Part shown: piece by piece, positions 1-64,000 of the stretch | Layout of the letters: every line of letters starts with the position of its first letter | Numbering within the stretch: the first letter of the stretch is position 1 | Origin: Turicibacter sanguinis | Lineage (GTDB): Bacteria > Bacillota_I > Bacilli_A > MOL361 > Turicibacteraceae | NCBI RefSeq assembly: GCF_013046825.1 | Contig: NZ_CP053187.1 | Location: 1,477,501 to 1,541,500, forward strand | DNA: 64,000 nt | Reading direction: 5' to 3' | The notes under the pieces: generated by a model | What the model was told of the DNA's origin: nothing | Seen by the model: only the letters and a program-made list of their open reading frames with translations | The model's database searches: none | Made by a program: the position numbers and the translations under genes

Positions 1-2
1 AT

Positions 3-899
3 AAAATGTTAACTGATGGTTGGATTGTGGCGTATTCTTGGTACCAAGTGATTGCGAATATTTTAGTATTAATACCGCTGGGCTTTTTAACGCCAATCTT
101 ATTTAAATCGTTAACTAAGTGGTGGCATATTTTAATTGTTGGATGTAGTACCTCATTATTAATCGAAGTATTCCAAATCTTAACGCCTCAAAATGTTGTA
201 GATGTGGATGATTTAATTTTTAATACATTGGGAGCTATGATTGGATACGGTGTGTATCTACTATTTATAAAGCTAGTTAAGTATTTCAAGTTGATGAATG
301 TTGTGGAAAAGTTTGAGGTTCCGTTGAAAAAGCCTATTATTAGAGTCGCGAGTGTTCCAATTAGTATTATGGTTTTGATCTCCTGTTTGGCATCGATATT
401 GGCTTATTATGAATCTACACTGTGTGCTAGTTTAAGTGATGAAGAACTAGTAACAGCCCATTTATCTTATGAGGGTGAAATTATTTCAACATCTTTGGAG
501 GATTATCGTCTAATTTTAAAGGATGATGGTGAGTATTTAGACTTAGATATTTATCAAGAGCTACCGCTTAATCGTGTCCGCATGATTGGTGGGAGTCAGT
601 GGCATCCTGAATATAATGAAATGAATTATGAATTTATGTTTTTGACTGATGATTTTAGAGTCGATGATGAAGCAATCTTTGTGATATTTGGAAAAAATGA
701 AGCAGCAACTCAGATTAAAATCACGTATTTAGAAGAAGAATATATAGAAGAACTTTCGCCTGGAAATTTCTTAGTTGTTTATCCAAAAATTATTTTAATG
801 GATGACGATAGCTTGTATCAGTTGTATGACAGTAAAGAGTCGAAAAATTTTGAAGTTGAATTTTTAAGTGAAAATGGAGAAGTGGTGAATAGTTTATGA
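3..899 (+). CDS. VanZ-family membrane protein, 5' end cut by window edge
   Basis: The visible protein opens inside a VanZ-like domain: a membrane segment with NILVLIPLGF, then LLIEVFQILTP and the acidic DVDDLIFNTLGAMIGY motif typical of VanZ. The usual first membrane helix before this is missing and no ribosome site or in-frame stop precedes the first ATG at base 6, so the gene almost certainly begins outside the window. After the VanZ part (about residues 1-95) comes another hydrophobic segment near 115-135 and a roughly 160-residue extracytoplasmic acidic tail that I do not recognise. Its stop overlaps the start of the kinase gene (ATGA), so the two are probably cotranscribed. VanZ of enterococci gives low-level teicoplanin resistance, but most family members have no known role. 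Confidence 0.75.
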   Translation, partial: KMLTDGWIVAYSWYQVIANILVLIPLGFLTPILFKSLTKWWHILIVGCSTSLLIEVFQILTPQNVVDVDDLIFNTLGAMIGYGVYLLFIKLVKYFKLMNVVEKFEVPLKKPIIRVASVPISIMVLISCLASILAYYESTLCASLSDEELVTAHLSYEGEIISTSLEDYRLILKDDGEYLDLDIYQELPLNRVRMIGGSQWHPEYNEMNYEFMFLTDDFRVDDEAIFVIFGKNEAATQIKITYLEEEYIEELSPGNFLVVYPKIILMDDDSLYQLYDSKESKNFEVEFLSENGEVVNSL

Positions 900-1774
900 A
901 AGTATTAAATATGGGTTCATGTAACATTGATTATATTTATGAAGTTGACCATATGGTTAAACCCGGTGAAACGCAGTCTGTAAGTTCACTGCAAGTTGTT
1001 AGTGGTGGTAAAGGATTAAATCAATCGATTGCTCTTGCTAAGGCAGGCGTTAATGTTTATCATGCCGGATTAATTGGAGCAGACGGTGGAATTTTAAAAG
1101 AAGCATTAACATCTCACGGAGCCAATTGTGAGTATTTAAAAGAAGTGGATGAGAAGTCGGGACATGCGATTATTCAAATTGATCGTCGTGGAGAAAACTG
1201 TATCTTAGTTTATCCGGGAGCTAATCATTGTTTTACAGAAGCAAAAGTTGATGAGATTTTATCAGATTTTAATGAAGGTGATTTATTACTGTTACAAAAT
1301 GAGATTAATTTAATGGATTATATCGTCAAATCAGCTCATGAACGTGGTTTGAAAATCGCACTTAATCCCGCTCCATTTAACGATAAAGTGAAAGCAATTG
1401 ATTTATCTTTGATTGATTATCTTGTCGTTAATGAAATAGAGGGATGTGATTTGGCAAATGAGGAAGATGAGTCAAAGGTAATAGATACTTTAAAATCCAT
1501 GTATCCACAGACACATATTTTATTAACACTTGGAAGTAAGGGGTGCCTTTATACACAGGGAGAAATGGTTATTAAACAAGAAGCATACAAAGTAGAAGCT
1601 GTGGATACAACAGCAGCGGGAGATACGTTCATTGGATATTTTATTGCTGGATTAGTTGAAGGATATGAGATTAAAGAGTGTTTAGAATTAGCAGCTCGTG
1701 CTTCTTCAATAACGGTGACGAGAAAAGGATCATCCTCTTCTATTCCAACAATAGAGGAAGTGAGACAGTTATAA
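896..1774 (+). CDS. PfkB-family carbohydrate kinase, ribokinase-like
   Basis: This 292-residue protein is the length of a typical ribokinase. It has the N-terminal PfkB pattern with GGKGLNQSIALAKAG (residues 37-51), which closes over the sugar, and the C-terminal signature DTTAAGDTF around residues 237-245, whose final Asp (243) is the catalytic base. It should phosphorylate a sugar or nucleoside such as ribose with ATP in the cytoplasm. The exact substrate cannot be read from sequence. It overlaps the upstream VanZ-family gene by four bases and is followed after 12 bases by a second VanZ-family gene, an odd pairing of a sugar kinase with two membrane proteins and no sugar transporter. Confidence 0.85.
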   Translation: MKVLNMGSCNIDYIYEVDHMVKPGETQSVSSLQVVSGGKGLNQSIALAKAGVNVYHAGLIGADGGILKEALTSHGANCEYLKEVDEKSGHAIIQIDRRGENCILVYPGANHCFTEAKVDEILSDFNEGDLLLLQNEINLMDYIVKSAHERGLKIALNPAPFNDKVKAIDLSLIDYLVVNEIEGCDLANEEDESKVIDTLKSMYPQTHILLTLGSKGCLYTQGEMVIKQEAYKVEAVDTTAAGDTFIGYFIAGLVEGYEIKECLELAARASSITVTRKGSSSSIPTIEEVRQL

Positions 1775-1786
1775 AGGGGAGTATGG

Positions 1787-2269
1787 ATGAGAAGAAAGTT
1801 AGCAGTGATTGTTTGTTTGCTTTGGATGGCATTTATTTTTTATCAATCTTCACAAACTTCACAACAATCAAATGAACTGAGTCATGAAATTGTCAATTAT
1901 ATTGGTAGCCAACAAAAAGAAGAAACGAAAGTTGAAACACCTGAATCAATGGTGATACAGGAAAGTAAATGGAGCTTCGAACAAGTTAACGTGTTTATTC
2001 GCAAAAGTGCCCACGCGTTTGAGTTTTTTATTTTAGCTATTTTATTAGCTTGGGTTTTGATAGAATATCATATTTCAGGATGGAAAGTTACTGTTATGAC
2101 ACTACTAGCTGTGTTGCTTTATGCAATAAGTGATGAATTTCATCAGTTATTTGTTGAAGGAAGAAGTGCTAGGATTTTTGATGTCACGGTAGATTTTGTT
2201 GGTGGGGTTATTGGAATTTCATTCGTTCAACTTATATTAAAAATAAGGCAAATAAAAAGCAGGAGATAA
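1787..2269 (+). CDS. VanZ-family protein, short form
   Basis: A 160-residue membrane protein that matches the compact VanZ-like family: an N-terminal membrane helix (about 4-22), then an extracytoplasmic stretch, then RKSAHAFEFFILA, a further helix, and the signature SDEFHQLFVEGRSARIFDVTVD followed by a last helix. The start at 1787 is served by GGGGAG eight bases upstream. It is the last gene of the first operon and ends in a bidirectional terminator. Function of this subfamily is unknown. A role in cell-surface or glycopeptide response is only suggested by the family name. Confidence 0.8.
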   Translation: MRRKLAVIVCLLWMAFIFYQSSQTSQQSNELSHEIVNYIGSQQKEETKVETPESMVIQESKWSFEQVNVFIRKSAHAFEFFILAILLAWVLIEYHISGWKVTVMTLLAVLLYAISDEFHQLFVEGRSARIFDVTVDFVGGVIGISFVQLILKIRQIKSRR

Positions 2270-2280
2270 TCCTGCTTTTT
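2254..2280. terminator. Bidirectional terminator
   Basis: Stem AAAAAGCAGG / CCTGCTTTTT with a 7-base loop serves the converging VanZ-family and LysR genes. It overlaps the last bases of both. Confidence 0.85.
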
Positions 2281-3154
2281 ATTTGGAGTTTGATAAGAAG
2301 TGTATTAGTTCTTTTTGATTTCTGCGTAGAGGAGATTTTTTATATCGAATGATTCCAAGTTCACTTTTAATTGTTGGTTTAATCGGGATAACAACAATTC
2401 CATGTTGATTAAAACTATTTAACTGTTGGCTCATTAGTAAACTAATCATGTCCCCATTGATGACAGAACTTAAAATGGTTTCAATTCGTGCTGTTTGAAG
2501 TATTTTAGGATAAAATCCTGCATCTTGGCAAGATTTTAAACAGAGTGTATAAATTCCCGTATGTTTATTCATAAAAATAAATGATTCATCTTTTAAATCC
2601 GTTAAAGAAATTTCTGTGGTATTAGAAAATGGATGATGGATAGGTAATAGAGCGACCAGTTCATCTTCTGCAATTTTATAAAAGTCAAATTCCTTCTCAT
2701 CTATATATTCTTTTCTAATAATTCCAAGATCATAGACTCGATGTTTTAGGCCTGTAATAATTGCTTCTTCTTCAAGTTCTTGAATAGAGAGATTCAGATT
2801 TGGATACTGATTTTTAAACTTTTGTAGAGGTGCCAATAGATGATAGGGTGCTAAAACGGGTAAAGTGGCTAATTTAATGCTTCCACGTCCATTCATTGTA
2901 AATGGTTGAATAGTGTGTAACATCTCCTCATAACAGAGTATCATTTTTTGGGATTCTTCATAAAAAACTTTCCCGGCTTCGGTTAATACAATAGAGCGTT
3001 TACTACGGTCGAATAAAATAATATCTAATTCATTCTCTAGAGCAATAATTTTTTTTGAAAGCGAGGATTGAGAAATATTTAACACTTCAGCTGCTTGTAA
3101 ATACGTTTGATGTTCAATGATTGAGATAAAATATTTTAATTGTTCAATTTGCAT
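2279..3154 (-). CDS. LysR-family transcriptional regulator
   Basis: A 291-residue LysR regulator of normal length. Residues 1-60 form the winged helix (EVLNISQSSLSKKIIALENEL), followed by the substrate-sensing domain from about residue 90 (SIKLATLPVLAPYHLL). It is transcribed divergently from the UbiD-type decarboxylase, the classic LysR arrangement, with a near-perfect palindrome between them. It most likely activates the decarboxylase-esterase operon in response to an aromatic acid. The ribosome site is weak (AGGT), as is common for autoregulated LysR genes. Confidence 0.88.
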   Translation of the reverse strand: MQIEQLKYFISIIEHQTYLQAAEVLNISQSSLSKKIIALENELDIILFDRSKRSIVLTEAGKVFYEESQKMILCYEEMLHTIQPFTMNGRGSIKLATLPVLAPYHLLAPLQKFKNQYPNLNLSIQELEEEAIITGLKHRVYDLGIIRKEYIDEKEFDFYKIAEDELVALLPIHHPFSNTTEISLTDLKDESFIFMNKHTGIYTLCLKSCQDAGFYPKILQTARIETILSSVINGDMISLLMSQQLNSFNQHGIVVIPIKPTIKSELGIIRYKKSPLRRNQKELIHFLSNSK

Positions 3155-3167
3155 AAGAGTACCTGAC

Positions 3168-3186
3168 CTATTCCAATTTGGAATAG
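3168..3186. promoter_or_regulatory. Probable LysR operator
   Basis: CTATTCCAATTTGGAATAG is a 19-base palindrome with one central mismatch. It contains the T-N11-A pattern of LysR sites and lies between the divergent LysR and decarboxylase genes. Confidence 0.65.
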
Positions 3187-3276
3187 ATTATAGCAAATAT
3201 GAAATTGATTGTCTATCTGATTAGAAGATAAAATTGAATTAAAGCTTTTATGAAAATAAAGGAGCGAGTTAATAAA

Positions 3277-4755
3277 ATGGCTAACCAAATTCATGATTTA
3301 AGGAGTGCTATTGAATTTTTAAAACAACATGAAAATCAAATCGTTTATACAAATTCAGAAGTTGATTGCGAAGCTGAAATTTCGGAGATTTACCGTTATG
3401 TTGGAGCGGGAGGAACAGTTATGCGTCCAACTAAAATCGGTCCAGCTATGTTATTTAATCATGTAAAAGATTATGAACATTCAAAAGTGTTAATCGGTTT
3501 ATTCGCATCTCGCGAACGCGTCGGATTAATGCTCGGTTGTGAGCCTGATCGTCTTGGATTTTTATTAAATGATGCTTTAAATCATCCAGTTGATCCTATT
3601 GAAATTCCACAAGCAAAGGCAAAGTGTCAGGAAGTCGTTCATTTATCAACAGATGAAGGATTTGATATCCGAAAAATCTTACCGGCACCCAAAAATACAC
3701 TAGAAGATGCAGGCCCTTATATTACGATGGGACTCTGTTATGCAAGTGATCCAGATACGAAAGCTGGAGATATTACGATTCATCGCTTGTGCTTACAATC
3801 TAAGGATGAATTAACAATGTTTTTTACGCCTGGTGTTCGTCATATTGACGCGTTTAGAAAGAAAGCTGAGGGAAATCAAAATAATTTACCTATTTCAATT
3901 AGTATTGGAGTCGATCCAGCAATTTATGTAACTTCTTGTTTTGAACCGCCTGCTACTCCTCTTGGATTCAATGAATTAAGTATTGCAGGTGGCCTTCGAG
4001 GGAAACCAGTTGAATTGACAAAGTGTTTAACAATCGATGAAATGGCAATTGCAAATGCTGAGTATGTGATTGAAGGTGAACTTGTTTTCGGTCAACGTAT
4101 GCGTGAAGATATTAATACGAATACTGGAAAAGCAATGCCTGAGTTCCCTGGCTATACGGGCGTTGCGGATCAAGCTTTACCTGTGATTAAAGTGAAGGCC
4201 ATTACTCATCGAAAAAATCCAATCATGCAAACATGTATTGGCCCAAGTGAGGAACATGTAAATTTAGCAGGGATTCCTACTGAAGCTAGCATCTTAAATA
4301 TGGTAGAACGTGCTATGCCAGGGCGTGTTTTAAATGTATACGCACATTCATCAGGTGGAGGAAAATATTTAGCAATCTTACAATTCAAAAAATCAATTCC
4401 AAGTGATGAGGGAAGACAACGTCAGGCTGCCTTAGTAGCATTCTCTGCCTTTCCAGAGTTAAAACATGTTATCTTAGTCGATGAAGATGTGGATATCTTT
4501 GATTCAAATGATGTTTTATGGGCATTAACAACTAGATATCAAGGTGATTTAGATACTGTTTTTATTCCAGGTGTTCGTTGTCATCCACTCGATCCATCTT
4601 CATCTAATTTATATCATCCAAGCATTTTGAGTACAGGGATTGCTTGCAAAACCATTTATGATTGTACCGTACCATTTATACAAAAAGAGCGATTTAAACG
4701 TTCAAGTTTTAAAGAAGTTAACTTATCAGATTATGATATTAAGCCGTTAAAATAA
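3277..4755 (+). CDS. lpdC: UbiD-family nonoxidative decarboxylase, gallate decarboxylase (LpdC) type
   Basis: UbiD enzymes use prenylated FMN to add or remove CO2 on aromatic or unsaturated acids. This 492-residue copy matches what I recall of Lactobacillus plantarum LpdC across its length: YRYVGAGGTVMRPT near the start, EGFDIRKILPAPKNT, AGPYITMG, then REDINTNTGKAMPEFPGYTG, GPSEEHVNLAGIPTEAS and VILVDEDVDIFDSNDV. Gallate or protocatechuate is therefore the best guess for substrate. The start at 3277 follows GGAG. An in-frame ATG at 3250 has no ribosome site. A small LpdD subunit and the UbiX-type flavin prenyltransferase needed for the cofactor are not in the window. It sits in an operon with an esterase and is divergent from LysR. 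Confidence 0.85.
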   Translation: MANQIHDLRSAIEFLKQHENQIVYTNSEVDCEAEISEIYRYVGAGGTVMRPTKIGPAMLFNHVKDYEHSKVLIGLFASRERVGLMLGCEPDRLGFLLNDALNHPVDPIEIPQAKAKCQEVVHLSTDEGFDIRKILPAPKNTLEDAGPYITMGLCYASDPDTKAGDITIHRLCLQSKDELTMFFTPGVRHIDAFRKKAEGNQNNLPISISIGVDPAIYVTSCFEPPATPLGFNELSIAGGLRGKPVELTKCLTIDEMAIANAEYVIEGELVFGQRMREDINTNTGKAMPEFPGYTGVADQALPVIKVKAITHRKNPIMQTCIGPSEEHVNLAGIPTEASILNMVERAMPGRVLNVYAHSSGGGKYLAILQFKKSIPSDEGRQRQAALVAFSAFPELKHVILVDEDVDIFDSNDVLWALTTRYQGDLDTVFIPGVRCHPLDPSSSNLYHPSILSTGIACKTIYDCTVPFIQKERFKRSSFKEVNLSDYDIKPLK

Positions 4756-4770
4756 GAGGGGGAATTTATA

Positions 4771-5676
4771 ATGACTAAACAAAAGCGTCCATTCAAAGAA
4801 AATTTATTAGACGTAACAAACATTGAGCCTAAATATTTGGATATTTCATATGCGACATTAAGTGAAAGACAAAAGCTAGATATCTATTTACCAAGTGTTG
4901 ATGAGGGGCCGTTCCCCGTTATTGTTCATATTCATGGTGGAGCATTCAAAATGGGAAATAAGCGTGATGAACAATTAACGAGTATTTTATTAGGGCTTAA
5001 ACGAGGATATGCTATTGTATCAGTTAATTACCGATTAAGCCAAGAAGCAAAGTTTCCAGCAGCGGTCGAGGATGTAAAAGCAGCTATTCGTTTTATTAAA
5101 GCAAATGCCAAAAAGTATCAGTTGAATCCGAATAAAATTGCAGTATGGGGTGGTTCTGCAGGTGGACATTTATCAGCAATGGTTGGAGTAACTTCACATC
5201 TAAGTCTATTTGAACATCCACAATTAGGGAATATAGAGCAATCATCGGCTGTTCAAGCAGTTGTAGATTGGTTTGGACCGATTAACTTTTTAACGATGGA
5301 TGAGCAGTTTAAAGAACTTGAGGTTAATACTAAATTAGGTATCACTTGTTCTATTAATTCACCAGAATCTGAGTATATTGGAACGTTAATTACAGAAGTA
5401 CCTGACTTAGTTCAAAAAAGTAATCCTGAAACTTACATTGATGCTTCTAATCCACCATTCTTTATTCAACACGGAACAGCAGATGGGAATATTCCATATC
5501 TTCAATCGGTGTATTTCTCAAATAAATTAAAAGAAGTGATAGGCGAAAATAAGGTCTACTTTGAATTACTTGAGGGAGCAGGACATGGAGATGGGGTCTT
5601 CTCAGACAAACTGTATTTTACAGCTTCAGAAAATTTAGAAAAAGTATTTGTATTTTTAGATTCAGTTTTAAAATAA
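4771..5676 (+). CDS. Alpha/beta-hydrolase esterase
   Basis: A 301-residue alpha/beta-hydrolase of the BD-FAE/acetyl-esterase type. It shows the oxyanion motif HIHGGAF (53-59), nucleophile elbow GGSAGG with Ser129, Asp238 in GTADGNIP and His272 in GAGHGDG, a complete catalytic triad. No signal peptide is visible, so it is cytoplasmic. It starts 15 bases after the decarboxylase with GAGGGGG as ribosome site, so the two are cotranscribed. This suggests it frees phenolic acids (for example from galloyl, hydroxybenzoyl or feruloyl esters) for decarboxylation. Ester specificity is an inference from context. Confidence 0.82.
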   Translation: MTKQKRPFKENLLDVTNIEPKYLDISYATLSERQKLDIYLPSVDEGPFPVIVHIHGGAFKMGNKRDEQLTSILLGLKRGYAIVSVNYRLSQEAKFPAAVEDVKAAIRFIKANAKKYQLNPNKIAVWGGSAGGHLSAMVGVTSHLSLFEHPQLGNIEQSSAVQAVVDWFGPINFLTMDEQFKELEVNTKLGITCSINSPESEYIGTLITEVPDLVQKSNPETYIDASNPPFFIQHGTADGNIPYLQSVYFSNKLKEVIGENKVYFELLEGAGHGDGVFSDKLYFTASENLEKVFVFLDSVLK

Positions 5677-5728
5677 AGTAACAGATATCCTTAGGAAAAA
5701 GTCCTTGGGAAACTAAATAAAAATTATG

Positions 5729-5764
5729 AAAGCAGAATGTGTGAATTTACATTCTGCTTTTTGT
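5729..5764 (+). terminator. Terminator after esterase gene
   Basis: Stem AAAGCAGAATGT / ACATTCTGCTTT with an 8-base loop and a short T run closes the decarboxylase-esterase operon. Confidence 0.8.
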
Positions 5765-5822
5765 TGTAAAACGCTATCATAAAATGTAAAATATAGGAAG
5801 GAAATGAAAGGAGAGAGAAGTT

Positions 5823-6311
5823 ATGAGTAAAATTTTTGACGGTAAATTAAAAAGAGTAGGGGGCGTTCGACATTCTGAATACAGTGAGTATTTAGAAAGA
5901 AAAAAGCATGGTGATTTTGTCGTAAAAGGTGGTGTCTTCACAGATAGTGAGCGTGCCTTTTATTCAAAGCTAGAATTAGTAACAGAAAGATTTCCACTTC
6001 GACCATTAGTGAAAGTAGCATTAAAAGATATATTTGATATTAAAGACAGCTTTCTGAATCATAATCAAATTCATTTAGAAAGATTAAAAAATTATTACAT
6101 TGATTTCTTAGTTTGTGATGAAGAAACAATGATCCCATTATTAGCAATCTTTTTAGGCAAACATAATTTAGATGAAATGAAATTTATCGAGGGATTATTC
6201 GAAGAATTCGAGATTAATATCGCTCATGTCGAAGAAAAAGAAGAATACAATGTAATTGAATTAATTCAAATAATGGAGTTAAATATTGATATGAAAAGTT
6301 TAATCAAGTAG
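5823..6311 (+). CDS. Unknown 162-residue cytoplasmic protein
   Basis: I do not recognise this family. The protein is soluble, charged and acidic toward its C terminus (HVEEKEEYNVIELIQIMELN), with no membrane segment or signal peptide. It has a good ribosome site (AAAGGAGAGAGAAG) and lies 11 bases upstream of the flavoprotein gene, so the two are probably translated from one message. It may be a partner of that oxidoreductase, but nothing in its sequence names a reaction. Confidence 0.7.
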   Translation: MSKIFDGKLKRVGGVRHSEYSEYLERKKHGDFVVKGGVFTDSERAFYSKLELVTERFPLRPLVKVALKDIFDIKDSFLNHNQIHLERLKNYYIDFLVCDEETMIPLLAIFLGKHNLDEMKFIEGLFEEFEINIAHVEEKEEYNVIELIQIMELNIDMKSLIK

Positions 6312-6322
6312 GTGAGATAAAG

Positions 6323-7780
6323 ATGAAGTATGATGTTATTGTAATTGGATCAGGACTTGGCGGATTAACATGTGCTTCTCATCTATCAGTACTTGGGTAC
6401 AAAGTCGCAGTGTTTGAACAACATTTTTTAGCAGGAGGATATGCGACAAATTTTAAGCGACATGGATATGAATTTGATGTTTCACTACATGGAATTGGTG
6501 GTTTACAACCAGGAGGAAATGTTTATAGTATTTTACAAGCATGTCACGTACTAGATAAAATAAAACCGATAAAAAATAAATTAGCTTATCAGGTTGAATG
6601 GAAAGGAAAGCTCATTGAAATTCCGAATGATTTAAAGAAATATCAAGAACTCTTGATTGAGTTGTTTAAAGAATATGAAAAAGAAATTATGAACTTATTT
6701 AAGGCGATTACACGGTTTGAAAATGGATTTAATCGATTCATTTTACAAAGTCATAAAGGAGTATTGAATAAAGTGCATCCTGATGCAGCGCTATCTATGA
6801 GTTGGTCGATGAAAACAACGGATGAAGTCATCAGAAAATACGTTAACGATGATGAATTTATACGCTTCTTCACGACTCTATGGTCGTACTATGGGTTGCC
6901 CCCTAAGCAACTTAGTGCCATTTATTTTTTCATTCCATGGGTTAGCTATCACCATCATGGAAAGTTTTATATTCAGGGTGGCGGTGGAAAACTATCAAAT
7001 GCTTTTGTAGACGTTATTCATGAGCATGGAGGAAAAGTCTTCTTAAAATCAGAGGTAGTCGAAATTACTTTAAAGCATCGACAAGCAAGTGGCATCAAGT
7101 TGAAAGATGGAACGCAGTATGAAGCTGATATCATTGTTTCAAATGTTAATCCGATCACGTTAAGTACTTTATTACCGACTAATCATTTGAAAATAAAACC
7201 TCAAGAAATCGGATGCAGTTTAAGTCAACTTTACTTAGTCTTAGACTGCCATCCATCTAAGTTGAAAATTCCAGAAGAGGAAGTTTTCTTCTTAGGAGGA
7301 GACACACCTGAACAAGATTATGAAATAACCTTAAATCAACAATTTGATACATGTGGATTTTTGTTGACGAATTATGGTTCAATTGATTCAAATTTCGAAG
7401 GAATCTTGACTATGACGTATTTAGATAATTATGAGAGGTGGCCAAGCGAAAAAACACAATATAAGTTGAAAAAAGAAGAAGTTACTCAAATGATGTTAGC
7501 AAGGTTAGAAAAAATGTATCCTGGCATCACATCTCATATCGTGGTTAAGGAATTAGGAACGCCTAAAACGATGGAGCGATACACTAAAAATCCTAAAGGT
7601 GCTGTTTATGGATATGCCCAAACAGTGAAACAATCAGGAAGATATAGATTGAAAAATCAAACAAATATTTCAAATTTATTTATGAGTAGTGCTTGGAATA
7701 ATCCAGGTGGTGGTTATGAAGGTGTTATTTCCTCGGGAATAATGACGGCTAGACGAATTCATTTAATGAATTATAAATAA
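6323..7780 (+). CDS. FAD-dependent oxidoreductase of the CrtI / retinol-saturase type
   Basis: A 485-residue flavoprotein. The N-terminal dinucleotide fold is clear (VIVIGSGLGGLTCASHLS, then a Glu at the end of strand two in VFEQHF, and AGGYATNFKRHGYEFDVS). The C terminus has the phytoene-desaturase signature NLFMSSAWNNPGGGYEGVISSG. These enzymes desaturate or saturate long conjugated lipids such as carotenoids or retinol. There is no phytoene synthase or other carotenoid gene nearby, so a true carotenoid role is doubtful and saturation of a dietary polyene is equally possible. It follows the unknown 162-residue gene by 11 bases. Confidence 0.82.
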   Translation: MKYDVIVIGSGLGGLTCASHLSVLGYKVAVFEQHFLAGGYATNFKRHGYEFDVSLHGIGGLQPGGNVYSILQACHVLDKIKPIKNKLAYQVEWKGKLIEIPNDLKKYQELLIELFKEYEKEIMNLFKAITRFENGFNRFILQSHKGVLNKVHPDAALSMSWSMKTTDEVIRKYVNDDEFIRFFTTLWSYYGLPPKQLSAIYFFIPWVSYHHHGKFYIQGGGGKLSNAFVDVIHEHGGKVFLKSEVVEITLKHRQASGIKLKDGTQYEADIIVSNVNPITLSTLLPTNHLKIKPQEIGCSLSQLYLVLDCHPSKLKIPEEEVFFLGGDTPEQDYEITLNQQFDTCGFLLTNYGSIDSNFEGILTMTYLDNYERWPSEKTQYKLKKEEVTQMMLARLEKMYPGITSHIVVKELGTPKTMERYTKNPKGAVYGYAQTVKQSGRYRLKNQTNISNLFMSSAWNNPGGGYEGVISSGIMTARRIHLMNYK

Positions 7781-7816
7781 TTTTGACGAAATGATTTTAT
7801 AAGCTTAAAGGGATGC

Positions 7817-7822
7817 TATAAT
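7817..7822 (+). promoter_or_regulatory. Extended -10 promoter element
   Basis: TGCTATAAT forms an extended -10 element 24 bases before the next start codon. No good -35 lies at the usual spacing. Confidence 0.45.
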
Positions 7823-7845
7823 ACCCCTGTATAGGAGGGGATTTT

Positions 7846-8634
7846 ATGAGGCATTTTTTGGGGGATTATACGTATCGATTTTACCTTGTGGTTTTAAAGT
7901 TAGTTTTAACAATTGTCCCAACAATTTCGATTGTTTTAGTCGTTCTAAATCTATTTTTCTATCAAAATGATTATCAGGTTAATTCGATTCAATTTTTTTC
8001 AATGATTTTACTTGCTATTCTTAGAAATTGGATTAGTGTTGTTATTTCATGTATTTTTTGGGTTAGTGCAGTCTTTGTTTTATTGAAGATATGTCATGTT
8101 GAAATAGGTGAAGAGAAAATTGAATCACTAGAACATCTTTTTAAACGTTCGAAAACGTCAAGTTCAATTTCAATGATTGAAACGATTTTAGAAATGTTAG
8201 GGATTATCTTTTTAGTTTGGCTTCTTTATTTTAACCCTGAGTATATTTCAAGCTATAGTATAAAGGACAATCGCTTGATTCCATTAACTCCCTTATTTAA
8301 TAGTAGTGTATTAATTTTTTATCATCCCATGATCATAGCTGTTTATAGCGTTGGTTTTATTTTATCAATTGGAAAATTATTGATAAGAAGATGGTCGCTT
8401 GGTTTAGCTATTTTACATTTTGTTTATAAAGCAGGAGTTTGTCTGCTGCTTTGCTTCATTATAATGAATCAATCAGTTTTTAATCCCGAATTTTTTGAGG
8501 AAATCTTTATTTATCCTCCTCAAAAAATCATGCTTTACTTTGACATATTCAGCAATGTTATTATAGCAATCATTATCGGGATTACTTTTTTTGATGTGAT
8601 AAGACCATTCTCAAAAGTTATTAAAGAAATCTAG
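7846..8634 (+). CDS. Unknown multi-pass membrane protein
   Basis: A 262-residue very hydrophobic protein with about six membrane helices (around 17-38, 47-75, 105-128, 150-172, 180-208 and 230-250). I cannot assign it to a family. Start is supported by TAGGAGGGGATTTT. Its stop codon overlaps the ribosome site of the leader peptide upstream of the MATE gene, so it may share a message with that efflux pump and could be a co-exporter or sensor. That is only context. Confidence 0.65.
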   Translation: MRHFLGDYTYRFYLVVLKLVLTIVPTISIVLVVLNLFFYQNDYQVNSIQFFSMILLAILRNWISVVISCIFWVSAVFVLLKICHVEIGEEKIESLEHLFKRSKTSSSISMIETILEMLGIIFLVWLLYFNPEYISSYSIKDNRLIPLTPLFNSSVLIFYHPMIIAVYSVGFILSIGKLLIRRWSLGLAILHFVYKAGVCLLLCFIIMNQSVFNPEFFEEIFIYPPQKIMLYFDIFSNVIIAIIIGITFFDVIRPFSKVIKEI

Positions 8635-8645
8635 GAGGCGGATTT

Positions 8646-8678
8646 ATGTTGCTGGATGGATTATCCCTTCTTTTCTAA
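8646..8678 (+). CDS. Leader peptide MLLDGLSLLF upstream of MATE gene
   Basis: A ten-codon reading frame with a perfect AGGAGG site at 8633-8638, seven bases before the ATG. Its last four sense codons form the 5' arm of a 12-base-pair hairpin whose other arm holds the MATE gene's ribosome site. This is the layout of a translational attenuator, as in erm and cat leaders: a ribosome stalled in the leader would open the hairpin. The gene is too short for homology and its translation is inferred from the ribosome site. Confidence 0.6.
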   Translation: MLLDGLSLLF

Positions 8679-8698
8679 AATTTTAAAGAAAAGAAGGG
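8665..8698 (+). promoter_or_regulatory. Hairpin hiding the MATE ribosome-binding site
   Basis: CCCTTCTTTTCT (8665-8676) pairs perfectly with AGAAAAGAAGGG (8687-8698) around a 10-base AT loop. The 3' arm contains the AAGGGG ribosome site (8694-8699) of the TTG-started MATE gene at 8706. No T run follows, so it is not a transcription terminator. Confidence 0.7.
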
Positions 8699-8705
8699 GA
8701 CTTAT

Positions 8706-9971
8706 TTGAAAGATAAATTGAATCAATTAGCAATTCCATTAATGTTAAATAATGTGTTAGGCCTATTAATTGGACTTTGTGATCAGGCAATGATTGGACA
8801 TGTTTCAATAACAGGGTTTGCAGCTGTTGGAATTGTAGCAGGAATTATTAATAGTTTATCTGGTGTGTTAGGGAGCATATCTATCACTTTTAATATTTTA
8901 GGGGCTCGTGCGAAAGGTGTTGAGGATGATGAATTATTGGAATCATATTACCAAATTCATCTGATACAAAGTTTAATGATTGGCCTCATCTTTACTAGTT
9001 TTGTTTTTCTTTTTGGAAGACCTATTCTTCAAATTGTTTATCAACTAGAAGGAAAAGTATTAGATGAAGCCATGAGTTATGCCTTTATTTTTAGCATGAC
9101 ACTTGGATTAAACTTACTTCTATTTACGGGTTCAGCCTATTTTAAAATAATGAATCAAACAAAGTATATTTTAATTAGTAACTTAACAGCGGCTATTTTA
9201 AATGTTATCTTTGATTATATTTTAATTTTTGGTTTGTTTGGATTGAAGCCACTTGGGATTATTGGAAATGCGATGGGTTCTGTATTAGCACTTCTTGTTA
9301 ATCTATGTATCTATTTCTTTGTTTTAAAAATGAGAATACGTAAGAAACCTAAGGCGCTAAATTTAGAACATCTTAAGTGTTCATTAAAATTATCCATGCC
9401 ATTAATGATTCAAGAATTCCTTGAAAGTACGGTTATTGTGCTAATTATAGGGGCATTAGTTGCCAGAATTGGATTACTTGAAGTGGCGGTTTATCAGCTA
9501 TTGACGATGATTATTGAGATTACATTGATGCCTACGTATGCGTATGGGCAAGGAGTATTGACCCTCATTGGAGAAGGGATAGAAAATTCGTCTAAAATTT
9601 TGTATCAGGGAATTATAAGGGCGCTTCTTTTTTACTTTATTTTCGCTACTTGTTTTATGATAAATCGTGAATCATTATTAGGGTTTATCACAAATCAGTC
9701 TGTGATGATTGAGACAGCAAGTAGCTACTTACCGTTTGTATACCTCATCTCAGTTTTATTCATTCCAATGACGTTGTATAAATTTAAATTACAAGCCATT
9801 GGTTCCACGAAAAGAGTCATTGCTGATACTTTAATTAGTTATAGTATAGGTCTTTTAGTTGCATTTTTATTGGGTTTAATTACTCAACGATTACTTAGTA
9901 TTTATATTGGACTAGGGAGTGCCTATTGTATTTGTCTATTTCTATTTAGAAGCCATTCGTTTAAAGTTTAA
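8706..9971 (+). CDS. MATE-family efflux transporter
   Basis: A 421-residue, roughly 12-helix exporter of the MATE family. The N terminus has LNQLAIPLMLNNVLGLLIGLCDQAMIG and the second repeat starts near residue 225 with KLSMPLMIQEFLESTV. MATE pumps expel cationic drugs, antibiotics or metabolites in exchange for Na+ or H+. The start is a TTG at 8706 with AAGGGG six bases upstream, and that site is locked in a hairpin preceded by a tiny leader frame, pointing to inducible translation by a ribosome-stalling compound. The cargo cannot be deduced. Confidence 0.85.
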   Translation: MKDKLNQLAIPLMLNNVLGLLIGLCDQAMIGHVSITGFAAVGIVAGIINSLSGVLGSISITFNILGARAKGVEDDELLESYYQIHLIQSLMIGLIFTSFVFLFGRPILQIVYQLEGKVLDEAMSYAFIFSMTLGLNLLLFTGSAYFKIMNQTKYILISNLTAAILNVIFDYILIFGLFGLKPLGIIGNAMGSVLALLVNLCIYFFVLKMRIRKKPKALNLEHLKCSLKLSMPLMIQEFLESTVIVLIIGALVARIGLLEVAVYQLLTMIIEITLMPTYAYGQGVLTLIGEGIENSSKILYQGIIRALLFYFIFATCFMINRESLLGFITNQSVMIETASSYLPFVYLISVLFIPMTLYKFKLQAIGSTKRVIADTLISYSIGLLVAFLLGLITQRLLSIYIGLGSAYCICLFLFRSHSFKV

Positions 9972-9978
9972 TAAATTT

Positions 9979-10014
9979 AAAAATCACTCTTCTTATTTGA
10001 TGAGTGATTTTTTT
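9979..10014 (+). terminator. Terminator after MATE gene
   Basis: Stem AATCACTC / GAGTGATT with a 12-base loop and a run of seven T. Confidence 0.85.
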
Positions 10015-10091
10015 AGTGGGTTACTATCAAATTTTTAAATATATTTGATGAAAAATGATATTAGAGTAAGGAGTATATATAAAGTAGGCAA

Positions 10092-10187
10092 ATGCTTAAA
10101 TTACAGTTTATGAAATCTTTTAAATCAAGAATAAAGCACGATGAAATAGAGATTATGCTCATCTCATTTTTAGAGGGATTAAAATAA
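10092..10187 (+). CDS. Possible 31-residue reading frame
   Basis: A short frame beginning MLKLQFMKSFKSRIK in the 290-base gap between the MATE gene and the response regulator. Its ribosome site is poor (GGAG 20 bases upstream), and I recognise no family. It may be a remnant or a chance frame. The rest of this gap holds only AT-rich sequence and the two-component promoter. Confidence 0.2.
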   Translation: MLKLQFMKSFKSRIKHDEIEIMLISFLEGLK

Positions 10188-10220
10188 TTTCTAAATTCAG
10201 AAACTATAAAGGATTTATTC

Positions 10221-10238
10221 TTCATATCTTCTTTATAT
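10221..10238 (+). promoter_or_regulatory. Tandem direct repeat, probable response-regulator site (copy 1)
   Basis: TTCATAT-N4-TTTATAT gives two 7-base repeats with 11-base spacing, the pattern bound by OmpR-family dimers. It lies just upstream of the response regulator's putative -10 (TAAAAT). The same arrangement recurs at 12323-12340. Confidence 0.55.
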
Positions 10239-10282
10239 TTATTTGATAAAATGATGAAGTGACTAAAAAAGGAGTTGTCTGG

Positions 10283-10963
10283 GTGAATATTTTATTAATT
10301 GAAGATGAAGTGCTGGTTTTAGATGCATTAAAAGCTTATCTTGAACGTGAGCAATATCGAGTATTTGTAGCAACAACAGGAAATGAAGGATTGACTATTT
10401 TTGAAAAAGAAAAAATAGATCTCGTTATTTTAGACCTCATGCTACCCGATATGAAAGGGGAAGAGATTTGCCAACAAATTCGTGCTATTTCGGATGTTTA
10501 CTTGTTCATGTTAACAGCTAAAGGGAGTCTTGAACATCGAATTTTAGGATTAAATTTAGGAGCTGATGATTATCTAGTTAAACCATTTAGTCCTCGTGAA
10601 CTAGTCGCGCGGATTAAAACAGTGGTTAGAAGAATGAATGGACCTTTACAAAATATAAACCTATATGATGATGGTTATTTACTGATTGATCAATCCAAAA
10701 GAATCGTTAAAGTTCAAGAAGAAATCGTTCCCTTTACAACAACCGAATTTAATTTGCTTGTTTTGTTAATGGATAATAAAGGTAAAGTTTTGACGCGAGA
10801 ACAATTGATTAATCAGATACTCGGTTTTGATTTTAATGGCTATGATCGCACAATTGATGTGCATATCAAAAATATTCGTAAAAAAATTGAACAAGATACA
10901 AAACAGCCCCGCTATATAGTGACTGTTATGAAAGTGGGATATAAATTTGGGGGGCACTTTTAA
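10283..10963 (+). CDS. OmpR-family response regulator
   Basis: A 226-residue regulator with receiver domain (phospho-acceptor Asp51 in LVILDLMLPD, acidic pair near residue 8, Lys in VKPFSPRE) and an OmpR/PhoB winged-helix domain ending in YIVTVMKVGYKFG. The GTG at 10283 has GGAG eight bases upstream and fits the family N terminus (NILLIEDE). The in-frame GTG at 10259 lacks a site. It overlaps the kinase gene (TAATG). Repeats upstream of this gene and of the copper-domain gene at 12376 suggest that it controls both itself and that gene. Confidence 0.9.
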   Translation: MNILLIEDEVLVLDALKAYLEREQYRVFVATTGNEGLTIFEKEKIDLVILDLMLPDMKGEEICQQIRAISDVYLFMLTAKGSLEHRILGLNLGADDYLVKPFSPRELVARIKTVVRRMNGPLQNINLYDDGYLLIDQSKRIVKVQEEIVPFTTTEFNLLVLLMDNKGKVLTREQLINQILGFDFNGYDRTIDVHIKNIRKKIEQDTKQPRYIVTVMKVGYKFGGHF

Positions 10964-12318
10964 TGGTTAGTATTAGAAGACAATTAACTGTCATGTTTTT
11001 TGGATGTGCTAGTTTAACCGCTATTTTAATTTATTATTTTGTCAATTTAACCATTTGTTCTCGAATAGATGAGTATATGATGGAAAATCAGGAAAAACGT
11101 AATGAACGCTTGGTCACCTATTTTGAAGATTATTATCAGAAAAATAAGCAGTTCTCATCTGATGCAGGTTCCGAACTAATGCACGAAGCTTATATGAATC
11201 AATTTTGTTTGATTTTAATGGATTCAAATCAAAATGTCATTTGGGGGATGAGTCCCGATTCAATAAAAGGAGATAGTATGGCTCCAATATCTGGGGACTA
11301 TCAGGCAAAGATATACGAACTAAAAGTAGATGATGAGCTAATTGGATATTTAGAAATTGGTCAGCATACCCCATTATTATTATCTCAACAAGATCTTGAT
11401 TTTAAAGAATCGATTAATCGAAGTATGATATTAAGTACGCTAGTCGCAATTGTGATTATTTTAGGATTGAGTATTCTATTCTCTAAACCTTTATCAAAGG
11501 CAATTCATGACGTTTCAAATATGGCATTTAAAATCTCAAAGGGAGTATTTGATTTACGGATTCAACGTAAAAGTAAAATTCGAGAAATACAAATTTTAAA
11601 TAATAGTATTAATGAATTAGCAGATAAGTTACAACAACAGGATACATTAAGAAAACAATTAATCTCTGATGTATCACATGAGTTGAGAACGCCATTAAAT
11701 ATTCTACAAACTAATTTTGAGGCGATGATTGATGGAGTATTGCCATTAAATCAAGAACGATTACAATCGCTTAATAGTGAGGTCATTCGCTTTGGAGAAT
11801 TATTAAAAAATCTAGAAGTGTTGAAGAGATTCGATTCGGGAGATGAAAAATCGATGTATGCCCCATTATCTTTATTTGAGCTGATTAACGGGATGGAATC
11901 AGAAATAAAAGCTCTATTATCCCAAAAATATATTCAGTATGAATTTAATTCAAGTCTTCTAGAAACAGATCTTATCATTGGAAATTCAAATCAAATTAAA
12001 CAGGTTATCTTAAATTTAGTTTCAAATAGTTTTAAATTTACCAAAGAATATGGGGTTGTTTTAATTAAGTTATCCAAAACATCAGATGAAATTATTTTAC
12101 ATGTTGAAGATAATGGAATAGGGATTAAAGAAGATGAAATACCCTATCTATTTGAACGATTTTATCGCTCAGCTCAGATTCGTCATCAAACAGAGGGTAG
12201 CGGCATCGGCTTAAGTATTGTAAAAAAAATTATTGATTTACATGATGCAAAGGTTGAAATTAAAAGTGAAGTGGGGGCAGGAACAATTGTTGAAATTCAT
12301 TTTTTAAAAGTTATTTAA
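10963..12318 (+). CDS. Sensor histidine kinase
   Basis: A 451-residue membrane kinase: helix at about 8-28, extracytoplasmic sensor of around 125 residues, second helix at 155-174, HAMP linker, H-box SDVSHELRTP with His239, then an ATPase domain with NLVSNSFKF, DNGIGI and GSGIGLSIV. It is paired with the OmpR-type regulator directly upstream. The sensor domain has no cysteine-rich or His-rich metal motif that I can see. A copper or envelope-stress signal is inferred only from its neighbours. Confidence 0.9.
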   Translation: MVSIRRQLTVMFFGCASLTAILIYYFVNLTICSRIDEYMMENQEKRNERLVTYFEDYYQKNKQFSSDAGSELMHEAYMNQFCLILMDSNQNVIWGMSPDSIKGDSMAPISGDYQAKIYELKVDDELIGYLEIGQHTPLLLSQQDLDFKESINRSMILSTLVAIVIILGLSILFSKPLSKAIHDVSNMAFKISKGVFDLRIQRKSKIREIQILNNSINELADKLQQQDTLRKQLISDVSHELRTPLNILQTNFEAMIDGVLPLNQERLQSLNSEVIRFGELLKNLEVLKRFDSGDEKSMYAPLSLFELINGMESEIKALLSQKYIQYEFNSSLLETDLIIGNSNQIKQVILNLVSNSFKFTKEYGVVLIKLSKTSDEIILHVEDNGIGIKEDEIPYLFERFYRSAQIRHQTEGSGIGLSIVKKIIDLHDAKVEIKSEVGAGTIVEIHFLKVI

Positions 12319-12322
12319 TTTC

Positions 12323-12340
12323 TTCATATTATCTTTATAT
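12323..12340 (+). promoter_or_regulatory. Tandem direct repeat, probable response-regulator site (copy 2)
   Basis: TTCATAT-N4-TTTATAT again with 11-base spacing, directly upstream of the HMA/TauE-SafE gene. The half-sites and spacing are the same as at 10221-10238. Confidence 0.55.
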
Positions 12341-12375
12341 CTTTTTGTTATTGTGTTAGGGAAGAGGTGTTGAAG

Positions 12376-13638
12376 ATGAAAAAAATGACCTTTGTAATTG
12401 AAGGTATGAGTTGTATGAGCTGCAAGCAAACGATTGAAAAACGATTAAAAAAGCAAAATGGAATCAAAAAAGTGGGAATTAACTATGAAGCAAAACGGTT
12501 GAATATTACATTTGACGAATCTTTAATTTCTATAGAACACTTAAAATTAGAGTTAGAATTATTAGGGTATCAATTAAAAACTGAAAAAGAGGCAAGAGAA
12601 GATAAAAAATTAATCCTATTAGCCATTATTTTAATAGCAATTATCTATTTTTTATTTGAACGAGTTACTCCAGATTTTAGTGGATTATTAACCTCAAATC
12701 AAAACCTAAGTTATATTATTTTATTTATTATTGGGATTACGACTTCTTTTCACTGTGTCTCTATGTGTGGAAGTCTTGCTCTTTCACAAGTGATTCATCA
12801 TGAAAATCAAGTTAAACGAAACATTCTTTATAATTTAGGACGTATTATTTCGTATACCCTACTAGGGGGTATCATTGGATTGCTTGGAGGGGTTGTCACA
12901 ACGGATATTCCATTCTTTAATTTGATGCCAATTATTTTAGGGATTATTATGATTGTCATGGGATTAAGTAAATTCGGATTAATTAGAGAATTAAAAATAC
13001 CAATGTTTAAATTAGGACGATATAAATCAAAGTTCCAATGTCAAGGACCTTTTATTTTAGGTCTTGCTAATGGACTAATGCCATGTGGGCCATTACAACT
13101 CATGCAGTTGTATGCATTAGGAACTGGTACTTTTATACAAGGGGCATTAGCGATGTTTTTCTTTAGTCTTGGAACAGTTCCGTTAATGCTAGGGCTTGGT
13201 TTGTTTTTAAATAAACTATCTGCTTTTTCGCGGACATTTGTCTTTAAACTAGGAGCTATCCTAATTATCTTTTTAGGAATCAATATGACATTAAATGGAT
13301 TAACAACGATTGGCTTCGGTTCAACTTTAAGTTTGCAAACTGAATCTCGAATTGAAGCAGAAATGATGGAGGGGAAGCAGGTCGTCGAATTTGATCTAGG
13401 TCGTCGTAATTACGAAGAGATTGTTGTTCAAAAAGGAGTGCCTGTTGAGCTAATAATCAACGCCAGTCAAGGAACGCTCAATGGTTGTAATCGTACACTT
13501 ATTTTAAAAGATTTTAATTTGAAATCAGATTTAAAAGTTGGAGAGAATGTAATTAAATTTATGCCAACTAAAACAGGGACCTTTACCTATTCATGTTGGA
13601 TGGGAATGATTCGAAATACAATTAAAGTAATTGATTAA
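12376..13638 (+). CDS. HMA / sulfite-exporter-like (TauE/SafE, UreH) / cupredoxin fusion, copper handling
   Basis: A 420-residue three-part protein. Residues 1-70 are a heavy-metal-associated domain with GMSCMSC (Cys13, Cys16). The middle is a membrane domain of about six helices of the TauE/SafE-UreH type, with the internal patterns SFHCVSMCGSLALS and NGLMPCGPLQLMQLYALG. The final 95 residues look like a cupredoxin-type domain, with conserved Cys in NGCNRTL and the TYSCWMGM motif. This suggests transfer of copper across the membrane or copper-centre assembly or defence. It lies between a two-component system and csoR-copA-copZ. ATG 12376 has AGAGGTG upstream. The upstream GTG is less likely. 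Confidence 0.8.
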   Translation: MKKMTFVIEGMSCMSCKQTIEKRLKKQNGIKKVGINYEAKRLNITFDESLISIEHLKLELELLGYQLKTEKEAREDKKLILLAIILIAIIYFLFERVTPDFSGLLTSNQNLSYIILFIIGITTSFHCVSMCGSLALSQVIHHENQVKRNILYNLGRIISYTLLGGIIGLLGGVVTTDIPFFNLMPIILGIIMIVMGLSKFGLIRELKIPMFKLGRYKSKFQCQGPFILGLANGLMPCGPLQLMQLYALGTGTFIQGALAMFFFSLGTVPLMLGLGLFLNKLSAFSRTFVFKLGAILIIFLGINMTLNGLTTIGFGSTLSLQTESRIEAEMMEGKQVVEFDLGRRNYEEIVVQKGVPVELIINASQGTLNGCNRTLILKDFNLKSDLKVGENVIKFMPTKTGTFTYSCWMGMIRNTIKVID

Positions 13639-13673
13639 AAAATTGGGATTTTTTTTAAAATCCCAATTTTTTT
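13637..13673 (+). terminator. Terminator before csoR
   Basis: Stem AAAAATTGGGATT / AATCCCAATTTTT followed by T residues. Confidence 0.8.
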
Positions 13674-13688
13674 ATAATAAGTTTTTGG

Positions 13689-13716
13689 TTGACAATAATA
13701 AGAATGGCATTATAAT
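13689..13716 (+). promoter_or_regulatory. csoR-copA-copZ promoter
   Basis: TTGACA and TATAAT with a 16-base spacer, about 40 bases before csoR. Confidence 0.8.
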
Positions 13717-13721
13717 ATAAC

Positions 13722-13752
13722 CATAGACCCCCACCCCGGGGGAGGGAGGTAT
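13722..13752 (+). promoter_or_regulatory. CsoR-type operator
   Basis: A GC-rich inverted repeat in otherwise AT-rich DNA: a CCCCC...GGGGG core flanked by TAGA and GGTATA, just downstream of the -10. It resembles known CsoR sites and would block transcription when copper is low. Confidence 0.6.
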
Positions 13753-13757
13753 AGTTA

Positions 13758-14024
13758 ATGAACGAAGAACGAAAAAAAGCACTACAATCATTAAAAACAG
13801 CTAAAGGTCAAATAGATGGAATTATTAAAATGATTGAAGAAGAACGTTACTGCATGGATATTTCAAATCAAATTGTAGCAGCGCAAGCGTTACTAAAACG
13901 TTCGAATCTTTTAATTTTAAAACAACATTTAAATCATTGTGTGAAACAGGCTGTTATAAACGGTGAAAGCGACGAGAAAATAGATGAAATTATGACCATA
14001 CTCGAAAAAGCAATGTCTAAATAA
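13758..14024 (+). CDS. csoR: Copper-sensing repressor CsoR
   Basis: An 88-residue all-helical CsoR/RcnR protein. The Cu(I) ligands of the family are present: Cys32 in RYCMDI, His57 and Cys61 in KQHLNHC. Apo-CsoR binds DNA and copper releases it. It is the first gene of the copper operon, preceded by a strong promoter and a GC-rich operator. GGGAGGT lies eight bases before the ATG. Confidence 0.92.
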   Translation: MNEERKKALQSLKTAKGQIDGIIKMIEEERYCMDISNQIVAAQALLKRSNLLILKQHLNHCVKQAVINGESDEKIDEIMTILEKAMSK

Positions 14025-14038
14025 AGTGAGGTGATATT

Positions 14039-16468
14039 ATGGAAAGTAAGTCAATGAAAATTGAAGGAATGACCTGTTCTGCTTGCGCAAATCGGGTTGA
14101 AAAAGTTGTTTCTAAATTAGATGGCATAAATAAAGCCTCTGTAAACTTCGCAACTGAAACTTTGAGTGTTGAATACGAGACTGGAAAAGTAACGGAGCAA
14201 AACATTCAAGAAGCAGTAGAAAAAGCAGGGTATAAAATTCATAAGAATATGAAGACCTATACAGTAGATGTTAAGGGAATGACTTGTTCTGCTTGCGCAA
14301 ATCGCATTGAAAAAGTAACCGGAAAAATTTTAGGTGTTGAAAATTCAACCGTCAACTTTGCAACCGAAAAATTAACAGTTACGCTTGATGAAAATCAAGT
14401 GACATACGGTCAAATTAAAGCAGCCGTAGAAAAAGCAGGGTACGAGATAATTAAAGAAGAACAAAAAGAAACAGAAGTGAAAACAAAAGATGAATCATCA
14501 AAATTATTAACTCGTTTCATTGTTTCTTTAATTTTTGCAGTCCCATTATTAATTATTTCAATGGGACACATGGTAGGAATGCCTCTTCCAAAAATGATTG
14601 ATCCGATGATGAATCCTTTAAACTTTGCACTCATCCAACTTGTTTTAACGTTACCTGTTGTGATTGCAGGGTATAAGTTCTATAAAATTGGATTAAAAAA
14701 TTTAATTAAACTAAGCCCTAACATGGATTCTTTAATTGCTATAGGAACATTAACAGCATTTTTCTACAGTGTATTCGGAATTTATATGATTACAAAAGGT
14801 GATACATCGTACGCTATGCACTTATATTTTGAGTCAGCAGCCGTTATCTTAACGTTAATTACGCTAGGTAAATATTTAGAAGCTGTTTCGAAAGGAAAAA
14901 CATCTCAAGCTATTCAAGCTTTAATGGGATTGGCTCCAAAGACTGCAACCATTGAACGTCGTGGCCAAGAGTTAGTGTTACCGATTGAAGAAGTATTAGT
15001 TGGAGATATCGTAATTGTAAAACCAGGTGAAAAATTACCGGTAGATGGCGTGGTAATAGAAGGAAGCAGTGCCGTGGATGAATCGATGTTAACAGGTGAA
15101 AGTATTCCGGTCGAGAAGTCTGAAGGTAGCTTAGTCATTGGTGCTAGTCTCAACAAGACAGGATACATCAAATATCAAGCGACAAAGGTTGGGAAAGATA
15201 CAGCTCTCTCTCAAATCGTAAAACTTGTGGAAGATGCTCAGGGACAAAAAGCACCAATTGCTAAAATGGCAGATATTATTTCGTCATACTTCGTGCCGAT
15301 TGTTATTGGACTTGCCATTATCTCCTCGTTAGCTTGGTTATTTGCCGGAGAAACAGGAGTCTTTGCATTATCAATCTTCATTGCTGTTTTAGTTATTGCC
15401 TGTCCTTGTGCTTTAGGACTGGCAACCCCAACTGCCATTATGGTTGGAACCGGAAAAGGTGCTGAATATGGGGTCTTAATCAAAGGTGGAGAAGCATTAG
15501 AGACAACGTATAAATTAAATACCGTTGTCTTTGATAAAACAGGAACAATTACAGAAGGTAAACCAAAAGTAACAGATATTATTACTATTGATACATTAGA
15601 AGATGAGATTTTAGCGTTAGCAGCAAGCGCGGAAAAGGGATCAGAACATCCACTTGGAGAAGCTATTGTACGCGCAGCAGAAGAACGTAACTTATCATTT
15701 AGAAGTATTAGTCAATTTAATGCGATTCCAGGACACGGGATTGAAGTTTTAATTGATAAAAGAGATATTTTATTAGGTAATAAAAAATTAATGAATGAGA
15801 AAAATATTGATATTAGTTCTGTTAATCTCCAAGCAGATCAATTAGCAACAGATGGAAAAACACCCATGTATATTGCAGTTGATAATAAGTTAGCCGGAAT
15901 TATTGCTGTAGCTGATACGGTGAAACCAAGTAGCCAAAAGGCAATTGAAACGCTACATGCGATGGGAATCAAAGTAGCGATGATTACAGGTGATAATAAA
16001 AAAACGGCAGAAGCTATTGCCAAGCAAGTGAAAATAGACATTGTTTTAGCAGATGTTTTACCTGCTGATAAAGCAAATGAAGTAAAAAAACTTCAAGCTA
16101 ATGGTGATTTAGTTGCCATGGTTGGTGATGGAATTAATGATGCACCGGCTTTAGCACAAGCTAATGTTGGAATTGCGATTGGAAGTGGAACTGACGTTGC
16201 AATTGAATCAGCAGATATCGTCTTAATGAGAAGCGACTTAATGGACGTTTCGACAGCGATTAAATTAAGTAAAGCAACGATTCGTAATATTAAACAGAAC
16301 TTATTCTGGGCATTTGGATATAATATTTTAGGAATTCCAGTTGCGATGGGAATATTACATATCTTTGGAGGGCCGTTATTAAATCCAATGATTGCAGCGG
16401 CTGCCATGAGTTTAAGTTCTGTTTCAGTTTTATTAAATGCATTAAGATTACGTAATTTTAATGCTTAA
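14039..16468 (+). CDS. copA: Copper-exporting P1B-type ATPase CopA
   Basis: An 809-residue Cu(I) pump of usual length. Two N-terminal HMA domains carry GMTCSAC (Cys13/16 and Cys83/86). The membrane metal site CPC is near residue 455, the phosphorylated Asp of DKTG near 498, then SEHPLGEAI and [15 protein letters not shown], and the eight membrane helices expected. It exports Cu+ from the cytoplasm at the cost of ATP. It starts 14 bases after csoR and is followed by copZ, so expression should rise with copper. Confidence 0.95.
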
Positions 16469-16488
16469 AAGTTAAGGAGGAATTAAAG

Positions 16489-16692
16489 ATGAAAAAGAAA
16501 ATTCAATTAGATGGTATGAGCTGTGGACACTGTGTGGCACATGTTAAAGAAGCATTAGAAACATTAGAAAATACAACAGATATCCAAGTTGAATTAGGAA
16601 CACAGTCAGTACTTGTTGAAACAGGAGCAACTGATGAATTAATCCGTCAAGCAATTGATGAGGCAGGATATACAGTCGTATCGATTGACTAA
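16489..16692 (+). CDS. copZ: Copper chaperone CopZ
   Basis: A 67-residue single HMA domain with the metal-binding motif GMSCGHC near the N terminus. It carries Cu(I) in the cytoplasm and hands it to CopA or CsoR. Strong ribosome site AAGGAGG. It is the last gene of the operon and ends in a terminator. Confidence 0.93.
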   Translation: MKKKIQLDGMSCGHCVAHVKEALETLENTTDIQVELGTQSVLVETGATDELIRQAIDEAGYTVVSID

Positions 16693-16721
16693 TAAAGTTT
16701 TGAATTAATCTAGCTCATAAC

Positions 16722-16755
16722 AAAAAGCTGTTCACAATACTGTGGACAGCTTTTT
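16722..16755. terminator. Bidirectional terminator after copZ
   Basis: AAAAAGCTGTTCACA / TGTGGACAGCTTTTT with a 4-base loop, shared with the converging minus-strand gene. Confidence 0.85.
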
Positions 16756-16761
16756 GTTGTG

Positions 16762-17109
16762 TTAAAAATAAGGTAATAAAATAAACCATAATAGATGAAG
16801 GCAGTTAATAAAGAAATAAAATCCAAGTAAGATGAAGATACAAAAGTTTGTTAACTTAATCATCTTTGGAGTTGCAGATTGTAATCGATAATAAAGATAA
16901 ATGAATAGCAGAGCCGGGATTATTCCCTTAACAAAAAAGGTTGCAAAACTATTTTCTATGATTGAAGCCATTACAGGATTAGCCTCGATAATAAGCCCAG
17001 TACGAACTAAGATGAGCGTTAATAAAATATCACTAATATTTAAAATATATAGGATAATGAGCTTGATTTTTATCGTACTTAAACTGGATTGTTTGATAAA
17101 CTGAAACAT
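16762..17109 (-). CDS. Small membrane protein, DUF5658-like
   Basis: About 115 residues with three to four membrane helices. LNISDILLTLILVRTGLIIEANPVMASII matches the pattern of DUF5658 proteins (a helix with Asp, then EANP). Function unknown. The start at 17109 (MFQFIKQ) is chosen because GGAGGGG lies just upstream of it. It is a single-gene unit divergent from the TraX-BceAB operon, so the intergenic palindrome could affect it too. Confidence 0.65.
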   Translation of the reverse strand: MFQFIKQSSLSTIKIKLIILYILNISDILLTLILVRTGLIIEANPVMASIIENSFATFFVKGIIPALLFIYLYYRLQSATPKMIKLTNFCIFILLGFYFFINCLHLLWFILLPYF

Positions 17110-17182
17110 TTGTAACCCCTCCACCTTCACAAAGATCTTCTTATATTTAATATAGGGTGGTCGAGTTATTTATATTCACTTA

Positions 17183-17200
17183 TCTTACAAATTTGTAAGA
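17183..17200. promoter_or_regulatory. Perfect palindrome fitting the BceR-type site
   Basis: TCTTACAAATTTGTAAGA is an exact 18-base palindrome. Its core TTACA-AATT-TGTAA fits the TnACA-N4-TGTAA motif reported for BceR-like regulators. It lies 32 bases upstream of a TATAAT (17232-17237) that has no good -35, as expected of an activated promoter. Confidence 0.6.
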
Positions 17201-17272
17201 GAGTTCAATAGGTAATGTAAGACGTACTTTGTATAATGAAGACTATAACATGAACAATAAGGAGGTAGGGTT

Positions 17273-17974
17273 TTGCTTAAATTAAGTTCATTTCAATTAA
17301 AACTTTTTGCTATGATCTTCATGGTAATGGATCATTTGTATACGTATTTGAATATGAGAGGTGGCTTAGAAATTCCAATCTGGTTTGGTTATATCGGAAA
17401 AATTTCAGCGCCTATATTCTTTTACTTAATTGTTGAAGGATTTTTCCACACTCGAAATCGAAATAAATATATGTTAAGGTTATTTAGTTTCGGTGCTATC
17501 ATGATTGGAGTTGACCTATTGCTAGGCATCCATAATAATATTTTCTTATCGCTTGGATTATCGGTTGCATTAATGAATATGATTGAATTTGGAAAAAAAT
17601 CAGAGCGATATAGGCTAAGTATTATATTTTCTATCTTGATAGGTCTATTGGCAGTGGTGACAGAAGCTTCAATCTATGGTGTGATCGTGACACTCATCTT
17701 TTATTTCCTGCGTAATAAAAAGGGATGGATGGCCTTTGTTTATACTGTGTTCAGTATCTTACCGCTATTGAGCGCAATAAGCATGGGACCTGATTTTTTA
17801 GAAGCTATTTTTCTTTGGGATTATCAATGGATGATGTTCTTAGCTATTCCATTTATCTTGTTATATAATGGAGAACTTGGCTTTAATAATAAATTTACAA
17901 AATGGATGTTTTACTTATTCTATCCACTTCATTTAATCATCATTGTATTATTAGCGAAATATATCACAGCATAA
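17273..17974 (+). CDS. TraX-family membrane protein
   Basis: A 233-residue protein with about eight membrane helices that matches the TraX family (FQLKLFAMIFMVMDHLYTYL at the start, then FFYLIVEGFFHTRNRNKY). F-plasmid TraX acetylates pilin, but chromosomal copies in Bacillota are of unknown function and probably modify an envelope component. It begins with TTG behind AAGGAGG and lies 15 bases before the BceA-type ATPase gene, in the same operon behind a BceR-like site. This suggests a part in resistance to cell-wall-active peptides. Confidence 0.8.
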   Translation: MLKLSSFQLKLFAMIFMVMDHLYTYLNMRGGLEIPIWFGYIGKISAPIFFYLIVEGFFHTRNRNKYMLRLFSFGAIMIGVDLLLGIHNNIFLSLGLSVALMNMIEFGKKSERYRLSIIFSILIGLLAVVTEASIYGVIVTLIFYFLRNKKGWMAFVYTVFSILPLLSAISMGPDFLEAIFLWDYQWMMFLAIPFILLYNGELGFNNKFTKWMFYLFYPLHLIIIVLLAKYITA

Positions 17975-17989
17975 AGGAGAATTTTATAG

Positions 17990-18757
17990 ATGAATACTAT
18001 TTTAAGTGTTGAAAAAGTAGAGAAGTATTATGGAAATAAAGACAATGTCACAAAAGCTATTGATCAAATTAGCTTTAAAGTTGATAAAGGTGAATTTGTT
18101 GGTATTATGGGACCATCAGGAAGTGGAAAAACAACTTTATTAAATTGTATTTCTACGATTGATAAAGTAACAACAGGTCATATTTTAATTAATAATCAAG
18201 ATATCACGACGATGAAATCTAAAGTATTAGAAAATTTTCGTCGTGATGAACTAGGATTCATTTTCCAAGATTTCAATCTTCTTGATACGCTAACAGCTTA
18301 TGAAAATATTGCACTCGCATTAACAATCCAAGGACGTAAAGTAAAAGAAATTGATCCGCTTATTCAAGCAGTTGCTAGCAAGCTTGAAATTACCCAAGTC
18401 CTATCAAAATATACATATCAAATGTCAGGGGGACAAAAGCAACGTGTAGCTTCAGCAAGGGCAATTGTCACAGACCCATCGATTATTTTAGCGGATGAAC
18501 CGACAGGTGCACTTGATTCAAAATCTTCTCGTCTATTGCTTGAATCATTTGAAAAATTAAATCAAGAATTAGAAGCAACCATTTTAATGGTGACGCATGA
18601 TGCGTTTACAGCAAGTTATGCACATCGTATTTTATTTATTAAAGATGGTAAAATCTTTAATGAGTTAATTCGAGGCAATGATTCACGTAAAGAATTCTTT
18701 AATCGAATTATTGAAGTCATGACCATTCTCGGAGGTGACATCAATAATGTATTCTAA
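17990..18757 (+). CDS. BceA-type ABC transporter ATPase
   Basis: A 255-residue ATPase of the MacB/BceA class. Walker [10 protein letters not shown] near residue 40, signature [15 protein letters not shown], Walker [17 protein letters not shown], and a His switch in MVTHD. Together with the following large permease it would form a Bce module that frees lipid II-cycle intermediates from peptide antibiotics such as bacitracin or lantibiotics. Its 3' end overlaps the permease start. Confidence 0.9.
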
Positions 18758-20756
18758 AATTGCGCTTGGAAATGTCCGTAAAAGTTTTAAAGATTACGCT
18801 ATTTATTTCCTAACCTTAACTTTTGCAGTCTGTATTTTTTATTGTTTTAATTCGATTGAGTCACAAAAAGCAGTTCTTGATATGAGTGCCTCACAAGCCG
18901 GTTATATGGAAAGTATTAATCAACTTCTATCAATGGTCTCTGTTTTCGTTGTGTTTATATTAGGTGGACTCATTCTATATGCGAATAACTTCCTCATCAA
19001 AAAGCGTAAAAAAGAACTAGGTGTTTACATGACGCTGGGAATGGGGAAAAGTAAAATTTCGAAAATATTAGTCTTAGAAACTTTTATTGTTGGAATTTTA
19101 TCATTAGTCGTTGGACTAGGAGTAGGAATTCTTTTATCACAAGGACTTTCTGTGTTTACTGCAAAATTATTCGAAGTAGGTATGACACAATTTCGATTTG
19201 TTATTTCATTTAGTGCGATTATAAAAACAATCATTTATTTTGGGTTGATTTTCTTATTTGTGATGTTTTTTAATACAATCATTATTTCAAAATATAAATT
19301 GATTGACTTATTAAATGCTTCTAAAAAATCAGAAACAATTAAAGTTAAAAATCCAATCCTTTCACTTCTCATCTTTTTAGTAGCAGTTATTATGCTAATA
19401 ACTGCGTATGGCATTGTGCTAAAAGTCGGACTAAATGAGATGAGCAGTCTCTTTAATCTTTCAATTGTACTTGGAATTATTGGGACCTTAGGATTTTTCT
19501 ATGGTGGAGCAGGATTTTTATTAGCGATGATCCAACGTAATCAAAATATCTACTTAAAGAAATTAAATATCTTTGTAGTTCGTCAAATCCATAGTAATAT
19601 CAATACAAATTTCCTATCTGTTTCGCTCATCTGTTTAATGTTATTTATTACAATCGGTGGGTTATCAACAGGTTTAAGTATGAAGACATCTATTGAAAAT
19701 GGAATTGTGGCTCCTTTTGATGCTTCGGCCTATATGTATGTGGATGATGAAGATGAAATCAAAACCATGCAACAAGTTGTTGAAAAACTAAATTTTGATT
19801 TTAAGGGAAATGAGCATATGTTTTTTGAAGCATATAGATTAGAGGGGATATCTACAGGAGACCTTATTTTACCTTACGTAACGGGAACATTAAAAGATCA
19901 ATTAGAGAATGGTTATTGGAATTCTATTAATGCTATTAAAATTTCAGACTATAATAAAATTCAACAGTTATTAGGAAAAGATTCAATTACCTTAAATGAT
20001 CATCAAATTTTAGTGACTTCAAATTTCTCAAAATTCCTAGAACCGCTAAAGGTGTATTTGAAAAATAATTCAGAGATTAAAATAAATGGTGAAACATTCG
20101 AAATCAAAAATAAAGACGTAATGACTGACGCAACTTATAATTCTGCTTTAGCTGATAATATATTAACTTTGATTGTTCCAGATAAGGTAGTTTCTAGCCT
20201 AGAACCAACTATGACTTATATGAACATTCAGTATACAGCACAAGATAAAGTAGAAGCTGAGTCTTATTTTGGTGATTACTTAAATAGTTTTTTTGAAGAA
20301 GGTAGTAAAGATGGGATTTTTCTCATCGGTTATACAAAACAACAAATCTATGAAAATAGTCGTGCAACGTCGACAGTAGTTTTATATGTAGGACTTTATT
20401 TAGGAATTGTCTTTTTATTATCTAGTGCAGCAGTCTTAGCACTGCAACAATTATCGGAAGCTAGTGATAGTATCGAACGTTACAAATCATTACGAAAAAT
20501 CGGCGCCACTCAAAAAATGATTAATAAAACAATCTTTATTCAAACATTAATCTACTTCGCCTTACCACTTGTACTGGGAATGATTCATGCAGTATTTGGT
20601 ATCTATGTAGTTAATAAAGATTTAACATCACTATATGGGCAGTCCGATATATTAGTTTCATCGATTATGACGATGATGGGGATTATCGTTATTTATGGAG
20701 GGTATTTCCTCACAACGTATGTGGGTTACAAATCAATCATCAAAAATGCTAAATAA
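18747..20756 (+). CDS. BceB-type ABC transporter permease (FtsX domain)
   Basis: About 669 residues with the Bce permease layout: one N-terminal helix, three-helix FtsX block, further helices, a large extracytoplasmic domain of roughly 200 residues (around 320-530), and a final three-helix block with YKSLRKIGATQKMINK. ATG 18747 is preferred because GGAGGTGACA precedes it. It overlaps the ATPase gene by 11 bases. The partner BceRS two-component system usually found alongside is not adjacent, and the two kinases in this window have large sensor domains unlike BceS. Confidence 0.88.
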   Translation: MYSKIALGNVRKSFKDYAIYFLTLTFAVCIFYCFNSIESQKAVLDMSASQAGYMESINQLLSMVSVFVVFILGGLILYANNFLIKKRKKELGVYMTLGMGKSKISKILVLETFIVGILSLVVGLGVGILLSQGLSVFTAKLFEVGMTQFRFVISFSAIIKTIIYFGLIFLFVMFFNTIIISKYKLIDLLNASKKSETIKVKNPILSLLIFLVAVIMLITAYGIVLKVGLNEMSSLFNLSIVLGIIGTLGFFYGGAGFLLAMIQRNQNIYLKKLNIFVVRQIHSNINTNFLSVSLICLMLFITIGGLSTGLSMKTSIENGIVAPFDASAYMYVDDEDEIKTMQQVVEKLNFDFKGNEHMFFEAYRLEGISTGDLILPYVTGTLKDQLENGYWNSINAIKISDYNKIQQLLGKDSITLNDHQILVTSNFSKFLEPLKVYLKNNSEIKINGETFEIKNKDVMTDATYNSALADNILTLIVPDKVVSSLEPTMTYMNIQYTAQDKVEAESYFGDYLNSFFEEGSKDGIFLIGYTKQQIYENSRATSTVVLYVGLYLGIVFLLSSAAVLALQQLSEASDSIERYKSLRKIGATQKMINKTIFIQTLIYFALPLVLGMIHAVFGIYVVNKDLTSLYGQSDILVSSIMTMMGIIVIYGGYFLTTYVGYKSIIKNAK

Positions 20757-20787
20757 TTAAAGTTGTTTACAATGATTCATCACTAAG

Positions 20788-20814
20788 AAAAGGATGCAAA
20801 AAGGCATCCTTTTT
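20788..20814 (+). terminator. Terminator after BceB-type gene
   Basis: AAAGGATGC / GCATCCTTTTT with a short A-rich loop. Confidence 0.8.
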
Positions 20815-21187
20815 GAAATTAACATATGATTTTGATAAAGATATCTTATATAATTTAAGTTATATTGAGAGGGATGGTAGGGGAATGATTATTTTTTATA
20901 AATGTTTAATTTTAATGATTGTGTGTGTTGATTTTATTTATCTTATGATAAATAAAAATAATAAGTTATTTTATATTAGTAATCATTCATATCAAGTGAA
21001 AGATACTAGTTTGTATCCGATAATTCGAATTTATCAAGTGAGTATTTTATTATTCGTTATAGCAATCATAGGAATTCTTGATATTAATTTCATGTGGTTA
21101 CTTGTAACAGCAATGATGGTTCTTGAATTCGTCATCGTCAAGGTGGCTTTGAAAAAGAATTATTTAGAATTAATGAGTAAGAAGTAA
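20813..21187 (+). CDS. Unknown small membrane protein, start uncertain
   Basis: A 124-residue frame with three hydrophobic stretches (about 26-46, 74-93 and 95-115) and a basic C terminus. I do not recognise it. The TTG at 20813 lies within the terminator of the previous gene and has no ribosome site. ATG 20885 (MIIFYKCLIL), behind TAGGGGA, is a plausible alternative giving 100 residues. The encoded sequence upstream of 20885 (LTYDFDKDILYNLSYIERDG) looks protein-like, so the gene may have lost its original 5' end. Confidence 0.45.
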   Translation: MKLTYDFDKDILYNLSYIERDGRGMIIFYKCLILMIVCVDFIYLMINKNNKLFYISNHSYQVKDTSLYPIIRIYQVSILLFVIAIIGILDINFMWLLVTAMMVLEFVIVKVALKKNYLELMSKK

Positions 21188-21194
21188 TAGTTTA

Positions 21195-21246
21195 TAAAAA
21201 AGCGACTTTTATTCTCGATTAGGTAGAGAGGAAGGTCGCTTTTTTG
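21195..21246 (+). terminator. Terminator
   Basis: AAAAAAGCGAC / GTCGCTTTTTT arms separated by about 28 bases, before the second ABC operon. Confidence 0.6.
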
Positions 21247-21255
21247 ATAAGTATT

Positions 21256-21277
21256 AAAATCTTTATAAAATCTTTAA
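21256..21277 (+). promoter_or_regulatory. Direct repeat upstream of BcrAB-like operon
   Basis: AAAATCTTTAT followed immediately by AAAATCTTTAA gives a tandem repeat with 11-base period, typical of OmpR-family binding, 50 bases before the ATPase gene. The likely binder is the response regulator at 23692. Confidence 0.5.
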
Positions 21278-21326
21278 AATTTTATCATAAGATACATTCA
21301 GTTAAGAAATTAAAGGAGTGCGATAA

Positions 21327-22061
21327 ATGATGGAAACCGTATTGTTTGTGGATAACTTAAATAAAAAAATCAGACGACGTGAGATTATAAAGGATGTGAG
21401 TTTTACGGTAGGTAAAGGTGATATTTGTGGATTTATCGGTCCTAATGGAGCGGGAAAAACAACGATTATTAGAATGTTAACCTCACTTGTTAAACCGACA
21501 TCGGGACAGATTCAATTAAATGGTTATGATGTCGTCACACAGCGTAAAGAGGCTTTGCAAAATCTTGGAGCAATTGTTGAGTCGCCAATATTCTTTTCCC
21601 ATATGAGTGGGGAGGAAGTCTTGATGAACCTAGCGTTATTAATCCCAAATAAAACAAAGTCAGAGCGCCTTGCAAAGGTTTTAGAAGTGCTAGAGGTTGT
21701 AGGACTAAGTGATCGGAAAAAAGATAAAGTTTCAACGTATTCTCTTGGAATGAAGCAACGACTAGGGATTGCACAGGCTTTACTTAATGACCCTCAAATC
21801 ATTATTTTAGATGAGCCTGCGAATGGACTCGATCCACTTGGAATGGTAGAACTCCGTGAATTAATCTTGAAACTAAATACGGAGCAGGGGATTACGTTCT
21901 TTATCTCAAGTCATCTACTAGATGAACTTCAAAAAATTTGTAACAAGCTTGTCATTATTAAAAGCGGGACTATCGCTTGGCAGGGGGCTAAAGACGATTT
22001 CTTAGTCCTAGGTAATCAAGACGCAACGCTTGAAGAAGTCTTCATTAAGTTAATTCAGTAG
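21327..22061 (+). CDS. BcrA-type ABC transporter ATPase
   Basis: A 244-residue ATPase with Walker A GPNGAGKTT near residue 40, signature YSLGMKQRLGIAQALL, Walker B IIILDEPANGLDPLG, and SSHLLDELQ. This BcrA/LanF subclass works with six-helix permeases to expel or exclude bacitracin, lantibiotics or self-made bacteriocins. It heads a five-gene unit of ATPase, two permeases, response regulator and kinase with gaps of 4 to 20 bases. Confidence 0.9.
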   Translation: MMETVLFVDNLNKKIRRREIIKDVSFTVGKGDICGFIGPNGAGKTTIIRMLTSLVKPTSGQIQLNGYDVVTQRKEALQNLGAIVESPIFFSHMSGEEVLMNLALLIPNKTKSERLAKVLEVLEVVGLSDRKKDKVSTYSLGMKQRLGIAQALLNDPQIIILDEPANGLDPLGMVELRELILKLNTEQGITFFISSHLLDELQKICNKLVIIKSGTIAWQGAKDDFLVLGNQDATLEEVFIKLIQ

Positions 22062-22070
22062 GAGGATGAC

Positions 22071-22895
22071 ATGAAACAATTAATTCACAGTGAATTCAAA
22101 CGATACTTTTCTAAAAAATCATGGTTGGGTGTTTTAGGTTCAATTCCATTTATGATTGCTTTGATGGCTTCACAAAGCCTTAAAGCAAACCAAATCGTGA
22201 CACTGGATAGAGTGGCAAGTTTTAATACGTTTGCTTTATACACGCCACTGCATAAAATTTTTACGTTTTATTTATTTGCAGTGGTCATCTTACTTGTTGT
22301 AACGACAATCGCAAGTGAGTATGAAAAAAGTGAAATTCGAATGGTACTCATTAGAGGATATAGTACACGACAAGTCTTTTTCGTGAAACTCATGATGATC
22401 GTATTGGCGCTATTTATTTTTATCGTCGGATATGTTGCCTGTTCCTATTTAGTAGCATCCGTGATATTTGAACATCAGACTGTTATTTCAAGCTTTTTAA
22501 GTTTTGACGATTTAACGTCAGTTCAAGTGTTTCTGATGACCCTTAAGTACTATGGGCTCCTATTTTTAATTTTAGCAGTCTTTGCTATGGTCATTGCTTT
22601 TTTTGCGATGTTTACAAAGTCAGTTATTAGTACAACAGTCATTGGATTATTAATAGTCGTGGCATCATTTGGATTTTATATGGTCACACAATTAGTGGGA
22701 CGGTACATCAGTGGAATAGATATCAATCAATTAAATTTACTTGCGTTACCACTGATGCAATTAAAGGGGGCTTATCAAATTGTAGCGGGACATACGACTA
22801 GCCTGCATCAGAGCCTTACGATTTTAGGAAGCTATTTTATATTGTTTATGGGATCAAGTTATTATCTGACAGGTCGTCAGGACCAATTTATTTAA
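22071..22895 (+). CDS. ABC-2 type permease (BcrB/LanE-like)
   Basis: A 274-residue permease starting MKQLIHSEFKRYFSKKSW, the amphipathic start common to this family, with six membrane helices (around 17-36, 62-84, 102-130, 155-180, 185-205 and 245-262). It begins nine bases after the ATPase gene. It should pair with the next permease as a heterodimer. Confidence 0.85.
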   Translation: MKQLIHSEFKRYFSKKSWLGVLGSIPFMIALMASQSLKANQIVTLDRVASFNTFALYTPLHKIFTFYLFAVVILLVVTTIASEYEKSEIRMVLIRGYSTRQVFFVKLMMIVLALFIFIVGYVACSYLVASVIFEHQTVISSFLSFDDLTSVQVFLMTLKYYGLLFLILAVFAMVIAFFAMFTKSVISTTVIGLLIVVASFGFYMVTQLVGRYISGIDINQLNLLALPLMQLKGAYQIVAGHTTSLHQSLTILGSYFILFMGSSYYLTGRQDQFI

Positions 22896-22908
22896 TGAGG
22901 TGAAGAGA

Positions 22909-23682
22909 ATGAAACAATTAATTCAAAGCGAGCTATCGCGTCTTGTGATGAGACGTCGAACAGCTATTATTTTAATCATCAGTCTATTAGCATTTATATT
23001 TATAGCATTTTTTAATTCAACGTTTGGAGTTGGATTTTATGATCCATTCGTGACCGCTAATTTAGATTCTTTAAATTTTACACCTTTTATTTTACGTGAC
23101 TATCATTTTTATTTAGTTCTGATTTTGTGCCCGCTATTAGTGGTAGAAACGTTTAATCGTGAACGTTATAGTGGAGAGTACCGAATGGTGATGATTCGTC
23201 CTTATTCAAGAGTGCAACTTTATGTTGCTAAAATATTGACGCTTGCGATTGTTATGGGGGTATTTTCAATCATATTGTGGATGATGGCAAATATATTTGC
23301 TCAGCTGATGTTACCTAAGGTAACGAACACGTCATTCTTTGAATCACAGACCTTATATACGAGCACTGAAGCAATCCTATTTAGTCTAAAATTTTACATT
23401 GTAGAATATGTTATCTTAATCAGTGTGATGGGAGTCATCAGTCTGATCTCACTTCTATTACCAAATACGATTTTAGCATTCTTAGGATCAGTGTTTGTGT
23501 TATGTCTTGTTGGATTCGGAATGCCAGTATTTGAGTTTTTAGTAAGTTCAACACGCTCTATTTTTGATTTATTACTTGGAATGGGAAGTAGCGGAAATGT
23601 TATACTATATGTATTGGTTATTTTAGGAATTGGAATTGGAGGTTCCTATGCATTGTTTAGACGTAACGACTATTTATCTTAG
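22909..23682 (+). CDS. ABC-2 type permease (BcrB/LanG-like)
   Basis: A 257-residue six-helix permease starting MKQLIQSELSRLVMRRRT, clearly related in layout to the preceding permease. Residues 65-110 contain ETFNRERYSGEYRMVMIRPY, the loop that contacts the ATPase. ATG 22909 follows GAGGTGAAGA. The GTG at 22900 overlaps that ribosome site and is unlikely. Two different permeases plus one ATPase is the LanFEG immunity arrangement. Confidence 0.85.
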   Translation: MKQLIQSELSRLVMRRRTAIILIISLLAFIFIAFFNSTFGVGFYDPFVTANLDSLNFTPFILRDYHFYLVLILCPLLVVETFNRERYSGEYRMVMIRPYSRVQLYVAKILTLAIVMGVFSIILWMMANIFAQLMLPKVTNTSFFESQTLYTSTEAILFSLKFYIVEYVILISVMGVISLISLLLPNTILAFLGSVFVLCLVGFGMPVFEFLVSSTRSIFDLLLGMGSSGNVILYVLVILGIGIGGSYALFRRNDYLS

Positions 23683-23691
23683 AGGTGAACG

Positions 23692-24372
23692 ATGAGTCAA
23701 AAAATATTAGTGGTAGACGATGATTTAGAAATTTTGGAAATGTTATATGATGCGTTAAATGATGAAGGTTATCTTGTGTATAAAGCATCAAATAGTTTTG
23801 AGGCTAGAAGTCAGCTCAAAGTAAATCCTGATTTGATGATTTTGGACGTCATGATGCCAGGTCAGGATGGATTTGAGTTTTGTAAGGAAATTCGCTCAGT
23901 CGTGAGTTGCCCCATTATTTTTCTAACGGCGAAAGTTTCAGAATCAGATTTAATTCAGGGATTCGCCATTGGGGGAGATGATTATCTAACAAAGCCATTT
24001 AGTTTACGAGAATTAAGGGCGCGAGTTGCGGCGCATCTTCGCCGAAATGAACGTCAAAGTTCAAGGGAGCAAAGTTTTTTAATTTTTCAACATTTAAAAA
24101 TTAATTTACAGAGCAGAACTGTTTTATATTTCGATGAATGCGTACCGCTGACGAAGCGAGAATATGAGATTGTGGAATTGCTAGCCTTAAATAAAAATCA
24201 GGTTTTTTCAAAGGAACAAATCTATGAATTGGTATGGGGGTTAGATGCTGAAGGTGATTGTGCGACGGTAGCAGAACATGTTAAGAAAGTTCGTTCTAAA
24301 TTTCAAACAATTCAAACTGATTTCAATTATTTAAAAACTGTTTGGGGTGTCGGATATAAGTGGGATGTGTAA
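23692..24372 (+). CDS. OmpR-family response regulator
   Basis: A 226-residue regulator with receiver (acidic DDD at 9-11, phospho-acceptor Asp52 in MILDVMMPG, Lys in TKPFSLRE) and winged-helix output ending in VWGVGYKW. It starts nine bases after the permease gene, so it is cotranscribed with the transporter it likely controls. The tandem repeats at 21256-21277 are its probable target. Confidence 0.9.
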   Translation: MSQKILVVDDDLEILEMLYDALNDEGYLVYKASNSFEARSQLKVNPDLMILDVMMPGQDGFEFCKEIRSVVSCPIIFLTAKVSESDLIQGFAIGGDDYLTKPFSLRELRARVAAHLRRNERQSSREQSFLIFQHLKINLQSRTVLYFDECVPLTKREYEIVELLALNKNQVFSKEQIYELVWGLDAEGDCATVAEHVKKVRSKFQTIQTDFNYLKTVWGVGYKWDV

Positions 24373-24391
24373 TAAGAAGGAGCAAAATTAG

Positions 24392-25780
24392 ATGCTAAAA
24401 GAACGTTCATTATTAACTCAAATTAATTTAAGTTTTCTTGGGATTTTGAGTTGCACCTTTGTGAGTACCGTTGTGATAATTTTTTTATTTTTAGTAGTAG
24501 CTCAGTATGTAGCGTATCCTGCTAATCATTATGAACAACAACTTCCAATGATTGTGGATTATGTGAATCAACATTCAAGTTCATTGTTAATAGGGGAAGG
24601 AAAAGAAGAATTTGAAAGGACCTTTGATTTGAGTAAAGTCACGTATCAAATCGTTAACTTTGATACGGAAGGTGAATCAGATTTAATCTCAAAATTAAAT
24701 ACAACACAATCTGATGGAAATGGAAATTATACAAAGTATATTCCGCTTACGGATAGTAAAGGAACGTTAAAAGGATGCCTTAGCTATACATATCCCCTTC
24801 GATTAATGCCATTAGAAAATCGGCAGTTTGTCTATTTAATCATGTTTATCGGAGTCTTTAGTTTACCATTTCTATTTTTGATTTTTTATATGTGGTTCTT
24901 CGGGAAAAAGTTAAAAATTAATGTGATGATTCCTCTTCAAAAGTTGAAATGGGCATCGCAAAAAATTGAGAATCAAGATTTAGATTTTGAGTTGCATGAA
25001 GACTATAATAATGAGTTTAATGAAGTAATCTTCTCATTTGAAAAAATGAGAAAAACATTAAAAGAAACGTTAACAAAACAATGGCAAATTGAACAGCAAC
25101 AAAAAGAATTAATTTCAGCACTTGCCCATGATTTAAGAAGTCCTTTGACTGTTATAAAAGGTCATGTTGAATTATTGCAAGATGGTGCTTATCAAAATGA
25201 AGCGAGATGTTTAAAGTATTTAAATATCTTAGAAGGGGCAACGAATCGATCAATCGTGTTAGTAGAGGATTTAAATTTATTATCTCAACTTGATCAACTA
25301 GATTTTATTTTCCAACAAGAAAATGTTAATGTGCTTCAATATTTTTCAACTGAACTTGAATCATATGAGGATATTTGTCTGAAATATCAATTAAACTTGA
25401 GGACTGATTTAGATTTGTTAAATCCAACACTCATAATGAAGTGTGATCCGCTTAGATTATCAAGAGTGCTCGATAATATTCTGATGAATGCCTGTCGATA
25501 TGCGCCTACGTCCTCTGATATTGGTGTCTTAGTGTATCAAAAAAATAAGGCAGTGATTTGTGAGATTACAGATCAAGGAAATGGATTTTCGGAGGAGGAT
25601 TTAAAGTATGGACTTGAAAAGTTTTATCGAGGAAATAAAGCCCGTTCTAAAGATGGAGGCTCGGGTCTAGGGCTTTATATTTGTCAACGAATTATGAAGT
25701 TGCATGGAGGAGAAATCGTGCTTTCTAATCAAGAAAGTGGGGGCGCCAAAGTTGTAGTTTATTTACCATTACAGGATTGA
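24392..25780 (+). CDS. Sensor histidine kinase
   Basis: A 462-residue kinase with helices at about 15-38 and 146-168 enclosing an extracytoplasmic domain of around 105 residues, then HAMP, H-box SALAHDLRSP with His246, and ATPase motifs NILMNACRYA, DQGNGF and GGSGLGLYI. The sizeable sensor domain sets it apart from the BceS intramembrane kinases. It should sense a peptide antibiotic or envelope damage and activate the upstream regulator. Confidence 0.9.
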   Translation: MLKERSLLTQINLSFLGILSCTFVSTVVIIFLFLVVAQYVAYPANHYEQQLPMIVDYVNQHSSSLLIGEGKEEFERTFDLSKVTYQIVNFDTEGESDLISKLNTTQSDGNGNYTKYIPLTDSKGTLKGCLSYTYPLRLMPLENRQFVYLIMFIGVFSLPFLFLIFYMWFFGKKLKINVMIPLQKLKWASQKIENQDLDFELHEDYNNEFNEVIFSFEKMRKTLKETLTKQWQIEQQQKELISALAHDLRSPLTVIKGHVELLQDGAYQNEARCLKYLNILEGATNRSIVLVEDLNLLSQLDQLDFIFQQENVNVLQYFSTELESYEDICLKYQLNLRTDLDLLNPTLIMKCDPLRLSRVLDNILMNACRYAPTSSDIGVLVYQKNKAVICEITDQGNGFSEEDLKYGLEKFYRGNKARSKDGGSGLGLYICQRIMKLHGGEIVLSNQESGGAKVVVYLPLQD

Positions 25781-25799
25781 TTTTATTTAAATCCCTTGG

Positions 25800-25828
25800 T
25801 TGACAATAAAAAATGCGAGTGGTATTAT
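25800..25828 (+). promoter_or_regulatory. Promoter of licT-like gene
   Basis: TTGACA and TATTAT with a 17-base spacer, 35 bases before the antiterminator gene. Confidence 0.75.
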
Positions 25829-25834
25829 AGGTTT

Positions 25835-25850
25835 TATAAAACGTATACAT
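25835..25850 (+). promoter_or_regulatory. Possible CcpA (cre) site
   Basis: TATAAAACGTATACAT agrees with the cre consensus apart from two bases at the 5' end. It lies at about the transcription start, so carbon catabolite repression of the beta-glucoside operon is plausible. Confidence 0.4.
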
Positions 25851-25863
25851 TAAGGGGACAGCT

Positions 25864-26703
25864 ATGAAGATAAAACGAGTATTAAACAATAATGTTGTCG
25901 TTTCTCTTGATGAAAAAGGACAAGAAATTATTGTAATGGGCTGTGGTATTGCCTTTCAAAAGAAACCTAATGATATCGTTAATAAGTCTAAAGTTGAGAA
26001 AATTTTTGTACTAGAAGATCAGATGATGATTGGAAAGTTTCAACAACTTTTAGACGAAGTTCCAATGGAGTATATGACCATCACGGATCGAATTATTAAG
26101 TATACAGAAGCGAAGTTTCAAAAGGCAATTAATGATATTGTCTATCTTTCTATCACGGATCATATTTATAATTCTGCTTTAAGGTTTAAAGCTGGAGTTG
26201 TCCTGAAAAATGGATTACTTTGGGATATTAAACGTCTTTATAAAGAAGAATTTGAAGTAGGGTTATATGCATTAAAAGTGATTCAAGAAGAAGTTGGTAT
26301 TGAATTCCCTGAAGATGAAGCAGCTTATATTGCGACTCATATTGTCAATGCAAGACTTAATGAGGAAATCCCAATCGTCATGAATATGACGAAAATGACA
26401 CAAGAGATTTTAAATATCGTAAAATATCATTATAAAATGGAATTAAACGAAGAATCTCTAGCTTATAGTCGATTTGTAACACATCTAAAATTTTTTGCAC
26501 AACGTATTTTTAATAATAAAAAATATGTCAGTCAAGAAGATGATGAACTGTACAATATTGTGAAGTTAAAATACAAGGATGCTTATGCATGCGTAAAAAA
26601 AATTGACAAGTTTTTAGAGCTTGAGTATAATTACAAATTGACACATGAAGAAGAACTTTATCTAATCATCCACATTGAACGGGTGGTAGAAAAACATAAA
26701 TAA
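25864..26703 (+). CDS. licT: LicT/BglG-type transcriptional antiterminator
   Basis: A 279-residue protein. Residues 1-55 form the RNA-binding CAT domain (MKIKRVLNNNVVV, GCGIAFQKK). Two PTS regulation domains follow, with conserved phosphorylatable His in TDHIYNS and ATHIVNAR (PRD1) and in VTHLKFFAQR and IIHIER (PRD2). It binds RAT elements in nascent RNA and stops terminator formation when beta-glucosides are being transported. Two RAT-terminator modules follow the gene directly and a third RAT precedes the PTS gene. Confidence 0.92.
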   Translation: MKIKRVLNNNVVVSLDEKGQEIIVMGCGIAFQKKPNDIVNKSKVEKIFVLEDQMMIGKFQQLLDEVPMEYMTITDRIIKYTEAKFQKAINDIVYLSITDHIYNSALRFKAGVVLKNGLLWDIKRLYKEEFEVGLYALKVIQEEVGIEFPEDEAAYIATHIVNARLNEEIPIVMNMTKMTQEILNIVKYHYKMELNEESLAYSRFVTHLKFFAQRIFNNKKYVSQEDDELYNIVKLKYKDAYACVKKIDKFLELEYNYKLTHEEELYLIIHIERVVEKHK

Positions 26704-26706
26704 TCA

Positions 26707-26735
26707 GGATTGTGACTGGTAAGGCAGGCAAGACC
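26707..26735 (+). promoter_or_regulatory. RAT element 1
   Basis: A 29-base antiterminator target beginning GGATTGTGACTGGTAAGG and ending GGCAAGACC. Its 3' end overlaps the 5' arm of a terminator, so LicT binding and termination exclude each other. Confidence 0.85.
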
Positions 26736-26797
26736 TAAGTTTGGGACAAATATGCTATAAATATAGCTATTAGTATATCCTTCTTAGGTCTTTTTGT
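26730..26797 (+). terminator. RAT-linked terminator 1
   Basis: AAGACCTAAG pairs with CTTAGGTCTT, followed by T residues. Confidence 0.8.
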
Positions 26798-26819
26798 TAT
26801 TTATGTTAAATAATAATCA

Positions 26820-26848
26820 GGATTGTGACTGGTGAGGCAGGCAAGACC
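26820..26848 (+). promoter_or_regulatory. RAT element 2
   Basis: A 29-base element that differs from RAT 1 at one position (GGTGAGG instead of GGTAAGG). It sits directly downstream of terminator 1, so two attenuators act in series before the kinase gene. Confidence 0.85.
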
Positions 26849-26912
26849 TAAATTGAGCAATAGGGAACGAGACTATCCATTGGACTCCTTATGCTTATTT
26901 TAGGTCTTTTTT
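26843..26912 (+). terminator. RAT-linked terminator 2
   Basis: AAGACCTAAA pairs with TTTAGGTCTT and is followed by a T run, 25 bases before the kinase gene. Confidence 0.8.
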
Positions 26913-26936
26913 GTTATCAAAAGGGGAGGAATCTAA

Positions 26937-27833
26937 ATGAAAAATTATTTAGTACTTGATATAGGTGGAAGTTCAATTAAATATGCTTTGATGAACGAAG
27001 TAGCAGAATTTCTAGATAAAGGTAGTGTTAAAACGCCGCTTGATTGCATTGAAAGCTTAGTTGAAACAATTGGACAGATTTATGATGCATTTCAATCGGA
27101 TATTGAAGGTATCGCAATTAGTATGCCGGGAGTTTTAGATTCAGCAACCGGTTATGCTTATAGTGGTGGATGGTTAGAATACAACAGTGGCCAAAATATT
27201 ATTGATGTATTGAAAAAACGTTGTAATACAGTGATTACTATTGAGAATGATGCCAAATGTGCGGCATCAGCAGAACTTGGTTTTGGAAGTTTAAAAGGAT
27301 GCAAAGATGCGGTAGTAATTGTGTTAGGGACTGGTGTTGGTGGTGGTGTCATCATTGATGGTAAAGTTCATAAAGGACGTCATTCATTTGCTGGAGAATT
27401 TAGCTTTATGCGTATGAATTGTAATCAAATTGATGTGAAGAATCATGTATGGGGATTTAAAAATGGGGCTCCTGCCTTAGCAGAAAAAGTCGCTAATATT
27501 AAAGGCTTACCAGTTGAAGAAGTAAATGGATTGTTCATTTTCGAATTAGCGAATTCAGGTGACGAACAAGTATTAACAATCTTAGATGAATTTACAAAAT
27601 GGGTTGCCATGCAAATCATTGATATTCAGTGTGTGATTGATCCTGAATTAGTTGCAATTGGTGGAGGAATTAGTGCTCAACCGTTATTGATTGAATTGAT
27701 TCAAAAACATCTTGATGCAATGCAAGAAAATTTCGGATTCTATAAGCCATCTGTTAAAGTAGTACCTTGTGAATTTAGAAATGATGCGAATTTAATTGGA
27801 GCGTTATATGCATTTTTATCAAAAGAATTATAG
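26937..27833 (+). CDS. ROK-family sugar kinase, BglK-like
   Basis: A 298-residue ROK kinase: phosphate-binding DIGGSSIKYAL at 8-18, catalytic Asp in ENDAKCAASAE, and GTGVGGGVI. The usual ROK zinc motif (CxCGxxGC) is absent; this region reads GRHSFAGEFSFMRMNC. ROK kinases without that motif include beta-glucoside kinases, which phosphorylate cellobiose or gentiobiose, and the location between LicT-controlled terminators and a beta-glucoside PTS supports such a role. It starts behind AGGGGAGGA. Confidence 0.82.
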   Translation: MKNYLVLDIGGSSIKYALMNEVAEFLDKGSVKTPLDCIESLVETIGQIYDAFQSDIEGIAISMPGVLDSATGYAYSGGWLEYNSGQNIIDVLKKRCNTVITIENDAKCAASAELGFGSLKGCKDAVVIVLGTGVGGGVIIDGKVHKGRHSFAGEFSFMRMNCNQIDVKNHVWGFKNGAPALAEKVANIKGLPVEEVNGLFIFELANSGDEQVLTILDEFTKWVAMQIIDIQCVIDPELVAIGGGISAQPLLIELIQKHLDAMQENFGFYKPSVKVVPCEFRNDANLIGALYAFLSKEL

Positions 27834-27869
27834 TTATGATATCTAGGCAAAAGCCTTTAGATATATATT

Positions 27870-27898
27870 GGATTGTTACTGGTAAAGCAGGCAAGACC
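27870..27898 (+). promoter_or_regulatory. RAT element 3, without terminator
   Basis: GGATTGTTACTGGTAAAGC to GGCAAGACC closely matches RAT 1 and 2. A small hairpin (ATATCT-AGGC-AAAA-GCCT-TT-AGATAT) precedes it. No downstream sequence can pair with AAGACC, so no terminator can form here. Its job may be RNA stability or translation of the PTS gene 38 bases away. Confidence 0.75.
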
Positions 27899-27935
27899 TT
27901 CATGTTAAATTTCAAAACAATGGAGGAAAAAAATT

Positions 27936-29783
27936 ATGGATTATGCAAAACTTGCAAAAGAATTATTAGATTTAATGGGTGGAAAGCAAAATGTGAAGGA
28001 CGTCACTCATTGTGCAACACGTTTACGATTTAATTTAAAAGACGATTCAGTTGTAGACGAAGCAAAAGTAAAAAAAGTAAAAGGTGTAATGGGAGTGTCT
28101 AACAAAGGTGGACAATTCCAAGTGATTATCGGTCAAGATGTTGCAAGAGCACACCGTGAATTATTGAAACTAGGAAACTTTGCTGGAATGGGAGCTGGAT
28201 CTTCAAAGAAAGAAAAAGGAAAAGTTTTAGATACAATTTCGGGTATTTTTAATCCGATTTTACCAGCTATTACAGGAGCAGGGATGATGAAAGCTTTGTT
28301 AGTTTTACTAACAGCTCTAAATGTTGTATCTCCCACAAGTCAAACTTATATTGCCTTAGAATTTATTGCAGACGCTGCTTTTTATTTTTTACCGATGATG
28401 TTAGCAGTCACATCAGCTAAGAAATTTAATACAAATGCCTTCTTAGCAATTACGATTGCGGGAGTCTTATTACATCCAACTTTTACAGCAATTGTCGGAG
28501 CGGGAGAATCATTCTCATTCATTGGACTACCAGTTCAGTTAGTAGGGTATGGAACATCTGTTATTCCAATTATTTTAGCTGTATGGTTAATGTCTTATGT
28601 TGAGAAGTTTGCTGAAAAAGTAACACCTAAAGTGGTTAGTTTCTTCGTAAAACCATTATTAACAATCTTAATTGTTGCACCAATTACGTTAATGGTTATC
28701 GGACCTCTAGGAATGATGATTGGAAATGGATTAGCCTATGTGTTCTTATGGATGTCAGAAAATTTAGGCTGGTTAGCTTTACCGGTTATGGCTGCCTTAT
28801 GTCCTTGGATTATTATGACAGGTATGCACCACGGATTTACACCATTAACAATGTCTGCTTTTTCTAAATATGGATATGATCCAATCACATTCCCGGCAAG
28901 TTTATGTTCAAATATCGCACAAGGTGGAGCTGCTTTGGCTGTAGGAGTTAAATCGAAAAATCCAGAAATTAAACAGTTAGCAACATCAGCAGGGATTACA
29001 GCGGTATTTGGTGTAACAGAGCCAGCATTATTTGGTGTTAACTTGCGATTCAAAAAACCAATGATGGGAGCAACAATTGGAGCGACAGTTGCTGCTATTT
29101 ATGCTGGAGTTGTTGTTTTGAAAGCATTCGCGATGGCGACACCCGGATTAGCATCACTTGCGATGTTTATTGGAGAGGGAGAATTCTCTAAAAATATTTT
29201 ACATGCTGTGATTACATTAGTTATCGCATTGGTTGTTTCATTTATTGCGACATGGATCATTGGATTTGAAGATGAGCCTGTAGAAGTAGAAGAAACAAAA
29301 AACGAGGAAAAAGAAGTGGTACCTTTAAATAAAAAAGTTAAAGTGATGAGTCCAATGGAAGGAACAATTGTTCCCTTATCAGAAGTTAAGGATGCAACAT
29401 TCTCACAAGAAATTATGGGAAAAGGAATCGCAATTGAACCAACTGTTGGTCAAGTTGTTGCACCATTTAACGGAACTGTAACTGCTCTATTTCACACGAA
29501 ACATGCGATTGGATTAACATCTGATGAGGGTGTAGAAGTATTAATTCATGTTGGAATCGACACAGTTCAATTAAATGGAGAACATTATAAAGCGTATATC
29601 CAAAATGGCGATAAAATCAAAGCAGGTGATTTATTAGTGGAATTTGATATCGAAGCGATTAAGGTTGCTGGATACGAAGTGGTAACACCGGTAATCATCA
29701 CTAATACACCTACTTATAGTGATATTATTCCAATGAAAGAAGGCTTAATTTTAAAAGGTGAGGAGTTATTAACTATATTATAG
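27936..29783 (+). CDS. bglP: Beta-glucoside PTS permease, EIIBCA
   Basis: A 615-residue single-chain PTS transporter in B-C-A order. EIIB has phospho-Cys26 in VTHCATRLRF. EIIC (about 105-455) has ten or so helices and PWIIMTGMHHGFTPL. EIIA (about 480-615) has the active His538 in LIHVGIDTV. It imports a beta-glucoside such as cellobiose, salicin or arbutin and phosphorylates it at C6. It lies between the ROK kinase and the phospho-beta-glucosidase and behind RAT element 3. Confidence 0.94.
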   Translation: MDYAKLAKELLDLMGGKQNVKDVTHCATRLRFNLKDDSVVDEAKVKKVKGVMGVSNKGGQFQVIIGQDVARAHRELLKLGNFAGMGAGSSKKEKGKVLDTISGIFNPILPAITGAGMMKALLVLLTALNVVSPTSQTYIALEFIADAAFYFLPMMLAVTSAKKFNTNAFLAITIAGVLLHPTFTAIVGAGESFSFIGLPVQLVGYGTSVIPIILAVWLMSYVEKFAEKVTPKVVSFFVKPLLTILIVAPITLMVIGPLGMMIGNGLAYVFLWMSENLGWLALPVMAALCPWIIMTGMHHGFTPLTMSAFSKYGYDPITFPASLCSNIAQGGAALAVGVKSKNPEIKQLATSAGITAVFGVTEPALFGVNLRFKKPMMGATIGATVAAIYAGVVVLKAFAMATPGLASLAMFIGEGEFSKNILHAVITLVIALVVSFIATWIIGFEDEPVEVEETKNEEKEVVPLNKKVKVMSPMEGTIVPLSEVKDATFSQEIMGKGIAIEPTVGQVVAPFNGTVTALFHTKHAIGLTSDEGVEVLIHVGIDTVQLNGEHYKAYIQNGDKIKAGDLLVEFDIEAIKVAGYEVVTPVIITNTPTYSDIIPMKEGLILKGEELLTIL

Positions 29784-29796
29784 GTAGAAAGGATGA

Positions 29797-31218
<1,422 letters not shown>

Positions 31219-31268
31219 AATATCTTCATTAAACGTATATAAATTAAACTTCTAATATCTTTCAAACA

Positions 31269-31304
31269 AAAAAGAGATAGTTCGCCTGTAGAACTATCTC
31301 TTTT
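31269..31304 (+). terminator. Terminator after bglA
   Basis: AAAAGAGATAGTTC / GAACTATCTCTTTT with a 7-base loop. Confidence 0.88.
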
Positions 31305-31345
31305 GATATAGTTTTTTTATACTAGTGTGAACGACATATCTGAAC

Positions 31346-31465
31346 TTATATATAGTGTTTATCATTTTTTACTTCTGTGATTTTATCTTCAAGAATTTGA
31401 GCCAGTATAGCTTCTTTATGCATAGTATATCTGTCTCTAGCAATAGGTGAAACTTTAATTAACAT
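31346..31465 (-). pseudogene. Probable remnant of a membrane-protein gene
   Basis: A 39-codon frame (MLIKVSPIARDRYTMHKEA...) with the same frame continuing upstream as hydrophobic codons (IIVFFLLDLFI) that reach a stop without a start codon. It looks like the last membrane helix and charged tail of a larger protein whose front is gone. Otherwise the 460-base gap from 31219 to 31680 holds only the bglA terminator and the next gene's leader. Confidence 0.3.
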
Positions 31466-31680
31466 AATAAATAGGTCAAGAAGGAAGAATACAATTATAT
31501 TAAAAGTTAAAAAGTGTTTTTCATTATTACTTCTCTAGGATAAACCTTAATTATAGTTGCATTATATTAATTAGAATATAAGAATGTCATTTTTATATCT
31601 TACAAAAAGGCCGCGGTTCTGTAAGAGAGGACCAATTTATGTTATACTTTTTAAAAGTATTGAGAAGGAGGATATTTTTT

Positions 31681-32277
31681 ATGACGTCAAATCGCTTTAA
31701 GAAGCAGTTAGATTTTTTAATTGAAATTGATAAAGTTAAAAATATTTTACGTATGACATCCATTGCAGATGGAAGCCGTCGTGAAAATGATGCTGAGCAT
31801 TCATGGTCACTTGCAATGATGGCCTTATTATTTCACGAATATATGCCTCACACAGATATTTTGAAGGTAATTAAGATGGTTCTAATTCACGATTTAGTTG
31901 AAATCTATGCAGGAGATACATTTGCATTTGATGAAACTGGGTATGAGGATAAGGAAGAAAGAGAACAGTTATCTGCAGATAAAATTTTTGGAATTTTAGA
32001 ATCAGACCAAGGTCAAGAGTTACGTCGTTTATGGGATGAATTTGAGGCTTGTGAAACAGAGGAAGCACAGTATGCTGCCATGCTTGATCGTTTACATCCT
32101 TTTATTATGAATTATCTTCATGAAGGTGGGACCTGGAAGGTGCACCAAATTACAGATGAGCAAGTTTATAAACGTAATCAGATTACATTAGATAAAGGCC
32201 CACAAGAGTTTATTGATTTTATTCATGAAGTTGTCACTGACTTTGTTGAAAAAGGTTATATTAAGTCAACCAAATAA
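31681..32277 (+). CDS. HD-domain phosphohydrolase, YfbR/HDDC2-like
   Basis: A 198-residue HD hydrolase. The metal ligands are visible: His40 in DAEHSW, His70-Asp71 in LIHDLVE, and a later Asp in MLDRLHPF. The nearest known enzymes remove phosphate from deoxyribonucleoside 5'-monophosphates. ATG 31681 is used because GGAGG stands ten bases before it. The TTATACTTTTT region further upstream may be its promoter. Confidence 0.82.
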   Translation: MTSNRFKKQLDFLIEIDKVKNILRMTSIADGSRRENDAEHSWSLAMMALLFHEYMPHTDILKVIKMVLIHDLVEIYAGDTFAFDETGYEDKEEREQLSADKIFGILESDQGQELRRLWDEFEACETEEAQYAAMLDRLHPFIMNYLHEGGTWKVHQITDEQVYKRNQITLDKGPQEFIDFIHEVVTDFVEKGYIKSTK

Positions 32278-32306
32278 AAAATGATGCCATGCGGCATCAT
32301 TTTTTA
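32276..32306. terminator. Bidirectional terminator
   Basis: AAAAAATGATGCC / GGCATCATTTTTT with loop ATGC between converging genes. Confidence 0.88.
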
Positions 32307-32752
32307 TTTAATTTTAATTTATGATTATTTTCGATTTTTTTCCACAGATAAACGAGTGATGAAACCAGGAGGATTCCGAATGCTAAAGATCCTGCAATAG
32401 CAAAGGTATGAATAAAGGTTGATAAAAATTCTTGTGTATTTCCTTGTATGAAATGTTCCATGGTGTAGTAAATTCCACTTCCGGGGACAAGTGGGATTAA
32501 GGCTGCAATTAAAAAGATGGTAACAGGTACTTTGTGAACACGTGCCATAATTTCTGAATAAAGAGAAAGGACAACAGTTGCCGCGAAGTATTGAATTAAG
32601 TCATTTTGATAGACGGCTGCTAATTCGAAGGTAAGCCAGGCAAGGGCTCCGCCGATAGAGGCATAAAAAATCATTTTTCCGCGAATGTTGAAAATAATAC
32701 AAAATCCAATGCAGGCTAAAAAGGAATAAAGACAAGGGAGAATAATAGACAT
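32297..32752 (-). CDS. Threonine/serine exporter family, small subunit (ThrE-like, DUF3815)
   Basis: About 151 residues with four to five membrane helices and the ALIPLVPGSGIYYTM motif of the C-terminal half of ThrE exporters, here encoded as a separate gene. It begins ten bases after the larger partner. Start 32752 follows AGGAGG. The pair should exchange threonine, serine or small dicarboxylates. Confidence 0.8.
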   Translation of the reverse strand: MSIILPCLYSFLACIGFCIIFNIRGKMIFYASIGGALAWLTFELAAVYQNDLIQYFAATVVLSLYSEIMARVHKVPVTIFLIAALIPLVPGSGIYYTMEHFIQGNTQEFLSTFIHTFAIAGSLAFGILLVSSLVYLWKKIENNHKLKLNKK

Positions 32753-32762
32753 AGGATACCTC

Positions 32763-33518
32763 CTAAAAAATATTAGACATTGATAAGGCAATTCCGGTTC
32801 CGATAGCGATTGAAGTTGCGGTTAGAATAGCTTCCGTCATTTTTGTTTGACCGGCAATAAAGTCTCCAGCAATAACATCGCGTACTGAGTTGGTTAAGGC
32901 AACCCCAGGTACGAGGTTCATGACTAAACCAATAATCATTTTATCAATATTTTGTGCAAAGTTAAGTTCGTAAGATACGACGGCTAAAAAGGCTGCAACC
33001 ATACTACAAATAATTGTAATAAAAAAAGGATTCGTTCGGAATCGATCCATTAATTCTGAAATAATTTTAATAATAGGGCCAATCAAAAGCGCGCATAATG
33101 CATCGTAAACTGTTCCACCAAAGAATAAAGTAAAAGTTGAAGACGTTAGAGCATAAGCAAAAAGTTGCATCTTGAATCCAAACTTTGGTCTTGCTTGAAT
33201 TTGTTCTAATTCCTCTTTAACTTCTTTTAAATCAGGTGTCGTTTGACAGGTATATCTTGCAAGATTATTTAAGCGTTCAACTTTATCTAAGTTCGTTGAA
33301 CGTTGATGAATTCGTCTTGTTTTTGTTATGTTGCAGTTTCCTACTGTATTAATGGTTACGATTATAGTGGTTGGAACTGCGTAGACATCTACTTCTTTCA
33401 CACCATAAGCCAAGGCCATTCGTTGAATTGATTCTTCAACCCTGTATATTTCAGCTCCATTTTCAAGAAGCATCTGTCCCAGTCGAGTTGTTATATTTAA
33501 TAACTCATTATAATCCAT
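32763..33518 (-). CDS. Threonine/serine exporter family, large subunit (ThrE-like, DUF1212)
   Basis: About 251 residues. The soluble N-terminal part has LGQMLLENGAEIYRVEESI, the hallmark of the ThrE/YjjP family, followed by five helices with the membrane motif MNLVPGVALTNSVRDVIAGD. It precedes the small subunit in one minus-strand unit. Start chosen at 33518 behind GAGGTGG. Confidence 0.85.
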   Translation of the reverse strand: MDYNELLNITTRLGQMLLENGAEIYRVEESIQRMALAYGVKEVDVYAVPTTIIVTINTVGNCNITKTRRIHQRSTNLDKVERLNNLARYTCQTTPDLKEVKEELEQIQARPKFGFKMQLFAYALTSSTFTLFFGGTVYDALCALLIGPIIKIISELMDRFRTNPFFITIICSMVAAFLAVVSYELNFAQNIDKMIIGLVMNLVPGVALTNSVRDVIAGDFIAGQTKMTEAILTATSIAIGTGIALSMSNIF

Positions 33519-33627
33519 TATTACCACCTCGTGGATAGTATAACATATATTTATCGCTCTTAAAATCCAACAAAATCTCCTAAATGAAGATAGTCTATTT
33601 AATTATAGAAATTTCAAAATAAAGTTA

Positions 33628-33660
33628 TATAATATATATATGTTACATACATATATATAT
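33628..33660 (+). promoter_or_regulatory. marR promoter with AT palindrome
   Basis: TATAAT at 33628-33633 runs straight into an inverted repeat (ATATATATGT ... ACATATATAT type) reaching 33660, a likely autoregulatory MarR site over the transcription start. Confidence 0.5.
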
Positions 33661-33679
33661 TCGAAAGTGAGGGACAGAA

Positions 33680-34147
33680 TTGGAAGAGAAACAAGAGAAG
33701 TTAATTAGTGATGTTATTGATATGTTATTTGAAGCTAAAAAGACAATTGATTACTTACCAATTTTACCTGCTAAAATTCGTAAAAGTCATCTTCAAGTTT
33801 TGCAAATGGTCTCAAAGGTACATCAAGTGAAAGGAGAAGTTAAAGTAACGGATATTAGTAAAGGATTAAAAATTACATCACCGAATATTACAAAACTTTT
33901 AAATGAACTAGAACAACTAAACATGGTACAAAAAAAACACTCATCAATTGATCGACGAGTTGTTTTGATTGAGTTAACAAAACATGGAGAAGAGACCTTA
34001 AATCGTTGTGTTAAAAATTATCATACTAGATTGTTAGCTGTAATTGAAGGAATTGGATATGAAAATTGTGAACTTGCGGTTGAAACCATCCAAAAATTAT
34101 CAATTGAGATGAAGAAAATTTCAGAAGGCTATGAAAAGGGAGAGTAG
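33680..34147 (+). CDS. MarR-family regulator
   Basis: A 155-residue winged-helix regulator: DNA-reading part ISKGLKITSPNITKLLNELEQ (about 67-87), wing with SSIDRRVVLIELT. It starts with TTG behind GAGGG and lies two bases before a MATE gene, so it probably represses its own operon with the pump until a drug or metabolite binds. Confidence 0.87.
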   Translation: MEEKQEKLISDVIDMLFEAKKTIDYLPILPAKIRKSHLQVLQMVSKVHQVKGEVKVTDISKGLKITSPNITKLLNELEQLNMVQKKHSSIDRRVVLIELTKHGEETLNRCVKNYHTRLLAVIEGIGYENCELAVETIQKLSIEMKKISEGYEKGE

Positions 34148-34149
34148 AA

Positions 34150-35526
34150 ATGAGTAAAAAAGTTTTAGTAATGAACAATCCGATGGAAGAGAGTAGGGCA
34201 TTTCCATTGATTATGAAATATTCAACTCCTGCTATTATTGCTTTATTAATTAGTGCAATCTACAACATTGTAGATCGAATGTTTGTTGGAAATTATGTAG
34301 GGGATATTGGGTTAGCGGCATTATCTATTTGTTTCCCTATTACTTTTATTGTAATGGGATTTGCTCTTTTAGTCAGTGCTGGAGGTGGAACTTTATTTGC
34401 TTTAAACCTAGGTGAAAAAGATATAGAGAATTCAAATCGAGCATTTGCAAACTCGTTTTTATACATTATTGGATTAGAGTTAGTAGTAACACTTGTTTTA
34501 TGGATAGTAGGCGATTCCTTTTTAAAGGTTTTAGGAGCAAGTGAGGTTGTTTTACCGGTTGCTAAACAATACTATTTTATAATGCTAGTAGGAAGTGTAT
34601 TTCAAGGATTAACCTTTGTTTTTAATGATTTTACACGTGTGTCAGGAAAAGTAAATCTTGCATTGATTATTTCAGCTAGTGGAGCCATTGTAAATATTGT
34701 GCTTGATGCTTGGTTTATTATAGGACTCGGATGGGGTGTAGAAGGGGCGGCACTTGCGACTGTTTTAGGACAAGTTGTTTCTGCGTTAATCGGATTTTAC
34801 ATTGTGTTTGGTGGTCATACTGTTATAAAAATAAAGAAAGATTATTTCAAAATTCAACTATCTATTATTCAAAAAATTTCAAAATTAGGTGTCTCATTGT
34901 TTATTGCTCAAATTGCGTTTGGATTTATTAGTTTAATCTATAATGTTTACTTAGGAAAATACGGTGGAGATCTTGCGATTTCTGTGTATGCTATTATTTC
35001 AAGTATTATGACCTTTGTTATTATGCCGGCTAGTGGATTAAGTCAAGGATTACAACCTATTTTAGGTTATTGTTATGGTTCTAAAAACTATGAGCGAGTG
35101 ATGGAGATGATGAAAGTTGGATGTTTCATTTCTACTGCCATAACAACAGTGATTTGGGCTTTAGTTCAACTTTTCCCTAGTCAATTAGTGTATTTATTTG
35201 GTGGTGCAAATAATCAAGACTTGATGGAGTTAGGAGTCACTGCTTTACGAATTAATTTTAGTTTCATCCCTATTGTAGGATTTGTTATGTTGTGTATTAC
35301 TTTTTTCCAAGCGATTGGGCATGCCAGACCTTCAATTTTATTGACCTTAATTCGTCAAGTGCTAGCTTTAGTACCTTTTATTATAGGATTACCGATGTTA
35401 ATAGGTGTTAAGGGCATTTTCTTTGCGCAACCAGCAAGTGATTTAATTACATTATTAGTTTCCATTTGGTTATTAAAGAAATTCTTTAACCAGTTACGTC
35501 AAATGTCTCAAGAATCTTTAGGCTAA
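34150..35526 (+). CDS. MATE-family efflux transporter (MepA-like)
   Basis: A 458-residue MATE exporter with 12 predicted helices. The N-terminal YSTPAIIALLISAIYNIVDRMFVGNYVG segment is like MepA. Its pairing with an upstream MarR-type regulator is the MepR-MepA layout of Staphylococcus. It should expel cationic toxic compounds. Substrate is unknown. Confidence 0.87.
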   Translation: MSKKVLVMNNPMEESRAFPLIMKYSTPAIIALLISAIYNIVDRMFVGNYVGDIGLAALSICFPITFIVMGFALLVSAGGGTLFALNLGEKDIENSNRAFANSFLYIIGLELVVTLVLWIVGDSFLKVLGASEVVLPVAKQYYFIMLVGSVFQGLTFVFNDFTRVSGKVNLALIISASGAIVNIVLDAWFIIGLGWGVEGAALATVLGQVVSALIGFYIVFGGHTVIKIKKDYFKIQLSIIQKISKLGVSLFIAQIAFGFISLIYNVYLGKYGGDLAISVYAIISSIMTFVIMPASGLSQGLQPILGYCYGSKNYERVMEMMKVGCFISTAITTVIWALVQLFPSQLVYLFGGANNQDLMELGVTALRINFSFIPIVGFVMLCITFFQAIGHARPSILLTLIRQVLALVPFIIGLPMLIGVKGIFFAQPASDLITLLVSIWLLKKFFNQLRQMSQESLG

Positions 35527-35528
35527 TA

Positions 35529-35568
35529 AAAAAAGAGGAATCACTTAATTTTAAGTGATTCCTCTTTT
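35529..35568 (+). terminator. Terminator after marR-MATE operon
   Basis: AAAAGAGGAATCACTT / AAGTGATTCCTCTTTT. Confidence 0.88.
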
Positions 35569-35680
35569 GGGAAAAATCAGAATAAAAGGGGAAAAAATCA
35601 CATTTTATCATAAAATGTCGTTTTTTTGAATATATGTCGAACAAAAAAATAAAAAAATATACATAAAAAATAGATTTCGT

Positions 35681-35709
35681 TTGCCTAATTTATTTGAGCG
35701 TGATATAAT
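35681..35709 (+). promoter_or_regulatory. Promoter of cold shock gene
   Basis: TTGCCT and TATAAT with a 17-base spacer. It leaves a 5' untranslated leader of about 120 bases, typical of thermosensing csp messages. Confidence 0.75.
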
Positions 35710-35834
35710 GAAGACAACTTAATAGTCCTTTTTTATAAATTTGAACAAGTTTTTGTGGTGTTACGCTGCTTTAATTGAATGAAAATTTTTAAATATGGCT
35801 TTAAGCGAATTGTTATTATTAGGAGGTAGTTCTC

Positions 35835-36035
35835 ATGACTACAGGTACAGTTAAATGGTTTAACGCAGAAAAAGGATTCGGATTCATCACTGTTGATGGA
35901 GGGAACGATGTATTCGCTCACTTCTCAGCAATCACTGGAGAAGGATTCAAAACTTTAGAAGAAGGTCAAAAAGTTTCATTCGAAATCGTTGAAGGAAACC
36001 GTGGACCTCAAGCAGCTAACATCGTTAAATTATAA
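35835..36035 (+). CDS. Cold shock protein, CspA family
   Basis: A 66-residue single cold-shock domain: [15 protein letters not shown] (RNP1) and DVFAHFSAI (RNP2). It binds single-stranded RNA and DNA and acts as an RNA chaperone. Ribosome site AGGAGG, long leader, own terminator: a single-gene unit likely to be highly expressed. Confidence 0.95.
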
Positions 36036-36050
36036 TTTTAACAATAAGCT

Positions 36051-36087
36051 AAAAAACTGTGGATAGTTTCTATTCACAGTTTTTTTT
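36051..36087 (+). terminator. Terminator after cold shock gene
   Basis: AAAACTGTG / CACAGTTTTTTTT. Confidence 0.82.
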
Positions 36088-36179
36088 ATGTTTTTTTTGA
36101 AACAATTAGTCTATTTTTATAATAAAGTGGATATATATTATAGTGGAGTCTTAATTTCATTTATAAAAAGGTGATGAAG

Positions 36180-36644
36180 ATGGAAAAATATATGAAAATG
36201 GCAATTGAAGAAGCAGAAAATGGCGTGAAGTGTAAACATGGGGGACCATTTGGTGCAGTGATTGTGAAAGATAATCAAGTGATTGCGAAAGCTCATAATA
36301 CTGTCGTAAAAGAAAATGATCCAACTTGTCATGCTGAAATAAATGCAATTCGATTAGCTTCACGAACACTAAATACATTTAAATTAAACGATTGTTTATT
36401 GTTTACCTCTTCTGAGCCTTGTCCAATGTGTTTATCTGCTATATTATGGGCTGGAATTGAAACGGTCTATTATGGCTGTACGGTTGAAGATGCAAATAAA
36501 ATAGGATTTGCAGATGAGTTCATTTATGATTATTTAAAAGGAAAACAAAACACCAATATTTTAAAATTAAAGCCGCTATTAAGAGAAAATGCATTAGATA
36601 TTTTTAAGATGTGGGATAAGCAAGAGGATAAAATTCCTTATTGA
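36180..36644 (+). CDS. guaD: Guanine deaminase-type nucleoside deaminase
   Basis: A 154-residue zinc deaminase of the CDA fold: CHAEINAIR with the catalytic Glu and zinc ligand (His in the family, here preceded by Cys), and SSEPCPMCL supplying the two zinc Cys. GGPFGAVIVKD and the FADEFIYDYL region match Bacillus GuaD better than TadA, which lacks the latter. It would turn guanine into xanthine. ATG 36180 stands six bases after AAGGTG. The upstream GTG is unlikely. Confidence 0.8.
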   Translation: MEKYMKMAIEEAENGVKCKHGGPFGAVIVKDNQVIAKAHNTVVKENDPTCHAEINAIRLASRTLNTFKLNDCLLFTSSEPCPMCLSAILWAGIETVYYGCTVEDANKIGFADEFIYDYLKGKQNTNILKLKPLLRENALDIFKMWDKQEDKIPY

Positions 36645-36667
36645 TTAATCGAAAGGGGGGGAGTTTA

Positions 36668-37474
36668 ATGAGAGGAATCAAATATGGAATGCCACAGTTA
36701 TTAGAATTAAAAGACATTGAAGAAAATATTCAATTTTGTGAGAAAATAGGATTAAATTTTATAGAATTAAATGCAAATTTACCAATCTGTCAACCTGATC
36801 GGATTAATGTTCGATATCTTAATCGATTAAAAATGCAATATGGGGTTGAATTTACCATTCATTTACCAGAAGAGTTGGATTTAGGCCATTTCAATCGAAG
36901 AGAGAGAGAGGCCTATTTGAAGATTATTGAAGAATCGATTGGAATTGCGGATCGGTTGGGAATTAAAATTTTAAATTTACATATGAATCCAGGAATTCAT
37001 TTCACAATGCCTGAACAAACGGTAGAATTATATGAAACTTATAAACAAGATTATTTAGAGAATATTAAATCATGTAAAGAAGCAATTAATTTATTTTTAG
37101 GTGGAACAGGTGTAATGATTGCAATTGAAAATACGGGGATTTTTGATCGTCCTCATATTCGAGAAGCCGTTGAAATATTACTTCAAAGCGATCGATTTTG
37201 TTTAACGTGGGATGTTGGGCATGATTATTGTCATAAGGATTGTGATCATGAATTTATTTTAAAACATATCGATCGGGTGAAACACATTCATATGCATGAT
37301 GCTAAAGGAACTCATGATCATTTACCATTGTTTAGTGGAGAGATTGATTTAGATGAAGTATTCAATTTAGTAAAAGGTAATAACCCAATGATTTTACTTG
37401 AAGTTAAAACAAAAGAAGCATTAATCCATTCAGTTGCAAAACTTAAAGAAAAAATTTGGATAAATAGCAATTAA
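36668..37474 (+). CDS. TIM-barrel sugar isomerase / endonuclease IV-like protein
   Basis: A 268-residue AP-endonuclease-2 family protein (sugar phosphate isomerase/epimerase type). Metal-site motifs are visible: NLHMNPGIH, IAIENTG, TWDVGHDYCH, HIHMHDAKGTHDHLPLFSGEID and a final Glu in ILLEVK. It could be a ketose epimerase or an endonuclease IV relative. The ATG at 36668 has GGGGGGAG upstream. It follows the deaminase gene closely and may be cotranscribed. Confidence 0.75.
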   Translation: MRGIKYGMPQLLELKDIEENIQFCEKIGLNFIELNANLPICQPDRINVRYLNRLKMQYGVEFTIHLPEELDLGHFNRREREAYLKIIEESIGIADRLGIKILNLHMNPGIHFTMPEQTVELYETYKQDYLENIKSCKEAINLFLGGTGVMIAIENTGIFDRPHIREAVEILLQSDRFCLTWDVGHDYCHKDCDHEFILKHIDRVKHIHMHDAKGTHDHLPLFSGEIDLDEVFNLVKGNNPMILLEVKTKEALIHSVAKLKEKIWINSN

Positions 37475-37475
37475 T

Positions 37476-37510
37476 AAAAAACTATCTCAAGAATTCTTGA
37501 GATAGTTTTT
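37476..37510. terminator. Bidirectional terminator
   Basis: AAAAACTATCTCAAG / CTTGAGATAGTTTTT with loop AATT. Confidence 0.88.
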
Positions 37511-37761
37511 TATTGAGAATATTCGGAATCAAAAAATTCAATTTTAGCTTCAAGAATTGTTTCAAGTTTAGAAATAGCTTGATGCATGGATGTTAAACAG
37601 GCTTCAACATCTTGCAAATCATTTGCTGTTATCCCCTGATTATTAATAATTGTATCTAATTTGGTGGCCTGTGATTGAATGATTTGAGATAAAGATGTTT
37701 CTTCTAAAGCGATGGATGCAATTAAATTATTAATGGCTTGATCATAGCTAGAGGATGTCAT
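37510..37761 (-). CDS. Small helical protein resembling spore-surface associated domains
   Basis: An 83-residue predicted helical protein. The segment NNLIASIALEETSLSQIIQS resembles the N-terminal domain (SIALEEAALSHIINAEG pattern) found next to collagen-like or coat proteins in clostridia and bacilli. That resemblance is from memory and not tested. It has its own ribosome site (GGAGGTG) and no obvious operon partner. If correct it hints that this organism forms spores. Confidence 0.6.
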   Translation of the reverse strand: MTSSSYDQAINNLIASIALEETSLSQIIQSQATKLDTIINNQGITANDLQDVEACLTSMHQAISKLETILEAKIEFFDSEYSQ

Positions 37762-38011
37762 CTGTACTCACACCTCCATAGGAATAAATATAATAAAAAT
37801 TCTTTATAATACATTGTATGATAAAGTTTATCTTTTGCGATTAAATACGATAGATTCTCTGATTATTAAAAAAAATTTTCCTGTTTTATCTCAATTTTGA
37901 CATTATATTTAGCAAAATAGGAAATTTAATGTATTGTTTTGAGTAGATATGGTATCTTTATAGGTAGAAAAAATAAAAAATAATGAAAAAACTAGTTTAG
38001 GAGTGAAGTAG

Positions 38012-39253
38012 TTGTTTTATACAGTTGGAGAAAAAATACGTCAAGTTCGACAACAATTTCATTTAAAACAGGGGACTTTTCAACATTTTGGGATTACTCA
38101 ACATTATTTAAGTATGATTGAAACAAATAAGCGGCAACCTCCAGAAAAAACGTTAATTGATATATATGATGCCTTAGTTACATTAACAGAAGGTGAAATG
38201 CGGTCATTATATACATTGGATGAATTTTTAAAAACCCCAGAGGAGCAAGCACGTGAATTTTTTGAACAACGTTTAACAATAGATACGATTGTTGACCAAT
38301 ATGATGAATTGATGAGTGTGGCTAAGCAGTATAATTTAACAAGCTATATGATTCAGTTGGATAAATTATTAGGGCAGTATTATTTCATGAGGAATGATGG
38401 TCAAGAAGCCGTTAAACATTTTCAAATAGCCATTGATCGAGCCATTAAAGAAGATATTAATCCCTATCATTTATATCAACAATTTGGAATTATGTTGAGA
38501 AAGTTAGGACGATATGTAGAGTCTATTTCAAAACTTTCAATAGCCATTGGATACGCAAAAACTGAAGAACAAATTAAAGAGATTGATGTATTGTTAATCC
38601 TTACTTATTATCAAATGGGACAGCATCAGTTAGCATTAGAAATGATTAACCAATTAACTTCTAAAGCTAATATTTATCCTTCTAAGCATTATGTCAAGGC
38701 AATCCTTATTAAAGTAGAAATTTTACGAAATAATGGTCTGATATTAGAATCCCGAGATTATTTATTAGCTTTACTTGATGAGCCAGAGTATGAACCGTAT
38801 TTAAAACATATTTATCATTCTTTAGGGTGGAATTACATAGCAAACCACGAGTATTCAAAAGCATTAGAAATATTAAAAAAAGCTTTTTCGTATCGTGAAA
38901 GTGATTTAGAAAAAGCCTTAACTCTTTTATTAATTGGTGCAGTATATTTTGAGATGGAGGAATATGAGGAAGCTCAATCATACTATACACAAATTAAGTC
39001 CACTATCTTATCCTCTTGGAGTACTAATTCTAAAAAAATGTGGTTTGATAAACAATTAGATTTATATTGGCGTACTAAACAAATGGACAAAGTAGTGTTA
39101 CTACAACAAGAGTTAAAAGAGCTGGTTGAAACAGAAGCTCTTCCTGAAGATACTGTTAATCAAATAAAAAAGACATTTCTTAAACAGGTATCAACTCGTA
39201 CTTCATTAAGTGAAGAAGAGTACTCACCTTTATATAATTTTTTAGTTTTCTGA
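38012..39253 (+). CDS. HTH-TPR regulator (RRNPP/PlcR-like)
   Basis: A 413-residue protein with an N-terminal XRE helix-turn-helix (GEKIRQVRQQFHLKQGTFQHFGITQHYLSMIE) followed by about nine tetratricopeptide-like helical pairs (for example YQQFGIMLRKLGRYVESISKL and HSLGWNYIANHEYSKALEILKKAF). This layout is that of RRNPP regulators, which sense small signalling peptides, but also of peptide-independent HTH-TPR proteins. No convincing secreted pro-peptide gene follows. The next 400 bases hold a structured RNA-like unit. It starts with TTG. Confidence 0.75.
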   Translation: MFYTVGEKIRQVRQQFHLKQGTFQHFGITQHYLSMIETNKRQPPEKTLIDIYDALVTLTEGEMRSLYTLDEFLKTPEEQAREFFEQRLTIDTIVDQYDELMSVAKQYNLTSYMIQLDKLLGQYYFMRNDGQEAVKHFQIAIDRAIKEDINPYHLYQQFGIMLRKLGRYVESISKLSIAIGYAKTEEQIKEIDVLLILTYYQMGQHQLALEMINQLTSKANIYPSKHYVKAILIKVEILRNNGLILESRDYLLALLDEPEYEPYLKHIYHSLGWNYIANHEYSKALEILKKAFSYRESDLEKALTLLLIGAVYFEMEEYEEAQSYYTQIKSTILSSWSTNSKKMWFDKQLDLYWRTKQMDKVVLLQQELKELVETEALPEDTVNQIKKTFLKQVSTRTSLSEEEYSPLYNFLVF

Positions 39254-39285
39254 AAATATCACAAGTTAGATGTGATATTTTTTTT
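39254..39285 (+). terminator. Terminator after HTH-TPR gene
   Basis: AAAATATCAC / GTGATATTTTTTTT. Confidence 0.82.
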
Positions 39286-39309
39286 CTGTATATATATCAC
39301 TCGTTTATA

Positions 39310-39573
39310 GTATGATAATGATGTACAAAGGGTAATGTACATTGGGGAATTAATTAACTTCTGTTTTGCAATGGGAGCAATACAGAAGTAATGAAAATTT
39401 TTATTTTTTAGAAGGAGAGAGCTAAAAAATAAAAATTATAGAATAAATAGGGTAATGTCTTCTAATTTGTCATTTGAATTTTTATGAGAGTAACAATTCA
39501 TTTGTTACAATGAACTGTATTAGAGGAAAAACTGCTTTAGCTTAGGTGGGAACTAAGTTAAAGCAGTTTTTTT
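39310..39573 (+). ncRNA. Candidate structured RNA before rnz
   Basis: This 400-base gap contains no credible gene but four hairpins in a row: 39357-39389 (ACTTCTGT/ACAGAAGT, with inner TTGC/GCAA), 39396-39437 (16 perfect pairs around the loop AAGGAGAGAG), 39490-39508 (GTAACAA/TTGTTAC), and a strong terminator at 39527-39573. A TATGATAAT element near 39311 could start it. The sequence AGGGTAATGT occurs twice. It ends 80 bases before rnz, so it may be a small RNA or an attenuated leader. Confidence 0.45.
39527..39573 (+). terminator. Strong terminator upstream of rnz
   Basis: AAAACTGCTTTAGCTTAG pairs with CTAAGTTAAAGCAGTTTT around a 7-base loop, then seven T. Confidence 0.85.
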
Positions 39574-39655
39574 GTATACAAATAGATTGATTTTATCATT
39601 TTAAATATATAAGTTTAGCTACATATATATAAACATTAAAAGGAGTGAAAAGGTT

Positions 39656-40567
39656 ATGTTAGATGTTACACTATTAGGAACTGGGGGTGGGATGCCTTTG
39701 CCAGGGCGATATTTATCGGCAACGCTCATCACTTATAGAGGGAATAAAATTTTAATTGATTGTGGAGAAGGAACCCAGGTATCTATGAGAGAAATCAATA
39801 GTGGATTTAAAAGTATTGATATGATTTGTATTACGCATATTCATGGTGATCATATTATTGGGTTACCAGGGTTACTTGGAACGATTGGAAATAGTGGACG
39901 AGTTAACCCTCTTTTAATTTTAGGACCAGAGGGGATTAGCGAAGCTGTATCAGCAGCTCGCGTCATCGCAAAGTATTTGCCGTATGAAATAAACGTGATT
40001 GAGAATCCACAACAGGAAATTGAGCTGTATAAAGGAGAGATAGTCATTAAAACGTTAGAGCTTGATCATTCCTCACCCTGTATAGGATATCAACTATATG
40101 TTAAACGACGTCCAAAATTTGATTTAGAAAAAGCTCTATCTAATAAGGTTCCAAAGGATATTTGGAATCAATTACAAAAATCAGATGAGCCCATATTTTA
40201 TGAGGAGAGAGAATATTATCCGCATCTTGTTCTTGGTGAAGTTCGCAAGGGGATTAAAGTTAGTTTAGTGACAGACACTCGTCCGATTTTAGAGATTATT
40301 CCTTTTATCGAAGGTAGTGATTTATTTATTTGTGAGGGAACTTATGCATTTGATGAAGAAATCGAAAAAGCGATTAAAAATAAACATATGACCTTCAAAG
40401 AGGCGGCGACATTAGCTAAAAAGGGGAATGTTAAGTCGCTACTGTTAACACATTTTGGGGCAGCATTATTAACACCTGAGGAATATGCTTCAAATGCAAG
40501 AAATGTTTTTGAATCAACAGTCATAGGGAGAGATCACTTATCAGTTAATTTGAATTTTTCGGAATGA
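39656..40567 (+). CDS. rnz: Ribonuclease Z
   Basis: A 303-residue metallo-beta-lactamase-fold nuclease of the usual short-form RNase Z length. It has GTGGGMPLPGRYLSA at the N terminus, the zinc motif THIHGDH (His61, His63, Asp65, His66), DTRP and a late LLTHFGAALL. It cuts the 3' trailer from tRNA precursors, especially those without encoded CCA. Ribosome site AAAGGAG. It follows the candidate RNA and its terminator. Confidence 0.93.
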   Translation: MLDVTLLGTGGGMPLPGRYLSATLITYRGNKILIDCGEGTQVSMREINSGFKSIDMICITHIHGDHIIGLPGLLGTIGNSGRVNPLLILGPEGISEAVSAARVIAKYLPYEINVIENPQQEIELYKGEIVIKTLELDHSSPCIGYQLYVKRRPKFDLEKALSNKVPKDIWNQLQKSDEPIFYEEREYYPHLVLGEVRKGIKVSLVTDTRPILEIIPFIEGSDLFICEGTYAFDEEIEKAIKNKHMTFKEAATLAKKGNVKSLLLTHFGAALLTPEEYASNARNVFESTVIGRDHLSVNLNFSE

Positions 40568-40653
40568 CTAGATATACTTAGAAAAAAAGGCCATATATTT
40601 GGGCAAAGTAGTGGGGATATGATAGAATAGGTTAGACCAAAGGAGGGATACAC

Positions 40654-41031
40654 ATGATTAACTATATTAGTAAAGTAACGATTTATGTTCAAAATCAAGA
40701 TGAAGCGATGGCCTTTTGGACTGAAAAAATGGGATTTGATTGTGATATTAAACCAATGGGACCTGGTTTTAAATGGGTAGAAGTAAAACCCCAAACAGAT
40801 AGCCTAACATCATTTGTTATTTATGAAAAAGCACTAATGAAATCTCAAAATCCACAAACAAATGTTGAACATCCATCAATTATTTTAAGCACACAAGATA
40901 TTCAGGTTACCTATGAAGAAATGAAGGAAAAAGGAATTAAGGTTGATGATTTAAAAATCATGCCTTATGGAAAAATGTTTACCTTCTATGACCAAGACGA
41001 AAATCGTTATATGATTAGAGAAGATAAATAA
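40654..41031 (+). CDS. VOC-family (glyoxalase-like) protein
   Basis: A 125-residue single vicinal-oxygen-chelate domain (VTIYVQNQDEAMAFWTEKMGFD at the start, TFYDQDENRYMIRE at the end). Such proteins act as metal-dependent isomerases, dioxygenases or drug-binding proteins. The precise role is not readable. GGAGGG ribosome site. Single gene with its own terminator. Confidence 0.82.
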   Translation: MINYISKVTIYVQNQDEAMAFWTEKMGFDCDIKPMGPGFKWVEVKPQTDSLTSFVIYEKALMKSQNPQTNVEHPSIILSTQDIQVTYEEMKEKGIKVDDLKIMPYGKMFTFYDQDENRYMIREDK

Positions 41032-41041
41032 AAAGAAGTTG

Positions 41042-41069
41042 ACTCAGGTTAAATAACCTGAGTTTTTTT
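41042..41069 (+). terminator. Terminator after VOC gene
   Basis: ACTCAGGTTA / TAACCTGAGTTTTTTT. Confidence 0.85.
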
Positions 41070-41087
41070 GTTTTCTCAAAATGGCCG

Positions 41088-41181
41088 AAAAAAAACCGGC
41101 TCATTTTAAAAAGCCGGTTGTACCAATATCTCGATATATTCCAGGTACCCATATACAGAATATATTTCATCGATTCTTAGG
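41088..41181 (-). ncRNA. Candidate minus-strand small RNA
   Basis: On the minus strand a near-consensus promoter (TTGTCA at 41209-41214, 17 bases, TATAAT at 41186-41191) leads, after about 65 bases, to a strong terminator AACCGGC / GCCGGTT followed by eight T (41088-41119). Between them is a hairpin with arms GUACC/GGUAC and AAUAU/AUAUU. The transcript would be about 90 bases and contains no reading frame with a ribosome site. Confidence 0.6.
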
Positions 41182-41185
41182 CAGA

Positions 41186-41214
41186 ATTATAACATATTCC
41201 TCATATGTTGACAA
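41186..41214 (-). promoter_or_regulatory. Promoter of candidate small RNA
   Basis: TTGTCA-N17-TATAAT read on the minus strand, the best-spaced promoter in this gap. Confidence 0.7.
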
Positions 41215-41258
41215 ATTTTTTATGAAATTAAATTTAAAGACATAAATGTAGGATTTTA

Positions 41259-41290
41259 GATAAGCTTTTCATAATTAGAAAAGTTTTATT
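41259..41290 (+). repeat. Palindromic repeat, copy 1
   Basis: A 32-base element beginning GATAAGCTTTTCATA, partly self-complementary, matches the copy at 41380-41411 at 27 of 32 positions. The remaining DNA from 41215 to 41538 shows no gene. Confidence 0.5.
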
Positions 41291-41379
41291 TCCTCTATAT
41301 TAAAAGATAGAAACTATTTTATGTTTTATACAGTACGAGATAGTCTGTAATGATAGGCACGTGAATATATATAAGTAGT

Positions 41380-41411
41380 GATAAGTTTTTCATAGTTGGA
41401 AAACTTTTATC
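41380..41411 (+). repeat. Palindromic repeat, copy 2
   Basis: The element beginning GATAAGTTTTTCATA, 121 bases after copy 1 in the same orientation, upstream of the Gfo/Idh/MocA gene. Confidence 0.5.
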
Positions 41412-41538
41412 AGGACTATGGTAGGCGTTACTAAAAATAAGGTTTATTTATGAAGGTTGATTTTTAAAAATGTGAAAAATGTTTCGATAGAATGATAAAG
41501 AATATAGATGATATTTTTAAAAAAAGAGGGAGAGAGTT

Positions 41539-42783
41539 ATGATTAAGGTTGCAGTGATTGGTGCGGGTCAAAGAGGAAAAGATACGTATGCAGATTATGT
41601 TTTAAAAGGAATGGAAGGGGTTGAAGTAGTCGGGGTAGCAGAACCGATTAGGGAGCGACGAGAGTATATGAAGAATCATCATCATCTAAGAGATGAGTTT
41701 CTCTTCGAGTCTTGGGAGCAGTTACTAGCGATTGATAAATTTTGTGACGCGGTGCTTATTTGTACGAATGATGACATGCATTATGAACCTGCTAAATTAG
41801 CGCTCGAAAAAGGATACCATATCCTACTCGAAAAACCGATGACTAATACACTCGAGGAGGTGGATAAGCTTGAGAATTTAGCTATAAATTATCCAAACCA
41901 AGTGTTTATGGTTTGTCATGTTTTACGATATACACCGTTTTTTAGCACGATTAAACGTTTAATTGATGAAGGGGCAATCGGAAAGATTGCATCGATTCAG
42001 CATAATGAGAATATTGGTTATTATCATATGGCGCATAGTTTTGTGCGTGGGAATTGGCGTAATTCAGTGGAAACGAGCCCTATTATTTTAGCGAAGAGCT
42101 GTCACGATTTCGATATTTTAAATTTCTTGGTGGGGGCAAAATGTATAAAGATTGCATCGTTTGGAAACCTTCAGCATTTTAAGAAGGAGTGTATGCCACT
42201 AAAGGCATCATCACGTTGTATTGATTGCCTAATTGAATCAGATTGTCCTTATTCAGCTTTAAAATTATATCCACAAAATATTGGAAAATGGCCAACATCT
42301 GTGATTACTGAAAATCAAACAGAAGAAGGGGTCAAAGAAGCTTTAGCACATGGACCTTACGGACGTTGCGTTTATTGTTGTGATAATGATGTGATGGATC
42401 ATCAGGTGACAATTTTAGAATTTGAAAATGGAGTTAGTGCAACATTTAATTTAAGCGCCTTTACGCATGAGGTAACGAGAACAATTAAAATCATGGGTTC
42501 TAAAGGAGAAATTCGAGGGCACATGGGATTTAATCAAATTGAAGTTTATGATTTTTTAACGAAGCAAGTTGAGGTTATTGAGCCGAAAGATGATATTTCA
42601 GGACACAAGGGACATGGTGGTGGAGATTCAAGATTGTTACAAGATTTTGTTGACGCTGTTGAGGATTACTTAAATGGGAAAAAACATGAAGCTAAAACAT
42701 CGGCATTAGTTTCACTAGAAAGTCATAGAATGGCTTTTGCAGCAGATGAGTCAAGATTGACTCAGCAAGTCATTTTACTTTAG
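41539..42783 (+). CDS. Gfo/Idh/MocA-family oxidoreductase
   Basis: A 414-residue NAD(P)-dependent sugar dehydrogenase family member: Rossmann start VAVIGAGQRGKDTY, then LLEKPMTNTLEE with the conserved EKP, and the catalytic region around CHDFDILNF. Two cysteine groups (CIDCLIESDCPY at about 230 and RCVYCCDND near 280) recur in some family members and might bind a metal. The substrate (an inositol, glucoside or aminosugar derivative) is unknown. Ribosome site GAGGGAGAG. It stands alone. Confidence 0.82.
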   Translation: MIKVAVIGAGQRGKDTYADYVLKGMEGVEVVGVAEPIRERREYMKNHHHLRDEFLFESWEQLLAIDKFCDAVLICTNDDMHYEPAKLALEKGYHILLEKPMTNTLEEVDKLENLAINYPNQVFMVCHVLRYTPFFSTIKRLIDEGAIGKIASIQHNENIGYYHMAHSFVRGNWRNSVETSPIILAKSCHDFDILNFLVGAKCIKIASFGNLQHFKKECMPLKASSRCIDCLIESDCPYSALKLYPQNIGKWPTSVITENQTEEGVKEALAHGPYGRCVYCCDNDVMDHQVTILEFENGVSATFNLSAFTHEVTRTIKIMGSKGEIRGHMGFNQIEVYDFLTKQVEVIEPKDDISGHKGHGGGDSRLLQDFVDAVEDYLNGKKHEAKTSALVSLESHRMAFAADESRLTQQVILL

Positions 42784-42848
42784 TTTTTAAAATTGGAATA
42801 TCTAAGAAGATAATGGTAATTATAATAATATTGTTAGGAGGTGGCCCA

Positions 42849-43451
42849 GTGGAAAATAAAGTTAGGACCGTGGCAGCAATCATTATTCCAGTGTTTTTAT
42901 TTGTATTATTTACAGCTAGTTACCAAAGATATTTACCTCAAAAAAGTGTCGTAGAGTTACTTGATCACTATAAGTCTCTTCAATATGATAATGAAGATAT
43001 CGCCATTCGTCTATCAACAACTTCTAGTGTCGAAACAGTCTTTTTAAATAAAGTACTACCAACGATGCACTATAAGGTGTTAGAAAGTAATGTTACGGAT
43101 GATCAAGCAACGGTAAAAGTACAAATTAGTAATGTAAATTTAGATATGATGTTAGAAGATTATGAAGCGGGATTAGTAGAACAAACGATTAAACCTGTCA
43201 TCGATGAAGAATTAACATCAGTTGGTTCTAAAATAGATGATTTTGAGATTAGTGTCTTAGTTAACTTAATCGATAATCCTGATATAAAAAAGCAGTATGT
43301 TACTCGTGAATTAGAACTAAATCTAACAAAAGTAGATGGCAATTGGGTTTTAGAGGATAATGATGAATTGTTTAAAGCCATGTTGGGATACGATTCGGAT
43401 GAAATTTCACTACAACATTTAAATCGTGAGGTAAATTATTTAGCTCAGTAA
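42849..43451 (+). CDS. Membrane-anchored extracytoplasmic protein of unknown function
   Basis: About 200 residues: a single N-terminal membrane helix (about 8-24, VAAIIIPVFLFVLFTASY) and an extracytoplasmic domain with alternating strands (YKVLESNVTDDQATVKVQISNV) that recalls DUF4878/DUF5105 NTF2-like folds. No lipobox. The GTG at 42849 sits seven bases after GGAGGTGG, preferred over an earlier start. Confidence 0.65.
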   Translation: MENKVRTVAAIIIPVFLFVLFTASYQRYLPQKSVVELLDHYKSLQYDNEDIAIRLSTTSSVETVFLNKVLPTMHYKVLESNVTDDQATVKVQISNVNLDMMLEDYEAGLVEQTIKPVIDEELTSVGSKIDDFEISVLVNLIDNPDIKKQYVTRELELNLTKVDGNWVLEDNDELFKAMLGYDSDEISLQHLNREVNYLAQ

Positions 43452-43457
43452 AAAGGT

Positions 43458-43487
43458 AAGAACTATCTTAAAAAAGGTAGTTCTTTT
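43458..43487 (+). terminator. Terminator
   Basis: AAGAACTATCTT / AAGGTAGTTCTTTT with one wobble pair. Confidence 0.8.
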
Positions 43488-43601
43488 ATAGTGAAAAGAT
43501 AGGTAAAAAAAACATCGAGTCGATACAGAGTGCATACAGTATAAATACAATTATTGGTTAGAGTAAATTGTTTGTCTTTATTCGATTTATATGAAATAAT
43601 A

Positions 43602-43765
43602 AAAAAGTCTTATTCAAGACAACAAATTGAAATACTAAGATTAGTCCTTGCCAAGACTTTTTCAAATGTAATTTATCCCCCATTATCAGTACTTCAAAAC
43701 TTTTTGTTTGAATACTAAAATAAAAAAAAGCGTGATCTCCCCTCTTAATGATCGCGCTTTTTTTT
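43602..43765. other. Hairpin-rich intergenic DNA
   Basis: The 450 bases between 43452 and 43900 hold no gene that I can support. There is a hairpin with outer arms AAAAAAGTCTT / AAGACTTTTT (43602-43651), and a bidirectional terminator-like stem AAAAAAAAGCG...CGCTTTTTTTT (43722-43765). No promoter is clear, so any transcript is unproven. Confidence 0.4.
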
Positions 43766-43900
43766 ATTTTTAATAAATTTTACTTCATATAATACATTTA
43801 GCCATATATAACTAACATGATGACATTTAAAGTAAGCGTATTCTGTTTTATAATGAAGCCATATTTGAAACGCCAAACGTGTTAAAAGGGAGAGAGTAAA

Positions 43901-46132
43901 ATGGCAATTTTATTTAATGAAGTAACAAAAGAATTTCATTTATATAATGATCATGTAAGTTATATTATAACAATTTTACAGAATAACCAATTAGGACAAT
44001 TATATTATGGAAAAAGAATCCGTCATAATGACTCCTTTGCACATTTATTAGAAACGAGTAAACGTGCAATGGCAGCTTGTGTTTATGAAGGAAATCCATT
44101 TTTTACATTGGAACATTTTAAATTAGAGTACCCAACTTATGGAACAGGAGATTTTAAGTATCCAGCTTATGAAATTATGCAGGAAAACGGAAGTCATGTG
44201 ACTAATTTTGAGTATGTATCACACAAAATCTATCGTGGTAAACCGGCGTTAATAGATTGTTTACCTGCCACTTATGTAGAAGATGAAGATGAGGCAAAAA
44301 CACTAGAAATTACGTTAAAAGATGAAGTAATTAATACGGAGTTAGTTTTAACCTATACCATTTATGAAACACGCCCAGTCATTACACGTAATGCACGATT
44401 CAATCATTTAGGGGAAGAAAAAATTACGTTAACAAATGCCATGAGTGCTTGTGTGGATTTACCAGATTCAAATTATGAGATGATTGAATTAACAGGATCA
44501 TGGTCACGTGAACGTCATGTTAAATCACGTCGTTTAGAGCATGGAATTCAAGCAATTTACAGCATGCGTGGAACAAGTAGCCATCAATATAACCCATTCC
44601 TTGCATTAAAACGTCCAAATGCTGATGAATTTTCTGGAGAAGTTTATGGATTTAGCTTTGTTTATAGTGGAAATTTCTTAGCGCAAGCTGAGGTTGACAC
44701 ATATGGTGTGACTCGTATCACAATGGGATTACATCCAAATCGTTTTAACTGGGTATTAAATCAAGGTGAAGTATTCCAAACACCAGAAGTAGTTATGGTT
44801 TATAGCCAAGATGGATTAAATGGAATGAGTCAAACTTATCATGAGTTATATCGTACTCGTTTAGCTCGTGGCTATTGGCGTGATCGTGTTCGTCCTGTTT
44901 TAATTAATAACTGGGAAGCAACTTACTTTGATTTTAATGAGGATAAAATTCTAAACATTGCCAAAACAGCAAAAGATTTAGGGGTAGAATTATTTGTTTT
45001 AGATGATGGATGGTTTGGTAATCGTGAAGATGATCACCGCGGGCTTGGTGATTGGTATGTGAAGAATCATGAAAAGCTTCCAAATGGGATTGAAGGATTA
45101 GCACAAAAAGTTGTGGACTTAGGGATCAAATTTGGATTATGGTTTGAACCAGAAATGGTGAATAAAGATTCAGATTTATATCGTGCTCATCCAGATTGGA
45201 TTTTAGCAACACCGAATCGCGGATCATGTCATGGTCGTAATCAATATGTATTAGACTTCTCACGTTCTGAAGTTGTTGATTATATCTTTGATTTAATGGA
45301 TAAAGTATTAGAAAAAACACCAATTTCTTATATTAAGTGGGATATGAATCGTAACATTACAGAATGTTTCTCTGCTACTGCAAAAGCAGAAGATCAAGGA
45401 AAAGTTATGCATAAATATATTTTAGGTGTTTATGATTTATATAACCGCTTAACTTCAAAGTATCCAGAAATCTTATTTGAATCTTGTGCAAGTGGTGGGG
45501 CACGTTTTGATCCAGGAATGTTATTCTATGCACCACAAACATGGACAAGTGATGATACAGATGCCATAGAGCGATTAAAAATTCAATACGGAACTTCAAT
45601 GGTTTACCCAATTTGTAGTATGGGGTCTCACGTTTCTGCCATTCCGAATCATCAAACATTTAGACAGGTTCCACTTAGTACACGTGCAAATGTTGCTTAT
45701 TTCGGAACATTTGGATATGAACTAGACCTAAATAAATTAACAGATGTAGAAAAAGAACAGGTCGCCGAGCAAATTGAATTCTTTAAAGAACACCGTGAAA
45801 CCATGATGCATGGAACTTTCTATCGTTTACTAAGTCCATTTGAAAATGATATTACTTCCTGGATGATGGTTTCACCCGACCAAAAAACAGCATTAGTTGG
45901 ATACTATCGTCCATTAACAACAGTAAATAACAGTTATTTACGTGTAAAATTACAAGGATTAAACGAAAACTTTAAGTATCATGTATCTATTAATGAAACA
46001 ACTCATTACGGAGATGAGTTAATGAACTTAGGATTACTAACAAGTGATATTACACGTGGAGAAATTCTTGAAAAATATAATGGTGAAAATGGAGACTATG
46101 CATCACGTGTTTATGTATTAAAAGCTGAATAA
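43901..46132 (+). CDS. aga: Alpha-galactosidase, GH36
   Basis: A 743-residue GH36 enzyme of the bacterial tetrameric type. LFVLDDGWFG, GLWFEPEMVN and YIKWDMNR (nucleophile Asp near 481) are followed by LFESCASGGARFD and TSDDTDAIERL with the acid/base Asp near 551. It releases galactose from melibiose, raffinose or stachyose in the cytoplasm. No signal peptide. TATAAT about 50 bases upstream. Transporter genes for the substrate are not adjacent. Confidence 0.94.
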   Translation: MAILFNEVTKEFHLYNDHVSYIITILQNNQLGQLYYGKRIRHNDSFAHLLETSKRAMAACVYEGNPFFTLEHFKLEYPTYGTGDFKYPAYEIMQENGSHVTNFEYVSHKIYRGKPALIDCLPATYVEDEDEAKTLEITLKDEVINTELVLTYTIYETRPVITRNARFNHLGEEKITLTNAMSACVDLPDSNYEMIELTGSWSRERHVKSRRLEHGIQAIYSMRGTSSHQYNPFLALKRPNADEFSGEVYGFSFVYSGNFLAQAEVDTYGVTRITMGLHPNRFNWVLNQGEVFQTPEVVMVYSQDGLNGMSQTYHELYRTRLARGYWRDRVRPVLINNWEATYFDFNEDKILNIAKTAKDLGVELFVLDDGWFGNREDDHRGLGDWYVKNHEKLPNGIEGLAQKVVDLGIKFGLWFEPEMVNKDSDLYRAHPDWILATPNRGSCHGRNQYVLDFSRSEVVDYIFDLMDKVLEKTPISYIKWDMNRNITECFSATAKAEDQGKVMHKYILGVYDLYNRLTSKYPEILFESCASGGARFDPGMLFYAPQTWTSDDTDAIERLKIQYGTSMVYPICSMGSHVSAIPNHQTFRQVPLSTRANVAYFGTFGYELDLNKLTDVEKEQVAEQIEFFKEHRETMMHGTFYRLLSPFENDITSWMMVSPDQKTALVGYYRPLTTVNNSYLRVKLQGLNENFKYHVSINETTHYGDELMNLGLLTSDITRGEILEKYNGENGDYASRVYVLKAE

Positions 46133-46136
46133 TAAT

Positions 46137-46171
46137 AAAAAGTGTAAAGGGAAATTTCCTTTGCACTTTTT
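46137..46171 (+). terminator. Terminator after alpha-galactosidase
   Basis: AAAAAGTGTAAAGG / CCTTTGCACTTTTT. Confidence 0.8.
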
Positions 46172-46256
46172 ATTCGTATTGAAATGTCTTTCTTTTGAGA
46201 ATACTTTTAAGGTATACTAATATGTTAATGAGTTTAGGAGATTGAAGGTGTGAAAA

Positions 46257-47588
46257 ATGAACTTTAAAAAGTTAACAGGAAAAGTTATAACGAAAGATGA
46301 TTTTGAATACGAAGAAAGTCGACAAGCTTGGAATCGAGCAATTCAAAAATATCCACAAGCTATTGTCTATTGTCAAAATGAAGAGGATGTTATGAATGCC
46401 TTAAAATTCTCAAAAGAAAATAAGATACCATTTCGTATTCGCTCAGGATCTCATCATTATGAAGGCTATTCAACAGGTAATGATCTTCTAGTCATTGATG
46501 TAAGTCATTTAAATAAAATAAAGTTGGATGAAGTCAATCAAATCGTTACCGTTGAAGGTGGAGTTCGAAATCGTGAATTATATGAAGCTGTTTGCGGTGC
46601 AGGATATCCATTTCCAGGTGGAGGGTGTCCAACGGTAGGTGTCGCTGGATTTACGCTTGGTGGAGGCTGGGGATATTCAAGCCGTTTATACGGTTTAGGA
46701 TGTGATAGCTTAATTGAAGCTGAAGTCATTGATTATAAGGGAGACAAGCTAGTAGCCAATCATCAAATGAATCCTGATTTATATTGGGCTTTAAAAGGTG
46801 GTGGTAGTGGAAACTTTGGTGTTGTAACAAAGTTGACATATAAGTTACCAGAAAAAATGGCGATGTGTACATTGGTTAACATTGATTATCAACGCGTTAG
46901 TGTAGAAAAAGTGATTGAGGTGGCTAGCCGTTATCAACAATTTTTTAAAGACTTAGATCGTCGTTTAAACTTAAAAATGGCGATGTATAATTCTGAAACA
47001 AAGGGACAAGGTGTTAGATTAACGGGGATCTTTTATGGAACGAAAGAAGAAGCCGATGCATTGCTAAATCAATTTAATGATGGGACAGATTATGACTTAG
47101 ATTATATGTCAGTGCTTGAAGCGAATCGTGCAGTCCAAGATTCTCATCCTGATTTTGAAAAGTATCGTTCAGGTGGACGATTTATTTATCGTCATTACAC
47201 AGAGGTAGAATTAAAAGAGATGCTTCATTTAATTGAGGTACGTGCCGAAGGTTCATTATACACAGCGATTACGTTTTATGGAGTAGGTGGAGCCGTGTCT
47301 GATGTTAGTCCACAAGAAAGTGCATATTATTATCGCGATGCTATCTTTATTTTAGGATTCCAATCGGTCTGGGAAGAGTCGAAATATGCGCCAACTAACC
47401 GTCAGTGGGTAGAAGAACGATTTAAAATTTTATCGACTTATACAGAAGGATCCTTTATTAATTTCCCAATCGCCCAACAAAACTATGAAAAACAATACTA
47501 TGGAGAAAATTTACCGAGATTAAAATTGGTAAAAGCTAAGTACGATCCAGATAATTTCTTTAATTTTGAACAAGGAATTAAATGGTAA
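46257..47588 (+). CDS. FAD-dependent oxidase, berberine-bridge-enzyme type
   Basis: A 443-residue flavoprotein with a PCMH FAD domain and the C-terminal BBE tail KYDPDNFFNFEQGI. Both residues that carry FAD covalently in bicovalent BBE enzymes appear to be there: His66 in RSGSHHYEG and Cys124 in GGGCPTVGV. Such enzymes oxidise sugars (hexose or oligosaccharide oxidases) or alkaloid-like compounds using oxygen or another acceptor. No signal peptide. The start at 46257 has weak ribosome complementarity (GGTGTGAAA). Confidence 0.85.
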   Translation: MNFKKLTGKVITKDDFEYEESRQAWNRAIQKYPQAIVYCQNEEDVMNALKFSKENKIPFRIRSGSHHYEGYSTGNDLLVIDVSHLNKIKLDEVNQIVTVEGGVRNRELYEAVCGAGYPFPGGGCPTVGVAGFTLGGGWGYSSRLYGLGCDSLIEAEVIDYKGDKLVANHQMNPDLYWALKGGGSGNFGVVTKLTYKLPEKMAMCTLVNIDYQRVSVEKVIEVASRYQQFFKDLDRRLNLKMAMYNSETKGQGVRLTGIFYGTKEEADALLNQFNDGTDYDLDYMSVLEANRAVQDSHPDFEKYRSGGRFIYRHYTEVELKEMLHLIEVRAEGSLYTAITFYGVGGAVSDVSPQESAYYYRDAIFILGFQSVWEESKYAPTNRQWVEERFKILSTYTEGSFINFPIAQQNYEKQYYGENLPRLKLVKAKYDPDNFFNFEQGIKW

Positions 47589-47644
47589 GATGTTAAGGAG
47601 TGTTTCATAGAGATTCCGTTGTTTTTTGCTTAATATAGAGGCAG

Positions 47645-47831
47645 ACAATGATAGAGGAGTGTCCCAGCGGTGGAAGAATAGATTGTCTAACGCCAATAGC
47701 TGGGGGCCACCCCAATAGTTGAGGAAACTTTTCCCCCAAAAAAAGTTGGGGTATAATTTTTTGTTTAATAGGGTAGCAAGCTACTATGAGGAATTGCCTG
47801 ACTAGTAGAGGAAAGCTAAGTAGTGAGCCTT
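47645..47831 (+). repeat. Hairpin-rich tandem unit A
   Basis: First of two long imperfect copies in a 527-base gene-free gap. The last 90 bases (from GTTGGGGTATAATTTTTTG to AGTGAGCCTTT) are nearly identical to unit B. The unit folds into short hairpins whose loops contain GAGGAA or AGGAG: GACA...TGTC, CAGC...GCTG, AGTT-GAGGA-AACT and GGTAGC/GCTACT. Confidence 0.65.
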
Positions 47832-47848
47832 TAATTAATGGGAAGGCC

Positions 47849-48020
47849 GACAGCTATAAAGGAGTGCTCCAGCAGTAGAGGAATAGTTAATCGCTGGGGG
47901 GTCCCACCCCAAAAGTTGGGGTATAATTTTTTGTTTAATAGGGTGGCAAGCTATTATGAGGAATTGCCCTACTAGTGGAGGAAAGCTAAGTAGTGAGCCT
48001 TTGGCTCGCTACTTAGCGTA
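47849..48020 (+). repeat. Hairpin-rich tandem unit B
   Basis: Second copy, with the same order of GGA-loop hairpins (CAGC...GCTG, GGCAA...TTGCC) and ending in a 15-pair stem GCTAAGTAGTGAGCC / GGCTCGCTACTTAGC at about 47985-48017 with loop TTT. No T run follows the stem. Neither copy encodes a protein. Confidence 0.65.
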
Positions 48021-48115
48021 GGGAACCCATTGACATATTTCTAGACCACTGTTAAGATGTTATAGAATTTTGAAAAATTTTGGATATAGAGTATAAAAGA
48101 GGAGGAGAGAAAACG

Positions 48116-49474
48116 ATGACGGATATGACGAAAGGGAGTCCAATTAAGTTAATTTTGGCATTTATGATTCCGATTTTAATCGGAAATTTATTTCAACAAT
48201 TATACAGTATGGTGGATACAGCGATTGTTGGAAAGTTCGTGGGGGTTCAAGCCTTAGCAGCAGTTGGTGCAACAGGAGGATTAGTTTTTCTAATCTTAGG
48301 TTTTATTAATGGATTAACTCATGGTTTTTCAGTGATTATATCACAGCGATTTGGTTCTAATGATGAGGAAGGGGTAAAAAAGGCAACTGCAATGTCTATT
48401 TACCTGTCAGCTATCGCAACAGTCATTATCACCATTATTTGCATGATTTTTGCTAAGCCGTTATTACAAATTATGAATACGCCAGCTGATATTTTAGCTG
48501 ATGCGAATACCTATGTAAGTATTATTTTTGGTGGAATTATTGCCACTATTTCTTATAACTTATTAGCGTCGGTTTTACGTGCATTTGGAGATAGTAAAAC
48601 ACCACTTTATTTTTTAATCATTGCTTCCATTACAAATATCGTATTAGACCTAGTTTTAATTATTAACTTTAATATGGGAGTAGCGGGAGCAGCTGCTGCA
48701 ACGATTGCTTCTCAAGGATTATCAGCTTTTTTATGTTTCGTTTACATGAAGAAAAAATCGGATATCCTTACATTACAAAAGCACCACTTTAAATTGGATA
48801 GATTATTGGTTAAAGAACTTATGGCAGTTTCAATTCCAATGGCGTTACAATATTCAATTACAGCAGTTGGGGTTATGATTTTACAAGTGGCAATTAATAG
48901 TTTTGGATCAACAGTTGTTGGAGCCTTTACAGCGGCAACAAAAGTAGAGCAGTTAGTAATTCAACCATCTATTGCAATTGGAATGACGATGGCAACATTC
49001 TCAGCTCAAAATATCGGAGCGAGAGAGCTTGGACGTGTACGTCAAGGGGTTAAACAGGCTACAATTTTAACATTATGTGTAAATGTTGTGTCAGCTTTAA
49101 TTGTTGTCTTCTTTGGAACTTACTTTGTTGGATTCTTTGTTGAAACAGAAGGAACTGAAGTTTTAACTTATTCACAACAATATTTAAATACAGTGGCAAC
49201 CTTCTTCCCAATCTTAGGATTACTATTCTTATATCGTTTTACTTTACAAGGTCTTGGAAGCACAGTAGCACCTATGTTTGCGGGTGTAATGGAATTAATT
49301 ATGCGTACGGGTGTTGCTTTTACGTTGCCGGGATTAATCGGATATGCGGGCGTTTGTTTAGCAAGTCCATTTGCTTGGGTAGGTGCAACAGTCTGGCTCT
49401 TATATTCATATTTTAGAGTTATGCCACGTCTAAAATCAGAATTTTGTGAATTAAAACCAGAATTGCAGTTATAA
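48116..49474 (+). CDS. MATE-family efflux transporter
   Basis: A 452-residue MATE exporter with 12 helices (TKGSPIKLILAFMIPILIGNLFQQLYSMVDTAIVGKFVG at the start is split here by function: N-terminal amphipath, then helix 1). Residues 20-35 and 245-260 show the two repeats. It is the third MATE gene of the window. ATG 48116 is preferred because GGAGGAGAG precedes it. It lies directly downstream of the hairpin-rich repeats, which would be in its leader if transcribed together. Confidence 0.86.
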   Translation: MTDMTKGSPIKLILAFMIPILIGNLFQQLYSMVDTAIVGKFVGVQALAAVGATGGLVFLILGFINGLTHGFSVIISQRFGSNDEEGVKKATAMSIYLSAIATVIITIICMIFAKPLLQIMNTPADILADANTYVSIIFGGIIATISYNLLASVLRAFGDSKTPLYFLIIASITNIVLDLVLIINFNMGVAGAAAATIASQGLSAFLCFVYMKKKSDILTLQKHHFKLDRLLVKELMAVSIPMALQYSITAVGVMILQVAINSFGSTVVGAFTAATKVEQLVIQPSIAIGMTMATFSAQNIGARELGRVRQGVKQATILTLCVNVVSALIVVFFGTYFVGFFVETEGTEVLTYSQQYLNTVATFFPILGLLFLYRFTLQGLGSTVAPMFAGVMELIMRTGVAFTLPGLIGYAGVCLASPFAWVGATVWLLYSYFRVMPRLKSEFCELKPELQL

Positions 49475-49483
49475 AAAAATCGA

Positions 49484-49516
49484 GAGTAATCACACTATAA
49501 GTGATTACTCTTTTTT
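49484..49516 (+). terminator. Terminator after third MATE gene
   Basis: GAGTAATCAC / GTGATTACTC followed by six T. Confidence 0.87.
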
Positions 49517-49660
49517 ATTTTTTAAAATGCATCATATAATATTAATAATAATTATTATTTATAAAAATTGAGTGCATTTTGGTTGTAGTTTTAAAGAGTC
49601 ATCGTTATAATATAAATATAGTTAAAAAGAAAAATAAACCAATTAAATGGAGGAATAACA

Positions 49661-50041
49661 ATGAAATTTTATATTTGTCCAACTTGTGGAAATGTCATTG
49701 AATTAATTGAAGATCATAAAGTTCCAGTAATGTGCTGCGGTAAAAAAATGGAAGAATTAGTACCTAACTCAACTGAAGCTGCTGTTGAAAAACACATGCC
49801 AGTTCCAACTGTTGAAAATGGGGTATTAAAAGTTTCTGTTGGTGAAGTAGAGCATCCAAGCATCGAAAAACACTGGATTCCATTCGTAGCTGTAAAAGCT
49901 TCGGATTTAGTAATGCGTCGTGAAATCAAAGCAACTGAAAAACCAGAAGCAATCTTCCCAATCGGAGATTTCAAAGGTGAAGTAGAAGTTTATGCTTGGT
50001 GTAACTTACACGGATTATGGAAAGCAACAATCACTTTATAA
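49661..50041 (+). CDS. dfx: Desulfoferrodoxin-type superoxide reductase
   Basis: A 126-residue 2Fe-type superoxide reductase. Centre I ligands Cys6, Cys9, Cys25 and Cys26 form the rubredoxin-like site. Centre II ligands His45, His65, His71, Cys114 and His117 are all present, along with the catalytic Glu-Lys pair (EKHMPVP). It reduces superoxide to peroxide without releasing oxygen, a mark of anaerobes. Ribosome site GGAGG, single-gene unit. Confidence 0.95.
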   Translation: MKFYICPTCGNVIELIEDHKVPVMCCGKKMEELVPNSTEAAVEKHMPVPTVENGVLKVSVGEVEHPSIEKHWIPFVAVKASDLVMRREIKATEKPEAIFPIGDFKGEVEVYAWCNLHGLWKATITL

Positions 50042-50056
50042 TAATCGCGTAAATGA

Positions 50057-50083
50057 AAGAGTCGGATAGTCCGGCTCTTTTTT
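50057..50083 (+). terminator. Terminator after superoxide reductase
   Basis: AAAGAGTCGGA / TCCGGCTCTTTTTT with a 3-base loop. Confidence 0.8.
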
Positions 50084-50170
50084 AGATTGAAAATTAGTAT
50101 AAATTCCTTGAAATGGATAATTATAATCAAGATAGATGATTTAAAGTTTAGATATTTTGAGGTGATGTGG

Positions 50171-50626
50171 ATGAAAATTGGAATGGCATGTGATCATGCA
50201 GGACATGATTTAAAAGAAGAAATTAAGAGATATTTAGAAAATGAAGGTCATGAAGTTGTAGATTTTGGAACAAATAGTCAGGAGGCGTGTGATTTACCTG
50301 ATCACGTTTATCCAGCAGCTTTAGCTGTAAGTCATGAAGAAGTAGAGCGCGGAATCTTTGTCGATGGTGTTGGCTATGGAAGTGCAATGATTGCAAATAA
50401 AGTACCGGGGGTGTATGCGGCTGTATGCCAAGACCCCTTTTGTGCGAGCTTGGCTCGTTCTCATTCCGATACAAACGTTTTATGCTTGGGTGGAAAAATT
50501 ATTGGTTCAGCAATTGCTCTCGAGATTGTCAAAACGTGGATGCATACGGATTATCTTTCAAGTGTTGAAAAATATGTTCAAAGGGTTGAGAAAGTTAAGA
50601 AGATTGATCAAATGCATAAAAAATAG
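50171..50626 (+). CDS. RpiB/LacAB-family isomerase-like protein
   Basis: A 151-residue protein of RpiB length. GMACDHAGHDLKEEIKRYLE at the start, NKVPGVYAAVCQDPFCASLARSHSDTNVL and LGGKIIGSAIA are clear family marks. In RpiB the catalytic Cys lies in ICGTGIGM, but here this motif reads VDGVGYGS with Asp65 in its place, so ribose-5-phosphate isomerase activity cannot be assumed. ATG 50171 is preceded by GAGGTG. It is a lone gene. Confidence 0.8.
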   Translation: MKIGMACDHAGHDLKEEIKRYLENEGHEVVDFGTNSQEACDLPDHVYPAALAVSHEEVERGIFVDGVGYGSAMIANKVPGVYAAVCQDPFCASLARSHSDTNVLCLGGKIIGSAIALEIVKTWMHTDYLSSVEKYVQRVEKVKKIDQMHKK

Positions 50627-50634
50627 TTAATTGT

Positions 50635-50683
50635 AAAAAAGCTTTTATTCTTTTTAAATGGAATAGGAGCTTTTTGTTTTTTA
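50635..50683 (+). terminator. Terminator after RpiB-like gene
   Basis: AAAAGCT...ATTC / GAAT...AGCTTTTT stem with internal mismatches. Confidence 0.65.
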
Positions 50684-50868
50684 TGGTACTTTTTTCTTGT
50701 GTGCGAATGCCCACTTTTCAAATGGTATAAAGTTTTATACAATGTAGGTAATAAGTTGGCAATGGGGTATTAGCTAGGCTTAGAACAGGAATGAATTAAG
50801 GATAGGCGTTATGTGGGAGCAAACTTATTCTTAATAAAGAGAATTAGAATAAATGGGAAGGGTTGAGC

Positions 50869-51660
50869 ATGATGATATTAAAAGACATAGTAAGCAAAAC
50901 AAATAAACCTGTTACTAAAAACGACCTAATTAAAGGGCTAAAAGAGTTAGGTGTAGAAAACACTGAGCTTTTAATGGTTTATAGTAATTTAAAAAGTTTC
51001 AATTTTATTATTGGTGGGGCACAAACAGTAATTGAAGCAATTTATGAGGTAACGGGATATCATACAACCGTTATTATGCCAAGTCATCGTCTCGACCAAG
51101 TGTGTCCGAGTTTTTTCGATTTAGATTTACCAACTAAGTGGCAAGATAAAATTAAAAAGAATACGCCGGCTTATGATGTTAATCTATCTCCAATTGAATC
51201 TGGTGAAATTGCTTGTACTTTTGCAATGAGCCAAAATGTTAGCCGAAGTGCACATCCTGTCGCTTCTTTTATTGCAACAGGACGTAAGGCTGAATGGTAT
51301 TTAAATAATCATCGTCTAAATTCAATGTTAGGGGACGGTTCACCATTACAAAAGTTATATGCTCAAGATGCTAAAGTTTTATGTCTAGGGGTAGACTATG
51401 AAAATGTTACAGCATTGCATTTAGCTGAGTATTTTGCAAACTGCCGTGAAACAGTTAAACACGAAGCAGTTATCATGAAAAATGGGAAACGTACTTTAGT
51501 AGAATTTGAAGATTTAGCACTTGATTCAAGTTCTTTTAATGAATTAGGAGCTGCTTATGAAGAAGCAGTTGAAGTTAAAAAAGCAAGTATTGGTGGAGCT
51601 GTTTGTCGATTAATTGATTTTAGATCCTTAATTGATTTTGGAACGAATTATTTAAAATAA
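50869..51660 (+). CDS. AAC(3)-family N-acetyltransferase-like protein
   Basis: A 263-residue member of the antibiotic acetyltransferase fold (AAC(3)/YokD). IGGAQTVIEAI, SRSAHPVASFIATGRKAEWYLNNH, and GDGSPLQKLYA match. Known AAC(3) enzymes acetylate aminoglycosides with acetyl-CoA, but the early HSSL motif reads YSNL here and many gut family members have other substrates. Resistance should not be assumed. Start 50869 (MMILKD) follows GAAGGG. Confidence 0.78.
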   Translation: MMILKDIVSKTNKPVTKNDLIKGLKELGVENTELLMVYSNLKSFNFIIGGAQTVIEAIYEVTGYHTTVIMPSHRLDQVCPSFFDLDLPTKWQDKIKKNTPAYDVNLSPIESGEIACTFAMSQNVSRSAHPVASFIATGRKAEWYLNNHRLNSMLGDGSPLQKLYAQDAKVLCLGVDYENVTALHLAEYFANCRETVKHEAVIMKNGKRTLVEFEDLALDSSSFNELGAAYEEAVEVKKASIGGAVCRLIDFRSLIDFGTNYLK

Positions 51661-51662
51661 TA

Positions 51663-51697
51663 AAAAGGTCACAGAAATTCATATCTGTGACCTTTTT
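51663..51697. terminator. Bidirectional terminator
   Basis: AAAAAGGTCACAGA / TCTGTGACCTTTTT between converging genes. Confidence 0.9.
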
Positions 51698-51698
51698 A

Positions 51699-52244
51699 TT
51701 ATATAGTATGACTTTCCGTTAGGATGAAATTTGGCGCTATATCGTGAGCTTCTGCCTCGAAATAATCAATGATTTGGCAATCAAAAGCAAGAGCGATGGT
51801 CTCAAGATTAGGGTGATTTTTTAAATACCGGTCATAAAATCCTTTGCCGTATCCAATTCGATGCTTATGCTGATCAAAAACGACACCTGGCATAATCAAT
51901 AATGCATGAGATGGTTCAATTAATACTTCGGTTTTAGGTTCAAGAATATTAAAAGCGCCTAAACTTAACTCACTAAAATCACGACACTCATAAAAATTCA
52001 TCTCATCACCTTGAATTTTTGGAAGTCCAACTCGTTTATTAAGTGTCCAGGCTTTCTCAATTAACCGAATGGTTGAGACCTCACTTTTAATTGGCATGTA
52101 AACTAAAATTGTCTCAGCCGCTATAAATCGTTTATCAGTCATTAATCGCTGACAAATAAGTTCGCTTTTTTGGGTTCTTTCGCAATCTGAAAGAGCATCT
52201 CTTTTTTGTAAAATTTCCCGACGAATAATCACTTTATTCTTCAT
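51699..52244 (-). CDS. 5-formyltetrahydrofolate cyclo-ligase
   Basis: A 181-residue MTHFS-family enzyme (N-terminal IIRREILQKRDALS, then VYMPIKSEVST, and the C-terminal signature PGVVFDQHKHRIGYGKGFYDRYL with ATP and folate contacts). It turns 5-formyl-THF into 5,10-methenyl-THF using ATP. Start at 52244 follows GAGGTGA. Lone minus-strand gene. Confidence 0.92.
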   Translation of the reverse strand: MKNKVIIRREILQKRDALSDCERTQKSELICQRLMTDKRFIAAETILVYMPIKSEVSTIRLIEKAWTLNKRVGLPKIQGDEMNFYECRDFSELSLGAFNILEPKTEVLIEPSHALLIMPGVVFDQHKHRIGYGKGFYDRYLKNHPNLETIALAFDCQIIDYFEAEAHDIAPNFILTESHTI

Positions 52245-52525
52245 AAAATTCACCTCATTATTTTATCATATACGAAATCTTTATTTTTAGAAACAATCAG
52301 ATCTCAAGCAGTTTCAAAAATCTGTATATTAGGTATGAATTTAATACTATATCCTAAATGATTAATACCCAGATATTAAAATTGAGTTTTAGTTATTTAA
52401 ATGCGTTGATATCTTGATGAACGATAGTTTAGATAATCTTTTCTTCTATAGAAAATTAATCGGGACTTATATATTTTAGAGGGCAGATACGTATAATTAA
52501 TTATGAGGTAAGGAGGCGATGGAAC

Positions 52526-52855
52526 TTGGAGTATTTTGGATTTCTAGCTTTCGTTATAATACTTGTTTATAGTAGCTATCCAGCACGTGTTCAAATACTT
52601 GAAAAACGGATTAATAAACTCAAAAGAAATTTAGAGGGGGATCAAGTAATGTCAAAGATAATTCGTGATTTAGTTGGAAAACACTGCATCATGAGTTGTG
52701 AAGGAGCATTAGCCTTTGCAGGAAAAGTGAATTTTGAATGTGAAATAATTGATGTTGATGAAGAATGGATTAAGATAAGTTTCACAGATCAAAAGAAAAA
52801 ATTAACGACAAAAATCATTAGAATTGAAAGCATTGATCATATTGATTTAATATAA
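52526..52855 (+). CDS. Small membrane-anchored protein of unknown function
   Basis: A 109-residue protein: one N-terminal helix (about 4-20), a basic coiled linker (LEKRINKLKRN), and a soluble beta domain of about 68 residues (GKHCIMSCEGALAFAGKVN ... TKIIRIESIDHI) that looks like a small Sm/KOW-like barrel. Starts with TTG behind AAGGAGG. I know no function. The soluble part could also be made alone from the ATG at codon 42 behind AGAGGGGG. The 280-base gap before it shows only AT-rich DNA and a TATAAT near 52492. Confidence 0.65.
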   Translation: MEYFGFLAFVIILVYSSYPARVQILEKRINKLKRNLEGDQVMSKIIRDLVGKHCIMSCEGALAFAGKVNFECEIIDVDEEWIKISFTDQKKKLTTKIIRIESIDHIDLI

Positions 52856-52858
52856 AGT

Positions 52859-52902
52859 AAAAAAAGGCTTTTCTTAGAAAATATCTAAGAGAAGCCTTTT
52901 TT
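52859..52902. terminator. Bidirectional terminator
   Basis: AAAAAGGCTTTTCTTAGA / TCTAAGAGAAGCCTTTTT. Confidence 0.88.
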
Positions 52903-53611
52903 ATTCATTTGAAACTTTTTGTCGATACTGTGCAGGAGTTAATCCTGTAAGTTTTTTAAATGTAGAACTATAGTAATTATGATTATTGAATCCGACTGCT
53001 AAGGCTACTTCTAAAATACTATATTGGTTATCTTTTAAATACTGTTTACTTTTTTCAATTCGTACACGATTCAAAAAATGTGAAAATGTCATGCCCGTCT
53101 CTGATTTGAAAATGGAACAAAAATAACTTTTATTAAGGTTTAAATACTGGCAAACCTCATCTAGTTTAATATCTTTTTCATAATATTTGTGAATAAAATA
53201 GATTCCTTCTTTAACAGAGGAATGAAATTGATGTTTTTCAAACAGGCGATGACGAACAATACTTTCAAATAATTTTCCGATTGATTTTAAACAGCAATGT
53301 GGTTTAAATGGAATATTGCTATTTATTAAATTTTCATCACTATGAAAGGGTCCTATTACGAATAATCCTTTTTGTTGTTTATATTGGTAAAGAGGAGAAA
53401 GAATGAAGTGAATTTTTTCACCTCGACAAATGTAAATTAATGATGAACTAGATGATTGATAGTCGTCAAAAAGATTAGAAGAATCTAATATCTTATTAAG
53501 ATTTGGTGTCATTGCATGATTCAAAATCATTTTTTTTTGTTCATTAAAAAAAGAGATTGGAATGGTTAAACAATGATAAAAATCAGATAACACTTGTTGG
53601 ATTTTATCCAT
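52901..53611 (-). CDS. AraC-family regulator divergent from the nitrogenase-like operon
   Basis: A 236-residue regulator. The N-terminal 130 residues are an unassigned sensing domain with GEKIHFILSPLY and GLFVIGPFH and a CysCys at FKPHCCLKSI. The C-terminal 100 residues are a double helix-turn-helix of AraC type (LNLNKSYFCSIFKSETGMTFSHFLNRVR, VGFNNHNYYSSTFKKLTGLTPAQYR). Start 53611 follows GGGGGAAATC. Sharing a 160-base intergenic region holding a Fur box, it probably activates the operon when its ligand is present and itself may be iron-controlled. Confidence 0.85.
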   Translation of the reverse strand: MDKIQQVLSDFYHCLTIPISFFNEQKKMILNHAMTPNLNKILDSSNLFDDYQSSSSSLIYICRGEKIHFILSPLYQYKQQKGLFVIGPFHSDENLINSNIPFKPHCCLKSIGKLFESIVRHRLFEKHQFHSSVKEGIYFIHKYYEKDIKLDEVCQYLNLNKSYFCSIFKSETGMTFSHFLNRVRIEKSKQYLKDNQYSILEVALAVGFNNHNYYSSTFKKLTGLTPAQYRQKVSNE

Positions 53612-53694
53612 ATGATTTCCCCCAGAATAGTTAGTTTTCAAAAACAAATTAATATAGTTACAAAAATTCTATATATTGTTCAAGCAAGTTTTAA

Positions 53695-53723
53695 TTGGCT
53701 ACATTATAATAACTATTGATAAT
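53695..53723 (+). promoter_or_regulatory. Likely promoter of nitrogenase-like operon
   Basis: TTGGCT and GATAAT with a 17-base spacer. The -10 lies inside the Fur box, so bound Fur would exclude RNA polymerase. A TATAAT at 53705-53710 is an alternative without a good -35. Confidence 0.5.
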
Positions 53724-53731
53724 GATTATCA
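53717..53731. promoter_or_regulatory. Fur box
   Basis: TGATAATGATTATCA is an exact match to the 7-1-7 Fur consensus TGATAATNATTATCA of Bacillus, within a longer 19-base palindrome (ATTGATAATGATTATCAAT). It lies 41 bases before the NifH-like start. Confidence 0.88.
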
Positions 53732-53771
53732 ATTATGTTTTATATTATGCTACAAAATAAGGAGAAAAGCA

Positions 53772-54521
53772 ATGAGAAAAATAGCTATTTACGGGAAAGG
53801 TGGAATTGGTAAGTCCACAACAACCTCTAATTTATCAGCTGCTTTATCAACACTCGGATACAAAGTCATGCAAATTGGATGTGATCCAAAAGCTGACTCA
53901 ACAAAAAATTTAATGAATGGGAAATTTATTCCAACCGTTTTAGAGGTCATGAATCAAAAGGGAGATGACACAAAACTTGAAGATATTGTCTTTGAAGGTT
54001 ATAACGGTGTTTTGTGTGTTGAAGCAGGGGGACCAACTCCTGGAGTTGGGTGTGCAGGCAGAGGAATTATTGCCGCTTTTGAGAAACTTGAAGAATTAAA
54101 AGCATTCGAATTTTATCAACCTGATATCGTAATTTATGACGTTTTAGGTGATGTTGTTTGCGGTGGATTTTCAATGCCTATTCGCAACGGATATGCAGAA
54201 GAAGTTTATATTGTAACATCAGGAGAAATGATGTCGATGTATGCTGCTAGTAATATATCAACAGCGATCAATCAATTTAAAAATCGAGGCTATGCTAGAT
54301 TAAAAGGCTTAATTCTCAACGCTAAAAATGTTGAAAATGAAGTTGAATTAGTTGAAAAATTAGCAACAGAAATCGATAGTCAGATTTTCCATTACATCCC
54401 ACGTGATAAAGATGTACAACTATCAGAAAATGATGGGAAAACAGTTATTGAAAAGATTAAAGAGAGTCAAATGGCGAATGTGTATTTAGAATTAGCAACT
54501 AAATTAACACAGGCTATTTAA
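53772..54521 (+). CDS. NifH/ChlL-like iron-sulfur reductase
   Basis: A 249-residue NifH-superfamily ATPase, shorter than nitrogenase NifH. P-loop GKGGIGKSTT at 7-16, GCDPKADST, then the two [4Fe-4S] ligands of the dimer interface: Cys in GVGCAGRGI and Cys in DVVCGGFSMPIR. As in NifH, BchL and CfbC it should pass electrons, driven by ATP, to a partner component; here the NifD/NifK-like pair encoded four genes on. ATG 53772 has AAGGAG eight bases before it. Upstream in-frame codons cover the Fur box and are not coding. Confidence 0.92.
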   Translation: MRKIAIYGKGGIGKSTTTSNLSAALSTLGYKVMQIGCDPKADSTKNLMNGKFIPTVLEVMNQKGDDTKLEDIVFEGYNGVLCVEAGGPTPGVGCAGRGIIAAFEKLEELKAFEFYQPDIVIYDVLGDVVCGGFSMPIRNGYAEEVYIVTSGEMMSMYAASNISTAINQFKNRGYARLKGLILNAKNVENEVELVEKLATEIDSQIFHYIPRDKDVQLSENDGKTVIEKIKESQMANVYLELATKLTQAI

Positions 54522-54546
54522 ATATCAAAATATCGGAGGAAGAGTT

Positions 54547-55497
54547 ATGAAATTTAAACATTTATTATCAATGATCTTAGTATCAACAACATTATTAGTC
54601 GGATGTCAATCATCAAAAGGAACAGAAGTAGAAGAGCAAATACCAGTTGTGGATGAGACATCATCAAGTACAAAACAAGAGGAAGAAACAACAGATGTTG
54701 AAAAAGAAGTAGAAGAAATCAAAGTTGTTGCAGCAACTGTATCGGCAACACAAGTGTTAGCAGAATTAAATGCAGAAGTTTTAGGAGTACCAGCAACATC
54801 ACAAACATTACCTGATGGATATCAAGATTTACCGCAAGTTGGACAAGCAATGAATCCAGACTTAGAAATTGTTGCATCATTAAACCCTGATTTATTTATC
54901 ATGGATGCTAGCTTTAAATCAAGTGTAGAGGAAAGTTTAACTGAGTATGGATTGAATACCTTCTTCTTTGAAACAGGAACATACACTGCGTTTTTAAATA
55001 GTATTAAAGAATTGGGGAATGCGATTAATCGTCAAGATGAAGCAACAACTTTATTGAATCAATTAAAACAAGCTGAGGAAGTTGCTTTAGCAAATAAAAC
55101 AGAACAAGCCCCAACAGTTGCGATCATCTTTGGTGCTGGTGACAACTTCATGTTAGCAACAGAAAGTTCTTATTTAGGAGACCTTGCAAAAACATTAGGT
55201 GCGATTAATATTGCATCAGAGATTGATACAAACATTGAATCAGCATATATCCAATTCAGTTTAGAACAAATTTTAGCACAAAATCCTGATTATGTTTTAC
55301 GCTTTGCCCACGGAAATATCGAAGAAACATCTAAAATGTTCGATGAAGCATTTGATAAAAATGAAGCTTATCAACAATTAGATGCGGTTGCAGATGGGAA
55401 AGTTTATGATTTAGATTCAACTATCTTCAATGTTTCAGCAAATTTAAAAGTAACAGAAGCAATCACAAAACTTGGAGAAATCTTATACGGTAACTAA
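54547..55497 (+). CDS. ABC transporter substrate-binding lipoprotein (iron-siderophore / heme / cobalamin class)
   Basis: A 316-residue lipoprotein: signal peptide with lipobox LLVGC (Cys20), a Ser/Glu/Thr-rich linker to about residue 58, then a BtuF/FepB-type helical-backbone fold (VVAATVSATQVLAELNAEVLGVPATS, IVASLNPDLFIMDASF, NPDYVLRFAHGN). The family binds metal chelates such as siderophores, heme or vitamin B12. The atypical spots where other members show Trp/Tyr ligand contacts do not tell which. It lies 25 bases after the NifH-like gene. Confidence 0.9.
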   Translation: MKFKHLLSMILVSTTLLVGCQSSKGTEVEEQIPVVDETSSSTKQEEETTDVEKEVEEIKVVAATVSATQVLAELNAEVLGVPATSQTLPDGYQDLPQVGQAMNPDLEIVASLNPDLFIMDASFKSSVEESLTEYGLNTFFFETGTYTAFLNSIKELGNAINRQDEATTLLNQLKQAEEVALANKTEQAPTVAIIFGAGDNFMLATESSYLGDLAKTLGAINIASEIDTNIESAYIQFSLEQILAQNPDYVLRFAHGNIEETSKMFDEAFDKNEAYQQLDAVADGKVYDLDSTIFNVSANLKVTEAITKLGEILYGN

Positions 55498-55499
55498 AA

Positions 55500-56480
55500 A
55501 TGAGAATAGATAAAAAATATATCATTATTATCTTATCTTTCATCACTTTACTGAGTTTGATTTTTGTCTTTTCAACGGTGGGGAGTGTTAATTTAAGTTT
55601 AGGTGAAATTTTAAGTGCCTTAAAAAATAACGATAACAAGGTTGTGACAACCATTGTTTATAAAATGCGATTACCACGAAATATTTTAGCGACATTAGTC
55701 GGAGCAAATTTAGCTGTTTCAGGAATTTTACTCCAATCAGTGATGAAAAATCCACTTGCAGACCCAGGAATTACAGGGGTTTCAAGTGGAGCTAGTGTCG
55801 CAGCAATTGTCATTTTATTAACAGCCCCACAATTAGCAAGTATCTTACCTGTTGCTGCCTTTATTGGAGGATGTGTTGCTTGTGCATTAGTTTTTATGAT
55901 GGCATGGAAAAATGGATTAAAGCCTGAACGTGTTGTTTTAGCAGGGGTTGCTGTTAATACGATCTTAGGAGGCTTTATCTCATTATTATCCACACTATAT
56001 AGTGATAAAATTCAAAGTGCGATTTTATGGCTAAATGGGAGTCTTGCAACAAAAACATGGCAAGATGTTCACATGTTAGTTTGGTATTCCGTCATTGGAC
56101 TAATCTTGTCTTTATTTTTAATTCGAAGTGCAAATGTTTTACAACTTGGAGAAGAATCTGCGACAAATTTGGGATTCAATGTGAATCGAACGCGACTTAT
56201 TATTTCACTAGTTGCTGTTTTCTTAGCAGCTACCTCGACTGCTGTTGTTGGAATTATTAGTTTTGTCGGATTAATTGTTCCACATATTTCAAGAATGTTA
56301 ATGGGAAGTGATCATAAATATACGATTCCATTTAGTATGGTCCTTGGCGGAATTGTACTTTTAATTGCAGATACACTTGCAAGAACAGTAGGTGGTTCAA
56401 TTGAAATTCCAGTAGGGGTAATTATGTCGATTGTAGGCGGTCCATTCTTTTTATATTTATTAAGAAAAAGGGGGAACTGA
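55500..56480 (+). CDS. FecCD/BtuC-type ABC permease
   Basis: A 326-residue permease with ten helices. RLPRNILATLVGANLAVSG, GVSSGASVAAI and the ATPase-contacting LGFNVNRTR and GIISFVGLIVPHISR segments are typical. It forms a homodimeric channel for chelated iron, heme or cobalamin. It begins two bases after the binding-protein gene, and the only ribosome complement (GGAGA) is about 20 bases upstream, so translation may be coupled. Confidence 0.92.
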   Translation: MRIDKKYIIIILSFITLLSLIFVFSTVGSVNLSLGEILSALKNNDNKVVTTIVYKMRLPRNILATLVGANLAVSGILLQSVMKNPLADPGITGVSSGASVAAIVILLTAPQLASILPVAAFIGGCVACALVFMMAWKNGLKPERVVLAGVAVNTILGGFISLLSTLYSDKIQSAILWLNGSLATKTWQDVHMLVWYSVIGLILSLFLIRSANVLQLGEESATNLGFNVNRTRLIISLVAVFLAATSTAVVGIISFVGLIVPHISRMLMGSDHKYTIPFSMVLGGIVLLIADTLARTVGGSIEIPVGVIMSIVGGPFFLYLLRKRGN

Positions 56481-56483
56481 TGT

Positions 56484-57269
56484 ATGATTGAAGCAAAGAA
56501 CTTAACAGCTGGCTATGAGGATAAAATCATTATTAAAGATTTGAACTTAAAAATTGAAAAAGGACAAGTGGTCTCGATTATTGGTCCAAATGGGTGTGGA
56601 AAGTCAACGTTACTTAAAACATTATCACGTATGATTAAACCAATGGGAGGGGCTGTTTTACTGGAAAATAACGAGCTGTCCAAACTTAAAAATAAATTTA
56701 TTTCTCAAAAAATATGTTTGTTATCACAACATAATTTAGCACCGACTGATTTAACCGTTGAGCAACTTGTTTATTTTGGTCGCTTACCACATAAGAAATG
56801 GTTTGAATGTAAGACGACAGAAGATCAAGAATTAGTAGAATGGGCAATTGAACAAACAGGGCTAGCACACTATAAACATAAACCTATTGGGTCCTTATCT
56901 GGTGGTGAACGACAAAGGGCCTATATTGCACAGGCCCTTTGTCAAACACCTGATGTTTTACTGCTCGATGAACCAACGACTTATCTTGATATTTCACACC
57001 AACTTGAGCTTATGGAACTTGTGCGTGAAATCAATGAGAAATTCAAGATAACCATTGTGATGGTATTACATGAACTTAACCAAGCTAGCCGATATAGTGA
57101 TCGATTAGTGATTATGAAACAAGGAAGAATCGTATCAGATGGAACACCGGTAGAAACCATTAATCAAGAGATGATTAAGCATGTTTATCAAATTGAATGT
57201 GATATTGATAACGATCCTATTTCAAATAAACCGCGTATTCATCCGATTCAAACGATTAAGACCGCTTAA
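56484..57269 (+). CDS. FepC/BtuD-type ABC ATPase
   Basis: A 261-residue ATPase: Walker A GPNGCGKST near residue 33, signature LSGGERQRAYIAQAL, Walker B DVLLLDEPTTYLDISHQLELM and the switch His in MVLHELNQA. It powers the FecCD-type permease. Three bases separate it from the permease gene and 12 from the NifD-like gene, so importer and enzyme genes are interleaved in one operon. Confidence 0.93.
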   Translation: MIEAKNLTAGYEDKIIIKDLNLKIEKGQVVSIIGPNGCGKSTLLKTLSRMIKPMGGAVLLENNELSKLKNKFISQKICLLSQHNLAPTDLTVEQLVYFGRLPHKKWFECKTTEDQELVEWAIEQTGLAHYKHKPIGSLSGGERQRAYIAQALCQTPDVLLLDEPTTYLDISHQLELMELVREINEKFKITIVMVLHELNQASRYSDRLVIMKQGRIVSDGTPVETINQEMIKHVYQIECDIDNDPISNKPRIHPIQTIKTA

Positions 57270-57281
57270 AGGAGGATCGTT

Positions 57282-58571
57282 ATGTATACATTAGAGAGTT
57301 TAAATCGTCTGAGTGAAATTAAGACGGACCAAGATATTAAAAGTTTATCACATGCTATTTTCCCAGGAACACATTGCCCTTTATTTGGCGTTGCCTTAAC
57401 GGCATCTTATGTTAAAAATATGACAATGATTGTCATTGGAACAAGTGAATGTACGTACTATACGAAAAACTTTGCTTATCATCGTCAAAAAGGAAAAGAT
57501 AGTGTTTATTCATTAGTGCTTGATGATAAAGAAGTCGTATTTGGTGCCGTGGCACAGGTTGAGAGGGCAGTAAAAGAGATTATTGAAATAGAACATCCTG
57601 ATGCAGTCATGCTCGTTACGACATGTGTTCCAGAGTTAATAGGGGAGGATTATTCATCTATTCCTTATACACTTGAGGAAGAGGTAGGGATTCCGATATT
57701 TGTTGTGAACACTGAACATTTTAAATGTAATTCACATATTCCTGGTATGTCACGAGCCTTAAAGTCTTTAAGTCATGCGATGGAAAAAGTTGAGGTACAA
57801 GAAGGAGTTAATATTATTGGACATCGTCAGGATAAGGTAGAGGAAACAGAACTTGTACAGTTATTAAAAAAATATGATGTTCAAATCCAAACCGTTATCC
57901 CTTCAAGTTGTACAATAGCTGAAATAAAAAAGGCTCCAACTGCTAAGTTAAACATTGTTACAGATATGATTGGATTAGATTTAGCGAAAGAAATGAAGCG
58001 AAAATTTAATATTGAGTATCTATACTTTGATAAGCATTTAAATGTAGAGACTATTTCTAAAAATTATGAAGAGTTATCGAAAATACTTGAAATTGATTTT
58101 TCACGAGATTTAAAACAAGTTAAGGCACGTTACGAACAGTTAGCCATGAAATGTTATTCACTATTAAAAGGGAAAAAATTAATTTATGGAAATACGCCAA
58201 TGATGGCACTTGAAATGGTCGATTTCTTAAGTGATTTAGGCTTAGAACCCGTCTTTGTTCAATTACGAGAATTATATGAGCAAGATTCACCTTATAAGGA
58301 GAGTTTATTAGACAAAGGCTATAATCCTTATATTAGTCGTATTGCAAATATTGCGCCATTACGAGAGTTATACGATACGATTGGGGCAGATTTGTATGTA
58401 GGTCATGAAAGTCCAATGTTATTAAAACAAAAAGGAATGATGCAAATGACCTTTGATGCTCACGCTCAAAAAATCGGTTATGAGCTCCCAATTGGTGTCA
58501 TGCAAGATATGATTAAGTTAATGACTGAAGATTCTAAACCAATGGGAGGTGGCAAACATGCAGCTATGTAA
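57282..58571 (+). CDS. NifD/BchN-like nitrogenase-superfamily subunit
   Basis: A 429-residue protein of the nitrogenase component 1 family. Three Cys sit at the places of the NifD cluster ligands: Cys32 in GTHCPLFG, Cys57 in TSECTYY and Cys115 in TTCVPELIGED. Their spacing (25 and 58) is close to BchN of protochlorophyllide reductase. Nothing corresponds to the FeMo-cofactor Cys and His ligands of NifD. The C terminus has DLYVGHES and PMGGGKHAAM. It should form a heterodimer with the next gene product and reduce a substrate with electrons from the NifH-like protein. Its start follows AAGGAGGA. Confidence 0.88.
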   Translation: MYTLESLNRLSEIKTDQDIKSLSHAIFPGTHCPLFGVALTASYVKNMTMIVIGTSECTYYTKNFAYHRQKGKDSVYSLVLDDKEVVFGAVAQVERAVKEIIEIEHPDAVMLVTTCVPELIGEDYSSIPYTLEEEVGIPIFVVNTEHFKCNSHIPGMSRALKSLSHAMEKVEVQEGVNIIGHRQDKVEETELVQLLKKYDVQIQTVIPSSCTIAEIKKAPTAKLNIVTDMIGLDLAKEMKRKFNIEYLYFDKHLNVETISKNYEELSKILEIDFSRDLKQVKARYEQLAMKCYSLLKGKKLIYGNTPMMALEMVDFLSDLGLEPVFVQLRELYEQDSPYKESLLDKGYNPYISRIANIAPLRELYDTIGADLYVGHESPMLLKQKGMMQMTFDAHAQKIGYELPIGVMQDMIKLMTEDSKPMGGGKHAAM

Positions 58572-59763
58572 ATATTATCCGGTTGCAAATGATCGGATGG
58601 GGTCGATTTGGACACTTTGTTCGATTAAAGATACCTGTATCATTGAGTTTGGCCCTGCAGGAACAACTCACTATGCAGTTGAGGGAATTGGAAGTTTGAA
58701 TGCAGGGGAAGGTTCCCGCATTTATTCAACCCATATGGATCAAAGTGATGTAACGTTTGGAAAGTATGATCGATTAGAAAAAGCTATTTTAGAGGTTGAT
58801 GAGAATATTAAACCTCGATACATTTTTGTCATGGCTTCTTCGATTTCCTCAATTATTGGTGCGGATATTGAGAGTGTGTGTAGCGATTTACAAAGTCAAG
58901 TTCAGTCTAAACTTATTGCCATCACGACTGGAGGACTTAAGCATCAATATCATATTGGAGTTGAACAAACATTAGAATTACTCGTGAAGAAGTTAGTTGG
59001 TGATTATCCTCGTGATGTTAATAAATATAATATTTTAGGCTGTACGATTGATAAATATAATTATGCTTCTGATGTTGAAGAAATGAAACGTATGATGAAG
59101 CTCTTCTTTAACAAGGAAGTTCAAACAGTTTTCACATGTGAGACAACTGTTGAAGAAATTGAACAGGCTAGTCGTGCGTCTTTAAATATTGTTATGCGCA
59201 AAGAAGCCTTGAAAGCTGCTAAGTGGATGAAGAAAACTTACGGAATTCCGTATATTTATCACCATGTATATGGCCTTCAAAATACGATTGATTTTATTGA
59301 AGCAGTTAATAAAATCGATGGGTATGAAGTGAATCGAGAGTATCTAAATGCAGAAGTTGAAGCAGTAAAAAAGCATTTGTTTAGTTTAAAACGTAAATTT
59401 TTATTTTATAAAGAAACAAAGGAATGCGCGATTTTTGGTGACTATGATACGGTGCTAGGATTTGACGCTATTTTAAAAGAGCTAGGACTTGCTACTGATC
59501 GTTTAGAAGTATTGTACCAAACGGAAGTAGAAGCAGATTGGATATCCGGTCGCCCTGAATTAGAAAGAATAAAATATTTAAAATCAAAAGAACTATTCAT
59601 GATTTGTGGAGATGGTCCAAGCTTAGAGATGGAACATCAAGCTAAATTAGAGTTACAGGTTAGTAACCCTAATTTAAATCAAGTTTTGATTTATCCATAT
59701 ACGCCCTATATGGGATTTAGAGGGATGCTTTTCGTTATTGAAAAAATATTAAATATCAAATAG
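58558..59763 (+). CDS. NifK/BchB-like nitrogenase-superfamily subunit
   Basis: About 401 residues, starting MQLCKYYPVANDRMGS. Only the first family cysteine is present (Cys4). The second reads Thr in GPAGTTHYA and the third Ser/Ile in MASSISSIIGADIE. Extra Cys21 and Cys27 lie close by. Three D-subunit Cys plus one ligand from this chain would hold a [4Fe-4S] centre as in BchNB. ATG 58558 lies eight bases after GGGAGG and 14 bases inside the preceding gene, so translation is coupled. Confidence 0.87.
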   Translation: MQLCKYYPVANDRMGSIWTLCSIKDTCIIEFGPAGTTHYAVEGIGSLNAGEGSRIYSTHMDQSDVTFGKYDRLEKAILEVDENIKPRYIFVMASSISSIIGADIESVCSDLQSQVQSKLIAITTGGLKHQYHIGVEQTLELLVKKLVGDYPRDVNKYNILGCTIDKYNYASDVEEMKRMMKLFFNKEVQTVFTCETTVEEIEQASRASLNIVMRKEALKAAKWMKKTYGIPYIYHHVYGLQNTIDFIEAVNKIDGYEVNREYLNAEVEAVKKHLFSLKRKFLFYKETKECAIFGDYDTVLGFDAILKELGLATDRLEVLYQTEVEADWISGRPELERIKYLKSKELFMICGDGPSLEMEHQAKLELQVSNPNLNQVLIYPYTPYMGFRGMLFVIEKILNIK

Positions 59764-59777
59764 TAAGGATGTAAGAA

Positions 59778-60233
59778 ATGGAAACATTATTAAATCAGAA
59801 AAGTTTAATGATTAGTTCATTAAATGAAAATAAAATGCCTGAAATTAGTTATGCACCTTTTATGATGAAAGATCAAAAAATCTATATTTATATTAGTAAG
59901 GCTGCTGCACATTATCATAATTTAGTGCAAAATCCACAGTGTTCAGTCATGCTAATTGAAGATGAAGCAGCTTGTAAAACGGTCTTTGCAAGAGAACGCG
60001 TTTCTTTTGAATGTATAGCTTCAAAAGTTGAGTCAAGCAAGGAGTTATTAGAATTATTTGGTGGACGACAAGGAGCTCAAATGATGATGGTTTTAAAAAC
60101 ATTAGACTTTGATTTCTTTGAGTTAGTCCCACTTAAAGGTCGTCTTGTTAAAGGATTTGGACAGGCGTTTAACATTTCTTTAAACAATAGTGAGTTTCAA
60201 TTAACACAAGTCACATCAATAGGGCATAAATAA
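59778..60233 (+). CDS. HugZ/HutZ-like pyridoxamine-oxidase-fold protein
   Basis: A 151-residue split-barrel protein. The C-terminal pattern LKGRLVKGFGQAFNIS recalls the VGGFG motif of heme-binding HugZ and HutZ, which degrade or store heme. The end TSIGHK has a His that could act as axial ligand, as in HugZ. CKTVFARERVSFEC resembles the same family. It is shorter than HugZ (about 250). Cotranscribed 15 bases after the NifK-like gene. Alternatively an FMN-binding pyridoxamine-oxidase relative that helps the reductase. Confidence 0.75.
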   Translation: METLLNQKSLMISSLNENKMPEISYAPFMMKDQKIYIYISKAAAHYHNLVQNPQCSVMLIEDEAACKTVFARERVSFECIASKVESSKELLELFGGRQGAQMMMVLKTLDFDFFELVPLKGRLVKGFGQAFNISLNNSEFQLTQVTSIGHK

Positions 60234-60234
60234 G

Positions 60235-60266
60235 AAAAACTCTCGCACATCAGGGCGAGAGTTTTT
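60235..60266 (+). terminator. Terminator of nitrogenase-like operon
   Basis: AAAAACTCTCGC / GCGAGAGTTTTT with an 8-base loop. Confidence 0.9.
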
Positions 60267-60375
60267 CTTATTCAATACCTAACATTTGACCATCTAATTC
60301 AAACATTTTGAGATGTTTAACTCTTTTAGAAAACGCTATAATTAGTTATGATTTAGTAAAAGAGGGGATAAAAAG

Positions 60376-61002
60376 ATGAAGAGAAATAAGAGGGATTATG
60401 TTTTGTATTTGATAGGTATTATGATGTTAACACTTGGGGTTTCGTTGACGGTACAATCTGATTTAGGAGCAGGTTCGATTGATTCAATTAATTTCGCTTT
60501 GGCTCACCGACTTAATATTAACCTTTCAATTGTTATTTTTGTCATGGCTTTGTTAGCAATTGCGATTTCAACTTGTATCAGATGTGAAAGACCAAAGTTC
60601 ACAACGTTGATTACGGCTTTTTTTATGGCTATCGGAACTGAGTTTTGGGTGTTTGTTGTGAGTCCTATTGTACCTGAAACGTTAATGCAAAAAATTGTAG
60701 TATTTAGTATCGCTGTTATTTTGGTCTGCACAGGATTAGCACTTTACTTAAAGCCTAAATTACCGGCTCATCCAAATGATGATATTACGGTTTCTATTAG
60801 CGAAGTAAGTAACCTGAAAATTGGAACAGCTAAACTAATGATGGATGCTATTTGTATGATTATTGCTTTGTTATTGCAAGGTCCTATTGGGGGTGGAACA
60901 ATTATTTTGACTCTGTTTGTAGGGCCTGGGGTTAATTTAGCAACGTATTTACTAGAAAAATTACCTTTCATTAATGACTTACAACCTTATCATATACAGT
61001 AA
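60376..61002 (+). CDS. YczE-like integral membrane protein
   Basis: A 208-residue protein with five to six helices. LGVSLTVQSDLGAGSIDSINFALA and the later PIGGGTIILTLFVGPGVN match the YczE/YyaS/YitT group, whose members are linked to peptide synthesis or sporulation but lack a defined activity. Ribosome site GAGGGGA. Single-gene unit that may not belong to the neighbouring operon. Confidence 0.8.
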   Translation: MKRNKRDYVLYLIGIMMLTLGVSLTVQSDLGAGSIDSINFALAHRLNINLSIVIFVMALLAIAISTCIRCERPKFTTLITAFFMAIGTEFWVFVVSPIVPETLMQKIVVFSIAVILVCTGLALYLKPKLPAHPNDDITVSISEVSNLKIGTAKLMMDAICMIIALLLQGPIGGGTIILTLFVGPGVNLATYLLEKLPFINDLQPYHIQ

Positions 61003-61025
61003 AAGCCAGGCGATCCTGGCTTTTT
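61001..61025. terminator. Bidirectional terminator
   Basis: AAAAGCCAGG / CCTGGCTTTTT with loop CGAT. Confidence 0.88.
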
Positions 61026-61848
61026 AATGGTTTAAATGACGGTATTCACTTGGTGAAATCCCATTTGCTTTTTTAAAAGCTTTTGAGAAAGCAAGGGGAT
61101 CACTGTATCCACAAGAGTGCGAAATATTAGCGACAGATAAATCGGTTTGAAGTAATAAATCTGCCGCCTTAGTCATTCGAAATTGAATCAAAAAGTTCTG
61201 GGGGGACATTCCTAAATGCTTTTGAAAAAGTGAAGTTAAATAAGTGCGATTTAAACATAGATAGTGGGAAATATCGCTCACTTTAATATAGTTAAAGTAA
61301 TTATTTTCGATAAATTCAATGGCCTTACTCACATAGTGATTATCTTCTTGAAGGCTTGGTTGTTTTGTTTGAATATGACTCGATTCTGAGAGTTTAGAAA
61401 GAAGGAGATAAAGAAGCCCTTGATATTTTAATTCGTTCGCATGAGTTGATTTATTACAATTTAACATCTCTGCGACATAGGACTTCAAGGTTTCACAATC
61501 ATGGACATTTAATACTAAGCGATTATCAATAAAACCAGCATGTTCTAAATATTTTTTTGCCATCTGTCCATCGAAGCCAACCCAAATATAAGCCCAAGGA
61601 TCTTCTTGGTCAGCTTGATAAAAAGTTAATTCATTAGGGCGGATTAAGAAGCATTGATCTTTTTTAATTTCGTATTTTTGATCATTTAAATAATAGGCAC
61701 CTTTACCTTTTAAAACAAAATGAAGTAAAAAGGTTGGACGGATAGCTGGACCATACGAATGTCCAGGTTCGCATTCATGCATTCCACAATAACAAAAAGC
61801 TAAATCTCTGTATGGTTGTGGATCAATTGTTAAGCTAAATTGTTCCAT
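61024..61848 (-). CDS. AraC-family regulator with cupin sensor domain
   Basis: A 274-residue regulator. The first 160 residues are a cupin-type arabinose-binding-like domain (LLHFVLKGKGAYYLNDQKYEIKKDQ, PWAYIWVGFDG) and the last 100 a double helix-turn-helix ending GYSDPLAFSKAFKKANGISPSEYR. This subclass (RafR/MsmR-like) usually controls sugar utilisation, for example alpha-galactosides. No sugar operon lies next to it, though the alpha-galactosidase gene at 43.9 kb could be a target. Confidence 0.88.
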   Translation of the reverse strand: MEQFSLTIDPQPYRDLAFCYCGMHECEPGHSYGPAIRPTFLLHFVLKGKGAYYLNDQKYEIKKDQCFLIRPNELTFYQADQEDPWAYIWVGFDGQMAKKYLEHAGFIDNRLVLNVHDCETLKSYVAEMLNCNKSTHANELKYQGLLYLLLSKLSESSHIQTKQPSLQEDNHYVSKAIEFIENNYFNYIKVSDISHYLCLNRTYLTSLFQKHLGMSPQNFLIQFRMTKAADLLLQTDLSVANISHSCGYSDPLAFSKAFKKANGISPSEYRHLNH

Positions 61849-62259
61849 GAAGAAAGCCCCCTAAATGTATGAATTGAAATAAGTATAGCACATCTAATGG
61901 AAGGTAAAAATAGATAATTTTATATATAACTCAAAGCTATATCTAAAAAATGAAATTTAAATTTAATTCAAAAGTTGGATATATTTTTAATGATTTGATA
62001 AATTTTTTAGAGGTAATCTTCATTTTTTTAAGCTGATTAAAGTGCGGAAAGGGATAAGGTTCGTATAGTAGAAAAATAAGGGATCAGTTGTGTGATTTAG
62101 TTAGCCAATTCAATAGTTTTTTTATTTTACGTAATTTAGTTTAATTCACCAAAATTCAATTTTTTTCGCATAAATCTGATGTTGATTTAAATACTAAAGA
62201 TAGTAGCGTGACTCTAAAGAGGCTACCAATAAAAGTAAGATTGATTAGAGGTGTAAAAG
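61849..62259. other. AT-rich intergenic region before ldh
   Basis: About 410 bases without a supported gene or a clear hairpin. It should hold the promoters of the AraC gene and ldh, but I cannot point to a convincing -35/-10 pair or a Rex site. Confidence 0.5.
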
Positions 62260-63204
62260 TTGAAAAGTGGAGTAAGACGCGTTGTATTAGTCGGAACAGG
62301 TTTTGTTGGAATGAGTTTTGCGTACTCAATTATTAATCAAGGTGGAATTGAGGAGCTAGTTTTAATTGATGTTAACCATGATAAAGCAGAAGGAGAAGCA
62401 ATGGATTTAAGTCATGGTATTGCCTTTGCTCCTGATAAAACTGAAATTTGGGCAGGAACTTATGCTGATTGTGGTACTGCAGATATTGTTGTCGTAACAG
62501 CTGGTGTTAATCAACAACCAGGAGAAACACGTTTAGCTTTAGTTGAACGTAATGCTAAAATTATGCGCGATGTGGTTAAAAATGTGATGAAATCAGGATT
62601 TAATGGAATTTTATTAATTGCAAGTAATCCAGTAGATGTTTTAACATATGTTGCCTGGCAAGAATCGGGTCTTTCACGTCATCGTGTCATCGGGACAGGT
62701 ACAACGCTTGATACAGCTCGTTTACGACATGAAATTGGTAAATATTTAAATGTGGATCCACGTAACGTGCATGGATACATTGTTGGGGAACATGGTGATA
62801 CAGAAACACCTTTATGGTCTCACACAACAGTTGGGGTAAAACCTTTACTAGATATTATTCAAGACGATCCACAATATAAATTTGAAGATTTAGAGCAAAT
62901 TTATGTGAATGTTCGTGATGCAGCATATCACATTATCGATCGTAAACGTGCAACTTATTACGGTATTGGGATGTGTACAACACGTATTGTCAAAGCTATT
63001 TTAAATGATGAAAATTGTGTTTTACCAGTTTCAGCTTATTTAAATGGACAATACGGAATTAAAGATATCTTCACAGGAGTTCCTGCCATTATTAATCGTA
63101 ATGGAGTACGTGAAGTATATAATTTAAATATTACAAAAGAAGAACGCGATCAACTTCATAAATCAGTGGATATTTTAAGAGAAACACTTCAAACGGTCTT
63201 ATAG
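62260..63204 (+). CDS. ldh: L-lactate dehydrogenase
   Basis: A 314-residue NAD-dependent [19 protein letters not shown] binds NAD, Asp38 in LVLIDVN selects NAD over NADP, and the substrate loop NQQPGETRL carries Gln and Arg91 typical of lactate rather than malate dehydrogenases. Catalytic Asp151/Arg154 (TTLDTARLR) and His178 (GEHGDTE) are present. It regenerates NAD+ in fermentation. Starts with TTG behind AGAGGTG. Confidence 0.95.
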
Positions 63205-63225
63205 TCAATTTAAGGAGGTATACTT

Positions 63226-63558
63226 ATGTCAACTCATGATAAATATGAAAAGGTTGTAACAGATACAGAACATTTAGCTAAAAAAGTGGCAAATAAAGCT
63301 GAAGATTTAGCTGAAGATTTAAAATATGGAGCTAAAAAAGCAGCTCGTGGTGCTGAAGAGTTAGCGGAAGATATGGCTCACGGTATTTCAAAAGGTGCTA
63401 AAAAAGCAGCTCGTGGTGCTGAAGAGTTAGCAGAGGATATGGTACAAGGTGTTCAACATGCTTCTAAAAAAGTAGCTAATAAAACAGAAGATTTAATGGA
63501 GAAAGCAAAAGATTTTGTCGATAATATTAATCATCCAAATAATCATTTAGAACAATAA
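63226..63558 (+). CDS. LEA-like / YtxH-like repeat protein
   Basis: A 110-residue, highly charged, Ala/Lys/Glu-rich helical protein without a membrane segment. Two 22-residue repeats start GAKKAARGAEELAEDM, and weaker copies flank them (KKVANKAEDLAEDL and KKVANKTEDLMEKA). The 11-residue periodicity resembles group 3 LEA and apolipoprotein-like stress proteins. It follows ldh by 21 bases with AGGAGG and may share its message. A protective or membrane-coating role is a guess. Confidence 0.75.
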   Translation: MSTHDKYEKVVTDTEHLAKKVANKAEDLAEDLKYGAKKAARGAEELAEDMAHGISKGAKKAARGAEELAEDMVQGVQHASKKVANKTEDLMEKAKDFVDNINHPNNHLEQ

Positions 63559-63559
63559 T

Positions 63560-63594
63560 AAAAAATCCCACGATATGTAATCGTGGGATTTTTT
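63560..63594. terminator. Bidirectional terminator
   Basis: AAAAAATCCCACGA / TCGTGGGATTTTTT. Confidence 0.9.
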
Positions 63595-63600
63595 ATGAAA

Positions 63601-63717
63601 TTATTTTGTTGCAACTGACATTGCGATGATGTTAATCACATGTGGTGTAACATAGAATAAAGCTGTTCCAATTACTAAACCTTTTGCTGCATCTTTTAAC
63701 ATTTGAATTTGTTTCAT
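63601..63717 (-). CDS. 38-residue small membrane peptide
   Basis: A short gene starting MKQIQMLKDAAKGLVIGTAL and ending in NIIAMSVATK: basic amphipathic start, then one hydrophobic helix of about 20 residues. A textbook ribosome site (AAAGGAGG, eight bases before ATG) and the terminator directly after it argue that it is real. I know no family. It could be a small regulatory membrane protein, a toxin or a bacteriocin-like peptide. Its ribosome site lies in a hairpin. Confidence 0.6.
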   Translation of the reverse strand: MKQIQMLKDAAKGLVIGTALFYVTPHVINIIAMSVATK

Positions 63718-63725
63718 TACAAATT

Positions 63726-63755
63726 CCTCCTTTGGTGTTTTATTAACCCCAAAGG
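63726..63755 (-). promoter_or_regulatory. Hairpin over ribosome site of the 38-residue gene
   Basis: On the minus strand CCTTTGG (63755-63749) can pair with CCAAAGG (63735-63729), which contains half of the AAAGGAGG ribosome site. A palindrome AAACGCATGTGCGTTT lies upstream at 63778-63793. Confidence 0.45.
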
Positions 63756-63832
63756 TTTTACAGGCCTTCTTCCTATAAAACGCATGTGCGTTTAAACAAG
63801 AAAAATAAACAGAGCCTAGTGGCCACGTTTCC

Positions 63833-64000
63833 TTAGGAATCTAAGGAATTAGCCTTCATATTGGTTTCTGTGAGGAGATGACTCTCATCATTTATGTTGT
63901 CAATCTGAGCTCTATTTATGAAAAAGCGCTCGTAATTATCTTTTGTGGTAATTACTTCCTTTTTGTGAATGCTTCGGTTATCATCATTACCGACGATGAT
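63833..64000 (-). CDS. Unknown protein, 3' end only (cut by window edge)
   Basis: An open minus-strand frame from the right edge to a stop at 63833-63835 gives the last 55 residues of a protein (IIVGNDDNRSIHKKEVITT ... NSLDS), polar and probably soluble. Its codon usage and composition look like coding DNA. I cannot name it from this fragment. A hairpin CCTTAG/CTAAGG overlaps its stop. Confidence 0.5.
   Translation of the reverse strand: MIVGNDDNRSIHKKEVITTKDNYERFFINRAQIDNINDESHLLTETNMKANSLDS

Follow-up and report, generated by a model that had tools for sequence, protein, structure and literature searches.

The element considered here lies in a 64,000-nucleotide stretch of Turicibacter sanguinis DNA (the window), between a gene for a membrane protein and a gene for a MATE efflux pump, in the following arrangement:

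7846–8634, plus strand: gene for a 262-residue membrane protein of a family left unassigned by Pfam and NCBIfam
8633–8638, plus strand: AGGAGG, Shine–Dalgarno (SD) site of the putative leader, read from the sequence; an SD-like site precedes 15/15 leaders
8646–8678, plus strand: leader open reading frame, MLLDGLSLLF and stop, read from the sequence and kept in 15 loci
8652–8657, plus strand: CTG-GAT, the conserved codon pair ([GCG/CTG]-NNT in 15/15 leaders) and predicted stall site
8664–8672, plus strand: TCC-CTT-CTT, the conserved [Ser/Thr/Ala]-Leu-Leu codons
8665–8676, plus strand: 5′ arm of the hairpin (anti-SD)
8687–8698, plus strand: 3′ arm of the hairpin, containing the pump SD
8694–8699, plus strand: AAGGGG, the sequestered SD of the MATE gene
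8706–9971, plus strand: TTG-started MATE efflux gene, 421 residues, WgkD-like subfamily (Pfam MatE, 6e-28; NF052396, 1.4e-88, under its cut-off)

The pump matches PF01554 with 97.9 bits (gathering threshold, 24.9), while the 510-bit cut-off of NF052396, the WgkD equivalog, is reached neither by the window protein (297.7 bits) nor by ten relatives (251.8–427.2 bits). Its TTG start is supported by a relative from the same genus that has ATG at the matching place (GGGGACTTATATG). The neighbours between 3250 and 16468, some of them named from their sequence, are presumably a UbiD protein, an esterase-like protein, a DUF2726 protein, a desaturase-like FAD enzyme, a membrane protein, a two-component system and a copper-type cluster; a scan of these genes, small precursor genes apart, found no WgkD-type operon (precursor peptide, radical-SAM enzyme and RRE protein). 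The host genome contains 12 MATE matches in total, and two further ones fall in the window (approx. 34225–35394 and 48161–49327). Profile scans of the upstream membrane protein returned no Pfam and no NCBIfam match. Its gene adjoins the leader and the MATE gene in all four Turicibacter-like genomes with intact upstream DNA and is absent upstream of the clostridial leader loci described below. The leader SD overlaps its stop codon (TAG, 8632–8634), so that in this genus the element sits inside an apparent operon.

The sequence-only reading had proposed a ten-codon leader with its own AGGAGG site, and the frame does run from ATG at 8646, with a spacing of 7 nt, to TAA at 8676–8678. Its 3′ half had been taken for the 5′ arm of a perfect 12-bp hairpin whose other arm holds the ribosome site of the TTG-started MATE gene. 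The stem formed by 8665–8676 and 8687–8698 bears this out, being entirely Watson–Crick, with 5 G-C pairs and a 10-nt loop (hairpin, 8665–8698), and connecting the last leader codons with the MATE SD, AAGGGG being within the 3′ arm plus one base. The absence of a T run after the hairpin was also borne out, by the sequence and by a simple terminator scan that reports none here. When the 64-kb window was resampled 20 times with a first-order Markov model, no stem of 11 bp or more with 5 or more G-C pairs appeared; without regard to G-C pairs, the real window has 21 stems of 11 bp or longer, many resembling ordinary terminators, so that the stem alone is unremarkable. The 141 nt around it fold with an energy that is not exceptional either (z = −1.61, 14 of 200 shuffles being as good). 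The strong evidence for the element is its conservation, not its stability. At Rfam gathering thresholds nothing was matched at the leader or hairpin, the whole window yielding only a c-di-GMP-II riboswitch at 41103–41186 on the minus strand (62.3 bits).

Homologues of the pump were sought in samples, not exhaustive, of 198, 398, 225 and 311 genomes. At E ≤ 1e-50 the pump was present in only five of the 198 genomes, all of the genus and including the window's own, the four other homologues being 43–46% identical to the window pump. Three of these relatives have intact upstream DNA, and their leaders (MNLLDELTLLF, MNVLDGLTLLF and MKNLSELTLLF) are followed by the same stem with loops of 9–10 nt; in the fourth (L016) a contig edge cuts the element, leaving its 3′ half, and this locus was left out of all leader counts. 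The same stem, with the leader MVHADGFALLF, was found in a clostridial metagenome-assembled genome (L017), and among 225 genomes of its order the pump family occurs at E ≤ 1e-70 in 16, its own included; two more genes, each without a leader, came from the wider samples (398 + 311 genomes). The 23 distinct loci thus comprise 12 with a complete one-hairpin element (type I), one with an edge-cut type I element, three with a two-hairpin element (type II) and seven leaderless ones. A type I leader and hairpin stand before each of the four other homologues of the genus (one edge-cut) and before eight clostridial homologues. One leaderless locus, L106, was found last and was examined separately, outside the tree and the scan for small frames.

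That scan, for SD-preceded mini-ORFs in 21 loci, returned the leader in 15/15 leader loci; in the six leaderless loci it found no leader-like peptide and a few other mini-ORFs, one of 37 residues in L078. A covariance model built from seven type I elements recovered 5/5 held-out elements, with E values between 9e-7 and 1.6e-3; even at E up to 1 it matched no member of a set of seven leaderless relatives. Among 11 other MATE loci taken from the window's genome, no type I element was found at E < 0.2. Matches of model R1 away from MATE loci (plus strand, E 0.005 and above) and that at L067 were taken as chance, no MATE gene lying downstream of those inspected by eye, which were most of them, and minus-strand R1 matches at MATE loci are the palindrome read backwards. 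The neighbours of the clostridial leader loci differ, with none evidently common in the listed genes, and the leader is the common flanking feature. Spread by plasmids or phages was considered and set aside, since the window protein had no plasmid match at 1e-20, other queries gave only 22–27% identical MATE proteins in plasmids and phages, and the exact hairpin was not found in viral contigs. As judged from the aligned sequences, the putative leader and its SD have been kept, along with the hairpin and the masked pump SD, before diverged MATE genes, which is not chance. The SDs of the leaders at L073 and L075 match the complement of the 3′ end of 16S rRNA to an unusually complete extent (AGGAGGTGATCC), which suggests very strong leader initiation at these two loci.

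The 15 complete leaders were aligned on the Ser/Thr/Ala codon as position 0, a register of our choosing, and follow, with few exceptions, the consensus [Ala/Leu]-x-x-x-[Ser/Thr/Ala]-Leu-Leu; as the leaders are related and the register chosen, the counts that follow are not independent trials. Position −4 is Ala (GCG) in eight and Leu (CTG) in seven, so that GCG or CTG occupies it in 15/15, against a background of 1.05% of 6356 pump-gene codons, and T is the last base of the −3 codon in 15/15 (background, 41%). At position 0 there are eight Ser, five Thr, one Ala and one Phe, and positions +1 and +2 are each Leu in 14/15; the exceptions, kept in the counts, are L076 (Phe at position 0), L074 (Pro-Leu) and L073 (Leu-Phe). 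We read the tree as showing at least three switches between GCG and CTG, each of which takes two base changes with the third-position G kept. RNA pairing was rejected as the cause of this codon choice, because folding revealed no pairing partner of the −4 codon common to the loci, and an internal out-of-frame start at ...GATGG... was rejected on inspection as not conserved. With Leu at five of ten positions in the window's leader, and a rare codon for Leu or Ala at the conserved place, the leader might sense a shortage of Leu-tRNA (or Ala-tRNA), as in amino-acid attenuation. This explanation is very improbable, as members of the family have either Leu or Ala at that residue, Leu is scarce in some of the peptides, and a MATE pump, not a biosynthetic gene, is the target.

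In the helix, 98.5% of 130 alignment cells are paired, and five cells carry a double change from C-G to U-A. These two-sided changes affect just one of 11 base pairs, because the hairpin arms are nearly invariant, and the support for the helix from covariation is limited. The loop length varies among homologues (9–12 nt in the first five compared), which fits an RNA rather than a DNA operator, and the latter reading was rejected on this ground. The near-invariance of the arms, beyond the needs of pairing, would also be expected if the hairpin were the target of an RNA-binding protein or a small RNA and the reading frame incidental. However, frame, start, SD and stop are all kept in 15/15 loci, in-frame conservation extends to codons beyond the hairpin and the loop varies in length, so that we give such a target very little credence.

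The type II elements (L081, L082 and L084) belong to more distant clostridial homologues, with the leaders MNYLYVFSLLEE, MNNLLVLSLLRE and MINADVISLLRE, respectively. A first hairpin lies inside the leader, its 5′ arm being the Ser-Leu-Leu codons (AGCCTATT/AATAGGCT), which read AGC-CTA-TTG here and TCC-CTT-CTT in the window, and a second hairpin masks the pump SD; by inspection, the GAAGAATAG-like end of the leader can alternatively pair with the 5′ arm of the second hairpin. Such competing hairpins are the layout known from erm, to which the two-hairpin plan may be likened. In three of 225 genomes the type II element was matched, always at MATE loci and never before non-MATE genes. In a tree of 25 proteins (L106 omitted), the pumps with type I leaders form one clade (90/81, the edge-cut locus included) and those with type II leaders another (100/99), with leaderless members between them, the leaderless group being weakly supported (68/25). 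Either one old leader and a loss, or two gains and convergence, would account for this topology; the peptide features shared by type I and type II leaders favour a single old leader, short of proof.

The leaderless members bear on the relation to modified peptides. The leaderless pump of L077 (neighbourhood L093) stands beside a putative radical-SAM gene, recognized by its cysteine motif only, as would be expected for a modified-peptide exporter. In L093, the interval 4563–7343 (in MATE orientation) holds this leaderless WgkD-like MATE gene after the putative radical-SAM gene and a gene for a 109-residue protein, and is likely a modified-peptide export cluster. At L079, whose MATE protein is the nearest to WgkD among ten scanned (427 bits), a short frame translated by eye (MLTLVKKDGAVKAQEVEPLGIAESVSYEKVN) lies just upstream of the leaderless gene and is possibly a precursor peptide. 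The WgkD family being associated with the modified peptide tryglysin, the leader mini-ORF might itself encode a very small secreted peptide (a signal or a precursor) that the pump exports, with the overlap of the hairpin secondary. We consider this extremely unlikely: the anti-SD arm fixes the 3′ half of the peptide, a motif check of up to three listed genes on each side found no radical-SAM cysteine motif near the leader-bearing genes, and the relative that does have a radical-SAM neighbour is leaderless.

The consequences of leader translation were modelled by folding each transcript with a ribosome-sized mask at every leader codon. With no ribosome, the modelled pump SD is closed in 15/15 (probability of being unpaired, 0.00), and it stays closed with a ribosome at leader codons 1–2, which disfavours stalling at initiation of the pleuromutilin type. 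In type I elements, the modelled SD opens from codon −4 or −3 onward. With the ribosome at codon −4 and its front edge at +16, it is open (>0.05) in 12/12 type I elements, at 0.1 or below at the key codons in L013 and L068, and the corresponding type II values are 0.47 (L081), 0.63 (L082) and 0.05 (L084). L081 and L082 are predicted to open at about codons −4/−3 only (0.4–0.6) and to be closed later, while for L084 the modelled opening is 0.35 at codon 3 and just 0.05 at codons 4–5 (−4/−3). Setting the front edge between +14 and +18 nt moves the type II interval by approximately one codon, within −5 to −2; at +12 it moves to −3/−2, with −1 weaker. The positions predicted to open both architectures, strongly in two of the three type II elements, coincide with the conserved codon pair. 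Simple translational coupling, in which the hairpin would tie the pump to translation of the leader (and, in the genus, of the upstream operon) with no stalling and no inducer, would suit the overlap of the leader SD with the upstream stop codon and the several ribosome positions that open the type I hairpin in the model. However, the type II SD is modelled as open only for a ribosome at approximately codons 3–5 and as closed when it is at the stop, the conservation of GCG/CTG-NNT and of Ser/Thr/Ala-Leu-Leu would be left unexplained, and the clostridial loci do without the upstream gene of the genus; coupling of this kind is thus held to be unlikely.

From the modelled folds, the probable stall site is at leader codons 3–4 (CTG-GAT in the window) and not at the C-terminal end. 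A stall at Ser/Thr/Ala-Leu-Leu, in a phenicol/oxazolidinone context, was tried as the main site and rejected: a ribosome there keeps the modelled type II pump SD closed, and pairing in type I mostly requires CC as the last two bases of the codon, so that Ser, Thr or Ala (or Pro) is partly forced. It is a possible second stall site. Phenicols and oxazolidinones prefer Ala, followed by Ser or Thr, as the penultimate residue (PMC8987054). Ala at position −4 (8/15) would suit these drugs, whereas Leu (7/15) would not. The candidate inducers are inhibitors whose action depends on context and which allow a few residues to be joined first (phenicols or oxazolidinones with penultimate Ala, macrolides and others), none of which is singled out, because Leu replaces Ala in approximately half of the family. 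We know of no single drug context that explains the Ala/Leu mix at the proposed stall residue.

The best reading of the element, which we regard as probable from the conserved sequences and the modelled folds, is that of a ribosome-stalling translational attenuator in front of a WgkD-like MATE pump. Without a ribosome, the hairpin would hide the pump SD. After synthesis of three to five residues, a ribosome with [GCG/CTG]-NNT in its P and A (or E and P) sites would cover the 5′ arm and free the SD. Ribosomes would normally pass, the hairpin re-forming and pump synthesis staying low, until a compound that slows or arrests early elongation in the peptide and codon context of the leader held a ribosome in place and thereby turned pump translation on; the pump would then export the inducing compound or a related one. 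The sequence-only reading had already placed the control at translation, and this is strongly supported, with frame, SD, hairpin and masked pump SD co-conserved and the modelled SD opening only when the ribosome is far enough in; we infer that a compound acting on the ribosome may induce the pump, as was also suggested there. A bolder version, which we put forward as doubtful, makes the sensor specific for both codon and peptide: arrest would occur when the P site holds GCG or CTG and the A site NNT, after three or four residues, through an early-elongation inhibitor class of unfamiliar context, the sensor having been kept while the switch was rebuilt between one hairpin and two. Since the pumps are orphan members of a family otherwise tied to a ribosomally made modified peptide (WgkD/tryglysin), the inducer may then be a ribosome-targeting peptide of a competitor and not a clinical drug.

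The parallel with erm and cat leaders, drawn from the outset, stood up to comparison, the one-hairpin type I being cat-like and type II erm-like, and the principle is a known one. In the cat-86 and ermC attenuators, as here, a short leader has its own SD, a hairpin covers the SD of the target gene and a stalled ribosome opens it (here in the model); the differences are the MATE pump as target and a different family of leader peptides. For cat and erm, dependence on the drug has been established (PMC4191407). The same source describes the leader-controlled multidrug transporter bmrB-bmrCD of Bacillus subtilis, with rare leader codons and induction by chloramphenicol, erythromycin and lincomycin (PMC4191407). 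The leader-linked multidrug transporter gene and the rare codons are points of likeness, but bmrB is a leader of 53 residues, the transporter is of the ABC type and a transcription terminator takes part, as opposed to 10–12 residues, a MATE pump and, in type I, no terminator. The upstream ORFs of ARE-ABCF genes in low-GC Gram-positives (VmlR, MIN; CplR, MR[I/M]; LsaA, MAGN) are very short antibiotic sensors and, for cplR, an SD-masking hairpin is combined with termination (PMC9226507, PMC10201436). These frames have three to four codons and are thought to stall at or near initiation, whereas here a ribosome at codons 1–2 leaves the modelled SD closed. In E. coli, the toiL-topAI system indicates that one upstream ORF can sense several classes of ribosome inhibitors by stalling at different codons (PMC12121999). 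It differs from the present element in its target gene and sequence, in belonging to a toxin–antitoxin transcript and in its link to Rho-dependent termination.

To our knowledge, no MATE pump has been described as being under leader-peptide attenuation. A search of an open-access collection, with few subscription journals and no preprints, found no MATE gene controlled by a leader peptide, an upstream ORF or attenuation, as judged from listings and from passages of PMC11109978, PMC8632094, PMC10201436 and PMC12121999. The element is best read as a new leader family working on a known principle, of the cat/erm type, before a new kind of pump. If this is true, MATE expression in gut commensals (Turicibacter-like) and in clostridia would be a direct read-out of ribosome stalling, and the element could serve directly as a reporter in the search for the substrates of these pumps. 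Conservation of the GCG/CTG-NNT pair points to sensing at the level of the codon as well as of the peptide, and the retention of the leader across two RNA architectures may illustrate how switches can be rebuilt around a fixed sensor.

Follow-up and report, generated by a model that had tools for sequence, protein, structure and literature searches.

A pair of nitrogenase-like subunits encoded directly behind the genes of an iron-complex ABC transporter raises the question of what substrate such an enzyme would meet in Turicibacter sanguinis. The locus lies in a stretch of 64,000 nucleotides (contig NZ_CP053187.1, positions 1,477,501 to 1,541,500), which we call the window. An earlier note on this DNA had placed the D-like gene at 57282-58571 and the K-like gene from an ATG at 58558 to 59763, and both assignments are right. 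The operon follows a divergent AraC-family gene and runs from a Fur box through NifH, a heme-type substrate-binding protein (SBP), permease, ATPase, D and K to a HugZ-like gene, as follows:

52901..53647, minus strand: AraC-family regulator, divergent (PF12833, 7.7e-22), adjoining the operon in most loci of clade A, described below
53717..53731: exact 7-1-7 Fur box TGATAATGATTATCA, about 40 bp upstream of the NifH-like start codon
53772..54521, plus strand: NifH-like iron protein (PF00142, 1.8e-99), with the P-loop and both [4Fe-4S] cysteine motifs
54547..55497, plus strand: IsdE-like heme substrate-binding lipoprotein, the SBP (TIGR03659, 2.9e-76; 256.5 bits, cut-off 298.65)
55500..56480, plus strand: FecCD-family permease (PF01032, 1.3e-96)
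56484..57269, plus strand: ABC ATPase of iron-complex/heme type (PF00005, 2.9e-35; best models include FecE and heme ABC ATPase)
57282..58571, plus strand: D-like subunit, 429 aa (PF00148, 9.5e-59; AF2 pLDDT 86)
58558..59763, plus strand: K-like subunit, 401 aa, ATG at 58558 (PF00148, 6.3e-66; AF2 pLDDT 87)
59778..60233, plus strand: HugZ/HutZ-like heme protein (TIGR04109, 1.4e-33, and TIGR04110, 1.3e-32, both under cut-off), with a C-terminal GFGQAF...GH motif

Profile and fold comparisons place the three nitrogenase-like proteins within the superfamily. Of the NCBIfam models, CfbC scores best for the NifH-like protein (358 bits, cut-off 402), followed by NifH (348) and BchL (217, cut-off 345), and NifE is the best profile match for both the D-like and the K-like chain. 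Both folds are predicted with confidence; the K-like one reaches TM values of up to 0.84/0.80 against BchB chains and 0.82/0.74 against NifN, and the D-like fold gives query-normalised values of approximately 0.61-0.78 against nitrogenase-family chains. Farther upstream in the window (49661-50626) lie desulfoferrodoxin-like and RpiB/LacAB-like genes, named from sequence alone, in the same order as in a related locus, L058, from a genome of the same genus.

In a phylogenetic tree the D and K chains form two families (SH-aLRT 98 and 99), each split into clades A and B; NifDKEN, BchNB and BchYZ were each represented by one reference, and the tree is not reliable in its deep branching between families. 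Clade A, which includes the window, has the conserved order NifH-SBP-permease-ATPase-D-K. The typical order in clade B is SBP-permease-permease-ATPase-NifH-D-K, with the transporter sometimes incomplete or elsewhere; its binding proteins are FepB/FecB-like, one locus carries a TonB siderophore receptor, and that of Sporomusa carries an enterochelin-esterase-like gene. In Sporomusa termitida the cassette (L005) is carried by a plasmid, pSPTER, with two TonB receptors and transposase genes close by. The K-like gene of Paraclostridium benzoelyticum (L008, 4838-6060) falls into two separate open frames, which reflects either a broken gene or an assembly error. Among five genomes of the Turicibacter genus, DK, SBP and HugZ occur together in two and are jointly absent from the rest, save for a distant SBP homologue (25% identity) in one. 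A search of about 390 genomes of the class and about 390 of the phylum gave close homologues in a single further genome, which belongs to the same genus. Carriage as recent phage or plasmid cargo is unsupported, the best plasmid relatives having at most 28% identity and the single match in a phage collection 25.5%. This match is a NifDK-like stretch (5398-6009) of an 8.5-kb fecal record, MT836848.1, which is possibly a bacterial contig.

The cluster ligands of the D-like chain are clear. Aligned with annotated NifD, NifE, NifK, NifN, BchN and BchB, its Cys32, Cys57 and Cys115, identified in the earlier note with spacings of 25 and 58, occupy exactly the columns in which NifD, NifE and BchN have their three P-cluster cysteines. 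In a set of 33 sequences (this genus, the Sporomusa plasmid and 30 genome contigs) they are kept in 32/32, 33/33 and 33/33 of the homologues that cover them, and because they are invariant at identities as low as 25%, chance is excluded as the source of the pattern. Two further cysteines, Cys149 and Cys210, are invariant in clade A, and Cys149 is also present in 14 of 21 clade B chains; by alignment it would lie in the loop whose NifD counterpart faces the cofactor, making it a candidate substrate contact.

The K-like chain has Asn11, Thr36 and Ser95 in its ligand columns and contributes no ligand cysteine, and the ligand pattern read from the alignment is 3 + 0 cysteines, not the 3 + 1 proposed earlier. 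That proposal correctly had Thr in the second column (GPAGT36THY) and Ser, at position 95, in the third, but its statement that Cys4 remains fails, since the first column is Asn11, itself Ser in 28/31 sequences. Cys4 is seven residues upstream of Asn11, outside the ligand columns, and its position holds Cys in 3 of 31 homologues, Tyr in 16, His in 11 and Thr in one. Cys21 and Cys27, conserved in 3/31 and 9/31, fare similarly, and conservation rules out all three as a family-wide ligand.

What, then, would complete the cluster? In BchNB it is held by three BchN cysteines and Asp36 of BchB (PMC12518044). The Asp36 column corresponds to Thr36 here. Threonine fills it in each of the 11 K-chains of clade A, and histidine in each of the 20 of clade B. 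Two residues past it, His38 is invariant in clade A; three residues ahead of it, Cys33 is invariant in clade B. Threonine at position 36 is a poor Fe ligand, and the fourth ligand in clade A is perhaps the invariant His38, water or the substrate; the site may be open to either of the latter. Thr36 goes with the heme-type transporter of clade A and His36 with the siderophore-type transporter of clade B, although this is a single split on the tree and hence a correlation of one event. On present alignments the ligand set is three cysteines and one non-cysteine ligand, or an open site, which is a layout like that of protochlorophyllide reductase and not membership in that family.

Comparison with characterized members of the superfamily narrows the possible chemistry. 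NifDK has six P-cluster cysteines, three per chain; the K-like chain has none, its three ligand columns all lacking cysteine in the alignment. Neither chain retains the FeMo-cofactor ligands Cys275 and His442 of NifD: D has Asp/Thr and K has Arg/Leu at these positions, which bears out by alignment the earlier claim that they are missing. No TIGR01290 match for NifB was found in the genome, and the complete genome holds just two PF00148 genes, the D-like and the K-like, which leaves none for NifEN. Dinitrogen fixation is rejected on the K-chain cysteines, the cofactor ligands and NifB. Given the asymmetric ligand set and the missing FeMo-cofactor site, the simple cluster put forward in the earlier note is the natural reading; the organic substrate put forward with it, here a metal-organic one, fits a heme-import operon.

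The likeness to protochlorophyllide reductase (DPOR, BchNB) holds for the fold, the three cysteines on one chain, the non-cysteine fourth ligand and the lack of both P-cluster and FeMoco; it does not extend to Asp36, which is replaced by Thr36. The C-terminal extension of BchB is also missing (401 versus 514 aa), the iron protein is CfbC/NifH-like and not of BchL type, and no photosynthesis genes adjoin the locus. The column of the BchB proton donor Asp274 reads Ser in the K-like chain, in a region where the alignment is weak. The enzyme is not a protochlorophyllide reductase, because it carries another residue in place of Asp36, its iron protein falls well short of the BchL cut-off and the genes stand beside heme import; the gene context and the loss of Asp36 likewise reject protochlorophyllide or chlorophyll chemistry. 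With CfbCD, an ATP-driven tetrapyrrole reductase, the system shares the top model for its NifH-like protein, CfbC. However, CfbD has no NifK partner, and the CfbD model, with a cut-off of 268, gives no more than 29.5 bits for the D-like chain and 46.3 for the K-like chain.

The transporter points to heme. The SBP aligns with IsdE of Staphylococcus aureus (2q8p, 8.5e-43). IsdE has a Met and a His, 151 residues apart, as its axial heme ligands, and Met102 and His255 of the SBP fall on this pair. In clade A these columns hold His in 12/12 and Met in 9/12 proteins; the six clade B proteins tested have neither. The HugZ/HutZ-like protein is below both model cut-offs (116 vs 240 and 113 vs 225 bits), with a match of near full length, and matches HutZ (3tgv) at 1.5e-22. 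A HugZ-like gene lies downstream in 7/12 clade A loci (the window, L004/L058, L007, L008, L011, L013 and L015) and was not found there in L009, L010, L012, L014 and L016. In L058 a second HugZ-like gene (5604-6086) precedes the cassette by about 3.4 kb.

In Vibrio cholerae HutZ is paired with the anaerobic heme degrader HutW (PMC12670364). The HutWXZ/ChuW systems resemble the present operon as heme import operons with a HutZ-like protein, in which heme iron is used without oxygen, but their catalyst is a radical SAM methyltransferase. No HutW-type radical SAM enzyme scores over the cut-off in this genome (best 223.7 bits vs 400), and we take the matches under it to be HemN/HemW-type proteins; such matches also occur in all 14 control genomes. 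The same genome contains a PF01126 heme oxygenase (L071, contig 1, 1821300-1825400; gene at 2108-2743), directly after two exact Fur boxes. This oxygenase is an oxygen-dependent heme route, and the nitrogenase-like enzyme could be its equivalent for anaerobic conditions.

The box ahead of the NifH-like gene is one of seven exact 7-1-7 sites in the 3.0-Mb genome, against one for the reversed control pattern. The others lie before or beside genes for a FecCD permease, rubrerythrin, the PF01126 heme oxygenase and ABC/DUF454 proteins, neighbours that would fit a Fur regulon, and the genome encodes three Fur-family proteins. Most other clade A loci have a Fur box with 0-3 mismatches between -52 and -63 relative to the NifH start; in L012 it is farther away, at -125, and in L014 none was found near that start. 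Import together with Fur control points to acquisition of iron, not to defence. This makes it very improbable that DK serves heme detoxification or porphyrin processing, turning heme or a porphyrin into a less toxic product with iron supply secondary, even though the same gene content, the HugZ-like partner and the presence of a separate heme oxygenase agree with that role.

The core 3 + 0 cysteine pattern is not new, as Dos Santos et al. (2012) described transporter-linked pairs of adjacent NifE/NifN-like genes, of unknown function, in which one chain has three cysteines and its partner has none, and they raised a non-cysteine ligand as in DPOR (PMC3464626). Compared by description, their pairs from Clostridium botulinum and Alkaliphilus oremlandii share with ours NifH, the ABC ATPase, the 3 + 0 cysteines and the absence of FeMoco ligands. 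In those pairs NifH and the ATPase are directly upstream, as in clade B; the window clade instead has an IsdE-type importer between NifH and DK and adds HugZ and the Fur box, and heme is not mentioned in that paper. We found no account of the heme-linked clade, its Fur box, its HugZ partner or the Thr/His split in the literature searched, which left subscription papers outside, so that earlier notice is possible; nor did that literature link nitrogenase-like proteins to heme. The same authors proposed a coupling of metal transport to cofactor assembly (PMC3464626), and DK could correspondingly be a scaffold or insertase, like NifEN, that couples imported iron or heme to the assembly of a metallocluster. 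NifE as the top profile for both chains agrees with this role. We nevertheless consider it improbable: the genome has no other nif genes, with just two PF00148 genes and no NifB, the operon has no client enzyme, and the cofactor Cys275 is missing.

Taken together, the most probable view, to which we give about an even chance, is that Fur controls an operon for the acquisition of iron from heme and that a two-component reductase of nitrogenase-like type stands there in place of a heme-degrading enzyme. The parts of this view that can be read at sequence level are the importer type, the Fur box, the intact NifH-like protein, the three D and zero K cluster cysteines and the lack of a FeMo-cofactor site. 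Under iron starvation, heme would be imported; the NifH-like dimer would hydrolyse ATP and pass single electrons to a [4Fe-4S] cluster on Cys32, Cys57 and Cys115 of D, whose fourth site, non-cysteine or open, would lie near Thr36 and His38 of K. DK would then reduce bound heme, at the ring or a meso position, so that its iron could be removed, and the HugZ-like protein would bind heme or the product. Of these steps, the reduction of heme as the reaction catalysed is the one we are least sure of. We advance only tentatively, at somewhat under an even chance, that an enzyme of the nitrogenase family reduces or opens heme to gain its iron, by an oxygen-independent route distinct from the radical SAM anaerobilin synthases and the HmuS de-chelatase, and that its [4Fe-4S] cluster has an open or non-cysteine fourth site that may contact the substrate directly.

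Several observations count for the heme-reductase reading: the conserved clade A order, HugZ in 7/12 loci, the IsdE-type heme ligands, the exact Fur box, the joint occurrence of DK, SBP and HugZ in the genus and the invariant D cysteines. It also draws on the tetrapyrrole chemistry of the simple-cluster relative BchNB (PMC12518044) and the related CfbCD (PMC7242693), and on the HutZ-HutW pairing of V. cholerae, HutW being missing here. Against it count the five clade A loci without HugZ and the PF01126 heme oxygenase in the genome. The main counter-argument is clade B, in which the same HDK core accompanies a siderophore-type SBP without heme ligands, a TonB siderophore receptor and, in Sporomusa, an enterochelin-esterase-like gene; the enzyme class is for this reason not tied to tetrapyrroles, which suggests iron chelates more generally.

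One rival view is a low-potential ferric-chelate reductase, with DK receiving its charge from NifH and ATP. In clade A it would reduce imported heme and in clade B imported ferric siderophores, and iron would be released from these Fe(III) complexes while no organic ring is reduced. One activity would cover both clades, in keeping with the FepB/FecB-like proteins of clade B, their TonB siderophore receptor and esterase-like neighbours, and iron control. We still regard it as rather unlikely, because reducing heme iron is not enough to release it, spending ATP on the reduction of ferric siderophores is costly, and the 3 + 1 relatives reduce carbon-carbon bonds.

The operon suggests, without proving it, an ATP-driven reductase for reaching heme iron without oxygen, and how anaerobic gut Firmicutes obtain this iron is only partly known. 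A heme-directed relative of nitrogenase, if true, would extend the superfamily from tetrapyrrole building to tetrapyrrole consumption. Furthermore, the Thr-versus-His switch at the Asp36 position, which tracks transporter type, provides a defined test residue for the choice of cluster and substrate in nitrogenase-like enzymes.
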